Notes under the pieces: generated by a model
What the model saw: the letters and a program-made list of their open reading frames with translations, nothing else
What the model was told of the DNA's origin: nothing
Database searches by the model: none
Translations under genes and position numbers: made by a program
Part shown: positions 1 to 41,063 of the stretch, piece by piece
How positions within the stretch are numbered: position 1 is the stretch's first letter
Layout: every line of letters begins with the position of its first letter
DNA from: Planctomycetota bacterium
GTDB taxonomy: Bacteria; Planctomycetota; B15-G4; SIAN01
Length of the DNA: 41,063 nucleotides
Assembly: GCA_016872815.1 (NCBI GenBank)
Contig: VGYY01000004.1
Location: forward strand, 1 to 41,063
Reading direction: 5' to 3'

Positions 1-603
1 TCCGACTGGCTCGGTGGTGCGAGCGGGCCGGCATGGCTGGCGCTGGGCTTCCTCACCGTGCTCGACCGTTGCGGCAGCCGGTTCACCGTCGCCTGCCGGG
101 AGGAAGCGGCGACGCTGCCGGGCCCCGCCCTCGATCGCGGCGCGCCGGCCGTGGCGCCGGGCACGCTCGCCGGTTTCGGTGAACTGCTGGTGGTCGCCGC
201 GCTGGCGCTGCAACTGGCGGCGAATGGCGTGGCCGGCCGACCGGTCGAAGCGGCGGCGCCGCTCGCCGCCGCGTTGGCGGGTGGGTTCGCCGCCGTGCTC
301 CTGCAGGCGCTGCTCGAGCGGGCGCGGGGGCCGGTCCCGGCGGACGGGACGCCTGCCTCGACGGAAGGACCGGCGCGCGCCATGATCCCCGCCCTGGCGT
401 GGACGGCGATCGTCGCGCTCGGGCTGCCGCGGACCGTCGCGGCCGAACTCGGGAGCGCGTTCGGCGGGATGCTGCTGGTCGGCGGCCTCGCGTTGCCGCT
501 CCAGGCGAGGATGGCAACCGGCAGCCGCTTGCGGCTGCCGCGGTGGATGGTGGTGATCGTGCTGCTCGCCGCGCTGGCGGCGGCGGTTCCGGACGGAAGG
601 TAA
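1..603 (+). CDS. Hydrophobic multi-pass membrane protein, 5'-truncated by window edge
   Basis: The reading frame is open from base 1, so the gene begins outside the window and only its last 200 codons are seen. The visible part is Ala/Leu/Val-rich with about four to five hydrophobic stretches, for example around the residues encoded at 160-225, 250-310, 385-440 and 545-590, separated by short charged loops. This suggests an integral inner-membrane protein. No family motif is recognised. It ends 6 bp before rsfS, and the GGAAGG that serves as the rsfS ribosome binding site overlaps its stop region, so the two genes are probably co-transcribed. An internal ATG/GTG start cannot be excluded. The function is unknown; there is no evidence for a transporter or enzyme signature. 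Confidence 0.6.
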   Translation, partial: SDWLGGASGPAWLALGFLTVLDRCGSRFTVACREEAATLPGPALDRGAPAVAPGTLAGFGELLVVAALALQLAANGVAGRPVEAAAPLAAALAGGFAAVLLQALLERARGPVPADGTPASTEGPARAMIPALAWTAIVALGLPRTVAAELGSAFGGMLLVGGLALPLQARMATGSRLRLPRWMVVIVLLAALAAAVPDGR

Positions 604-609
604 ATCGAC

Positions 610-975
610 TTGGATTCGCTCGAGCTCGCCCAGGTCTGCGCCGGGATCGCCATCGACAAGAAATGCGAGGACCTGCTGATCCTCGACGTGCAGCAGCGCA
701 CCGTGATCGCCGACTACTTCGTCATCGCTTCGGCGCGCAATCGCCGCCAGCTGCGCGCGGTGGCCGAGGGCATCGCCAAGGACGCGGCGGTCAGCGGGCG
801 CAAGACGCGGCGCGTCGAGGGCACCGGCGGCGACCGCTGGGTCCTGCTCGACCTCGGCGACGTCGTCGTCCACCTGTTCGATGGCGAAGGCCGCACCTAC
901 TACGACCTCGAGTCGCTCTGGGCCGATGCGCCGCGGGTGGCGGTGCGGCGGCGCCCGGCTCGCACCGCGAGCTGA
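610..975 (+). CDS. rsfS: Ribosomal silencing factor RsfS (Iojap/YbeB family)
   Basis: This 121-residue protein fits the RsfS/Iojap family in length and pattern: an N-terminal helix (LAQVCAGIAIDKKCEDL), the conserved segment around ADYFVIASARNRRQLRAVA, then WVLLDLGDVVVHLF and a closing YYDLESLW. Family knowledge: RsfS binds ribosomal protein uL14 on the 50S subunit and blocks subunit joining, lowering translation in stationary phase or starvation. The start is TTG at 610, with GGAAGG at 595-600 at good spacing, and the conserved core begins within the first few residues. It follows a membrane-protein gene by 6 bp. The usual neighbour nadD is not seen in this window. The C-terminal tail is short, Arg-rich and not conserved. 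Confidence 0.93.
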   Translation: MDSLELAQVCAGIAIDKKCEDLLILDVQQRTVIADYFVIASARNRRQLRAVAEGIAKDAAVSGRKTRRVEGTGGDRWVLLDLGDVVVHLFDGEGRTYYDLESLWADAPRVAVRRRPARTAS

Positions 976-1094
976 GCCGCGCGCACGTAGCGGCGCCGCC
1001 GCGCGACGCGGCTATTGGTGCGCAGGGGACGCAAGCCGCGGGCAGCCGTCGGCCGAAGGAGGGGTGCCGGAAACGGGCCTCCTGGAGCGGCGCG

Positions 1095-2444
1095 ATGGCG
1101 GTGGCGGGCAGGCGCGGGAGCGACGACGACTTCACGCCGGCGATCCTCGAGCGGATCGCACAGGCGATCGGGTCGTCGTTCGATGCGGCGCACGGCGGCT
1201 TCGGCAGCGGCCAGAAGTTCCCGCACCCGGAGGCGATCGACTTCGCGCTGCTGTGGGCCGAGCGGCGGCGCGACCCGGCGTGGCAGGAGGTCGTGCTGCG
1301 CTCGCTGGTCGGGATGGCGCAGGGAGCGCTGCTCGATCCGGTGACCGGCGGGTTCTTCCGCCACTGCGCGACGCGCGACTGGCGCCAGCCGTGCACCGAG
1401 AAGCTGCTGCTGACGCAGGCGGGGCTGCTGCGCAACTACCTGGAAGCGTGGCAGATCTTCCGCCGCGACGAACTGCGCAAGGTCGCGCAGAAGGTGCTGG
1501 CGTACGTCGAGCACACGCTGCGCGATCCGGTCGGCGGCGGGTGGTTCGCCGCGCAGGAGGCGAACGACGCGTGGTACGCGCTGCCCGAGCGGCTGCGCGC
1601 CGACCGCAAGCCGCCGCGGGTCGAGCTGGTGGTGGAGGCGCGGCCGCTCGCGGCCGCGATCTCGGCGTTCCTCAAGGCGGGCGCGGTGCTGCGCGACGAG
1701 ACGGCGACGCGCCGCGCGCTGGAAGCGACGCGGTTCCTGGTCGATGCGATGGTGGTGCGCGGTCGCGGCGTCTACCACTCGGCGGCCGGCGGCGAACGGC
1801 AGATCCTCGGACTGCTCGGCGACACGGTCTTCGCGCTGCGGGCGCTGCTGCACGTGGTGCAATACACCGGCGACCGCGCCTGCCTCGAGGTGGCGGAGGA
1901 CCTGGTCGGCGTCGTGCTGGCGAAGGAGTCGGCGCGATACGGCGGATTCTTCGACGCGCGCGACGATTCGCCGCACTTCGCGCAGGCGCGGCGCCGCCAC
2001 GAGACACTGCAGGAGAACGGGCTTGCGGCGGAGGCGCTGCTGCGCGCCGGCTGGCTGTTCGCGCGGCCGGAGTTGCACGCCGTCGCCGAGCGGGCGCTGC
2101 GCCACTTCGCCGCCGATCATCCGCTCTTCGGCTACCACGCGGCGGAGTACGGCCGCGCGCTCGACCTCCATTTCCATCCGCCGCTGCTGCTGCTGGTGGC
2201 GGGGGACGCCGCCGACCCGCGGACCGCGGCGCTGCTCGAAGTGGCGCGGCGCAGCTGGGTGCCGAGCAAGCTGGTGCTGCCGCTCGATCCGGTGCACGAC
2301 GGCGCACGGCTGGAGCGCCACGGCATCGTCGCGTCCGGTGCGACGGCGCGCGCCCACGTCCGCGTCGGCGAGCGCGAGATCGCCTGCGTCCACTCGCCCG
2401 AGGCGCTGGCCGACGCGATCGCCGCGGCGGCGGCTCAGGGGTAG
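1095..2444 (+). CDS. DUF255/YyaL-type six-hairpin protein lacking the thioredoxin domain
   Basis: The 449-residue product matches the C-terminal (alpha/alpha)6-barrel half of the YyaL/SPATA20 (DUF255) family. Visible signatures are FDAAHGGFGSGQKFPHPEAI near residue 35, DPVTGGFFRH near 80, a W..P..EK.LL.QA.LL..YLEA block near 95-115, and YGGFFDARDD near 275-285. Family members of about 600-700 residues start with a thioredoxin-like domain of about 160 residues; here it is absent, and rsfS occupies the upstream DNA. The ATG at 1095 is preceded by GGAG at 1084-1087. A stronger AAGGAGGGG at 1056-1064 has no in-frame start nearby. The family resembles N-acylglucosamine 2-epimerase-like glycan enzymes, but its reaction is not established. 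The 3' end overlaps the convergent SGNH gene by 10 bp. Confidence 0.78.
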   Translation: MAVAGRRGSDDDFTPAILERIAQAIGSSFDAAHGGFGSGQKFPHPEAIDFALLWAERRRDPAWQEVVLRSLVGMAQGALLDPVTGGFFRHCATRDWRQPCTEKLLLTQAGLLRNYLEAWQIFRRDELRKVAQKVLAYVEHTLRDPVGGGWFAAQEANDAWYALPERLRADRKPPRVELVVEARPLAAAISAFLKAGAVLRDETATRRALEATRFLVDAMVVRGRGVYHSAAGGERQILGLLGDTVFALRALLHVVQYTGDRACLEVAEDLVGVVLAKESARYGGFFDARDDSPHFAQARRRHETLQENGLAAEALLRAGWLFARPELHAVAERALRHFAADHPLFGYHAAEYGRALDLHFHPPLLLLVAGDAADPRTAALLEVARRSWVPSKLVLPLDPVHDGARLERHGIVASGATARAHVRVGEREIACVHSPEALADAIAAAAAQG

Positions 2445-3400
2445 CAGCGGTCCGCCAGGAGGCGTGCGACCTTCCGGTTCGCCACGCCGTCGGGATGGCC
2501 GTCGAGCGGTCCGACCCAGTAGCGCATCAGGTCCTCGTCGCGCGCGAACGCCTCGACCAGCGGCAGCGCCGGGATGGCGCGCTCGGCGCAGACGGCGGCG
2601 AAGCCGGCTTCGATCGACGCGAACGGGTTCAGGTCGGGCCGCGTCATGTAGGGATAGATCGCGACCCGGAAGCCGATGCCGGCGGCCGCGCAATCGGCCC
2701 GGATCGCGTCGAGCGCGCGGCGGATCTGCTCGCTGCCCTGGTGGTGCCACGCGCGCACGATCGACTCGACGTAGCCGTCGAGCGCGAAGCCCATGCGGCG
2801 CAGCAGGCCGCTCGCGTTCTGATTGGCCATCTGCAGCAGGGGCGAGCGGAACGGCAGGTCGGCCAGGCGGTCGATGGTGGCGTCGACCGGGATCTCCGAC
2901 CGGGCGAGCGCGCCGCTCACGTCATTGGCCACCATCACCCAGATCACCTCGGTGGGCGCCAGCGGCAGCACGCGCGTGCGCAGCAGGGTGGCGACGTTGT
3001 CGGCGTTGTAGCCGGGGATCCCGCAGTTCAGGACCTGCGCCGCCCGGCCGCGCGCGGCGAGCTCGGCGGCAAGCGCGACCGCCAGGGTGGCGTCCTCGGG
3101 GCAGCCGTTGCCGAAGGTGACCGAATCGCCGATCAGGGCGATGCGCGTCCGTCCCGTCTCCGGCGGCGGGAACTCCTCGCCGCGGAAGCCCTGCGCATTG
3201 ATGCGGACGAGCGCGCCCTTGTAGGTGGTCGTCCGGCCGGGAAACAGCAGGTGCGGCAGCCTGTCGACCGTCGATGTCGCGAACGGCGTCACGCCGCACG
3301 CGCCCACCTTCCCGCGCAACCAGAGGTCGGCGAGCGTGGCCGGGATCAGGCAGGCGATGGCGGCGAGGCCGAGGCGACCGAGGATCCGACGCGTGCGCAT
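2435..3400 (-). CDS. Membrane-anchored or secreted SGNH/GDSL-family hydrolase
   Basis: This 321-residue protein has an N-terminal hydrophobic segment (residues 9-25, signal peptide or anchor) followed by an SGNH hydrolase fold. Block I is IALIGDSVTFGNG with nucleophile Ser93. The oxyanion Gly lies in NCGIPGYN (about 125-132). Block III is VANDV (Asn159). The Asp/His pair is in LDGHPDG (Asp300, His302). Family knowledge: such proteins are esterases, lipases or carbohydrate O-acetyl/acyl esterases; the extracytoplasmic location and neighbouring envelope genes favour action on acylated glycans, but the substrate is inferred only. It is divergent from the GT39 gene, sharing a 59-bp promoter region, and convergent with the DUF255 gene, whose last codons overlap it. 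Confidence 0.85.
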   Translation of the reverse strand: MRTRRILGRLGLAAIACLIPATLADLWLRGKVGACGVTPFATSTVDRLPHLLFPGRTTTYKGALVRINAQGFRGEEFPPPETGRTRIALIGDSVTFGNGCPEDATLAVALAAELAARGRAAQVLNCGIPGYNADNVATLLRTRVLPLAPTEVIWVMVANDVSGALARSEIPVDATIDRLADLPFRSPLLQMANQNASGLLRRMGFALDGYVESIVRAWHHQGSEQIRRALDAIRADCAAAGIGFRVAIYPYMTRPDLNPFASIEAGFAAVCAERAIPALPLVEAFARDEDLMRYWVGPLDGHPDGVANRKVARLLADRCYP

Positions 3401-3459
3401 GGAGCGCGGTACGCTAGCGATCCCTCCGGTGCGGCGGAGGTGCGAGGACGGCGGCGCGG

Positions 3460-4983
3460 ATGACGGCGACGGACGACAGCGCGGAGCGATCCACGGCGGC
3501 CGCCGCGGCGAGCGGGCGCGGCCGCGAGTTCGCCGCCGCGCTCGGCTGGTTCCTCGTCGCGGCGACGCTGCGCGCGATCGGCATCGACCGCTTCAGCCTC
3601 TGGGGCGACGAGATCTACACGCTGGAGAACAGCCAACAGCTGTTCGGACCGGCGATGAAGCCGAGCGCGCTCGCCTTTCCGCTCAGCTTCCTGCTCGAAC
3701 GCGGCGCGCTCGAGCTGGCGCGGCTCGGCGGGGTCGACCTCGGCGCTCCGGAGAGCCTGCAGTGGGTGCTCCGCGTGGTGCCGGCGACGTGCGGCGCGCT
3801 CGCGGCAGCCGCGGCGTTCGCCGGCTCGCGCGGGGTGCTGCGTCCCGGGGAACGGCACGTGCTGGCGGCGCTGGTCGCCTTCTCGCCGTGGTTCCTCTGG
3901 ATGTCGCAGATGGCGCGGTTCTACGCGCTGGTGCTGTTCTTCTGCGTGCCGGCGACGTTCTCATTCTGGCGCGCGCAGCGCGACGGCGACGTCGGCGCGG
4001 CCTGGCGCGGAGTCGCCTGGTCGGCGCTGGCGCTGGCCACCCACCCGTCGGCCGGGTTGCTGCTGCTCGGCCATCTCCTCGCCTGCCTCGCCGCGGCGGC
4101 GCTGCGGCTCAAGCCGCTCACTCGCGCGCTCGTCCCGCCGCTGCTCCTGCCGCTCGCCGCCGTCGCGGTGGCGGCGGCATGGCCGACGCTGCGCGAGACC
4201 ATCGCATACCGCTACCACGCGCAAGATGCGAGCCTCGAGACCGCCGCGGTGCTGGTGCTCGGCCTCGGCTTCAACTTCGGTCCGGTGGTCGGGGCGCTGG
4301 CCCTGCTCGGGCTGCCGACCCTGTGGCGGCGCGAGCGAGCGCTGGCCGTGCACGTGGTGGTCGGCGTCGGCGCGCCGGTCGCCGGCGTCCTGCTGCTGGC
4401 GTTGCAGCAGAAGGCAGTCGAGCAGCGCTACCTCGTCGCCGTGATGCCGCTGGCACTGGTGCCGGCGGCGGCGTTCCTCGGCGAACTGGGGCACCGCGTC
4501 ACGGGGGCGCTGCGCGGCGCCCGCGTCGCGATCCCGGCCGCGGCACTGGCGGCGTGGCTGCCGGGCGTCGTCTCGGCCGGCATCGATGGCGATCGCCACG
4601 ACCTCGCCGGCGCGCTCGCCTTCGTCGGCGCGCGGCTCGAGCCCGGCGACGCGATCGTCTGCGAGACGCACGCGCTGGCGCGTCGCTATCTGCCGGCCGA
4701 ACTGTCGGACGAGCGTCTGATCGAGGCGCCGCCGCCGCGCGATGAGTGGAAGCGCTGGCAGGAGCTGTGGACGGACAGTCGACGCGTCTGGGTCGTGGTC
4801 CAGGCCGAGTTCGAGGAGATGAGCGCGGAGACCCGCTCGTTCCAGCGCTGGGCGTGGCAGGAAGGACGCCTCGTGCGCGAATTCTGGCGTCCGCGCCTCG
4901 ACTACCACCAGAATCGCCTGCGCGTGTTCCTCGTCGACACCGCGCTGGCGCGGCGCTGGCACCGCGAACTGCCGCAGCGCTGA
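3460..4983 (+). CDS. GT39/ArnT-like membrane glycosyltransferase
   Basis: The 507-residue integral membrane protein has the layout of GT-C fold glycosyltransferases of the PMT/ArnT/GT39 type: an N-terminal TM helix (about 24-40) followed at once by a luminal loop with the acidic pair in DRFSLWGDEIYTLEN (Asp50-Glu51), then about ten hydrophobic helices up to residue ~380, and a soluble C-terminal domain of about 125 residues. The segment SQMARFYALVLFF around residue 150 is typical of the family. These enzymes transfer sugars from polyprenyl-phosphate donors to lipids, glycans or proteins on the outer face of the cytoplasmic membrane. Acceptor and sugar cannot be read from sequence. The ATG at 3460 puts the DE motif at its usual position. 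Expression is divergent from the SGNH hydrolase gene. Confidence 0.82.
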   Translation: MTATDDSAERSTAAAAASGRGREFAAALGWFLVAATLRAIGIDRFSLWGDEIYTLENSQQLFGPAMKPSALAFPLSFLLERGALELARLGGVDLGAPESLQWVLRVVPATCGALAAAAAFAGSRGVLRPGERHVLAALVAFSPWFLWMSQMARFYALVLFFCVPATFSFWRAQRDGDVGAAWRGVAWSALALATHPSAGLLLLGHLLACLAAAALRLKPLTRALVPPLLLPLAAVAVAAAWPTLRETIAYRYHAQDASLETAAVLVLGLGFNFGPVVGALALLGLPTLWRRERALAVHVVVGVGAPVAGVLLLALQQKAVEQRYLVAVMPLALVPAAAFLGELGHRVTGALRGARVAIPAAALAAWLPGVVSAGIDGDRHDLAGALAFVGARLEPGDAIVCETHALARRYLPAELSDERLIEAPPPRDEWKRWQELWTDSRRVWVVVQAEFEEMSAETRSFQRWAWQEGRLVREFWRPRLDYHQNRLRVFLVDTALARRWHRELPQR

Positions 4984-4985
4984 GT

Positions 4986-5013
4986 GTCCGCGCGCGGAGC
5001 AGGCCGCGCGGAC
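4986..5013. terminator. Hairpin between convergent genes
   Basis: A 9-bp perfect inverted repeat, GTCCGCGCG (4986-4994) and CGCGCGGAC (5005-5013), lies just after the GT39 stop codon and before the stop of the convergent KaiC-like gene. There is no T-tract on either strand, so it could slow polymerase from both sides but is not a canonical intrinsic terminator. Confidence 0.45.
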
Positions 5014-5028
5014 CAGGCCGGGCGGTGC

Positions 5029-6606
5029 TCAGCGCGCGTCGGCCGGCAGCGGCAGCGAGCGCGTCGGCTGCCCGGAACGCGCGCTCAGCGAGCGGACGAG
5101 GCGCACCTCGGGCCGCCCGCCGGGAGTCTCGACCAGCGCGAGCAGGTGGTCGACCGTGCCCGGGACGCCCGAATCGCCGGCGACGGTGCCGTCGGCCTGC
5201 ACCTGTTGCGTCGCCTCGACCAGCAGCGAGGCGATGCCCTGCTTCTTCAGGAACGTCGACAGCCAGGGCAGGAACAGTCGCGAGTCGTTCAGCAGCGGGA
5301 AGGCGTTCTTCAGCTGACCGATGCCCCACAGCGCCGCACGCTCGATGCGCCGGCCGGCGGCCTCGAGCTCGAGGATCTCGTCGTAGAGGTCCTTCATGAA
5401 CTTGCCGGCGGAGAGGTACTCGGGTGCATAGCTGATGATCGCGAGGCGGTTCGCGGCGTCGCCGAACCACTCGCGGGCCACCGCGGCGAGTTCGTCGCGC
5501 GTCTCGCGCAGCGTGATCAGCAACCCGGTGCCGCTGCCGGCCAGCAGGAAGCGCAGCGCCAGCCAATGCGCGGTGGTCGCGCGCGACGGCGGGCCGATCA
5601 GGCCGGTCACCGAACCGTGCGGGACGTGCAGGTCGTCGAGCCCGAACGGGATCGACGGGTGCGGCGCGGCGCGCGCCTCCTTCGACTGCTGGTAGTCGAG
5701 GTGCGACAGGAGCGTCGGCACGGACGGGTAGACGTGCACTCCCGGCGGGCGCGCGCCACGGCCGCCGAACAGGACGCCTTCGTTGCGGCCGACGATCGAG
5801 AAGTGGTGGGCGCCGCGGTAGTAGAACTGGTGGCGCGCCTTCGCGATCTCGATCGAGCGCTCCTTGAACTGGTCACCGACGCGGTGATACCCGAGGTCGA
5901 TGATCACGTCGGCCGCATACTCCGCGGCGGTGAACGCGGCGCGGGACGAGCCGTCGCCCGGCGTCTCCACCACGAAGATCCCGTGCAGGCGCCGTTCGGC
6001 GAGTTGCTGCCGGATCGACTGCAGGGCAGTGCGCGCCGGGATGCCGTCGTCGAACGCGTTGACCGAGATGTTGTCGATGGCGACGAGCCGCGGGGCGAGG
6101 CGGCTGCCCACCGGAGCGGCCGCCCGAACCATCGCGGCGAGGTCGCGGTCAAGTCGCTCGAACAGCCTGGCCCCGCCGGCCACCATCTCGCGCGGCGACT
6201 CGCGCAGCGCCGCCAGCGCGAGATAGCGCTCGGGTGCCGGCGGCGGCGGGGCGAATTCGTGCACCTGCGCCGCGTGCTCGGGCGACTCGATCGTCCCGAC
6301 GATCCGCCGCCATTGCGCGTCGAGGCCGTAGAAGTCGAAGTCCTCGCGCAGCTTCGCATGCAGCTCGGAGGGGCCCTGGTCGAAGCTGTAGTAGACGTGG
6401 CAGGCGCCGCGCTCGGTGGCGGCACCGAGCGTGCGGACCGCCAGTTCCAGCGCCAGGTGGGTCTTCCCGGTCCCCGGGCCGCCGAGGATCACCATGAAGA
6501 CCGAGCCCTGCTGCGGGAAGCGGAGGCCGCCGCCGCCGAGCAGCAGGTCGAGGCCGTCGATCTGGGTCGGGAGGCGCTGGTAGGCCGGCGGCTGCGGGCG
6601 GTTCAT
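5029..6606 (-). CDS. Double RecA-fold (KaiC/RAD55/GvpD-like) ATPase with degenerate second domain
   Basis: The 525-residue cytoplasmic protein carries two RecA-like halves. The first has an intact Walker A, GGPGTGKT (42-49), preceded by the KaiC-like target phrase QIDGLDLLLGGG, an FDQGPSEL segment near 75-82, and a Walker B-like RLVAIDN (Asp178). It ends with FYYRGAHHFSIVGRNEGV (261-278), a typical KaiC domain closing strand. The second half starts with SIPFGLDDLHVPHGSVTGLI, but its P-loop reads GPPSRATTA (338-346) with no Lys. So one active and one structural ATPase domain are expected, as in KaiC-type regulatory ATPases. Function is unknown; candidates are signalling or scaffold ATPases. 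It is divergent from the O-ligase gene (150 bp apart) and convergent with the GT39 gene. Confidence 0.78.
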   Translation of the reverse strand: MNRPQPPAYQRLPTQIDGLDLLLGGGGLRFPQQGSVFMVILGGPGTGKTHLALELAVRTLGAATERGACHVYYSFDQGPSELHAKLREDFDFYGLDAQWRRIVGTIESPEHAAQVHEFAPPPPAPERYLALAALRESPREMVAGGARLFERLDRDLAAMVRAAAPVGSRLAPRLVAIDNISVNAFDDGIPARTALQSIRQQLAERRLHGIFVVETPGDGSSRAAFTAAEYAADVIIDLGYHRVGDQFKERSIEIAKARHQFYYRGAHHFSIVGRNEGVLFGGRGARPPGVHVYPSVPTLLSHLDYQQSKEARAAPHPSIPFGLDDLHVPHGSVTGLIGPPSRATTAHWLALRFLLAGSGTGLLITLRETRDELAAVAREWFGDAANRLAIISYAPEYLSAGKFMKDLYDEILELEAAGRRIERAALWGIGQLKNAFPLLNDSRLFLPWLSTFLKKQGIASLLVEATQQVQADGTVAGDSGVPGTVDHLLALVETPGGRPEVRLVRSLSARSGQPTRSLPLPADAR

Positions 6607-6755
6607 GTCCCGAGGATACGCGCCGACGCGCGGGTTCGTCCGGCGCCAGCAGTCGGGCCCCCCGGCGCGCCGATGAGCGGGTGCGACGGCATCCGGGGGG
6701 CGCGCGGCGGCGACATGATGGCCGCCCGCGTCCGACCCCTTCCCGAAGGTCCGCC

Positions 6756-8099
6756 TTGAGCTACCGAGACGTCATCGTCGCCGTGACCGTGCTGGCGCTC
6801 CTGCCGCGGGCGTTCACGCGGCCGTTCTTCGGGCTCCTGCTCTTCACCTGGCTGGCCTACCTGCGGCCGCAGGACTTCTGCTGGGGATTCGCCAAGGGCA
6901 TCCGCTACTCGCTGTACTGCGCGATGCTGATGTACGGCGGCTGGTTCTTCAACGAGACGCGCAAGTTCACCCGCTGGTCGACGCCGACGCGCTGGATGCT
7001 CGGGCTGTTCCTCTCCGTGACGCTGTCGCTGGTCGGCGCCGACCGGGACCCGAACGACAACCAGACGGACAAGTACGTCGACCTGTTCAAGGTCTACGTC
7101 GTCACCTTCTTCGCCGTCGGCATGGTCGACACGGGCGATCGCCTGAAGAAGTTCGCGTGGACGATCGGCCTCACCTTTGCCTTCTTCGGCGTCAAGTACG
7201 GGCTGCATGGCGTGCTGCGTGGCGGGCGCATCCTGCAGGGGCCCGGCGGGATGATGCTGGACAACAACGATCTCTGCCTCGGCCTCGCCATGGGCATGCC
7301 GTTCACCTTCTTCCTGCGGCAGACCGCCGAGAAGCGCTGGCTGCGGCGCGGCCTCATGATCGCCTTCGCGCTGACCTGCATCGCCGTGATCTGCACGCTG
7401 TCGCGCGGCGGCTTCCTCACCATGTGTCTGGTCTGCCTGCTGATCTTCAACAAGCTGAAGAAGAGCATCCTGCCGTGGCTGGTGGCAGCGCTGCTGGCCG
7501 GGATCGTGCCGTTCCTGCTGCCTTCCGACTTCAAGGAGCGGCTCGAGACGCTGAAGGACCCGACCCAGGAGGAATCGGCCGCCGGCCGCCTCTACGCCTG
7601 GCAGGTCGGGCTGCGAATGGTCGCCGCGCACCCGTTCTTCGGCGTCGGCTTCGAGGGGTTCCTCTCCAACTTCCGCCGTTACGACCCGATCACCGTCCGC
7701 CGCAAGGACGGCGTCAAGTCGGTCCGCGTCGCGCACAACACCTACCTGCAGGTCTGGGCCGAGCTCGGCACCGTCGCGCTGGTCTGCTTCATGGGGATGC
7801 TGCTCTCCTCGCTGCTCTGGCTGCGCAAGACCCGCAACGAGGTGCGCCGCCGCGGTGGTCCGCAGTGGCTGGTCGACTACGCCGACATGATCGAGATCTC
7901 GTTGCTGGCGTTCATGTTCGGCGCCAATTTCCTGAACCGCGCCCACTTCGACCTGATGTACACGCTGGTCGCGATGACGGCGTGCCTCCGCTTCGTCGCG
8001 CGGGACGAGCTCGCCCGCCTCGCCCCGCCGCCGGAGATCGCGCGGCCGGCATTCGGCGCTCGCGCGGCCGCCGCGCCGGCGATGGTTGGCGCCGGCTGA
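6756..8099 (+). CDS. O-antigen ligase/Wzy-type polymerase, exosortase-A-system O-glycosylation ligase-like
   Basis: A 447-residue polytopic membrane protein with about ten to twelve TM helices. It has the O-antigen ligase/WaaL signature region: LSRGGFL mid-protein (about residue 214), then a large periplasmic loop with GRLYAWQVGLRMVAAHPFFG, GVGFEGFLSNF and AHNTYLQVWAELG. The N-terminus (LLFTWLAYLRPQDFCWGFAK) resembles the putative O-glycosylation ligase found with exosortase A systems. Members transfer or polymerise lipid-linked oligosaccharides on the periplasmic side. The start is TTG at 6756, preceded by GAAGG at 6745-6749; an upstream ATG would add a non-conserved Arg-rich stretch. Its stop overlaps the proposed start of the TPR gene, suggesting coupled expression. 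No exosortase is visible in the window. Confidence 0.85.
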   Translation: MSYRDVIVAVTVLALLPRAFTRPFFGLLLFTWLAYLRPQDFCWGFAKGIRYSLYCAMLMYGGWFFNETRKFTRWSTPTRWMLGLFLSVTLSLVGADRDPNDNQTDKYVDLFKVYVVTFFAVGMVDTGDRLKKFAWTIGLTFAFFGVKYGLHGVLRGGRILQGPGGMMLDNNDLCLGLAMGMPFTFFLRQTAEKRWLRRGLMIAFALTCIAVICTLSRGGFLTMCLVCLLIFNKLKKSILPWLVAALLAGIVPFLLPSDFKERLETLKDPTQEESAAGRLYAWQVGLRMVAAHPFFGVGFEGFLSNFRRYDPITVRRKDGVKSVRVAHNTYLQVWAELGTVALVCFMGMLLSSLLWLRKTRNEVRRRGGPQWLVDYADMIEISLLAFMFGANFLNRAHFDLMYTLVAMTACLRFVARDELARLAPPPEIARPAFGARAAAAPAMVGAG

Positions 8100-8896
8100 C
8101 GGCGGCGCGGGCAACCCCGCCCCCCTCGCCCGCGCCGCCGCAGGCGCCCGAGCTGACGCCGGAGCAGGTCGAGGTCCGCTCGCTGACGCAGCAGGCGATC
8201 GCCTGGTTCGGCAAGGGCGAGTGGAAGCGCGCCGACGAGCTCGCCGTGCGCGCCGAGAAGCTCGATCCGCGCCACGAACTGGCCGTGCGCGTGCAGGGCT
8301 GGTGCGCCGTGGCCGCCGGCGACGATGCGAGGGCCGCCGAGACGCTGACGCGCGCCCTCAACCTCGATCCCGCCAACCACGAGGTGCAGTTCCTCCTGGC
8401 GGGATGCCACCTCCGACTCGAGGAGTGGGGGGCGGCGAAGGACCTGCTGACCGACCTGTTGACGAAGCAGGGGCCGAGCGTCGTGCTGTGGACCGCGCTG
8501 GCGGAATGCTGCGCCGGCGAGGGCGACGGCCCGGGCGCGCTCGCGCTGCTGGAGAAGGCGCGGGCGTTGGCGCCGAAGTCGCAAGAGGTCGTGCTGGCGA
8601 TCGTCGCCGTCCACGAGCAGTTCGAGGCGTGGACGGCCGCGGCCGCCGAGCTGAAGCCGCTGGTGGCGGCGACGCCCGGCGATGCGCAGCTGCGTTGGCG
8701 GCTGATCCACTGCCGGCTCTCGGCCGCGGACTACCCGGCAGCGATTTCCGAGCTCGAGGAGGCGTGCCGCGTCCTCCGGGACGATCCGCAGCCGCATGAG
8801 CTGCTGGTCGAGCTGTTCACCAGCCGGTTGCCGGACCCGGTGCGGCTCGCCACCCATCAGGAGTGGCTGAAGGCGTGGAAGCTGCGCCGCCGATGA
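8096..8896 (+). CDS. TPR-repeat protein, start uncertain (possible CTG overlapping upstream stop)
   Basis: The product (about 266 residues) consists mostly of tetratricopeptide repeats, e.g. GKGEWKRADELAVRAEKLDP (39-58) and AAGDDARAAETLTRALNLDP (73-92), with at least three more degenerate units to the C-terminus. No ATG, GTG or TTG occurs in this frame between the last codons of the ligase gene and the first TPR. The only candidates are a CTG at 8096 forming a CTGA overlap with the ligase stop, or GTG codons inside the ligase gene such as 7982. CTG is proposed because the Pro-rich linker and TPR follow directly. No signal peptide is seen, so it is probably a cytoplasmic partner of the ligase. 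TPR proteins commonly accompany exosortase-type polysaccharide systems, which supports the link. Confidence 0.65.
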   Translation: MTAARATPPPSPAPPQAPELTPEQVEVRSLTQQAIAWFGKGEWKRADELAVRAEKLDPRHELAVRVQGWCAVAAGDDARAAETLTRALNLDPANHEVQFLLAGCHLRLEEWGAAKDLLTDLLTKQGPSVVLWTALAECCAGEGDGPGALALLEKARALAPKSQEVVLAIVAVHEQFEAWTAAAAELKPLVAATPGDAQLRWRLIHCRLSAADYPAAISELEEACRVLRDDPQPHELLVELFTSRLPDPVRLATHQEWLKAWKLRRR

Positions 8897-8945
8897 GGCA
8901 GCCGTCGGGGCGCGCCCCGCGTCCAGCCATTGGGGAAGTGATCGC

Positions 8946-9641
8946 ATGAACGCGTCCAACCCGTCGACTCCCGTCCCGCCGCTGCCGCCCCCGGCGAACC
9001 AGCGCAAGACGGTGCTCATCGATCGCGCCTTCCAGCTGGGCTTCATCCGGCGACTGGGCGGCGCGCTCTGCTTCTACTTCCTGCTGTTCGTCGTCATCGC
9101 GGTCGTCGCGCCGGTCGCGTTCACGTTCCTCGGCCATCCGCCCGAGTGGGCGATGATGGAGACGGCGTTCCGCGTCGAGGTGCTGCTGCGCATCGTCCTC
9201 GCGCCGCTGATCTGCACCTTCATCTGCCTGTTCGCGCACGGCGTGCTCGAGACGTTCCGCATCGCTGGCCCGAACTTCCGTTTCAGGGCGCTGGCCCGCG
9301 ACCTGCAACGGCTGCGCATTCCGCGCGGCGTGCGGATCCGCAAGGGCGACCTGCTGCAGGACACCGCAGACGAGCTGCATCGCGGACTGATCGCCGTGCA
9401 CGACCAGCTGACCGCCGTGAAGTCCGAGGTCGTCGCGGCGATCGAGCAGACGCGCGGCGCGATGGGTCCGGCGCGCTCGGCGGGCGCGGATCAGGCGCTG
9501 GCAGCACTGGCCCGCGCCGGACAGGCGATCACCCGCTTCGAACTGGTCGGCTGCGCCCCCGAGTGCGCGCGCGAAATGGCCGAGACGATGCCCCCGGTCG
9601 AGCCGCTCGCCGCGGACGCCACCGTCACCAGCGGGCGCTGA
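8946..9641 (+). CDS. Two-TM membrane protein with HAMP-like linker
   Basis: The 231-residue protein starts with a Pro-rich leader, then RKTVLIDRAFQLGF, two hydrophobic helices (about 38-61 and 80-101) and, after the second helix, a HAMP-like segment: ETFRIAGPNFRFRALARDL followed by IRKGDLLQDTADELHRGLIA (103-157). It ends in a helical region (about 155-205) and a disordered tail. In chemoreceptors and histidine kinases HAMP passes membrane signals to a kinase or methyl-accepting domain; here no output domain follows, so the protein may signal through a partner or be structural. ATG at 8946 is preceded by GGGGAAG at good spacing. It lies 49 bp after the TPR gene, same strand. The HAMP call rests on the xAGPxxRF and RKGD patterns. 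Confidence 0.68.
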   Translation: MNASNPSTPVPPLPPPANQRKTVLIDRAFQLGFIRRLGGALCFYFLLFVVIAVVAPVAFTFLGHPPEWAMMETAFRVEVLLRIVLAPLICTFICLFAHGVLETFRIAGPNFRFRALARDLQRLRIPRGVRIRKGDLLQDTADELHRGLIAVHDQLTAVKSEVVAAIEQTRGAMGPARSAGADQALAALARAGQAITRFELVGCAPECAREMAETMPPVEPLAADATVTSGR

Positions 9642-9677
9642 GCGACGACGATCCAGGCAAGGTTCGCGGTCGCTCAG
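9638..9677. terminator. Inverted repeat spanning both stop codons of a convergent gene pair
   Basis: CTGAGCGAC (9638-9646) and GTCGCTCAG (9669-9677) form a 9-bp perfect stem with a 22-nt loop. The left arm contains the TGA of the HAMP-like gene and the right arm contains the TGA of the minus-strand lipoprotein gene. There is no T-tract, so it is a possible bidirectional termination or 3'-end stabilising hairpin. Confidence 0.4.
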
Positions 9678-10204
9678 CCCTCGTCGCTCGCCTCGCTGCC
9701 GTCCTCGGCGGCCGTGTCTCCGTCGGCGGAGTCGGCACCGTCACCAGCGGCGGCCGCTGCCGGCTTCCTCGGCGCGTCCCCGCCGAACGCGACCAGCCGC
9801 GCCTGCACGGCACCGCCGAAGAACTGGGTCAGTCCGCCGTTCAACTCGTGGTAGCCGAGCTCCAGGACGGCGCCCTTCGCGCCGTGCCGGCCGAACAGCC
9901 CGCGCGGCGTCACATAGCCGATGTCCTCGAAGCGCAGGTCGAGGATGCGCCGTCCGCCGGTCGGAAAGAGGCGTTCGATCGCCATGCCGGCCGGGAGCGC
10001 GTCGTAGGTCACGAGGTAGCCGACGGCGTTGCCATCGACGATGATCTGCTCGGTGTGGGTGTAGGGGTCGATCTCCCACGGCTGCACCGCGAGGGCGGCC
10101 GACCGACCGGTGCGCTCGGCGGCAGCGGGATCCGACGCGCAGCCGTGGAACTGCGCGGTGACCAGCGCGAGGGCGGAGAGCAGGAGGGGACGACGCCAGC
10201 CCAT
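9674..10204 (-). CDS. Small putative lipoprotein of unknown function
   Basis: The 176-residue protein begins with a signal sequence (RR at 4-5, hydrophobic 6-18) and a Cys at residue 22 in QFHGC, a weak lipobox that could be acylated. The mature part has strands such as PWEIDPYTHTEQIIVDGNAV and LVTYDALPAG, then RRILDLRFEDIGYVTPRGLF and GAVLELGYHELNGGLTQFFG, and an acidic, Ala-rich tail. No catalytic motif is visible. I do not recognise the family; it looks like a small beta-rich envelope lipoprotein. The ATG at 10204 gives the complete signal peptide. It is divergent from the helicase gene across 108 bp, and convergent with the HAMP-like gene. Confidence 0.7.
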   Translation of the reverse strand: MGWRRPLLLSALALVTAQFHGCASDPAAAERTGRSAALAVQPWEIDPYTHTEQIIVDGNAVGYLVTYDALPAGMAIERLFPTGGRRILDLRFEDIGYVTPRGLFGRHGAKGAVLELGYHELNGGLTQFFGGAVQARLVAFGGDAPRKPAAAAAGDGADSADGDTAAEDGSEASDEG

Positions 10205-10312
10205 GGGGAGCTCCGGGAGGTGGAAGGCGGGGGATCGTAGGCCGGTTTGCCGGAGGCGGCAACAGCACGCGACGGCGTCGCGACGCCGCCGCGGCCCCGG
10301 GAGGGGCGGTCG

Positions 10313-12286
10313 GTGAGCCGCCTGCGCGAACTGCTCGGCCCGGGCGGCCCGATCGCCGCGCGCCACCCCGCGTTCGAGGAGCGCGAGAGCCAGATCGTGA
10401 TGGCCGAGGCGGTCGACCGCGCTTTCCACGACCACGCGCGGCTGTTCGTCGAGGCGGGGACTGGGACCGGGAAGACCTTCGCCTACCTGCTGCCGGCGCT
10501 GCTCCACGCCGACCTGCCGGACCGTCGCGTCGTGATCTCGACCTGGACGCGCAACCTGCAGGAGCAACTGGTCCACCGCGACCTGCCGATGTTGCGCGAG
10601 ATCCTCGGCGTGCCGCTCGAGGCCGCGCTGGTGCAGGGGCGCGAGAACTACGTCTGCCGCCGCCGCGCCGAGCAGGCGCTGCGCCGCACCGATCTCCTGT
10701 TCGAGCACGTCCGTTCCGCCGGCGAACTGCAGCGGCTGGTGAGCTTCGCCGCGACCAGCCCGCAGGGCACTCGCAGCAGCCTCGACTTCGAGCCGCGCGC
10801 GGAGGCGTGGGCGGCGGTGCGGGCCGAGCGCGGCAACTGCCTCGGCGCGCGCTCGCCGTTCTTCGAGTCGTGCGCCTGGCAGGAGGCGAAGCGGCGCGTG
10901 CGGGAGGCCGGCGTGCTGGTGGTGAACCATGCGCTGCTGCTGGCCGACCTCAAGCTGAAGCGGGTCGGCGGGGCGGTGCTGCCGCCGTACGCCTACCTCA
11001 TCGTCGACGAGGCGCACCATCTCGAGGAGATCGCCGCCGAGCACCTCGGCGGGCGGGTGTCGCGGGCAGTGCTCGCCGCGGAGATGAAGCGCGCCGGGCA
11101 GGCGGTCGGCGCCGTCGTCGGCGACGCCCGGCTGGCCGTGGACGAGGCGCTCCTGCATGCGCGGGCGACGACGCAGGAGCTGTTCGAGGCGTTCGCCCGG
11201 CTGGCGGGGACGCGCCTGCAGGCGCCGGTGCCGGCCGGATTGCCGCTGCCGAAGGCGGCGCCGGAGGCGCTGCAGGAGCTGTCCGCCCGCCTGCTGCGGG
11301 TCGCCGAACACGAGCGCGACGAAGCGGTGGCCGCCGACCTCGCGGCGCGCGGTCAGGTGCTCGCGGAGCAGTCGCTCCATCTCGCTGCCGCCCTGGCGGG
11401 CAGCAGCGACGAGCGGGTCGCGTACGTCGAGCGGCAGGAGGCCGGCGGCGAGGTGTCGGTCTGCACGGCCCCGATCGAGCCCGGGCCGATCCTCGCGCGC
11501 GAGCTGTTCGCGCCGCTGCGCTCGGTGGTCCTCACCAGCGCGACGCTGGCCGTGGCGCCGGCGCCCGACCGCTTCTCCTGGCTGGCGCGCGGCTGCGGCA
11601 TCGCCGACGCCCGCCCGCTGATCCTCGCCTCGCCCTTCGACTACCGGCGCCAGGCGAAGCTGGTCATCGATCCGTTGCCCGAGCCGAACCAGCCCGACGC
11701 CTGGCTCGGCGCGATGATCGAACGGCTCCCGGGACACCTCGAGCGCTGCCACGGCCGCGCCTTCGTCCTGTTCACCAGCAGGAAGACGATGGAGCAGGTC
11801 GCCGACGGCGTGCGCGCCGCGGCCGATCGGCTCGGGATCGCGCTTCTCGTGCAGGGGCGGGGCCTGCCGCGCAGCCGGATGCTCGAGGAGTTCCGGCTGG
11901 CGCAGCCGGCGGCGCTGTTCGGGCTGGCGTCGTTCTGGGAAGGCGTCGACGTCCCCGGCCGCGAGCTGTCGCACGTGATCCTGACCCGCCTGCCGTTCCC
12001 GATGCCCGACCACCCGCTCGAGCGGGCGCGGAGCGAGCGGGCGGAGCGGCGCGGCCAGGACCCGTTCATGACGCTGTCGCTGCCGAAGGCGGTGCTGCGC
12101 TTCAAGCAGGGCTTCGGGCGGTTGATCCGGCGCAAGGACGATTCCGGCGTCGTGACCGTGCTGGACGCGCGGATCATCCAGCGGCGCTACGGCCGGCAGT
12201 TCCTCGAGGCGCTGCCCGACTGTCCGAAGGTCGTGCTGCGGGACGGCGAGGAGATCGACCTGTCCGAGGAGTCTTCGCGATGGTGA
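10313..12286 (+). CDS. DinG/YoaA/XPD-family ATP-dependent DNA helicase with altered Fe-S motif
   Basis: A 657-residue superfamily 2 helicase. Motif I is EAGTGTGKT (47-55), motif Ia STWTRNLQEQL (76-86), motif II VDEAHH (231-236), and the late motifs are FGLASFWEGVDVPG, RLPFPMPDHP and FKQGFGRLIRRKDDSG. Family members are 5'-3' helicases that unwind R-loops, forked DNA and damage intermediates, using an Fe-S cluster held by four Cys. Here Cys115 (NYVC), Cys176 (GNCLG) and Cys187 (ESC) are present, but the remaining position is Ser181, with the exact C-x4-S-x5-C spacing of the DinG C-x4-C-x5-C motif. The start is GTG at 10313 after GGGAGGGG. The stop overlaps the next gene by 7 bp. Confidence 0.88.
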   Translation: MSRLRELLGPGGPIAARHPAFEERESQIVMAEAVDRAFHDHARLFVEAGTGTGKTFAYLLPALLHADLPDRRVVISTWTRNLQEQLVHRDLPMLREILGVPLEAALVQGRENYVCRRRAEQALRRTDLLFEHVRSAGELQRLVSFAATSPQGTRSSLDFEPRAEAWAAVRAERGNCLGARSPFFESCAWQEAKRRVREAGVLVVNHALLLADLKLKRVGGAVLPPYAYLIVDEAHHLEEIAAEHLGGRVSRAVLAAEMKRAGQAVGAVVGDARLAVDEALLHARATTQELFEAFARLAGTRLQAPVPAGLPLPKAAPEALQELSARLLRVAEHERDEAVAADLAARGQVLAEQSLHLAAALAGSSDERVAYVERQEAGGEVSVCTAPIEPGPILARELFAPLRSVVLTSATLAVAPAPDRFSWLARGCGIADARPLILASPFDYRRQAKLVIDPLPEPNQPDAWLGAMIERLPGHLERCHGRAFVLFTSRKTMEQVADGVRAAADRLGIALLVQGRGLPRSRMLEEFRLAQPAALFGLASFWEGVDVPGRELSHVILTRLPFPMPDHPLERARSERAERRGQDPFMTLSLPKAVLRFKQGFGRLIRRKDDSGVVTVLDARIIQRRYGRQFLEALPDCPKVVLRDGEEIDLSEESSRW

Positions 12287-14394
12287 GCCTGCTCCTCATC
12301 GGGCTGGTCACGAGCACGGCGACGCCGCTCGACGGCGCCGCGAGCGCCGACGAGCGGGCGGCGCGCTGGCGCGATTTCCCGGTGTTCGTCTGGTTCCACG
12401 GCGGGCCGGCGCCGGGCCCGGTCGCGTTCGCCACCCTGCGGGAGGCGGGGCTCGCCGGCTGCAACGTCGAGGCGGCGTGGGACGGCGCGCGGAGCGCCGC
12501 CGTGCGCGCGGCCGGTCTCGATTTCTACGTCGATCACCTCGCCGGGAAGGGCGACCTGTGGCTGCGGCCGGCGCGGTTCGATCTCGACCGCGAGGCGTGG
12601 AAGGGGGACCTGTCCGGGTTCCGACCGTCGCGCCCGACGTCGCTGCTCGAGCCGGCGGCGCGCGGGCAATTGTTCGAGAAGGTCGAGGCCGGGCTGGCAC
12701 GCCATCGCGCGGCGGCGCCGCTCTGCTGGGTGCTGGAGGACGAACTCTCGGTCACGCGCGGCGTGAATCCGATGGACTACTGCTTCGCGCCCGCGACGCT
12801 GGCGGCGCTCCGCGCATGGCTCGCGGCACGACACGGAGCGATCGCGGACTGGAGGGCGCGACACGGCGGAACGTGGGATGACTGGAGCGAGTTCGTACCG
12901 CCGACCAGCGCCGAGGCCCGCCGCGCCGCAGCGGACCGGCCGCTGGCGGAAGTGCGGCTCGCTGCCTGGGCCGTCCATCGAGAGTTCATGGATGAAGCGC
13001 TGGCCCGGCTGCTGGTCGACCTCGCCGCGCCGGTCATCGCCGCTGATCCGGGTGCGCCGGTCGGCTTCACCGGGGGCAGCTTTCCCTCCGCGTTCGGCGG
13101 CTTCGACTGGGCGCGCCTGGCGCCGGCGCTGACGCTCCACGAACCGTACGAGACCGGTGCGGCGCCGGAACTGGTCCACGCCTTCAAGGGAGCGGGCGCA
13201 CGCGTGCTGTCGACGCTGTTCGTCCCGGATCAGCCGGCAGCCGACTGGGAACCGCGCGAGCTGCTGGCCCGCGTCGGGCGCGGCGACGACGGTGCCGTGA
13301 TCTGGTCGAGCGGGCCGCTCCTCACGGCGGACGGCAGCGCGCTGACCCGTGCCGGGCGGCGTCTCGCCGAGGAGGTGACGCAGGCGCGGCGGCTGCGGCG
13401 GGAGCTGGTCGACGCGGTGGCGGCCCCGCCGCGCGTCTTCCTCTTCTCGGGGATGGCGGCGGCCCGGGCGGGCTGGATCGTCGACTCCTGGGGTGACGGC
13501 AAGACCTTCCTGAACCGCCTCACATCGTACGAGGCGGACCACTCCTCGACCGCGGCCGCGCGCGAGGGCTGGGTCGAGTTGCTGCGCGCGGTCGGCGTGC
13601 CCTTCACGTTCTTCGACGAGCGCGCCGGGCTGCCGGGGGCGGCGATCGCCGATCCGCCGAGCGCGGCCGTCATCCTGACCGAGGCGTTCGCCGTATCGGA
13701 TCGCCTGGTCGGCGAGCTCGCCGCGTTCGTCGCCGCCGGAGGCACGCTGATCGGCGATGCGCACGCGGCGCTGTTCGACGAGGAGCTGGCGGGTCGCGAC
13801 TCCGGCGCGCTGCGGTCGCTCTTCGGCGTGGAGCGGCGCGGCGGCATCGAACTCGCCGACCTCGAGCCCTCCGTCGCGCTCGATGCGCCGCGGACGGGAG
13901 CGCTGCGGCTGGCGGCGGCGGAGGGTGAACTGCTCGCGGCGGCTGCCGGGACGCGCCGGACGAGCCTCGGCTACGAGCGAACCGCGGCCCCGGGGCGCGC
14001 CCTCTATCTCGACGCGCGCGTGGGTGGCTGCGTCCGCGGCGCCGAACGCGTGGAGGCGCTGCGAGCGACGGCGGCGGCGCTGCGCGGCTGGCTCGGCCAC
14101 CCGGTCGGAGCCGCGGTCGGGGGCGATGCGATCGAGCTGGACGCCGCCTCGATCGGTGCGGTTCACCTGCATCGGCTGCAGCGGCGCGGTCGCGAACGGC
14201 TGCTGGTGGTCGCCGGCTCCGGGTTGACCGAGCCGCGCGAGATTCGGCTGACGCGCACGCGTGGCGGCTTCGCTGCCGTCACGCCGATCGGGGCGGCGCC
14301 CGCCGCCGCGACCGCAGGCGCACCGACGGCCCACGCGTCGATCGCCTTGCAGCTCGGGCCGGGCGGCGCCGCGCTCATCGAACTCGTCGATTGA
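12280..14394 (+). CDS. Secreted GH42-like (beta-galactosidase-type) glycoside hydrolase family protein
   Basis: The 704-residue protein has a short N-terminal hydrophobic signal (1-22). Its N-terminal half follows GH42-type TIM barrels: WVLEDELSVT (150-159; Glu153 or Glu155 as candidate acid/base), then PMDYCFAPATLAALRAWLAA, the W..RHG.TWDDWSEFVPPTS segment, and a later HEPYETGAAPELVHAFK that may carry the second carboxylate. The second half includes a GATase-like trimerisation domain (ILTEAFAVSDRLVGELAAFV, AAGGTLIGDAHAALFDEE) and a small beta domain. Known family members cut beta-galactosides and related glycans; the substrate here is unknown. The start ATG lies inside the helicase gene (ATGGTGA, 7-bp overlap). 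Export to the periplasm is inferred from the signal segment. The family is very divergent, so non-enzymatic roles are possible. Confidence 0.7.
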   Translation: MVSLLLIGLVTSTATPLDGAASADERAARWRDFPVFVWFHGGPAPGPVAFATLREAGLAGCNVEAAWDGARSAAVRAAGLDFYVDHLAGKGDLWLRPARFDLDREAWKGDLSGFRPSRPTSLLEPAARGQLFEKVEAGLARHRAAAPLCWVLEDELSVTRGVNPMDYCFAPATLAALRAWLAARHGAIADWRARHGGTWDDWSEFVPPTSAEARRAAADRPLAEVRLAAWAVHREFMDEALARLLVDLAAPVIAADPGAPVGFTGGSFPSAFGGFDWARLAPALTLHEPYETGAAPELVHAFKGAGARVLSTLFVPDQPAADWEPRELLARVGRGDDGAVIWSSGPLLTADGSALTRAGRRLAEEVTQARRLRRELVDAVAAPPRVFLFSGMAAARAGWIVDSWGDGKTFLNRLTSYEADHSSTAAAREGWVELLRAVGVPFTFFDERAGLPGAAIADPPSAAVILTEAFAVSDRLVGELAAFVAAGGTLIGDAHAALFDEELAGRDSGALRSLFGVERRGGIELADLEPSVALDAPRTGALRLAAAEGELLAAAAGTRRTSLGYERTAAPGRALYLDARVGGCVRGAERVEALRATAAALRGWLGHPVGAAVGGDAIELDAASIGAVHLHRLQRRGRERLLVVAGSGLTEPREIRLTRTRGGFAAVTPIGAAPAAATAGAPTAHASIALQLGPGGAALIELVD

Positions 14395-14434
14395 GCGGGT
14401 CGCGCGCGTGACCGGGGGCCCCCCGCGGTGGCCC

Positions 14435-14475
14435 GAAAAGAAACCCGGCGGAGAGCGTCGTCGCCCTCCGCCGGG
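14435..14475 (-). terminator. Rho-independent terminator of the porin gene
   Basis: Read on the minus strand, a 10-bp perfect stem CCCGGCGGAG (14466-14475) / CTCCGCCGGG (14444-14453) with a 12-nt loop is followed by a TTTCTTTTC tract (14435-14443). It begins about 56 bp after the stop codon of the porin gene. It is one of two intrinsic terminators with a U-tract seen in the window. Confidence 0.85.
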
Positions 14476-14531
14476 ACACGCATCGAATGTTGGCCGTTGC
14501 GCCGGTGGGCGCCACGGCCGGCGTCAGCCGC

Positions 14532-16031
14532 TCAGAAGCGGGTGGTCGCCGCGAAGTAGCCGTAAACCATGTCGCCCGAAACGCCGGTCATGTCGTGGAA
14601 ACCGTTCCCGGCGAAGAAGTAACCCACGCCCATGCCGACCGAGGTCGACTTGCTGCACTCCATGGTGTAGGTGAGGTCCGCCTCCTGACCGAGAGCCTTG
14701 TTGCCGCCGCTGGTGGCGTCGGAGTAGTTGTAACCGACGAATCCGGCGTCGGTCGTCGCCCGGCGGTTCCAGTGGTAGCCAAGGCAGACCGTGCCGTCGC
14801 CCATCTTGTAGCTGGTGCCCACCGTCCAGTGCTGGATGTTGGACCAGCCGAAGAAGTCGGTCAGGCCGAACCAACCGTGCAGCGACGGCGCGATCTGCAG
14901 GTAGTTCTCGCTCGCATCGTCGCCACCGGTCGCGTAGTCGTAGCCGACGTGGAAGCTGTCGAAGAACTCGATATTGCTCGGCTTGAAGCAGGCGCCGGCG
15001 TGGATCGCGTAGGTGCCGAAGCCGAAGTTGTGGGTCCGGTCACCCATCACCTCGCCGAACTGGGTGACGCCTTCCACGTCGAAGCAGATCCCACCCATGT
15101 CCTCGCTGGCCCAGCGCGCACCGTAGGTGGTGAAGCGCGTCCGGCCGACGGCGCCGGCGTCGGAGTAGTTCATGTCCTCGAGGTGGAAGACGTAGAGATC
15201 GACGCCGCCGACGCCGCTCATCGACGTCGTGTAGTAGGCGCCGTAGAGATCGGCGTTGTCGACCGTGCTGACGCCGCCCGCCGGCGTCAGTTCGCCGCCG
15301 GCGAAGTTGTCGCTGTCGTTGAGACGCAGGGCGACGATGGTCCACTTGCCGGCGCCGTCGCCGAGGTCATTGTCAAAACGGAAGCCGTCGAACGACGTGC
15401 GGCCCAGCCGCCAGTCGTCGTCACCGATCACGCGCTCCTTGCCGAACTCGATCGCCTGGCGGCCGGCGGTCATGTCGACCCCGGTGTTGTAGATGTCGGC
15501 GACCTTGAGCACGATGCGCTGGGCATCGAAGCTCTCACCCCCGGAGGAGGAGGCGTCACCGGTGAGGCGCGTCGTGTCGCCGAGCCCGGTCGCGGTGTTG
15601 TCACCCCAGACGTCGGCGACATGCATCGTGATGCCGACCGAGGTCTTCTCCGAGACGCGGGCATCGAATCCAAGCTGCGCCTCGGCGCCGAACGAGTTGA
15701 CGTCATCCTTGCCGACCGAGCTGTGGTAGTTCCCCCAGTAGTCGCCGCGGATATGGATGAGGCCGCCGATGTTGATGCCGTCAGTGCCCGGCGCGCTGAT
15801 GTTCAGCCGGCGCGGCTCGCGCAGCGCCTCCGCCGGGCTGTTGCGGACGGCACCGTCGAGGCGCGCCTCGAGGGTCGCCGCCGCCGGCGACTGGAGCGAG
15901 TCGATCTGCGCGCTCAGCGCCGCGACCTGCTTCTTCAGCTCCGCGATCTGCTGGTCGCGGCTCAGGGCCTCCTGCCCGAAAGCCGACCCAGCGCTCAACG
16001 CCAGGATCGAAATCGCACCTGCCGTACGCAT
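14532..16031 (-). CDS. Outer-membrane porin, alginate-export (AlgE-like) type
   Basis: The 499-residue protein has a signal peptide (1-19, cleavage after SAFG), a coiled-coil stretch (IAELKKQVAALSAQIDSL, about 27-45), and a long beta-barrel region with alternating aromatic strands ending in a C-terminal Phe, the usual signal for outer-membrane assembly. The segment GRQAIEFGKERVIGDDDWRL plus GRTSFDGFRF matches the signature of alginate-export/AlgE-type porins. Such porins pass anionic polysaccharide or other solutes; the N-terminal coiled coil suggests trimerisation or cell-wall anchoring. SD AGAGGAGGAG lies 5-6 nt before the ATG. A strong terminator follows. Its composition (Gly/Asp/Thr-rich, low Arg) differs from its neighbours, as expected for an abundant surface protein. 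Transport substrate unknown. Confidence 0.82.
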   Translation of the reverse strand: MRTAGAISILALSAGSAFGQEALSRDQQIAELKKQVAALSAQIDSLQSPAAATLEARLDGAVRNSPAEALREPRRLNISAPGTDGINIGGLIHIRGDYWGNYHSSVGKDDVNSFGAEAQLGFDARVSEKTSVGITMHVADVWGDNTATGLGDTTRLTGDASSSGGESFDAQRIVLKVADIYNTGVDMTAGRQAIEFGKERVIGDDDWRLGRTSFDGFRFDNDLGDGAGKWTIVALRLNDSDNFAGGELTPAGGVSTVDNADLYGAYYTTSMSGVGGVDLYVFHLEDMNYSDAGAVGRTRFTTYGARWASEDMGGICFDVEGVTQFGEVMGDRTHNFGFGTYAIHAGACFKPSNIEFFDSFHVGYDYATGGDDASENYLQIAPSLHGWFGLTDFFGWSNIQHWTVGTSYKMGDGTVCLGYHWNRRATTDAGFVGYNYSDATSGGNKALGQEADLTYTMECSKSTSVGMGVGYFFAGNGFHDMTGVSGDMVYGYFAATTRF

Positions 16032-16589
16032 TCAATCTCCTCCTCTGGGTGTCCCGAGGGTGCCGGTTCGACGTCCGCCGAATGGGTACCGCTTGCGACG
16101 TCGCGACCTGAAACCAGCGCCCGCGCGCGCCCTGACGGCGCATAGGTGAAATTCGGCCCGATCGTTCGGACCGAGACGCATTGCTCCCCTTGCATTCCAC
16201 GGCCGCCGTGGCGCCGTGGCACCGTTCACGCCCGCCCGGTCGCCAACCGGGAGCGGCGTCCCTTCCCAGAACACGAGCCGACCGGCGCTCGCCAGCGCAC
16301 AGTCGCCGCCTTTTCGATCGGGCACCCTGCTTCCGGATCTGACGGCGCGGGGCGCTGCGGAGGACGATCGAAAAATGCGTCGCCTAGGATCCGGATCGCA
16401 TCCTCGAAGTCAACGTTGCAATCCCCCGATTTTCCCAGATTAAGATCGGATTCCGATCACTTGATCGGATCTGGCGGAGTAGGCTTTGGTGCGGTAATCG
16501 ATCCTTTTTTGGCTGTCGATTCGCTGATTCGGGTCAAGGCGGTGTGTCCACGGATCCGAATCGACGGGCAGCCCACGGAGATTGCCCGG
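16032..16589. other. 558-bp intergenic region between divergent porin and GspG-like genes
   Basis: This is the longest gap in the window and is locally less GC-rich than the genes, especially 16370-16550. It must hold the porin promoter (minus strand) and that of the GspG-like gene. It contains repeated GGATC-type words at 16334, 16388, 16392 and 16466, a perfect 15-bp palindrome at 16444-16458 and a run of six T at 16505-16510. No conserved protein-coding frame or structured RNA is recognised. Confidence 0.5.
16416..16458 (+). promoter_or_regulatory. Candidate promoter with overlapping palindromic operator
   Basis: TTGCAA (16416-16421) and TAAGAT (16441-16446) are spaced by 19 bp, longer than ideal. 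The palindrome GATCGGATTCCGATC (16444-16458) overlaps the -10 box, where a repressor could act. It lies 130 bp upstream of the GspG-like start. This is a sequence-only guess. Confidence 0.3.
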
Positions 16590-17198
16590 ATGTCCGTACG
16601 CCCACACGCGCCAGCCGCCACGGTCTCCCCGAGGGCGGTCCGGCTGGCGATGGCGACGTCCTCTCTGGTGATGCTCGCCGGGCTGCTGCTGCCGGCCGTC
16701 CGGACCTGGCGCCACTGGTCGCTGGAGCATCAGGCGATGGAGGAGATGGCGCGGATCTCCGCCGGCATCCATCAATTCATGGCGGATACCGGGTTGACGC
16801 CCACCCGCGCGCGCAACGGCGATCCCCGCGGCGCGATGCGACTGCTCGGTCCCGGGCTCATCGCCGAAGGTGCCTACTACTACCCCGATCGCCACCAGAG
16901 CGGCCTGCAGGAGCACCTCGTTGAGAACTCCCCGCAGGGACGGCAGCAGCCGGGATACGGCGGCTGGAATGGGCCCTACGTCACGCCCCTGACGGCCGAT
17001 CCCTGGGGCTTTGCCTACGTCCTGATCGCCTACCCGCTGGCGCGGGCCGATGACCGTGATTGCGTGCTGGTCTCCGCCGGGCCGAACCGCCGCATGGATG
17101 GGACCTATGCCTCCCCGCGCGACGTGATCGCCGCCGGGGACGACCTCGTCTACGTGGTGGTCGACAAGTCGCGAAGCGCCGCCGCACCGCTCCGGTGA
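16590..17198 (+). CDS. GspG-like pseudopilin-related protein without a prepilin motif
   Basis: The 202-residue protein has one N-terminal hydrophobic helix (about 18-37) followed by a globular domain ending in the pattern of type II secretion major pseudopilin GspG: YGGWNGPYVTPLTADPWGFAY, then VLVSAGPNRRMDGT and GDDLVYVVV. GspG binds calcium through this C-terminal loop and builds the pseudopilus. However, no G/A-FTLIE prepilin peptidase site is present, so it is probably not processed and inserted into a pilus like a true pseudopilin. It may be a membrane-anchored relative. Start ATG 16590 has ACGGAG at 16575-16580. A PilZ gene follows 106 bp downstream; no other secretion genes are nearby. 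Confidence 0.68.
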   Translation: MSVRPHAPAATVSPRAVRLAMATSSLVMLAGLLLPAVRTWRHWSLEHQAMEEMARISAGIHQFMADTGLTPTRARNGDPRGAMRLLGPGLIAEGAYYYPDRHQSGLQEHLVENSPQGRQQPGYGGWNGPYVTPLTADPWGFAYVLIAYPLARADDRDCVLVSAGPNRRMDGTYASPRDVIAAGDDLVYVVVDKSRSAAAPLR

Positions 17199-17304
17199 CA
17201 TCGGGCGACCAGCAGCGATTTCCGTTCGCGCGGTGGGGGTACCCCCCGGAGCGGTCCACCCCCGCCGGCCGATCAGCGGGCCGGAGGGACGGAACAGAGC
17301 TGCC

Positions 17305-17676
17305 ATGCCGACCGAACGCCGCAAGCATCCGCGCCAACCGCTCGCCGTACGCCTCCATTGGCGCCTGGTCGACCTCGGTTCCCCGCTCGCGACCGCCGAA
17401 CTGGCCGACGCCGGCATGCAGCCGGCCGTCACGGTCGATGTCAGTGACGGGGGCATCGCCTTCCTCGTTCCGTGTGAGCTGCCACTCGGCGCACCACTGG
17501 CCTTGCAGCTCGCGCGCGACCTCGGCGGGCCGCCGTTGTCGGCGCTCGGCCGGGTCGCCCGCTGCGAGGAGCGGTCGGAAGGCTGGCTGGTCGGCGTCGA
17601 GCTCACCTGGGTCGAGGCGACCCAGCCCTCCGCCGGCCTCGGAGGCGTCCCCGAAACCGCCTGGACGCTGCTCTGA
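17305..17676 (+). CDS. PilZ-domain c-di-GMP-binding protein
   Basis: This 123-residue protein is a single PilZ domain. It shows the RxxxR-type motif in ERRKHPRQPLAVRL at the N-terminus and the D/NxSxxG motif as VDVSDGGIAFL near residues 45-55, followed by the beta-barrel strands SALGRVARCEE and WLVGVELTWVE. PilZ domains bind cyclic di-GMP and control motility, secretion or exopolysaccharide synthesis by protein contact. Between a GspG-like gene and a polysaccharide flippase gene, control of surface polysaccharide output is plausible but inferred. The ATG at 17305 puts the Arg motif at residues 5-11, as usual. The linker after the first motif is longer than typical. Confidence 0.82.
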   Translation: MPTERRKHPRQPLAVRLHWRLVDLGSPLATAELADAGMQPAVTVDVSDGGIAFLVPCELPLGAPLALQLARDLGGPPLSALGRVARCEERSEGWLVGVELTWVEATQPSAGLGGVPETAWTLL

Positions 17677-17750
17677 AGGGGCGACCGCACCGGGGCGGAC
17701 GACGGCGCGATTGACTCACGCGGCGCGTTGACCATCCTGCGCGCGACCCC

Positions 17751-19331
17751 ATGACGAACCGGCGCACGCTCCTCCGCAACGTCGGCAGCAATGCCGTCGG
17801 TTACGCCATCAATGTCGTGGTCGCCTACCTGCTCACGCCGTACGTGCAGGCGAAACTGGGGCCGGACGGAGCCGGCGTCTGGACGCTGGTTGTCTCCTTC
17901 GTCGGCTACTACGGGCTGCTCGACGTCGGCATCCGGTCGGCGGTCGGCCACTTCGTCGCGACCTATCACTCGCGGCGCGAAGAAGAGCATGTGAACCGCA
18001 CGCTCAGCACCGCGATGGCGCTGATGCTGGGGGTCGCGGGGCTCGCGGCCGCCGTGACCTGGGTGGTCGGCGACGCCGGACCCGATTGGTGCCGCTGGAT
18101 CAACCGATTGCGCGTCGAACGCGGCGAGGAGCCGCTCGAGCTCGCCGGCGCGTTCGCCGATCCGGAGGCGCTGCGACACGTCATCTGGGTGATGGGGGCC
18201 GGTTTTGCGCTGAGCTTCCCGATGGCGCTCTACGGCACCGTCATCTACTCGGTGCAGCGGATCGGCATCCAGAATGCGATCGGGATCTCGCAACTGCTGC
18301 TGCGCGCCGGACTCACCGTCTGGGCGCTCGAGGCGGGGCACGGTCTGATGGGGCTCGCCTGCGTGGCGACCGGCTGCAACCTCCTCGGCTGGGTCGCCTC
18401 GATCATCGCCGCCTATCGCGTCCTGCCGACGCTGTCGCTTTCGTTCGCCCGCGTCACGCGTGCCGCGGCCAGGGAGCTGTTCAGCTACGGCGGTTTCAAC
18501 GTGCTGGTGAACGTCGGCGACACCGTGCTGCTCTATACCAGCGCGTTCGTCATCGCCGGGATGCTGCACGACACCGGTGCGGCCAACTTCTACGCAGTCC
18601 CGGCCACCAACCTGATCCCGTACCTGATGCAGCTGGTGCAGTCGGTCACCTGGTCGCTCACGCCCCACTTCACCGGCAAGTGGGCCGTCGGGGAGATCGA
18701 CGAAGTGCGCCGGCTGTTGCGCAACTCGACGCGATGGGTCACGCTGCTGGCGGCGTTGATCGCCGGCGGCCTCGTCTTCCTCGGCGGCGATTTCCTCGGC
18801 CAGTGGATGCCGCCGGTGTTCGTCGGCGACTCGCGCTTCGCCGCGTCGGTGCAGGTGCTGGCGGTGCTGGCAGTGGCCACGCTGATCCGCTGCAGCCAGA
18901 GCGCAGGCCGGCAGGCGTTGTTCGCGATGCGTGAGGTGCGTTACCTCGGGTTCCTCGTGCTGATCGAGGCGGGGCTGAACGTCGCGCTGTCGCTCTGGCT
19001 GGTGCAGCGGCACGGCATCGTCGGCGTGGCCGTGGCGACCCTGCTCCCGGTGGCGCTGATGCAGGGGATCGTGCAACCGCGTCACCTCCTGCGCGAACTC
19101 GAGGTGCCGGCGGGGGCGTTCGCCGGCGACGTGCTCCGTGCGAGCGTGCCGGTGCTGCTGGCGATGGGCGGCGTCGACTGGCTGCTCGGCGACCACGTCG
19201 AGGTGCGCTCGATGGCAGGCTTCCTCGTCCGCGGAATCGTGGTGGCGACGCCCGCCGCGCTGGTCGGCCTCCTCTGCGCCACGACGCGCGAGGAGCGTGC
19301 GATGCTGTGGCGGCGCCTGCGGCCGGCGTGA
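17751..19331 (+). CDS. Wzx-type oligosaccharide flippase (MOP superfamily)
   Basis: The 526-residue protein has 12-14 hydrophobic segments in the pattern of polysaccharide biosynthesis/O-antigen flippases. The N-terminus, LLRNVGSNAVGYAINVVVAYLLTPYV followed by LGPDGAGVWTLVVSFVGYYG, is characteristic: first helix, then the L-G...G.W loop. MOP flippases move undecaprenyl-linked oligosaccharide repeat units across the inner membrane. With the GT39 protein, the O-ligase and the Ugd encoded elsewhere in the window it would fit one Wzx/Wzy-type surface glycan route, although the genes are not adjacent. Start ATG 17751, 74 bp after the PilZ gene. It is convergent with the DUF4432 gene, 36 bp apart. 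Confidence 0.86.
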   Translation: MTNRRTLLRNVGSNAVGYAINVVVAYLLTPYVQAKLGPDGAGVWTLVVSFVGYYGLLDVGIRSAVGHFVATYHSRREEEHVNRTLSTAMALMLGVAGLAAAVTWVVGDAGPDWCRWINRLRVERGEEPLELAGAFADPEALRHVIWVMGAGFALSFPMALYGTVIYSVQRIGIQNAIGISQLLLRAGLTVWALEAGHGLMGLACVATGCNLLGWVASIIAAYRVLPTLSLSFARVTRAAARELFSYGGFNVLVNVGDTVLLYTSAFVIAGMLHDTGAANFYAVPATNLIPYLMQLVQSVTWSLTPHFTGKWAVGEIDEVRRLLRNSTRWVTLLAALIAGGLVFLGGDFLGQWMPPVFVGDSRFAASVQVLAVLAVATLIRCSQSAGRQALFAMREVRYLGFLVLIEAGLNVALSLWLVQRHGIVGVAVATLLPVALMQGIVQPRHLLRELEVPAGAFAGDVLRASVPVLLAMGGVDWLLGDHVEVRSMAGFLVRGIVVATPAALVGLLCATTREERAMLWRRLRPA

Positions 19332-19367
19332 CGACCGGCGGCGGCGCGGCCCCGCCGCGGGCGTCGT

Positions 19368-20549
19368 TCAGCGCGCGCCGCCTTCCGGCGACAGATGCGC
19401 GACCGGCTGCGGATGGAACCGCGGCGCGGCCTGCGCCTGGATCGCCGCAATCGCGGCGCGCGCCTGCGCGACGGCTGCGCCGTCGGTGTGCAGTTCGAGT
19501 TCCAGGGTGAACTCGCGCGCCGCTCCCGGCGCCAGTGTGACCAGCCGGCCCGCCCGCTCCTCGAAGCTGCGCGCGTTGGGGTGATTCGTCGCCGGCTCGA
19601 GCCCGGTCACGCAGCCGTCGGCCGCGAGCTGCGGGTTCTTCCACAGCGTGAAGCGCGGCAGCTGCGCCAGCGGCCAGCGCAGGCTGGCACCGAGCGCTTC
19701 GTCGGCAGCGGCGATCAGCGCGTGGGTGCGGCCGGCGGCGTCGCCCTGCAACTCGGCGAAGAAGACTTCCTCGGGACGGCCAGCCTCGGCGGCGCCGACC
19801 TGCGCCCACTCGCCGAATCGCGTCGCCGCGCGCGCATCCCGCGGCGCCAGCTCGCGGACCGGCAGGTGGACGCGCGCGCCGGCCGTGGCGACCGGCGCGC
19901 CGAGATTGACATGGTAGAGCAGTTCGATCGTCGCCGGCTCGCCGGAGCGGTTCTCCACGCGATCGGTCACCTCGATCACCGGCCGGTCGGCGCGGATGCG
20001 GGTGGTCGAGTTCAGGCGCAGCTTCGCGCCGAACAGTCGCGCTTCGTCGACCGTCCCGGTCACCGCGACGGACGCCGGCGCCAGGTCGAGTGCGACCACC
20101 ACCCGGTGCGCCGGCGCGTTGCCGATCCGGCCGTGCAGCGGCCAGCGCAGCCGGCCGCGCTCGTCCCATTCCGGGGCGCCGTTGCTCTCGAGGCCGCAGC
20201 GGCAGAGCAGCTCGTCGAAGCCGTCGAGCCAGCCGAAGCCGGACGGCTCGGCGAGCGGGACGAATGCCGGATGGACCGGACCTGCGACCGGGGACTGCCA
20301 GCCGAACTCGATGCCGTCGCGCCACGCCTTCCAGATCGCCATCCCGCGCGTCGGGATGACGGCGACACGCAGCGAGCCGAGCGCGAGCTCGACCACCTGG
20401 ACGCCTTCGCTGCGGCCGCCGCGCAGCGTGCGGCCGTCGACCCGGAGGCCGGACGGCAGGCCCGACACCGCGGGGAGGTCGATGTTCCCGTCGGCCCGAT
20501 GGATGCCGCGGGCGACGTCGGTCAGCACGATCTCGGTGGTGCCCATCAT
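19368..20549 (-). CDS. DUF4432 aldose-1-epimerase-like protein
   Basis: The 393-residue protein fits the DUF4432 family of galactose-mutarotase-like beta-sandwich proteins. Signatures are the N-terminal GLRVDGRTLRGGRSEGVQVV, VAVIPTRGMAIWKAW, FGWLDGFDELLCRCGLESNG, LHGRIGNAPAH with the conserved His, and GCVTGLEPATNHPNARSFEE near the C-terminus. Family members bind sugars or uronates and are thought to be epimerases; activity is unproven for most. Start ATG 20549 overlaps the stop of the upstream methyltransferase gene by 4 bp (ATGA), so the two proteins are translationally coupled and probably work together. No signal peptide is present, so it acts in the cytoplasm. Confidence 0.85.
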   Translation of the reverse strand: MMGTTEIVLTDVARGIHRADGNIDLPAVSGLPSGLRVDGRTLRGGRSEGVQVVELALGSLRVAVIPTRGMAIWKAWRDGIEFGWQSPVAGPVHPAFVPLAEPSGFGWLDGFDELLCRCGLESNGAPEWDERGRLRWPLHGRIGNAPAHRVVVALDLAPASVAVTGTVDEARLFGAKLRLNSTTRIRADRPVIEVTDRVENRSGEPATIELLYHVNLGAPVATAGARVHLPVRELAPRDARAATRFGEWAQVGAAEAGRPEEVFFAELQGDAAGRTHALIAAADEALGASLRWPLAQLPRFTLWKNPQLAADGCVTGLEPATNHPNARSFEERAGRLVTLAPGAAREFTLELELHTDGAAVAQARAAIAAIQAQAAPRFHPQPVAHLSPEGGAR

Positions 20550-21319
20550 CTGCGTCCCACGAGGAAGAGGCACCACTCGTCGGCCAGTTCGCTGCCGCGG
20601 CGGTGGCGCAACGGGAGGACCCGCCCGCGCATGTCCAGCGCGTGCTCGAAGCGCGACCAGGTCTCGGTGGCGGTGAAGCCCGCCTCGCGCAGCGCTTCCT
20701 GCAGCTCGGGCGGCGACCAGAGGCGCCAGTCGTAGCGGAACGCGTCGCGCAACCGCCGCGGCCGCGCGCGCGGCGGCGTGACCGTGAAGTGGAGCGCGTT
20801 CTCGACCCGGCCGCTCAGCAAGTCGGCGGCGCGCTGCTCCCACGCATGCTCGACGCGGCTCCCGTCCGGGAGCCGGCGCCGCTCGCGCAGCGTCCCGGTC
20901 CGCCACGCGGCGGCGCCGCCGTAGAGGTCGGCGACGAAGATCCCGCCGCGCGTCAGGCGTGCCCGCGCCCGCCGCAGGTAGGCCAGCAGCTGCGCGCGCT
21001 CGTGCAGTTCGCAGACGGAGAAGTTGCACGCCGCGATCACGTCGCAGCGGCCGGCAGCGGAGCGAACGTCCGCGACGCGGCACGCGAGGCGGGCGATCCC
21101 GCGGGCGCGAGCGAGCGGTTCCGGATCGTGGTCAGTGGCGATGGCGCTGCCGCCGCGGACCCGGCGGACCCACGCGCGCGAGAGCGCTGCGCCGCCGGCG
21201 AAGTCCTCGCCCAGCCGTCGCGGCGCGCCGCCGTGGATGGCGCGCAGGAATGCGACGTCGCGCTCCGGGGTCTGCGTGCATGCCTCGTAGAGGTCATGCC
21301 GATCAGGCGTGCTGGCCAT
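20546..21319 (-). CDS. Class I SAM-dependent methyltransferase
   Basis: The 257-residue protein has a Rossmann-type methyltransferase fold. Motif I is LGEDFAGGAALSRAWV near 37-52; DHDP is the motif II acidic loop for SAM ribose; CDVIAACNFSVCELHE is a motif IV-like segment; LTRGGIFVADLYGG is motif V/VI. The C-terminal WSPPELQEALREAGFTATETW is the usual post-motif region of small-molecule methyltransferases. Substrate unknown. ATG at 21319 is chosen; a GTG at 21322 would add one residue. It is the first gene of a two-gene unit with the DUF4432 gene (ATGA overlap) and begins only about 30 bp after the terminator of the upstream EboA-type operon. Confidence 0.78.
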   Translation of the reverse strand: MASTPDRHDLYEACTQTPERDVAFLRAIHGGAPRRLGEDFAGGAALSRAWVRRVRGGSAIATDHDPEPLARARGIARLACRVADVRSAAGRCDVIAACNFSVCELHERAQLLAYLRRARARLTRGGIFVADLYGGAAAWRTGTLRERRRLPDGSRVEHAWEQRAADLLSGRVENALHFTVTPPRARPRRLRDAFRYDWRLWSPPELQEALREAGFTATETWSRFEHALDMRGRVLPLRHRRGSELADEWCLFLVGRR

Positions 21320-21346
21320 CACCGGATTGAACCGCGGAACGCCGGG

Positions 21347-21385
21347 AAAAGGAACCGGGGCGGCCGCTGTGCGCGGCCGCCCCGG
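21347..21385 (-). terminator. Strong rho-independent terminator of the EboA/EboB/FMO operon
   Basis: On the minus strand a 13-bp perfect stem (21373-21385 with 21355-21367; arm CCGGGGCGGCCGC) has a 5-nt loop and is followed by TTCCTTTTCCC. It begins 30 bp after the 31-residue ORF stop, so it places that ORF inside the transcript. A small CCCGCGTCGCGGG hairpin lies between them. Confidence 0.85.
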
Positions 21386-21415
21386 ATGCAGGCATCGATC
21401 ATCCCGCGTCGCGGG

Positions 21416-21511
21416 TCACTGCGGGAAGCCGAGGCAGCCCTCGTTGACCTCGCAGTTGCGGAAGTTGGCGTTCAGGACCTCGAGCGCATCCATCAGGTCA
21501 TCGCAGGTCAT
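21416..21511 (-). CDS. 31-residue Cys-containing microprotein coupled to flavin monooxygenase gene
   Basis: The ORF begins with ATG overlapping the monooxygenase stop by 4 bp (ATGA) and ends 30 bp before a strong terminator, so it lies in the same mRNA and is positioned for reinitiation. The product is acidic: MTCDDLMDALEVLNANF, then NCEVNEGC, ending LGFPQ. It has three Cys (residues 3, 20 and 26) and a predicted amphipathic helix at 4-17. No database family is recognised. Possible roles are a metal- or cofactor-binding helper, a stabiliser of the enzyme, or a peptide substrate. The chance that an ATGA-positioned 32-codon ORF is spurious is not negligible at this GC content, so confidence is moderate. 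Confidence 0.5.
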   Translation of the reverse strand: MTCDDLMDALEVLNANFRNCEVNEGCLGFPQ

Positions 21512-22671
21512 GTCGGCCCGGCGGGTCGCTCGCGCGCGGCCTGCCACGCCTCGTAGCGGGCGACGAAGGCCGGGTCGCGCCGGCGCAGGTTGTCGAGGTC
21601 GATCTTGCCGCTGCGGAACATGCAGTCGACGGCGAACGGCAGCGGTTCCAGATGGAGCTTCGCCGCGGCGTCCTCGAACCAGGTGGTGCTGGCCAGCGCG
21701 TTCTCCTGGTAGGCATCGACGACCGGCTTGCGCGTCGCCGCGAAGTCGGCCAGCGCTTCGCTCACGCCGGCATGGCGGCCGCAGCTCTCGTAGAGGGCGA
21801 TCGCGTCCTCCATGGCCAGCTTGGTGCCGGAGCCGATCGAGAAGTGGGCGGTGTGGGCCGCATCGCCCAGCAGGACGACGTTCTCGCAGGTCCAGGCCGC
21901 GTTCTTCACCAGCAGGAACTGGATCCACTTGCTGCGGTTGCCGACGAGGCGCTGGCCGCCGAGATCGCTGGCGAAGATCCCTTCGAGGCGCCGCAGCGTC
22001 GCATCGCCCGCCACCTCCTCCAGCCGGTCGAAACCCGCCGCGCGCCACGGCTTCTCGCCGCATTCCACGATGAACGTGCTCTGCGCGGCCGAGAAGCGGT
22101 AGCTGTGCGCCATGAACAAGCCCTCCGGCGCCTGCCGGAAGGTCAGCGTGAGGCCGTCGAACGGCTGGGCTGTGGCCAGCCAGATGTAGCGGTTCCTGCG
22201 CGCGTCGAGGGTCGGCCGGAACGCCTCCTTCCAGCTTTCGCGCACGGTGCTGATCACGCCGTCGGCGCCGACGAGCAGGTCGCATTCGCGTTGCAGCACC
22301 CGCGGCTCAGGCACGTTGCTCTCGAAGCGCAGGTCGACGCCCAGCTCCCGGCAGCGCTCCTGCAGCAGCCGGTTCCACGTGATCCGTGCCACCCCGGCGA
22401 AGTGGTTGCCGCCGACGTCGATCCGCTGGTCGCGGTGGACGATGACGACCTTCTCCCACGTTTGCACCAGCCCCTCGGCGCGACGGAACAGCTCGTCGTC
22501 GCAGCGGCGCAGCAGGTCGGTCGTCTTCCGCGAGAAGACCACGCCGAAGCCGAAGGTGTTGTCGGCGGCGTTCCGCTCATGGACGGCGATGGCGAGGCGC
22601 GGGTCGCGCTTCTTCATGAGCAGCGCGAACCAGAGCCCGGCGGGGCCGCCGCCGATGACGGTGATCTTCAT
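21508..22671 (-). CDS. FAD-dependent monooxygenase, anthraniloyl-/salicylyl-CoA hydroxylase-like
   Basis: The 387-residue enzyme has the group A flavoprotein hydroxylase layout: GxGxxG dinucleotide fold VIGGGPAGLWFALLMKKRDP (5-24), the DG motif VGADGV (134-139) and the GD motif VVLLGDAAHTAHFSIGSG (265-282). The N-terminal phrases FGFGVVFS near 41-47 and GNHFAGVARITWNRLLQ, plus C-terminal FRSGKIDLDNLRRRDP, match the monooxygenase domain of anthraniloyl-CoA monooxygenase and salicylyl-CoA 5-hydroxylase. Those enzymes hydroxylate aromatic CoA thioesters using NAD(P)H and O2. No CoA-ligase gene is visible, so the substrate here is open. Start ATG 22671 lies 10 bp after the TatD-family gene; a 31-residue ORF follows with a 4-bp overlap. 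It belongs to a four-gene operon with EboA and EboB. Confidence 0.87.
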   Translation of the reverse strand: MKITVIGGGPAGLWFALLMKKRDPRLAIAVHERNAADNTFGFGVVFSRKTTDLLRRCDDELFRRAEGLVQTWEKVVIVHRDQRIDVGGNHFAGVARITWNRLLQERCRELGVDLRFESNVPEPRVLQRECDLLVGADGVISTVRESWKEAFRPTLDARRNRYIWLATAQPFDGLTLTFRQAPEGLFMAHSYRFSAAQSTFIVECGEKPWRAAGFDRLEEVAGDATLRRLEGIFASDLGGQRLVGNRSKWIQFLLVKNAAWTCENVVLLGDAAHTAHFSIGSGTKLAMEDAIALYESCGRHAGVSEALADFAATRKPVVDAYQENALASTTWFEDAAAKLHLEPLPFAVDCMFRSGKIDLDNLRRRDPAFVARYEAWQAARERPAGPT

Positions 22672-22681
22672 TGCGGCGGGC

Positions 22682-23578
22682 TCAGTTCGGCACGCCGGCG
22701 GCTTGCTTCGGCGTCTGGCCGCGCAAGACCGAGTTGTCGTGGAACAGCCGGCTCTGGTCGATCGCCATCGGGCGGGTCAGCGCATCGACGTCGATCTGCC
22801 CGCTCTGTCCGTAGGCGTGTAGCGCGTTGCCCCAGCAGGCGGCCTCGATCGCCGATTCGTCGACGCCGCGCTCGCGCATCAGCGCCGCGGTCTTCGGCAC
22901 CGACAGCGGGTCGGAGACGCCCCAGTCGGCCGAGCTGTCGACGATCACCTGCTTCGGACCATACTTCTTCACGATCTCGACCATCCGCTCGCTGCCCATC
23001 TTGGTGTGCGGGTAGATCGTGAACGCCGCCCACGCGCCGCGGTCGAGGACCGACTGCACCGTCTCCTCGTTGTTGTGGTCGATGACCAGCTTGTGCATCG
23101 GCACCTTGCACTCGGCGGCGAGGTCCAGGCTGCGCACGATGCCGCGCTTCTTGTCGCGGTGCGGCGAATGGACCATCACGACCAGATCGTTCCGCGCGGC
23201 GAAGTCGAGCTGCCAGGCGAAAGCGCGCTCCTCGGCCGGGGTGATCTCGTCGTAGCCGATCTCGCCGACCGCGACGACGCCCTCCTTCATCGCGAAGCGC
23301 GGCACCAGCTCGAGCACCTCCTTCGCCAGCGGCTCGTTGTTGGCCTCCTTCGAGTTGAGGCCGATCGCACAGAAGTGGTGGATGCCGAACTGCGCGGCGC
23401 GGAAGCGCTCCCAGCCGACCAGACTCGAGAAGTAGTCGAGGAACGCGCCGACCTGCGTGCGCGGCTGGCCGAGCCAGAAGGCCGGCTCGATGACGGCGCG
23501 GATCCCCGCCTTCGCCATCGCCTCGTAGTCGTCGGTGGTGCGTGACGTCATGTGCACGTGCGGATCGAGGAAGAGCAT
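22682..23578 (-). CDS. eboB: TatD-family metal-dependent hydrolase of EboB type
   Basis: The 298-residue protein is a TIM-barrel amidohydrolase of the TatD family: HxH in FLDPHVHMTS (about residues 7-9), the Glu in VAVGEIGYDE (about 104), His in VMVHSPHRDKKRG, His in LVIDHNNEETV, and Asp in VIVDSSADWGVSDP. All metal-binding positions appear conserved, so hydrolytic activity is likely. The EboB proteins of bacterial and algal ebo clusters are TatD-like, and adjacency to an EboA-domain gene supports that assignment. In cyanobacteria, ebo genes help export the scytonemin monomer to the periplasm. Start ATG 23578 overlaps the EboA stop by 1 bp (TGATG). The gene precedes the flavin monooxygenase gene by 10 bp. 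Confidence 0.87.
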   Translation of the reverse strand: MLFLDPHVHMTSRTTDDYEAMAKAGIRAVIEPAFWLGQPRTQVGAFLDYFSSLVGWERFRAAQFGIHHFCAIGLNSKEANNEPLAKEVLELVPRFAMKEGVVAVGEIGYDEITPAEERAFAWQLDFAARNDLVVMVHSPHRDKKRGIVRSLDLAAECKVPMHKLVIDHNNEETVQSVLDRGAWAAFTIYPHTKMGSERMVEIVKKYGPKQVIVDSSADWGVSDPLSVPKTAALMRERGVDESAIEAACWGNALHAYGQSGQIDVDALTRPMAIDQSRLFHDNSVLRGQTPKQAAGVPN

Positions 23579-24387
23579 CAGCGCGCTCCTGCGGCGCCGG
23601 CCCGGCGGCGCTCCTGCTGCAGCGCCGCGGCGGCGCGCGGCCCGTCGGGGTTGGCGGCGGCGATCGCGTTGGCCGCGTCGAGCTCGCCTGCGATCGACGC
23701 GTCGGCCCGTGCGCCGCCGCACGGACCGACCACGTTCCACAGGTCGGCCGGCACCGGCCGCCCGGCGCTGCGCCGCTCGTCGGCGAGGTCGAGCGCCATG
23801 CGCGCCAGCTCCTCGTCGCGTCGCGCGGCCAGCCCCTGGATTCGCGCCACCGGCGCACCGATGAAGAGCGCCTTCATCACGCACTGGCGCCACGCGATCG
23901 GGTCGAACCAGCGCCACGGATAGGGCGTGTCGCAGGCGACGGCCTCGAACACGCTGCGCATGTTGCTGCGGCAACCCTCGCCGGCGCGCCACGCGAAGCG
24001 CTTCGGCTCGGGCAGCAGCGCCAGCGAGCGGTAGAGGGCGCAGAGCTCGCCCTCGTCGGCGTACTGGAACGCCGACTCGAGCGCCGCCTGACCACGGTCG
24101 TTGGCCCGTTGCGGGTGCGCAAGGATCAGCCGGACGCGCACCGCCTCGAGCAGCGTCCAGCGCTCGGGGTCGAGACCGTCGGCGGCGGCCCGGAAAGTCA
24201 TGCGCAGCGCCGGGCTCGGCTGGAGCGGCTGGCGGCGGGCGATCCGCGAGGCGGCCGAGAGCAGTTGCCCGAAACGCGCGTCGTCGACGTCGCCGGCCTG
24301 TTCCGCCAGCGCCCGGGCCAGCCAGTCACGTCCCGCGGGCGCGAGGCGCGCCTGCACCATCGAGTCGATCAGCGGCGTCGGATCCAA
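23578..24387 (-). CDS. eboA: EboA-domain protein
   Basis: The 269-residue protein shows the EboA family core: LPEPKRFAWRAGEGCRSNMR, VFEAVACDTPYPWRWFDP, then WRQCVMKALFIGAPVARIQG and the terminal ERRSAGRPVPADLWNVVGP. EboA is a helical protein of unknown biochemistry found in ebo clusters of cyanobacteria and other bacteria, and in a eustigmatophyte algal locus. The start is placed at TTG 24387 (SD CAGGGGA upstream); ATG 24360 would remove nine residues. It is the first gene of the operon EboA-EboB-monooxygenase-microprotein, divergent from the ECF sigma gene over about 170 bp. The other ebo genes (prenyltransferase EboC, EboD-F) are absent from the window, so this is a minimal set. Confidence 0.85.
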   Translation of the reverse strand: MDPTPLIDSMVQARLAPAGRDWLARALAEQAGDVDDARFGQLLSAASRIARRQPLQPSPALRMTFRAAADGLDPERWTLLEAVRVRLILAHPQRANDRGQAALESAFQYADEGELCALYRSLALLPEPKRFAWRAGEGCRSNMRSVFEAVACDTPYPWRWFDPIAWRQCVMKALFIGAPVARIQGLAARRDEELARMALDLADERRSAGRPVPADLWNVVGPCGGARADASIAGELDAANAIAAANPDGPRAAAALQQERRRAGAAGAR

Positions 24388-24557
24388 AGGCGCGGTCCCC
24401 TGCCCCGCGGCCACCCTCCCCCCGGCGCCGCGAAAACGGCGCGATGATAGGCAGCGCCACGCAGTGCGGCTGTCAGCGGTTTGCGCGTCTGCGGGTACGT
24501 CCTGTTGGCCGCCCGCCGTAGGAAGCCACCCGGCGGCCGCCACGAGCGCCATTTGCC

Positions 24558-25217
24558 ATGACCGATCCCACCGATGTCGAGCGGCTGCTCACCAGCCACC
24601 GTTCCCAGGTCGACCGCCTGGTCTGCCGCCTCGTCGATCCGGCCGACCGTGATGACGTGACGCAGGAGCTCGCGCTGGCCGCGTTGCAGCGGCCGCCTCG
24701 TTCACCGCTGGCCTGGCCGGCGTGGATCGCCACGACGATCCGCAACGTGGCGGCGAAGCGGTTGCGCGGCCGCGCGCGCCGGCGGCAGCGCGAGCAGGCG
24801 GCGGCGCGAGCAGGCGGCGGCGCTGCCCGAGCGGCTTCCCTCCAGCGCGGAACTTGCCGCTCGGCTCGATCTCGAGCAGGCGCTGCTCCGTGCCGTGCGC
24901 GAGCTGCCGGTCGGCGAGCGCGACGTCGTGCAACTGCGCTTCTTCGAGGGGCTCTCGGCGGCGCAGATCGCCGTGGCCCTCGGGCTGGGCGAGAGCACGG
25001 TGCGGGCGCGCTTGCAGCGGTCGGTCGAGACGCTGCGCGCGCGGCTCGATGCCGGGCAGTCGGGCGGGCGGCGGGCGTGGATGGCGGCGCTGGCGCCCTG
25101 GTCGGTGCCGACCTTCCTGCTGCCGGTCGCGCCAGCGGCGGGCCTCGCCGCGGCGGCGGTGCTGGCGGTCGGCGCGGCGCTCGCCTGGCCAGCGCTGGCG
25201 ACGCTGGACGACAGTGA
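24558..25217 (+). CDS. ECF sigma factor, 5' part, frameshifted after region 2 by a tandem duplication
   Basis: The 219-codon frame starts as an ECF sigma factor: region 2 is visible from LLTSHRSQVDRLVCRLV through RDDVTQELALAALQRPP to PAWIATTIRNVAAKRLRGRA (about residues 9-75), including the region 2.2-like DxTQE block and the W..TI.RN.. segment. After about residue 83 the frame becomes Arg/Ala-rich nonsense. The natural continuation (region 4) lies in the +1 frame from about 24820. A 16-bp perfect tandem repeat at 24788-24819 accounts for the shift. As written, the product would lack promoter -35 binding and be inactive. It is divergent from the EboA operon. Whether this is biological or a sequencing/assembly artefact cannot be decided here. 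Confidence 0.7.
   Translation: MTDPTDVERLLTSHRSQVDRLVCRLVDPADRDDVTQELALAALQRPPRSPLAWPAWIATTIRNVAAKRLRGRARRRQREQAAARAGGGAARAASLQRGTCRSARSRAGAAPCRARAAGRRARRRATALLRGALGGADRRGPRAGREHGAGALAAVGRDAARAARCRAVGRAAGVDGGAGALVGADLPAAGRASGGPRRGGGAGGRRGARLASAGDAGRQ
24788..24819 (+). repeat. 16-bp tandem duplication causing a +1 frameshift
   Basis: Two exact copies of GCGCGAGCAGGCGGCG stand head to tail (24788-24803, 24804-24819), followed by a partial third start (GCGCT). With one copy, the frames of the upstream sigma region 2 and the downstream region 4 join into one continuous frame: 24558-26595 minus 16 bp equals exactly 674 codons. Confidence 0.95.
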
Positions 25218-26595
25218 CGCGGCTGCGCGGCCACCGCCGTCGGCGCAGCTCGCGCATGGCGAGGGACCGCACGACGAGCCGCCGCCGCTCGCCCTGCCGG
25301 CCGGTGTCGCCGCCGAGCGGTCGGTCGTGCCGGGACGCCAGGACTCCGCCGCGGACGGCGCTGCCGGAGACATCGCGGCGGGTGCGGGCGAAGGCTCCGC
25401 GACCCCGCCGCCGCCCGCGCGGCTCGTGCTGCGCTGCGTCGACGCGGCCACCGGCGTGCAGTTGCCGATGTGGACGTGCCGGGGGGCGAGCGAGACGCGC
25501 TTCCTCGAGCGGACGCTCGGCGTGGTCGGGTCCGACCGCTTCGCCATCACTCCGGGGCGCTGGGACTTCCACTTCATCGCGAAGGGGTGCGAACCGTTCC
25601 TGCTCGGACCGCTCGATCTCGCGGCGGGCGAAGAGCGCGACCTCGGCGCGATCCCGCTGACGCGCGGCAGCGGTCGCATCACGGGACGCCTCGATCGCCT
25701 CGGCTCCGCTGCCGGCAAGCCGGCGTGGGTCGAACTGCTCGGGGACGGTCGCGCGCCCTGTTTGCGCTGCGATCCCGCCACCGGGGCGACCCCGCCGGAG
25801 CCGGTCGGATCGCCGAGCTGGCCGCCGCCGCCGGAGTCCGGTTGCTGCGGCTGGTTCGCCGAGCGCTCGGTGGTGGAGGTCGACGCCGCCGGCCGCTTCG
25901 CCTTCGAGAACCTCGCCGGCGGCACCTATCACCTGCGACCGTTCGACGGGCGCCATCCGGTCCACGCGACCACGGCGGTCGTGGTCGCCCGCGGCGGCCA
26001 GTCGGTGGCCGAGCTCGCGCTGGCGCCTCCGGTGGAATTGCTGCTGACGCTGCGCCAGCCAGGCGGTCAGCCTTTCGTCGGCCGCTGGTGGCCGAACAGC
26101 CAGGACGAACCGCCGCCGATCCACTTCGACCTCGAGTTCGAGACGCTGGCCTTGACGCTCGACATGGGCGTCGACCTGCATGCGTTGCGCTCGCTCGCCG
26201 GGCCGCCGCCGCACGCGGGGCTCGGTTCGCCCGACTCCGCGAGCACGGTGGATCTTGTTTTCGTCTCCACCTCGATCGGCTTCGGTTGGCACGACTTGCC
26301 CTCCGATCGCGAGCGCGCGGCCGACGAAGCGCTCGACCCGCCCGTCGCAACGCCGGGCTTCTCCGGCAGCGAGTTCACGGTTGAGCGGGTCGCGCCTGAC
26401 CTCTTCCGCGTCCGGCCGTTGCCCGCCGCTCCGATCCGCTTTCGCCTCCGCTGCGCCGACTTCGCCAGCGAAAGGATCGAGGTCGATCTCGCCGACCCGG
26501 CGAACCACCACCTCACGGTCACCCTGCAGCTCGCACCGGACTCCGGGCCGCCGCCGCCCACCGGCGAGGTGATCGTCGTCGAGAGGGACGGGTAG
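24895..26595 (+). CDS. Sigma region 4 + membrane helix + carboxypeptidase-regulatory-like domains (3' part of fusion)
   Basis: This 566-residue frame opens at GTG 24895, but conserved coding extends upstream in frame to about 24820. Residues 1-50 form sigma region 4: LPVGERDVVQLRFFEGLSAA, then IAVALGLGESTVRARLQRSV (helix-turn-helix). A hydrophobic helix at about 72-103 follows, then a long extracytoplasmic part of beta-rich carboxypeptidase-regulatory-like modules, e.g. GSGRITGRLDRLGSAAGKPA and GRFAFENLAGGTYHLRPFDG. Such C-terminally extended, membrane-tethered ECF sigma factors are known from planctomycetes and are thought to be controlled in cis by the outside domain. If the upstream frameshift is real, this part could be made only by reinitiation. 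No anti-sigma gene is adjacent, which fits an in-cis design. Confidence 0.75.
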   Translation: MRELPVGERDVVQLRFFEGLSAAQIAVALGLGESTVRARLQRSVETLRARLDAGQSGGRRAWMAALAPWSVPTFLLPVAPAAGLAAAAVLAVGAALAWPALATLDDSDAAARPPPSAQLAHGEGPHDEPPPLALPAGVAAERSVVPGRQDSAADGAAGDIAAGAGEGSATPPPPARLVLRCVDAATGVQLPMWTCRGASETRFLERTLGVVGSDRFAITPGRWDFHFIAKGCEPFLLGPLDLAAGEERDLGAIPLTRGSGRITGRLDRLGSAAGKPAWVELLGDGRAPCLRCDPATGATPPEPVGSPSWPPPPESGCCGWFAERSVVEVDAAGRFAFENLAGGTYHLRPFDGRHPVHATTAVVVARGGQSVAELALAPPVELLLTLRQPGGQPFVGRWWPNSQDEPPPIHFDLEFETLALTLDMGVDLHALRSLAGPPPHAGLGSPDSASTVDLVFVSTSIGFGWHDLPSDRERAADEALDPPVATPGFSGSEFTVERVAPDLFRVRPLPAAPIRFRLRCADFASERIEVDLADPANHHLTVTLQLAPDSGPPPPTGEVIVVERDG

Positions 26596-26733
26596 CGACG
26601 GCGATCCCTGGGGGGTCGGATCGGAATCCGAACTACTCGAGTGGGGGGCGGCGGTTTCCCGCCGCGACCCATCGCGTTGCCACTGACCGATCCGCGCCAG
26701 GCACGACGGGCGCAGTCAGCCTGACCCGAGGCG

Positions 26734-26809
26734 TGGTGGGCGATGCAGGATTCGAACCTGCGACCCCCCGCGTGTAAGGCGGGTGCTCTAGCCGCTGAGC
26801 GAATCGCCC
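26734..26809 (-). tRNA. tRNA-Val (anticodon UAC), CCA encoded
   Basis: On the minus strand a complete cloverleaf is seen: acceptor stem GGGCGAT/ATCGCCC, a D-arm with GCTC/GAGC, an anticodon stem CCCGC/GCGGG with loop CTTACAC (anticodon TAC, Val, reading GUA), a T-arm GCAGG-TTCGAAT-CCTGC, discriminator A, and genomic CCA at 26734-26736. The body without CCA is 73 nt. Confidence 0.97.
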
Positions 26810-26983
26810 GTCGTGGTGCCTCTTCTCTCGCCGTCGTTCCCGCCAAGTCGCTTCCGCTCCGACCGCCGCGCCCGGTTCGTTCCTGCCCGGAGGTTGCCCC
26901 CTTCTTTCGTGGCCCGCGCGGTACCGCTTGAGGTCAAGCCTGCAGGTTCCCGAAAGAAGCCGTGAAGCGTCGGCGTGTGCGGA

Positions 26984-27011
26984 TTGCGACGTAAGGAAGC
27001 GCCACTATAAA
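26984..27011 (+). promoter_or_regulatory. Sigma-70-type promoter of the UDP-glucose dehydrogenase gene
   Basis: TTGCGA (26984-26989) and TATAAA (27006-27011) are spaced by 16 bp, in a locally AT-richer patch. Transcription would start near 27018, giving a leader of about 65 nt before the ATG at 27085. It is the best-formed promoter in the window. Confidence 0.7.
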
Positions 27012-27084
27012 GGCGCCCCTTTTTGCGCAGCCCGGGCGCGCCAGGAAGGTCCACAGCGGCGCCTTCGAGGGGCGGGAGAGAACG

Positions 27085-28386
27085 ATGAAGATCGCCGTGG
27101 TGGGCACCGGGTACGTGGGCCTCGTCGCAGGCTCGTGCCTCGCCGAGACCGGCAACAACGTCACCTGCGTCGACATCGACGAGAAGAAGATCGCGCGGCT
27201 CAACGCCGGCGAGATCCCGATCTACGAGCCCGGCCTCGAGCCGCTGGTGAAGCGCAACCGCGACGAGAGCCGGCTGGTGTTCACCACCGACCTCCCGGCG
27301 GCGGTCCGGGCGGCCGACGTGATCTTCATCGCGGTCGGCACGCCGGCGGGGGAGGACGGCTCGGCCGACCTCAAATACGTGCTGGCGGCGGCACGCAGCA
27401 TCGGCCAGGCGGCCAACGGGCCGAAGGTCATCGTCGACAAGTCGACCGTCCCGGTGGGGACGGCGGCCAAGGTGAAGCAGGCGGCGCAGGCGGAGACCTC
27501 TCATCCGATCGCGGTGGTCAGCAACCCCGAGTTCCTCAAGGAAGGCAACGCCGTCAACGACTTCCTCAAGCCCGACCGCGTCGTGGTCGGTTGCGATGAT
27601 GCCCGCGCCGCCGAGGTGATGAAGCGGCTCTACGCCCCGTTCGTCCGCACCGGCAATCCGGTGATCGTGATGGACTTGGTCAGCGCCGAACTCACCAAGT
27701 ACGCGGCCAACGCGATGCTCGCCACGCGCATCTCGTTCATGAACGAGATCGCCCAGATCTGCGAGCGGGTCGGCGCCGACGTCAACAAGGTGCGCGAGGG
27801 CATCGCCACCGACAGCCGGATCGGCTCGAGCTTCCTGTTCCCCGGCGTGGGTTACGGCGGCAGCTGCTTCCCGAAGGACAGCAAGGCGATCGTCGCCACG
27901 GCGAAGGAGTACGGCTACCGCTTCCGCGTCATGGAGGCGGTGGAGGAGGCGAACCACGCGCAGAAGCGCCACCTGTTCGACCGCCTCCATCAGCATTGGA
28001 AGGGCGACTGCGCCGGCAAGACGGTCGGCATGTGGGGGCTCGCGTTCAAGGCGCGCACCGACGACATCCGCGAGGCGCCGGCGCTGGTGCTGATCGATCT
28101 CCTGCTCAAGGCGGGGTGCAAGATCAACGCCTTCGATCCGGTCGCGATGGATCCGACCAGCAAGGTCGTCGGCGATCGCGTGCGGATGAGCAAGGGAATT
28201 TACGACGCGGCGCAGGGCGCCGACGCGCTGCTGGTCGTCACCGAGTGGAACGAGTTCCGCAATCCCGACTTCGATCGGTTGAAGTCGATCATGCGCCGTC
28301 CCGCCATCTTCGACGGCCGCAACCTCTACACGGGCAAGGAGCTGCGCGAGCAGGGGTTCCACTACTGCGGCATCGGCATTCCCTGA
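27085..28386 (+). CDS. ugd: UDP-glucose 6-dehydrogenase
   Basis: A full-length (433 residues) member of the UDP-glucose/GDP-mannose dehydrogenase family. The NAD-binding GxGxxG is IAVVGTGYVGLVAGSCLAE (3-21). PGLEPLVKRN and VDKSTVPVGTA follow, the active-site Cys261 lies in GVGYGGSCFPKD, and the C-terminal UDP-binding domain has MWGLAFKARTDDIREAPAL. The enzyme oxidises UDP-glucose to UDP-glucuronate with two NAD+, feeding uronic-acid polysaccharides; the alginate-type porin and Wzx/ligase genes in the window suggest such a glycan. The GVGYGGSCFPKD and KSTVPVGT phrases favour UDP-glucose over GDP-mannose. SD GGGAGAG precedes ATG 27085; a good promoter lies upstream and a convergent hairpin downstream. 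Confidence 0.95.
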   Translation: MKIAVVGTGYVGLVAGSCLAETGNNVTCVDIDEKKIARLNAGEIPIYEPGLEPLVKRNRDESRLVFTTDLPAAVRAADVIFIAVGTPAGEDGSADLKYVLAAARSIGQAANGPKVIVDKSTVPVGTAAKVKQAAQAETSHPIAVVSNPEFLKEGNAVNDFLKPDRVVVGCDDARAAEVMKRLYAPFVRTGNPVIVMDLVSAELTKYAANAMLATRISFMNEIAQICERVGADVNKVREGIATDSRIGSSFLFPGVGYGGSCFPKDSKAIVATAKEYGYRFRVMEAVEEANHAQKRHLFDRLHQHWKGDCAGKTVGMWGLAFKARTDDIREAPALVLIDLLLKAGCKINAFDPVAMDPTSKVVGDRVRMSKGIYDAAQGADALLVVTEWNEFRNPDFDRLKSIMRRPAIFDGRNLYTGKELREQGFHYCGIGIP

Positions 28387-28416
28387 TCCACGGCACCAAC
28401 GACGCGACGGGACGAC

Positions 28417-28453
28417 CCTCCGCCGTACCGGACCGGGCGCGGCACGGCGGAGG
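28417..28453. terminator. Hairpin between convergent ugd and TPR genes
   Basis: CCTCCGCCGT (28417-28426) pairs perfectly with ACGGCGGAGG (28444-28453), leaving a 17-nt loop. There is no T-tract. It sits between the two converging stop codons and may act on both strands. Confidence 0.5.
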
Positions 28454-28464
28454 ATCAGGCGCGA

Positions 28465-29295
28465 TCAGCGCTGCGTCAGCTTCTCGGCCAGTTGCTTGCC
28501 AGCCTTCATCTTCGACAGCGCGCGGGTGATCGCCGCGCGCGCCTCGGCTGCATCCTCGTCGCCGCTCTCGCCATCGCCATCGTCGGCCCGCTCGGTGTGG
28601 CGCGCGACGCACTCGGCCACCAGCTCGCGCGCTTCCTCGACCCGCCCGACCTCGATCCAGTCACAGGCGACGAGGTCGACGTTGCGGATGTCCTCGAGCG
28701 GCAGCTCCGGGAAGCGCACGCCCACCGCGAGCAGCAGCGCGTGGCCATCCGCGGCCGCCCCCTTGCCGAGCAGCGCCTTGCCCTGCCACGTCAGCGACTG
28801 CGCGCTCTCGCGGCGCTGCTCCGGCTGCACCCCGGGCACCTTCCGGTAGTTCGCGATCGCCGCATCCCAGCGCTTGGCGCGCCGGTCGAGATGGCCGAGC
28901 TCGAGCCACGCCTTCGCCGCCAGCCGCGGATCGGCCGCGGCCATCCCGGTGACGGCGGAGAAGCAGCGGCGCGCCTCCTCCTCGTGGCGCAGCGTCCGCC
29001 ACAGCTCGCCCGCCCGCCAGTGGGCCTCCGCGACGACGGCCGGCTCGAGCGCCCCCTTCGCCACCTCCTCGCACGCCTTCGCCGCGGCCGTCAGCGCGGC
29101 GTGCTTCTGCTCGACCGACTGGCCCGACGCCTGGCGCTTGAGCCGGATCACCTCGGCGAACGGATCGGCCTTCTTCGGCGCCTTGACGCTCTTCGCCGGT
29201 GGTGCGGCGCCGTCCGGGGAGGCGCCGGGGGTGTCCCCGCCGCTGAACGGCCCGGACGCGAACGGCAGGAGCGAGAACAGGGTTGCGAGCAACAT
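28465..29295 (-). CDS. Exported TPR-like protein
   Basis: The 276-residue protein has an N-terminal hydrophobic signal (1-16), a Pro/Ala/Lys-rich linker (about 20-43), and helical repeats of TPR type: AEAHWRAGELWRTLRHEEEA and AKAWLELGHLDRRAKRWDAA, followed by AIANYRKVPGVQPEQR. The C-terminus has an acidic DDGDGESGDEDAAE stretch and a basic end. It is probably a periplasmic scaffold or assembly factor; no enzyme motif is seen. SD GGAGAAG stands directly before ATG 29295. It follows the transglutaminase-like gene by 203 bp on the same strand, so gltX, transglutaminase and TPR genes might form a loose transcription unit. Confidence 0.72.
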   Translation of the reverse strand: MLLATLFSLLPFASGPFSGGDTPGASPDGAAPPAKSVKAPKKADPFAEVIRLKRQASGQSVEQKHAALTAAAKACEEVAKGALEPAVVAEAHWRAGELWRTLRHEEEARRCFSAVTGMAAADPRLAAKAWLELGHLDRRAKRWDAAIANYRKVPGVQPEQRRESAQSLTWQGKALLGKGAAADGHALLLAVGVRFPELPLEDIRNVDLVACDWIEVGRVEEARELVAECVARHTERADDGDGESGDEDAAEARAAITRALSKMKAGKQLAEKLTQR

Positions 29296-29498
29296 GACTT
29301 CTCCTTCGCGACGCCCGGCGGTGGATCGACCGCGCGGGCGCAGTCACCGCCGAGGCGCGGTCCCGGCGGGGGAACGGTGGGGCCGTCCGGTCATCGCCGG
29401 CCAGGCCCTCCGCGCGCGAAGAGGTCGTCGCTCGCGCGAGACGGTGACAGGGCGCTGCGCGAATCGATGGCGTCAGCGCACCCTCGGACGGACGGCGG

Positions 29499-31523
29499 TC
29501 AGCCGTCGAGGTCGAGCGAACTCACGATCGCCTCGAACGCCGCCTCCTCGCTGGACGGCGCGGTGATCAGCAGCAGCGTCTGGTCGCGCAGCGCCGCCAG
29601 CGCCAGCGCATCGACCTTGTCCTTCTTGCCGCGGAACCGCTTGGCCTTGCGGCCGTCGACCTCGAGGTCGGTCGGCTTGAGGCGAGACATGCCGTGCGCC
29701 TCGAGCATCCCCTTGGCGTCGTCGATCCGCGTGTCGTAGGTCACGTCGATCACCGCGACCTCGATCTTGCCCGCGCCCTCGCGCACCAGCTCGACGATCT
29801 CGTCGTCGCCGAGCTTGATCCGCTCGTTGGGGACGACCGCGAACCCCGCGGGCGTCGCGAACGACAGGTCGAACAGCAGGTGGCGGTAGCGCCCACCGTC
29901 GAGGGCGTAGACCTGCATGTCCTCACCGACCGTGACCTGCTTGTCGCCGTGGCGATAGGCCGCGATGTCGATGTCCATGGTCATCCCGAGCATGACGTTG
30001 CCGAACACGCGGCCGATCTCGCTCGTCGCCAGCGAATCGGCCGCCAGGCGCAGGTGGGCGGCATCGATCCCGCCGCGGCCGAGCACCGCATCGAGCGCGT
30101 ACCACTTGCCGCCGAGCGACACCTCGGTCCACATGTGGCCGCCCCAGATCCCCTTGAAGTAGAGGAAGCCGACGGCGACCCGCGCCGGGATGCCGGCGGC
30201 CCGGCAGAGCGCTGCGAGGAAGACGCCGTGCTCGGTGCAGTCGCCCGAGGCGGTCGCGCAGACCTTCGACGCCGGCTCGAACAGCTTGCTCATGCTCTTG
30301 TCGGAGATATGCGTGAACGCGAGCCGCTCGAGCAGGCAGGCCGCCTTCCACGCGTCGGTCTCGCCGCTGACCGCCCGTTTCGCCAGCTCCGTGATCGCGG
30401 GGTCGGCGTGATCGATCATCAGGTTCGAGCCGAGGCACTCCTGTTCTTCGGCGGTGAGGCCCGTCAGCGGCAGCGTGAACGACTGCTGCGGAACGACGCG
30501 GCTCACGCGCAGCAGCAGGTCGTCCTTGCTGGCGGCCTCGACCACGACCTGCCGCTCGTCCGCGAGCGGCGGCAGGGGCATCTCCGGGTCGGCGGCGCGC
30601 ACGCGCAGCAGCAGCTCGTCGCAGCCGTAGGGATCGGGGAGCCGCACGTTGGTGCGCGGCGACATGCGATCGAACACCTCGGGGGTTTCGGGCGAGGCGA
30701 ACGCGGCCAGGCACTCGGCCTTGTCCGACGCGACCGAGCGAATGGCGAACGCGCCCATCCGCGTCGTCGTCATGACCGTGTCGAGCGTCGCCGGATCGGT
30801 CCAGCTGTCGGTGATGACGCCGGGGAGGATGTCGATGGTGGAGCGGCTGTGGAGCAGTTCCTGCTCGCCGCGACCGGGGACCGTCACCTTCACCAGATCC
30901 TGCAGTTCGACGGTCATCACGAACGCCCCCTGATCCGGCGTCCAGTTCTTGAACGTGAACGACTTCGCGCCGGCCTCGATCCGGGCGCGGGTGAGGCGGT
31001 CGGCCGCCCGCACGCCGATCCACTCCGGATCCCAGTCGAAGCTCTTCACCTGCGGCGGACCGCCGGCGTGCTGCACCATCTCGGCGCGATCGCCCTTCAC
31101 CTCGACCACGGTCCGCGTCTTCGCCGCGGCCATGTTCGACTCGGACTCGATCCGCACGATGTTGCCGGCCGCGTCCTCCCAGGTGGTCGAGGTCTGCAGC
31201 ACCGTGACGTTGGTGCCGAGCCGGTTCAGGGTCATGGACGAGTCGTTGAACGTCTTCCACAGTGGCCGGCCGTCGCGTTCGACCTGCTCGGTGACGATGT
31301 GCACAAAGCCGACCTTCGCGTCATCGAGGTACATCAACTGCCACTCCTCGCTCGCCTCCTGGCGAGCGAGGCGCGCCGACCGGGCGGGCGGCGGAGCGGC
31401 GCACGCCGTTCCGGTGGCGTCGCCGACGCAGAGCGCGGCGAGAGCGGCCGTCGCGACGAAGCGCGCGGCCAACGTGCGGCACGAGCGGCCGCCGAGAGCG
31501 ACGAAGCTGCGGAAGTGCGCCAT
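29499..31523 (-). CDS. Secreted transglutaminase-like (papain-fold) protein
   Basis: The 674-residue protein has a signal peptide (about 18-42, AALAALCVGDATGTACA), a large N-terminal beta-rich region (about 55-370) and a transglutaminase-like core. The triad is Cys429 in SGDCTEHGVFLAALCRAAGI, His463 in GHMWTEV and Asp478 in WYALDAV; all three are in family order and spacing. The C-terminal 150 residues (after DMQVYALDGG) are unrelated to the core and contain beta strands. Family knowledge: such bacterial proteins act as proteases, amidases or cross-linking enzymes in the envelope; substrate unknown. It lies 84 bp downstream of gltX on the same strand. The start puts the signal peptide near the N-terminus; the first 17 residues are basic. 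Confidence 0.87.
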   Translation of the reverse strand: MAHFRSFVALGGRSCRTLAARFVATAALAALCVGDATGTACAAPPPARSARLARQEASEEWQLMYLDDAKVGFVHIVTEQVERDGRPLWKTFNDSSMTLNRLGTNVTVLQTSTTWEDAAGNIVRIESESNMAAAKTRTVVEVKGDRAEMVQHAGGPPQVKSFDWDPEWIGVRAADRLTRARIEAGAKSFTFKNWTPDQGAFVMTVELQDLVKVTVPGRGEQELLHSRSTIDILPGVITDSWTDPATLDTVMTTTRMGAFAIRSVASDKAECLAAFASPETPEVFDRMSPRTNVRLPDPYGCDELLLRVRAADPEMPLPPLADERQVVVEAASKDDLLLRVSRVVPQQSFTLPLTGLTAEEQECLGSNLMIDHADPAITELAKRAVSGETDAWKAACLLERLAFTHISDKSMSKLFEPASKVCATASGDCTEHGVFLAALCRAAGIPARVAVGFLYFKGIWGGHMWTEVSLGGKWYALDAVLGRGGIDAAHLRLAADSLATSEIGRVFGNVMLGMTMDIDIAAYRHGDKQVTVGEDMQVYALDGGRYRHLLFDLSFATPAGFAVVPNERIKLGDDEIVELVREGAGKIEVAVIDVTYDTRIDDAKGMLEAHGMSRLKPTDLEVDGRKAKRFRGKKDKVDALALAALRDQTLLLITAPSSEEAAFEAIVSSLDLDG

Positions 31524-31607
31524 GGCGATCCCGATCGAGGTCGATGGTCGTGCCGTCGGTGGTTCCGACGGCGGTCGCGGACGGGCGATGCTACGGCGAT
31601 GCCCCGC

Positions 31608-33089
31608 TCAGAGTTCCGCCGGGTCGCCCTCGGAGAGGAATTTCGCGGCCGCGCGCAGTCGGGCGAGGCTCTTCTCCTTGCCCAGGAGCTCCATCGATTC
31701 GAGCAGCGGCGGCGTCGCCGACTTGCCGGTCACGGCGACGCGCATCGCCATGAAGAGGTCGCCCACCTTGACGCCAAGCCTCGTGGCCAGATCGCGCAGC
31801 GCCGGCTCGTCGCGGCCGTGGTCCAAGCCGGGGACCGCGGCCAACAGGTCGGCGCAAGCGGTCAGGACGCGCGCCAACTCCGGCGGCGCGAGCTTCGCGC
31901 GGCGGAACGCCTCCTTGGCGAGGACGACCTCCTTGAAAAAGAAGTCGGTCCACTCGTCCCACTCGGAGAGCTTCTTCATCCGCTCCTGGATCAACGGCAC
32001 GACCTGGCGGACGAACGCCGGGTCGAGCTTGCGGCCCGGCCGGTCGGGGAAGTCGATCGCCATGAAGTCGACGAGTCGATCGGCCATCGCGTCGACCGAC
32101 AGCCGGCGGATCCACTCGCCGTTCAGCCACTCGAGCTTCGTGAGGTCGAACACCGGTCCCCCGAGCGAGACCTTCTCCAGTGCGAATCGCTCCATCAGTT
32201 GCTGGCGGTCGAAGACCTCGCTGCCGCTGCCATCCGACGGCGCGAATCCCATCAACGCGAGGAAGTTGACCAGCGCCTCGGGCAGGAAGCCCTGCGCGCG
32301 GTACCAGTCGAGCGAGGTCGGGTTCTTGCGCTTGCTGATCTTGGTGCGGTCGGCGTTGCGCAGGAGCGGCAGGTGGCAGAAGACCGGCGCGGGCCAGCCG
32401 AACGCCTGGTAGAGCAGCACGTGCTTGGGCGTCGACGGGATCCACTCCTCGGCGCGCAGCACGTGGGTGATGCCCATCAGCCGGTCGTCGACGACGTTGG
32501 CGAGGTGGTAGGTCGGGAAGTTGTCCGACTTCATCAGGACCTGGTCGTCGATCTCCGCGTGGCTGAACTCGATGTCGCCGCGCAGCACGTCCTTGACGAT
32601 GGTCTTGCCCGCCTTGTCGATCTTCATGCGGACGACGAACTTCTCGCCCGCCGCGGCGCGCCGCTCCGACTCCTCCTTCGGGAGGTTGCGGCAGGTGCCG
32701 TCGTAGCCGGGCGGCAGCTTCGCCGCCTTCTGCCGCTCGCGCATCAGGGCGAGGCGCTCGTCGCTGCAGAAGCAGCGGTAGGCGGCGCCCTTGTCGAGCA
32801 GGAGTTTGGTGTGTTCGCGGTAGTGGGCGGTCCGCTCCGACTGGCGATAGGGACCGCACGGGCCGCCGACGTCGGGCCCCTCGTCGTAGGCGAGGTCGAG
32901 CCACTTCATCGTCCGCATGATCGAGGCCTCGGACGCGGGCGTGCTGCGCGTCTGGTCGGTGTCCTCGATCCGCAGCAGGAACTGGCCGCCGTTCTGGCGG
33001 GCGTAGAGCCAGTTGAAGAGGCCGACGTAGGCGGTGCCGACGTGCGGGTCGCCGGTCGGGCTCGGAGCGATGCGGACGCGGACGGCCAT
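31608..33089 (-). CDS. gltX: Glutamyl-tRNA synthetase
   Basis: The 493-residue class Ib synthetase charges tRNA-Glu. N-terminal signature: RIAPSPTGDPHVGTAYVGLFN, where the HIGH motif reads HVGT (16-19). The Zn-type cysteines are in YRCFCSDE and GYDGTCRNL. The second catalytic motif is KISKRK at Lys250-Lys253 (KMSKS variant). The anticodon-binding helices follow, e.g. LDWYRAQGFLPEALVNFLAL. HVGT and KISKR are seen in other bacterial GltX proteins, so activity is expected. The C-terminal part is of normal length. ATG 33089 begins just at the conserved core. It is divergent from the sulfatase-like gene and probably leads the transcription unit with the transglutaminase-like gene. Confidence 0.96.
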   Translation of the reverse strand: MAVRVRIAPSPTGDPHVGTAYVGLFNWLYARQNGGQFLLRIEDTDQTRSTPASEASIMRTMKWLDLAYDEGPDVGGPCGPYRQSERTAHYREHTKLLLDKGAAYRCFCSDERLALMRERQKAAKLPPGYDGTCRNLPKEESERRAAAGEKFVVRMKIDKAGKTIVKDVLRGDIEFSHAEIDDQVLMKSDNFPTYHLANVVDDRLMGITHVLRAEEWIPSTPKHVLLYQAFGWPAPVFCHLPLLRNADRTKISKRKNPTSLDWYRAQGFLPEALVNFLALMGFAPSDGSGSEVFDRQQLMERFALEKVSLGGPVFDLTKLEWLNGEWIRRLSVDAMADRLVDFMAIDFPDRPGRKLDPAFVRQVVPLIQERMKKLSEWDEWTDFFFKEVVLAKEAFRRAKLAPPELARVLTACADLLAAVPGLDHGRDEPALRDLATRLGVKVGDLFMAMRVAVTGKSATPPLLESMELLGKEKSLARLRAAAKFLSEGDPAEL

Positions 33090-33219
33090 GATGCAGCCTC
33101 GGCAGGACGGCGGAGAAAAGGGGCGGCAGTGTAGCCCGCGTGATCGCGACCGGTAGAAAGCGCCGCAGCGGCCCGAAGCCGGCGCCGGGAGGGTCGATCG
33201 TCTCGACAGGAGCGGATGC

Positions 33220-34221
33220 GTGCGCGGCAAGTGGCTGGTGGCGGGAGTGGTGGTGCTCGGCGTCGTGCTGGCGCTGCTGGCGGCGTGGATGCGCGGGCGC
33301 CGCGGGCCGGTGCTGCCGCTCAAGCCGGGCACGGCGCTGCTGGTGACCATCGGCGACGGCGAGCTGCCGACGCTCGGCCCGTTCGCGGCCGACGCGATCG
33401 GCTTCACCGCGTGCCATGGCGTCTCGAGCGAGCTCGCGGCGACGCTCGGCAGCATCGCCACCAGCCGGATGCCGCGTGAGCACGGGCTGGTGCGCGCGGG
33501 CGACACGCTCCTTCCCGAGCTGCGGACCTTCGCCGAGCTGCTGCGGCCGCAGGGTTTCCGCGTGGCGCTGTTCACCTGCTCGACGCTCCCGGCGCGCACC
33601 TCGGGATGGGCGCGCGGCGCCGATCTGGTGTTCGAGAACCTCGCGCCCGATCCCGCGACCGCTGCGGAGCGTGCCGCGAGCTGGCTGCTGGCGGCGGAGA
33701 CGGCGCCGGCGCTCGCCTGGCTGCACGTCGACGAGTGGCCGCAAGGCGCACCCGCCACGTTCCTCGAGCAGCTCGCGCCGGTGGCCGATCGCCTGCTGCT
33801 GGCGGTGGCCGAGCTCGGGGATCGCGAGCGGCCGCGTCTCGCGTTGCGCGTGCCGGGCGGGCTGCTCGCGGCCGGCGCGGTCGCGCGTCCGGTCTCGCTG
33901 CTGGATCTGGCGCCGACGTTGCTCGAGCTCTACGGCGCGCCGGTTCCCAGCGACTGGATGGAGCCCTTCCTGCTCGACCCGCGCACGCGGGCGGTGCGCT
34001 TCTTCGCCTTCGCGCGCCCGCTGCCGCCGCCCGACCTCGATGCCGACGCGCTGACGCTGCGCTCAGGGACGTTCGAGTTCATCGCCGATCCCGCCGCCAG
34101 CCCGGCCGAGCGCTGCGAGCCGCCGCAAGCACGCGCCGAAGCGTTGCGGATCCTGCGCGAAGCCTACGGGTGGCAACCCGATGCCGAGGGGCGCTTCCGC
34201 CATCGGCGCGCGCCGCGCTGA
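33220..34221 (+). CDS. Membrane-anchored sulfatase/alkaline phosphatase-superfamily-like protein, degenerate
   Basis: The 333-residue protein starts with a TM anchor (about 5-22). The rest follows sulfatase order: LLVTIGDGEL (41-50) where sulfatases have the LDTLR-type metal site, SSELAATLGSIATSRMPREHG at about 69-90 where the C/S-x-P-x-R formylglycine box would be, FAELLRPQGFRVALFTCS, then a central part shortened compared with the usual 450-500 residues, and VSLLDLAPTLLELYGAPVPS near residue 227. The catalytic Cys/Ser box and the metal Asp residues are not recognisable, so it is probably inactive or has a new function. Start GTG 33220 with AGGAG at 33208-33212; an ATG at 33216 leads to a short wrong frame. 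Confidence 0.7.
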   Translation: MRGKWLVAGVVVLGVVLALLAAWMRGRRGPVLPLKPGTALLVTIGDGELPTLGPFAADAIGFTACHGVSSELAATLGSIATSRMPREHGLVRAGDTLLPELRTFAELLRPQGFRVALFTCSTLPARTSGWARGADLVFENLAPDPATAAERAASWLLAAETAPALAWLHVDEWPQGAPATFLEQLAPVADRLLLAVAELGDRERPRLALRVPGGLLAAGAVARPVSLLDLAPTLLELYGAPVPSDWMEPFLLDPRTRAVRFFAFARPLPPPDLDADALTLRSGTFEFIADPAASPAERCEPPQARAEALRILREAYGWQPDAEGRFRHRRAPR

Positions 34222-34332
34222 CCCCCGCCTACGGACGGCCGCCCCTCCCGGACGATGGGAAGAGCACACCCTCCCGCGACGACGATCCGGGTTCGTGGCG
34301 ACGACATGGGCGACAGGAACCGGAGGGGGACC

Positions 34333-34944
34333 GTGCGCAGCCGCGGTTGGCGAGCGGCACTTGCTGTGATCGCCGGTTGCAGCGCACCCGGCGGGCCGTT
34401 GCTCGCCGTGGCCGTCCAGGCGCAGCACCCGACGCCGCGCGGGCTGCACGAGCGCTTCCTTCATCAGGCGCTGACGCGCAACGACGGCCTGCCCGACGTC
34501 ATGGCCTGCTCGATCGCGCAGGATCGCGACGGCTTCCTCTGGATCGGCACGGTCGACGGACTCGTCCGCCATGACGGCATCGCGCTGCGCCATCACCGCC
34601 TGAGGGACGATCCGGCGCTGGTCGAGGACGCGTTTGTCCATCTGGTCTTCGATCGCGACGGGCGCTTGTGGGCAGCAGGCCTCTCGAGCCTCCGTTTCCG
34701 CGATGAGTCGGGCTGGCATGCGATCGACCTGCCGGGCGAGTTCACCACCGAGCCGATCCGGGACCTGGTGGCGACGCCGGATGGCCGCGTCCACTTCTCT
34801 TGCGGCCGCCACATCGCCAGCGCCGACGCGACCTGCCGGATCGAGCGCACGGCCCCGCCCGCCGACGGTCGCGACGAGGCGGTGTCTGGTGCGTCGTCGG
34901 CGAGCGCGGTCGAGGCCCCCGCCGCGGCGCCGCTCACGAAGTGA
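34333..34944 (+). CDS. Truncated two-component-regulator propeller (Reg_prop) protein
   Basis: The 203-residue product starts with a signal peptide (about 1-30; IAGC at about 15-18 could be a lipobox) and then three Reg_prop beta-propeller repeats: QDRDGFLWIGTVDGLVRHDG, VFDRDGRLWAAGLSSLRFRD, and IRDLVATPDGRVHFSCG. In complete proteins such repeats form the periplasmic half of hybrid histidine kinases or diguanylate cyclases of over 700 residues. Here the frame ends in a low-complexity Ala/Pro tail without TM or kinase domain. It is likely a remnant or a tiny secreted propeller fragment. Start GTG 34333 has GGAGGGGG at 34322-34329; ATG 34306 is an alternative. The end overlaps the convergent pseudouridine synthase gene by 11 bp. 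Confidence 0.6.
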   Translation: MRSRGWRAALAVIAGCSAPGGPLLAVAVQAQHPTPRGLHERFLHQALTRNDGLPDVMACSIAQDRDGFLWIGTVDGLVRHDGIALRHHRLRDDPALVEDAFVHLVFDRDGRLWAAGLSSLRFRDESGWHAIDLPGEFTTEPIRDLVATPDGRVHFSCGRHIASADATCRIERTAPPADGRDEAVSGASSASAVEAPAAAPLTK

Positions 34945-36013
34945 CGGGCGCGGCCGGCGCCAGCGTGGCGAGCAGCTCGGCGAAATCGGGCCACAGCGGC
35001 GCCCGCACCGCGAGCGGGTCGCCGCCGCGCGGGTGGGCGACGACCAGGCGTTCGGCGTGGAGCGCCTGGCGCGGCAGCATGAGCCGCGTCCGCATCGCGT
35101 CGTCGAGCCGCTCCTCGTAGTAGGCGAGGAAGTACGACTCGTCGAGGCCGTAGATCTTGTCGCCCACCAGCGGGAAGCCGGCGTGGTGGAGGTGGCAGCG
35201 GATCTGGTGGCGACGGCCGGTCCAGAGGCGACAGCGGACCAGCGTGAAGTCGCGGTAGCGCCGCTCGACGGTCACCCCGGTGCGGCTCGGGCTGCCGCCC
35301 GGCACGACGGCGCGGCGGTTGGCGACCAGGCTGGTCGGATGGTCGCCGATCGGGGCGTCGATCACGAAGGTCTCGTCGCGGACCGTGCCGTGGACCAGCG
35401 CGAGGTACTCCTTGATCGTCTCGCGACCGCGCATCTGGCGGCCCATCTCGGCGGCGACCGGGTCGCTCTTGGCGACGAGGAGCACGCCGCTGGTCTCGAG
35501 GTCGAGGCGGTGGCAGAGCTTGGGGACGATGCCGGTCTCGGGATCGAAGCCGGGCGCGCCGACGCCGAAGCGCTCGTGGAGGCGCGTGATGACCGTGTCC
35601 TCCAGCAGCCGACCGCCGGGATGGACCGGGATGTCGGGCGGCTTGTTGACCGCGATCAGGTCGCGGTCCTCGTGCAGCACGTCGAGCGTCGCCGGTGCGC
35701 CGGCGCGGTGGAGGTCGAGCTCCCGTTTCGGGCGCGGCAGGCGGACCAGGATCGTCTCGTGCGCCCACACCTTGCGGCTCGGCCGAGCGGAGCGACCGAC
35801 CATCTCGACCTGACCCTGCCGGATCAGCTCCTCGATCTTGGTGCGCGAGCGCCACGGGCAGCGCTTGGCGAGGAACTGGTCGAGCCGCATCCCCGCCTCG
35901 TGCCCGTCCACCACCAGCCGCAGCCGGCTGCGCAGCGTCGACAGGCGCGCCGCGTCCGCCGCGTCCGTGCGCGCGTCGTCTCGATCGTCGGCATCGGCAT
36001 CGGTCGCAGCCAC
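34934..36013 (-). CDS. RluD-family 23S rRNA/tRNA pseudouridine synthase
   Basis: The 359-residue protein has a disordered acidic leader, then an S4 RNA-binding domain (GMRLDQFLAKRCPWRSRTKI, EELIRQGQVEM), and the RluA/RluD catalytic domain with LIAVNKPPDIPVHPGG and the catalytic Asp171 in HRLDLETSGVLL, followed by GRRHQIRCHLHHAGFPLVGD. It converts uridine to pseudouridine in ribosomal (or other) RNA. Which site it modifies is not readable. The start is uncertain: GTG 36013 is taken, giving a leader of about 37 residues before the S4 core. Upstream in-frame codons remain open, so a later start is also possible. It follows the Cys-cluster protein gene by 71 bp on the same strand. Confidence 0.87.
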   Translation of the reverse strand: MAATDADADDRDDARTDAADAARLSTLRSRLRLVVDGHEAGMRLDQFLAKRCPWRSRTKIEELIRQGQVEMVGRSARPSRKVWAHETILVRLPRPKRELDLHRAGAPATLDVLHEDRDLIAVNKPPDIPVHPGGRLLEDTVITRLHERFGVGAPGFDPETGIVPKLCHRLDLETSGVLLVAKSDPVAAEMGRQMRGRETIKEYLALVHGTVRDETFVIDAPIGDHPTSLVANRRAVVPGGSPSRTGVTVERRYRDFTLVRCRLWTGRRHQIRCHLHHAGFPLVGDKIYGLDESYFLAYYEERLDDAMRTRLMLPRQALHAERLVVAHPRGGDPLAVRAPLWPDFAELLATLAPAAPVTS

Positions 36014-36084
36014 GACGCCCGACTCTAGGCGAGCGGATCCCCGCCGGGCGGCGGCGGATCGCGCAGGCCGAGGATCCGGGCCGG

Positions 36085-37389
36085 TCAGGCGGGCGGGGGT
36101 GGCGCCGGCAGCGCGGCCTTGAATGCCACCCGCTTCGCCGGTTCGAGCAGGACCCAGCGGCCCTTCGCCTTGCGCTGGTCGATCACCTGGCCGGGGTAGA
36201 CGACGCTGGTCACGTGGCGGCCGTCGGCGCCGAAGAAATGGACGCGCCCAGCGGGCCCCAGCACCACGATCGTCTCCTCCTGCGTGTCCCAGCCGAGATG
36301 GTCGTCGGCGGCGGAGCGCGCGTCCTCCCACGCCTTGTGGGTCGGCCGCCCGCCCTCGCGCGCGCGATCGTTGGCGTGGCCGGTGCGGCGCGCCTCGCTG
36401 CGCGGGCGGTGCTCCAGATCGCGCGCGGCATCGCGCAGCAGCGCGTGGCAGCGGTTGGTGAGCCGTTCGAGCGCGATGCCGATCCCTGGCGCCCGGCTGC
36501 CGCCGCGTCCCGAGAAGACGGCGATCTCGCGCCGCAGCTGCCGCAGCGCATCGGGCAGCACCGGCAGCAGCGCCTCCTCGAGCGGCGCGGCCGCCACCGC
36601 CGGCGCCAGCCGTTTCGTGGCGGCTTCCGGCCAGCGACCGACCAGGTTGAGCCCCAGCAGCGGCCCGTCCTTCGCCGACTCGGTCCGCACCAGCTGCACG
36701 GTGAGCGCCATCGCCGCGCGCGGGTCGCGCCGCTCGAGCGGCGGCGGCGCCGGCTCGCCCGCGTGGGCCGGCAGTTGCGGCACGAACCAGCCCACGCAGA
36801 GCTGGCCGAGCACGAAGCAGCGGAAGCGCTCCTCCTCGAAGCCGGGCAGCAGCCGCCCGTAGAGCTCGTCGCGGTGGAGCGGCAGCGCCACCAGCTCGCG
36901 CGGGGCGCGCGGCCCGCCTGGTGCCGCGCCGTCGCCGCCATCGCCGTAGAGCCGTTCGAGGCGGGCGTCCTTGCGCCGCAGCAGCAGCTGGTCGAGCTCG
37001 ACCCAGTCGGGGCGTCCGGTCTCCTCGTAGCCGGCGAAGACGTGCTTCGCCGTCGGCGGCAGCGAGTGGCCGCAGCGCGAGCTCTCGCAGCGGAGGCAGA
37101 AGACGTGGCCGCGCTCGAACGCGACCGCGTTCAGCAGCGCGTCGCGGACGCGGCCGCGCAGCAGTGCGACCAGCTTGTCGGCCTCGGCCGCACGAAACTC
37201 GCCGGCCAGCCGCGAGTCGACGCCGTGGAACGACAGGAGCACCGGCAGCTCGACCGCGTCGACCCTGGCTTCGGGGGCGATCGACTGCTGTGCCGCCAGC
37301 AGCTCGCGCGCGACGCGCTCGAGCTCCGCCAGCGCGTTCGCGACGCGGGTGCGCTGGTCGGACGGGGCGCGAGTGCGATGCGGGTCCAT
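36085..37389 (-). CDS. Uncharacterised protein with CxxC...CxH cluster, coupled operon
   Basis: The 434-residue protein is not recognised. Visible features: a helical N-terminus (about 10-40), a possible metal site FCLRCESSRCGHSL (Cys98, Cys101, Cys106, His108), a following HVFAGYEETGRPDWVELDQL, and a long mixed middle part. At the end, TIVVLGPAGRVHFFGADGRH and VTSVVYPGQVIDQRKAKGRW look like a small beta domain. There is no signal peptide, so it is likely cytoplasmic. ATG 37389 shares the TGATG overlap with the 35-residue ORF upstream, which in turn overlaps the degenerate peptidase gene the same way. All three are therefore one translationally coupled unit. The Cys cluster could hold Zn or an Fe-S centre. 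Confidence 0.7.
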   Translation of the reverse strand: MDPHRTRAPSDQRTRVANALAELERVARELLAAQQSIAPEARVDAVELPVLLSFHGVDSRLAGEFRAAEADKLVALLRGRVRDALLNAVAFERGHVFCLRCESSRCGHSLPPTAKHVFAGYEETGRPDWVELDQLLLRRKDARLERLYGDGGDGAAPGGPRAPRELVALPLHRDELYGRLLPGFEEERFRCFVLGQLCVGWFVPQLPAHAGEPAPPPLERRDPRAAMALTVQLVRTESAKDGPLLGLNLVGRWPEAATKRLAPAVAAAPLEEALLPVLPDALRQLRREIAVFSGRGGSRAPGIGIALERLTNRCHALLRDAARDLEHRPRSEARRTGHANDRAREGGRPTHKAWEDARSAADDHLGWDTQEETIVVLGPAGRVHFFGADGRHVTSVVYPGQVIDQRKAKGRWVLLEPAKRVAFKAALPAPPPPA

Positions 37390-37496
37390 CAGAGATCGAT
37401 CCGCGCGGCGGCGCCAAGCTGCCGGGCGATCGCCGCGCGCTCGCCCGGCGGGGCGGCGAACCACTTCGCCAGCAGCTCCTTCACCCGCGCCGCCAT
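37389..37496 (-). CDS. 35-residue microprotein, TGATG-coupled on both sides
   Basis: This ORF starts with ATG overlapping the upstream stop by 1 bp and ends with TGA overlapping the next start by 1 bp (TGATG at 37388-37392 and 37495-37499). It is basic and amphipathic: MAARVKELLAKWFAAPPGER, then a second helix with AAIARQLGAAARIDL. Two short helices around a PPGE turn are predicted. No family is recognised. Its placement without any spacer on either side argues that it is translated. It may be an assembly partner of the Cys-cluster protein encoded just downstream. Confidence 0.6.
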   Translation of the reverse strand: MAARVKELLAKWFAAPPGERAAIARQLGAAARIDL

Positions 37497-38896
37497 CACC
37501 GCCCCTTCGCCGCCTTCACGTCGAGTGCCGACCAGATGCCGGCGCTGCCGGTCGCCCGCTCCCCCTGGGTCGCCGCCTGCGCGCCGAGCCCCCATTGCGA
37601 CTCGGCTGGAAACGGCCGTGGCAGCGCCACCGCCCACTTCTGGTCGTCGAGCCGCAGTTCGAGCGTGCTGCCGGTTGCCGTGAGCGCGAAGGTCGACTGA
37701 TAGCCGAGCCGCAGCGCCGGGACGTGCTCGCTCGCGAAGCGCTCCCAGCGGTCGTCCTCTGCGTGATGGTCGAACAGCGTCCAGCCGACGTCGGCCACCA
37801 GCGCCAGCGAGAAGAAGTCGCCGCCCGAGCGCCCGAACAGGAAGTTCAGCTGTCGTCCATCGGCCGGCAGGATCCGCACGGCGCCGCTCGCCGCGATCCC
37901 GCCCTTGATCGGCTCGCGCCGCCACGCGACGGCGTTGGTCCCGGGGAACGCGACCTGCACCCACTCCTTGCCGCGCGGCAGCAGCGAACGGGAGTCCTCG
38001 TCCCACTCCGGCTGCAGCGCGGCGACGTGGCGCTCGAACGCCTTCCCCTGGTCGCCGAACGACTTCAGCGCCAGTCGCCCGATCTCCGCGGCGAGGCCGT
38101 CGCCGTCGCCGAGCTGGCGCGCCTGCTTCAGCAGCGCCCCGAGCCTGGTGGCGCGGGCGTCGCTGGCGAGGAAGGCGAACGCCGTGGCGCGCACGGCGTA
38201 GCGCTCCGGCAGGTCGAGCTCGTCGATGCGATCACCCAGCACCTCCGCCAGCGGCGGCAGCTTCCGCGCCGTCGCCAGATCGAGCGAGCGCTGCTGGTGC
38301 TTGGCGAACTGCGGGATCGCGAAGCCGGGGAGCGTCAGCTCGGCGCCCATCGCCTCGCGCGCGACGCTGCTCGCCAGCCCGTCGACCAGCCACATCGGAT
38401 GGCCGAGGTGGTTCGCGCAGTGGTGCATGCGGACGACGTGCGTCGCCTCCCACGCCAGCAGGGCGAGCGTCAGCCCGGGCAACCCGACCGCGCGCAGCGT
38501 CTCGTCGCTGCACGGCGGCTGCAGCGCGACGTGGGCGCTCCCGTCGGCGTGCGCGGTCATCGCCAGGTTGCGGCGGAACTTGCCGCCGGTGAGCGCCTGC
38601 TCGGCCGCCTCGTAGCCGGCGATGGTGCGATGGAGGTTGACGGTCAGCGGCGCCGCCGGCGGTTTCGGGTCGGCGCCGAGCAGCCGCGTCGCGATCGGCC
38701 AGGTGCGCTCGACCAGCTTCAGCGCCGCCTCCGCCTGTGCGACCGCCGCCGGCGTCTCCTCGACGCCGTGGTAGCGCAATCGGAAGACGGCGCCGCGCCG
38801 CTCGAGGAGGGTCGGCGCCGCGACGCTCGGCGGATCGGTCGCCGGCGGCGATTGCAAGGCGAGCGCGAGCAGGAACGGCAGGCTCGAAGTGTCCAT
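37496..38896 (-). CDS. Secreted peptidase-like (gluzincin-fold) protein with lost zinc ligands, plus C-terminal beta domain
   Basis: The 466-residue protein begins with a short signal (1-16, SSLPFLLALALQS). The middle has LLAWEATHVVRMHHCANHLG (147-166) and PMWLVDGLASSVA (167-179). In HExxH metallopeptidases of the gluzincin type one expects H-E-x-x-H and a later W..EG.A; here the first His is Trp149 and the late Glu is Asp172, so zinc binding is doubtful. The C-terminal part (about 340-460) has alternating strands such as LNFLFGRSGGDFFSLALVAD and TFALTATGSTLELRLDD, resembling a LamG/DUF1080-like lectin domain. Possibly a pseudoenzyme that binds an envelope glycan or protein. First gene of the coupled three-gene unit; divergent from the CHAT-like ORF, 93 bp away. 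Confidence 0.68.
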   Translation of the reverse strand: MDTSSLPFLLALALQSPPATDPPSVAAPTLLERRGAVFRLRYHGVEETPAAVAQAEAALKLVERTWPIATRLLGADPKPPAAPLTVNLHRTIAGYEAAEQALTGGKFRRNLAMTAHADGSAHVALQPPCSDETLRAVGLPGLTLALLAWEATHVVRMHHCANHLGHPMWLVDGLASSVAREAMGAELTLPGFAIPQFAKHQQRSLDLATARKLPPLAEVLGDRIDELDLPERYAVRATAFAFLASDARATRLGALLKQARQLGDGDGLAAEIGRLALKSFGDQGKAFERHVAALQPEWDEDSRSLLPRGKEWVQVAFPGTNAVAWRREPIKGGIAASGAVRILPADGRQLNFLFGRSGGDFFSLALVADVGWTLFDHHAEDDRWERFASEHVPALRLGYQSTFALTATGSTLELRLDDQKWAVALPRPFPAESQWGLGAQAATQGERATGSAGIWSALDVKAAKGR

Positions 38897-38989
38897 GCCG
38901 CATGACGATCGGCGTCGGCGCGGCCAGAATCAATCGCGCGGCGATCCGCGTGGCAGCGACTCGTACGATCGCCCGCGAAGGGGACCCCG

Positions 38990-39121
38990 ATGCTCGCGCC
39001 GCAGGCGCAGGCGCCGTGGGAAGCGAAGGAGAAACTGCGCAGCGCCAAGGATGAGGACGGTCGGCCGCGCTACCGCGAGCGCGATTGGGCGGGATGGGTG
39101 CTGACCGGGGTTCCGGACTGA
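38990..39121 (+). CDS. 43-residue ORF resembling a CHAT-domain C-terminus
   Basis: ATG 38990 is preceded by GAAGGGGA. The product ends with KEKLRSAKDEDGRPRYRERD and then WAGWVLTGVPD. CHAT-domain (caspase-like) proteins end with a strongly conserved pattern of the type P-x-x-W-A-x-F/W-V-L-x-G; this ORF has just that end and nothing of the catalytic His/Cys core. It is either the scrap of a decayed CHAT protein gene or an unrelated small protein. No upstream DNA keeps the rest of the domain, since the divergent peptidase-like gene starts 93 bp away. Confidence 0.4.
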   Translation: MLAPQAQAPWEAKEKLRSAKDEDGRPRYRERDWAGWVLTGVPD

Positions 39122-39268
39122 GGGGCGGCGGATCGGCCCCGCTGCGGCTCGCGGTAAACCGTGCGGCCGGGTTGGGGCGCCGGTGAATCGCACGGGCGCT
39201 TCGCGGCGGGGCATCACGAGGAGAAGGGGCGCGGGGGCTTGCGGGAGTCCTGCGCTTCAGCGGCATCC

Positions 39269-41063
39269 ATGGCGGGCGAGCGCGGCGAACCATCTCCGGA
39301 GCGCGCGATCGAAGTCGAAGGGTTGCTCGAACGGGCGCTGTTCGAGAGCCCCGACAGCGACTATGTCGTCGCCGAACTCGTGGGGCGCGACGGGTCGCGC
39401 CACGTGGTCGCCGGCGAACTGCAAGGCTGCGCGATCGGCGACACGGTGAAGCTGACCGGCTTGCCGTTCGACCACCCGCGCTTCGGCCGGCAGCTGAAGA
39501 TCGCGACCGTTCGCTGGGTACCGCCGGGCACGCCGGACGGGATGGTCCGCTTCCTGTCGGGCGGGTCGGTGGCCGGGATCGGACCGGTGCTGGCCGCGCG
39601 GATCGTGGCGAAGTTCGGGCTCGAGACGCTGCAGGTGCTCGATGCGGCGCCCGAGCGACTGAAGGAGGTGGCCGGACTCGGGGCGAAGCGGATCGGCGTC
39701 ATCACCGAGGCGTGGCAGCGGAGCCGCGAACAGAACGCGGAGAAGGCGTTCCTCGCCGGACTCGGGCTCGGCGGCGCGATGGCCGAGCGGGTGCGCCAGG
39801 CGCTGGGGCTGCAGGCGGCGCAGCGGCTGCGCGAGAACCCCTGGCAGCTGGCGCAGCTGGTGGACGGCATCGGCTTCAAGCGCGCCGACGAGATCGCCCA
39901 GCGGTTGCAGGTGGCGAACGACGCGCCGGCGCGGATCGAGGCGGGGCTGGTCCACGCGCTGCACGAGGTGACCGACGCCGGTCACGTCGCCGCGCCGCGC
40001 GCGCAACTGGTGGCGCTGGCGCAGCAACACCTGTCGCTGCCGACCGGGCCGATCGAGGACCAGCTCGGCGAGTTGCTCCTGCGCGGCACGCTGGCGGGCG
40101 ATCCGGGCAGCGAAGCGCCGGCCGGGATCGAGCCGGCGGCCGCGCTGGCGCGCGACGACGCGCTGATCTTCCTGCCGCGTCTGCGGGCGGCCGAGATCGA
40201 GGTGGCGACGCGGGTCGCGCGCCGGATCGGCGCGGTGGCGCCGGCCCGGAGCGTCGACGCAGTGCGCGCGCTCGCGTGGGCGCAGCCGAAATTGTCGCTC
40301 GAGCTGACGCCCGACCAGGCGGCCGCGCTGTCGCTGCTGTTCAACCAGCGCACCGGCGTGCTGACCGGCGGGCCGGGCGTCGGCAAGACGACGATCGTGA
40401 ATGCGCTGGTGGCGGTGCTGGAGCGGAAGGGGCTGCGCGTGGCGCTGGCGGCGCCGACCGGGCGCGCCGCGCGCCGCCTCGCCGAGTCGTGCGGCCGGCC
40501 GGCGCAGACGCTCCACCGCCTGCTGCAGTGGAACCCGCATCGCCGCCGGTTCGACCGCAACCGCGACGCGCCGCTCGAGGTCGACGCGCTGGTGGTGGAC
40601 GAGGCGTCGATGATCGACCTCGTGCTGATGCGCGACCTGCTGCGCGCGCTGCCGGCGGCGGCGCGCCTGCTGATCGTCGGCGACGCCGACCAGCTGCCGA
40701 GCGTCGGGCCGGGCGACGTGCTGCGCTCGCTGGTCGAGTCGGACTGCCTGCCGGTGGCACGTCTCACCCGCATCCTGCGCCAGCGCGAGGGCTCCTCGAT
40801 CGTCCGCGCCGCCCACGCGGTGCTGCGCGGCGAACTGCCCGAGTGGCAGCAAGGCGGCGACGACGGCGCCTTCTTCGTCCAGCGCGACGACCCGGGCGCC
40901 GCGCAGCGCAGCGTGGTCGAGCTGGCGGCGGAGCGGCTGCCGCGGAAGCTCGGCGGCGATCCGCGCCGCGGCGTGCAGGTGCTGACCCCGATGAACCGCG
41001 GCCCGCTCGGCGTCCACGAGCTGAACGAGCAGTTGCGCGCCGCGCTCAACCCGGCGGGGGCGG
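39269..41063 (+). CDS. recD2: RecD2-type 5'-3' DNA helicase, 3'-truncated by window edge
   Basis: The frame runs from ATG 39269 off the window end, giving 598 codons. An N-terminal OB-like region (about 10-80) is followed by helix-hairpin-helix repeats such as SGGSVAGIGPVLAARIV and LKEVAGLGAKRIGVI, and an ENPWQLAQLVDGIGFKRADE segment typical of RecD2/YrrC. The superfamily 1B motor follows: LTPDQAAALSLL, Walker A GGPGVGKTT (367-375), PTGRAARRLAE, LHRLLQW, Walker B LVVDEASMID, IVGDADQLPSVGPGDVL and LTRILRQREGSSIV. RecD2 unwinds DNA in replication-stress repair without RecBC. The missing part should hold the last motor motifs (usual length about 720-750 residues). Confidence 0.93.
   Translation, partial: MAGERGEPSPERAIEVEGLLERALFESPDSDYVVAELVGRDGSRHVVAGELQGCAIGDTVKLTGLPFDHPRFGRQLKIATVRWVPPGTPDGMVRFLSGGSVAGIGPVLAARIVAKFGLETLQVLDAAPERLKEVAGLGAKRIGVITEAWQRSREQNAEKAFLAGLGLGGAMAERVRQALGLQAAQRLRENPWQLAQLVDGIGFKRADEIAQRLQVANDAPARIEAGLVHALHEVTDAGHVAAPRAQLVALAQQHLSLPTGPIEDQLGELLLRGTLAGDPGSEAPAGIEPAAALARDDALIFLPRLRAAEIEVATRVARRIGAVAPARSVDAVRALAWAQPKLSLELTPDQAAALSLLFNQRTGVLTGGPGVGKTTIVNALVAVLERKGLRVALAAPTGRAARRLAESCGRPAQTLHRLLQWNPHRRRFDRNRDAPLEVDALVVDEASMIDLVLMRDLLRALPAAARLLIVGDADQLPSVGPGDVLRSLVESDCLPVARLTRILRQREGSSIVRAAHAVLRGELPEWQQGGDDGAFFVQRDDPGAAQRSVVELAAERLPRKLGGDPRRGVQVLTPMNRGPLGVHELNEQLRAALNPAGA

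Follow-up and report, generated by a model that had tools for sequence, protein, structure and literature searches.

A 16-bp tandem duplication, probably a recent slippage event, breaks a membrane-tethered ECF sigma factor gene in a planctomycete assembly

We found that, in an uncultured planctomycete, a gene encoding a membrane-tethered ECF sigma factor is broken by an exact 16-bp tandem duplication, and that its two open reading frames join into a single one when only one copy is counted. A recent spontaneous slippage duplication that nulled this one gene is the best explanation and, in our judgement, a probable one. The window, as the whole stretch of analysed DNA is called here, comprises the 41,063 bases of contig 4 in a planctomycete assembly with a size of 4.2 Mb, 470 contigs and 94% completeness. 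The features discussed below are the following.

24558-26595, + strand: complete gene of the membrane-tethered ECF sigma factor, interrupted by the duplication (from the one-copy frame and profile matches)
24558-25217, + strand: 5' ORF as assembled, 219 aa, sigma region 2 plus a tail that is out of frame (Pfam Sigma70_r2, 7.4e-07)
24788-24803, + strand: first 16-bp copy, GCGCGAGCAGGCGGCG, identical to the second
24804-24819, + strand: second 16-bp copy, the 16 surplus bases (either copy could be the 'extra' one), without counterpart in the congener ortholog
24820-24823, + strand: GCGC that prolongs the period, the microhomology flanking a single copy (period-16 match 24788-24823)
24895-26595, + strand: 3' ORF as assembled, with region 4, the membrane helix and the extracytoplasmic beta-domains, 566 aa (Pfam Sigma70_r4_2, 1.9e-11)
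23578-24414, - strand: divergent neighbour of the EboA family (NCBIfam NF035938 EboA_domain, 1.1e-46)

The unit GCGCGAGCAGGCGGCG is present as two exact head-to-tail copies at 24788-24819, confirming the perfect 16-bp tandem duplication claimed in a preliminary description of this DNA. The period-16 match is longer (36 bp, 24788-24823) and repeats a 20-bp stretch at a 16-bp offset; it extends four bases past copy 2 because the 20-bp copy has GCGC at both ends. The 41,063 bases of the window contain no other exact tandem duplication whose unit is at least 10 bp long, and in 40 Markov-simulated windows no duplication of a unit of at least 16 bp arose. On these two grounds a chance origin of the duplication was rejected.

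When one copy is counted the gene measures 2022 nt, or 674 codons with the stop, and encodes a protein of 673 aa, with region 2, region 4, the membrane helix and the extracytoplasmic domain in a single frame, exactly as the preliminary description had proposed. That description had also placed the loss of frame in sigma region 2. The frame does change at the duplication, but the site is the linker after region 2, whose Pfam match ends at residue 75; the duplication corresponds to codons 77-82 of the one-copy frame, 3' of region 2 and within the sigma2-sigma4 linker. Codon-usage scores are positive in frame 2 until the duplication and then in frame 0 to the end of the gene, and the coding signal of the 5' ORF ends at the duplication. 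The 3' ORF starts at GTG 24895, inside region 4, and no ATG, GTG or TTG lies upstream of that codon in its frame. The main practical value of the finding lies in annotation: both ORFs belong to one gene, and naming them as two proteins is unwarranted.

The class of the protein was defined from the one-copy frame, in which Pfam places Sigma70_r2 at residues 10-75 and Sigma70_r4_2 at residues 102-154. The joined protein scores 66.2 bits against TIGR02937 (sigma70-ECF), for which the cut-off is 42.9, and a profile comparison matched it to the solved ECF factors SigL, SigE and SigW over approximately residues 6-163. It has regions 2 and 4 without a region 1 or region 3 domain, the make-up of an ECF sigma factor (sigma-70 group 4). 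As assembled, sigma2 and sigma4 do not lie in one translated polypeptide and come together only if one copy is counted; judged from its sequence, the gene is a broken allele of an ECF gene rather than a working member. Furthermore, a hydropathy peak of 2.18 at residues 181-199 of the one-copy protein marks a single membrane helix, and this C-terminal helix and an extracytoplasmic part are fused to the sigma domains, as in membrane-fused ECF factors. Between sigma4 and the membrane, neither Pfam nor NCBIfam found an anti-sigma or zinc-finger domain. ECF sigma factors tethered to the membrane are a known kind and very common in Planctomycetota.

A structure model was obtained with AlphaFold2 for the ortholog from the congener G002, not for the window protein, with a mean pLDDT of 58 (low overall) and values of about 80 in the sigma domains and beta-domains. 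The model predicts helices to residue 79, a low-confidence (disordered) stretch at 77-90 and sigma4 to residue 157. A helix follows at 177-193, and beyond it a long disordered spacer leads to beta-sandwich domains at 267-479 and 598-646. With this model, Foldseek matched the sigma part to SigE and SigL, and the predicted beta-domains to pilin and adhesin domains of the Cna-B type, with low whole-chain TM-scores in both cases. In addition, Pfam CarboxypepD_reg was found in the extracytoplasmic part of relatives. In the intact protein the C-terminal part would probably tether the sigma domain to the membrane, and proteolysis or a signal would then free that domain, a function proposed by analogy with IutY and ECF52 (PMC8999054). 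The sensor part also exists unfused, since a congener encodes a beta-domain protein with its own membrane helix and without a sigma domain (G001 contig C56, approximately 14001-15185 of the locus, - strand). Many ECF-sigma paralogs per genome, with open frames of about 500-1800 aa and a large C-terminal part, were seen in the genome of the window (G000), in G002, G026 and G054 and in many Planctomycetota; a literature search found no experimental study of this long-ORF paralog family.

Relatives were found when the GTDB contig collection was searched at the protein level with a four-sequence alignment as query; the 3' ORF alone as query found none there. These relatives are named MAGs of Planctomycetota, and the cultured Pla86 is one of the more distant. 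The congener G002 (JAEUIC010000035.1) carries a positional ortholog, 48% identical, in one 682-codon open frame. Its linker has no 16-bp repeat and aligns without gaps to the one-copy window protein. The locus is syntenic with that of the congener because EboA, TatD-like and FAD genes lie beside the sigma gene in both; the EboA-like, TatD-like and FAD-monooxygenase proteins of G002 are 68%, 87% and 75% identical, respectively, to the window neighbours. In the window, the EboA-family, TatD-like and salicylyl-CoA hydroxylase-like/VioD-like FAD genes (21508-24414, - strand) form a conserved block that recalls ebo metabolite-traffic clusters.

The same domain layout is encoded in two further genomes, G006 and G069. 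Among 109 related sigma loci, sigma2-sigma4 aligned in one unbroken piece in 102, and none was split into two frames in the linker. A second search listed about 150 matches in 71 genomes with no internal stop, and among the matches listed only the window gene breaks in the linker. Copy number in relatives, the comparison that the preliminary description had suggested, was thus single, in one open frame in the G002 ortholog and with a linker break in none of the 109 loci. On this comparative evidence the single copy is the ancestral state, since the G002 ortholog is unduplicated between the same neighbours and no sigma locus of the 109 is split in the linker.

The age of the break was approached by leave-one-out conservation, scored over the columns where the other three proteins agree. 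Agreement was 85.5% for the one-copy window protein and 84.8% for the intact G002 ortholog, and 94% versus 91% in the sigma part. By this measure the rest of the gene is undecayed, with no relaxed constraint. Conservation is not lowered compared with the ortholog, suggesting that the break is very recent, or else missing from most cells. The species is known by the two-copy state alone (one assembled sequence), and one versus two copies would alter the frame.

Direct repeats flanking a unit are the standard geometry of slippage, and the one-copy sequence has such a 4-bp GCGC microhomology at its breakpoints with 16-bp spacing. The exact head-to-tail copies, the GCGC at both ends and the single copy in the ortholog are together the marks of a replication-slippage duplication. 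Equal microhomology is expected in 6% of random 16-bp duplications gene-wide and in 41% in this low-complexity GGC-rich stretch, so the microhomology lends mild support to slippage. We infer that the tandem duplication in this GC-rich linker-coding stretch arose when replication slipped between two GCGC sites spaced by 16 bp. The duplication would shift sigma4, the membrane helix and the sensor part out of frame with sigma2. The two-copy allele would be a null allele in the assembled strain: it would yield sigma2 followed by a nonsense tail, and the most that could come from the rest would be a detached sigma4-membrane piece. Slippage across the 20 bp of direct homology between the copies could also delete one of them and restore the frame at a low rate; because of this shared homology the duplication appears to be a revertible mutation, not an evolved switch. 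If real, a short slippage event would have removed a complete membrane-to-promoter signalling path in one step, and, with sensor and sigma factor joined in one polypeptide, the null would leave no unbalanced sigma factor. The preliminary description had offered a fresh mutation as one of three options, and it is the best supported of them, given the one-copy ancestor, the intact relatives and the undecayed remainder of the gene.

A scan for other frame-breaking duplications covered 2.1 of the 4.2 Mb of the genome and 0.23 Mb of congeners. On contig C74 (L126) of the same genome, the 13-bp unit CGCCGCCTTTCAC occurs twice plus 6 bp, exactly, at 2999-3030, and with one copy counted, two coding ORFs merge into one of 395 codons. 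The homolog in a congener (G001 contig C56) is also frame-split near the same place. Two further duplications elsewhere in the genome were dropped as frame-breakers, one of 11 bp that sits between two separate genes and one of 14 bp that shifts the frame the wrong way. On contig C53 (L105) of the same genome, a 17-bp unit is repeated about 4.4 times (75 bp, 10678-10752), apparently upstream of a lipoprotein-looking ORF, and this repeat is a better candidate for copy-number variation than the duplication at 24788-24819.

If the surplus bases were a sequencing or assembly artefact, the cells would have one copy and an intact gene, and the extra 16 bases would stem either from a PCR or template-switch artefact where read coverage was low or from overlapping contig ends that were joined wrongly. 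We regard this as unlikely, if by no means far-fetched. The assembly is fragmented into its 470 contigs, intact orthologs everywhere are the expectation if the gene is truly intact, and the frame-breaking 13-bp duplication on C74, where one copy likewise restores the frame, belongs to the same assembly. However, the gene on C74 may be a case of real decay, as it is frame-split in the congener homolog too. A typical read is much longer than the 36-bp array, whose longest repeated word is 20 bases, so that assembly with larger words would not generate the array from single-copy reads. Not a single N occurs in 2.1 Mb of the assembly, so there is no sign of gap scaffolding, and the GCGC microhomology at the duplication lowers the likelihood of an artefact further. 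Repeat collapse is a commoner assembly error than false duplication. A literature search for papers on false short duplications in metagenome assemblies gave no useful match. The two-copy sequence could instead be functional as it stands, with ribosomal frameshifting yielding the full protein or with the two ORFs acting as separate proteins of a split sigma factor, and this we consider extremely improbable. Both frames run on unbroken to either side of the duplication, a common situation at 72% GC, but the sigma2 frame contains no X XXY YYZ slippery heptamer from its start to 25217, the first start of the second frame cuts into region 4, and relatives encode one continuous protein. A programmed ribosomal frameshift gene was rejected on the missing heptamer and the single frame of the relatives.

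Phase variation would have the 16-bp unit gained and lost at a high rate, with the membrane sigma factor off in the two-copy state and on in the one-copy state as a form of bet-hedging; this is decidedly improbable. The unit is not a multiple of three and one copy restores the frame, and precedents are described: reversible gene-silencing short tandem duplications in pneumococcal capsule genes (Waite 2001, 2003, as cited in PMC4022640) and, in one account, tandem promoter repeats acting as switches in tuberculosis promoters (PMC12817950). Against this, there are two copies only, the G002 ortholog lacks the repeat and no other linker break occurs in more than 100 homologs, so that any instability shows no sign of selective upkeep. 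Phase variation has been defined as reversible switching at a single locus at a rate detectable without selection, a definition that excludes loci without shown spontaneous reversion (PMC11868660), and about 1e-5 is the published upper limit for the reversion of similar pneumococcal insertions of up to 9 bp (PMC4022640). An evolved phase-variable switch is mechanically possible and is not supported; the corresponding option of the preliminary description finds no footing in a repeat of two copies that is not conserved, with no array in the ortholog and no sign of switching. The wider idea, that a planctomycete switches a one-protein sensor-sigma device on and off through gain and loss of a 16-bp copy in the linker, and that sigma-factor phase variation operates in an environmental phylum, is very improbable. 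The finding would matter more only with a standing mixture of one and two copies.

The recent slippage duplication favoured here can be set beside spontaneous tandem duplications in the pneumococcal type 3 locus, cap8E and tts (Waite et al. 2001, 2003, as cited in PMC4022640). According to that citation, a short tandem duplication within an ORF breaks the frame of these capsule genes, as here, and losing one copy can restore it; switching is reported there in culture, whereas the window gene is one assembled sequence with no evidence of switching. Among membrane-fused ECF sigma factors, IutY (ECF243) and ECF48/52/53 (PMC8999054) resemble the window gene in that, C-terminal to sigma2-sigma4, the same polypeptide continues with a membrane helix and then a long extracytoplasmic part. 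They differ from the window protein, which has no anti-sigma or zinc-finger domain by Pfam and whose extracytoplasmic part is a series of CarboxypepD_reg/Cna-B-like beta-domains. The window gene thus resembles the IutY/ECF52-like factors in layout and is not filed in their ECF groups because an anti-sigma domain match is absent. In architecture it also resembles the planctomycete ECF paralogs with sigma, membrane-helix and beta-domain parts (in G002, G006, G069, Pla86 and others): unlike the window gene, those among the matches listed are each in one open frame and none has the duplication, and their domain order is the same as that of the window gene.
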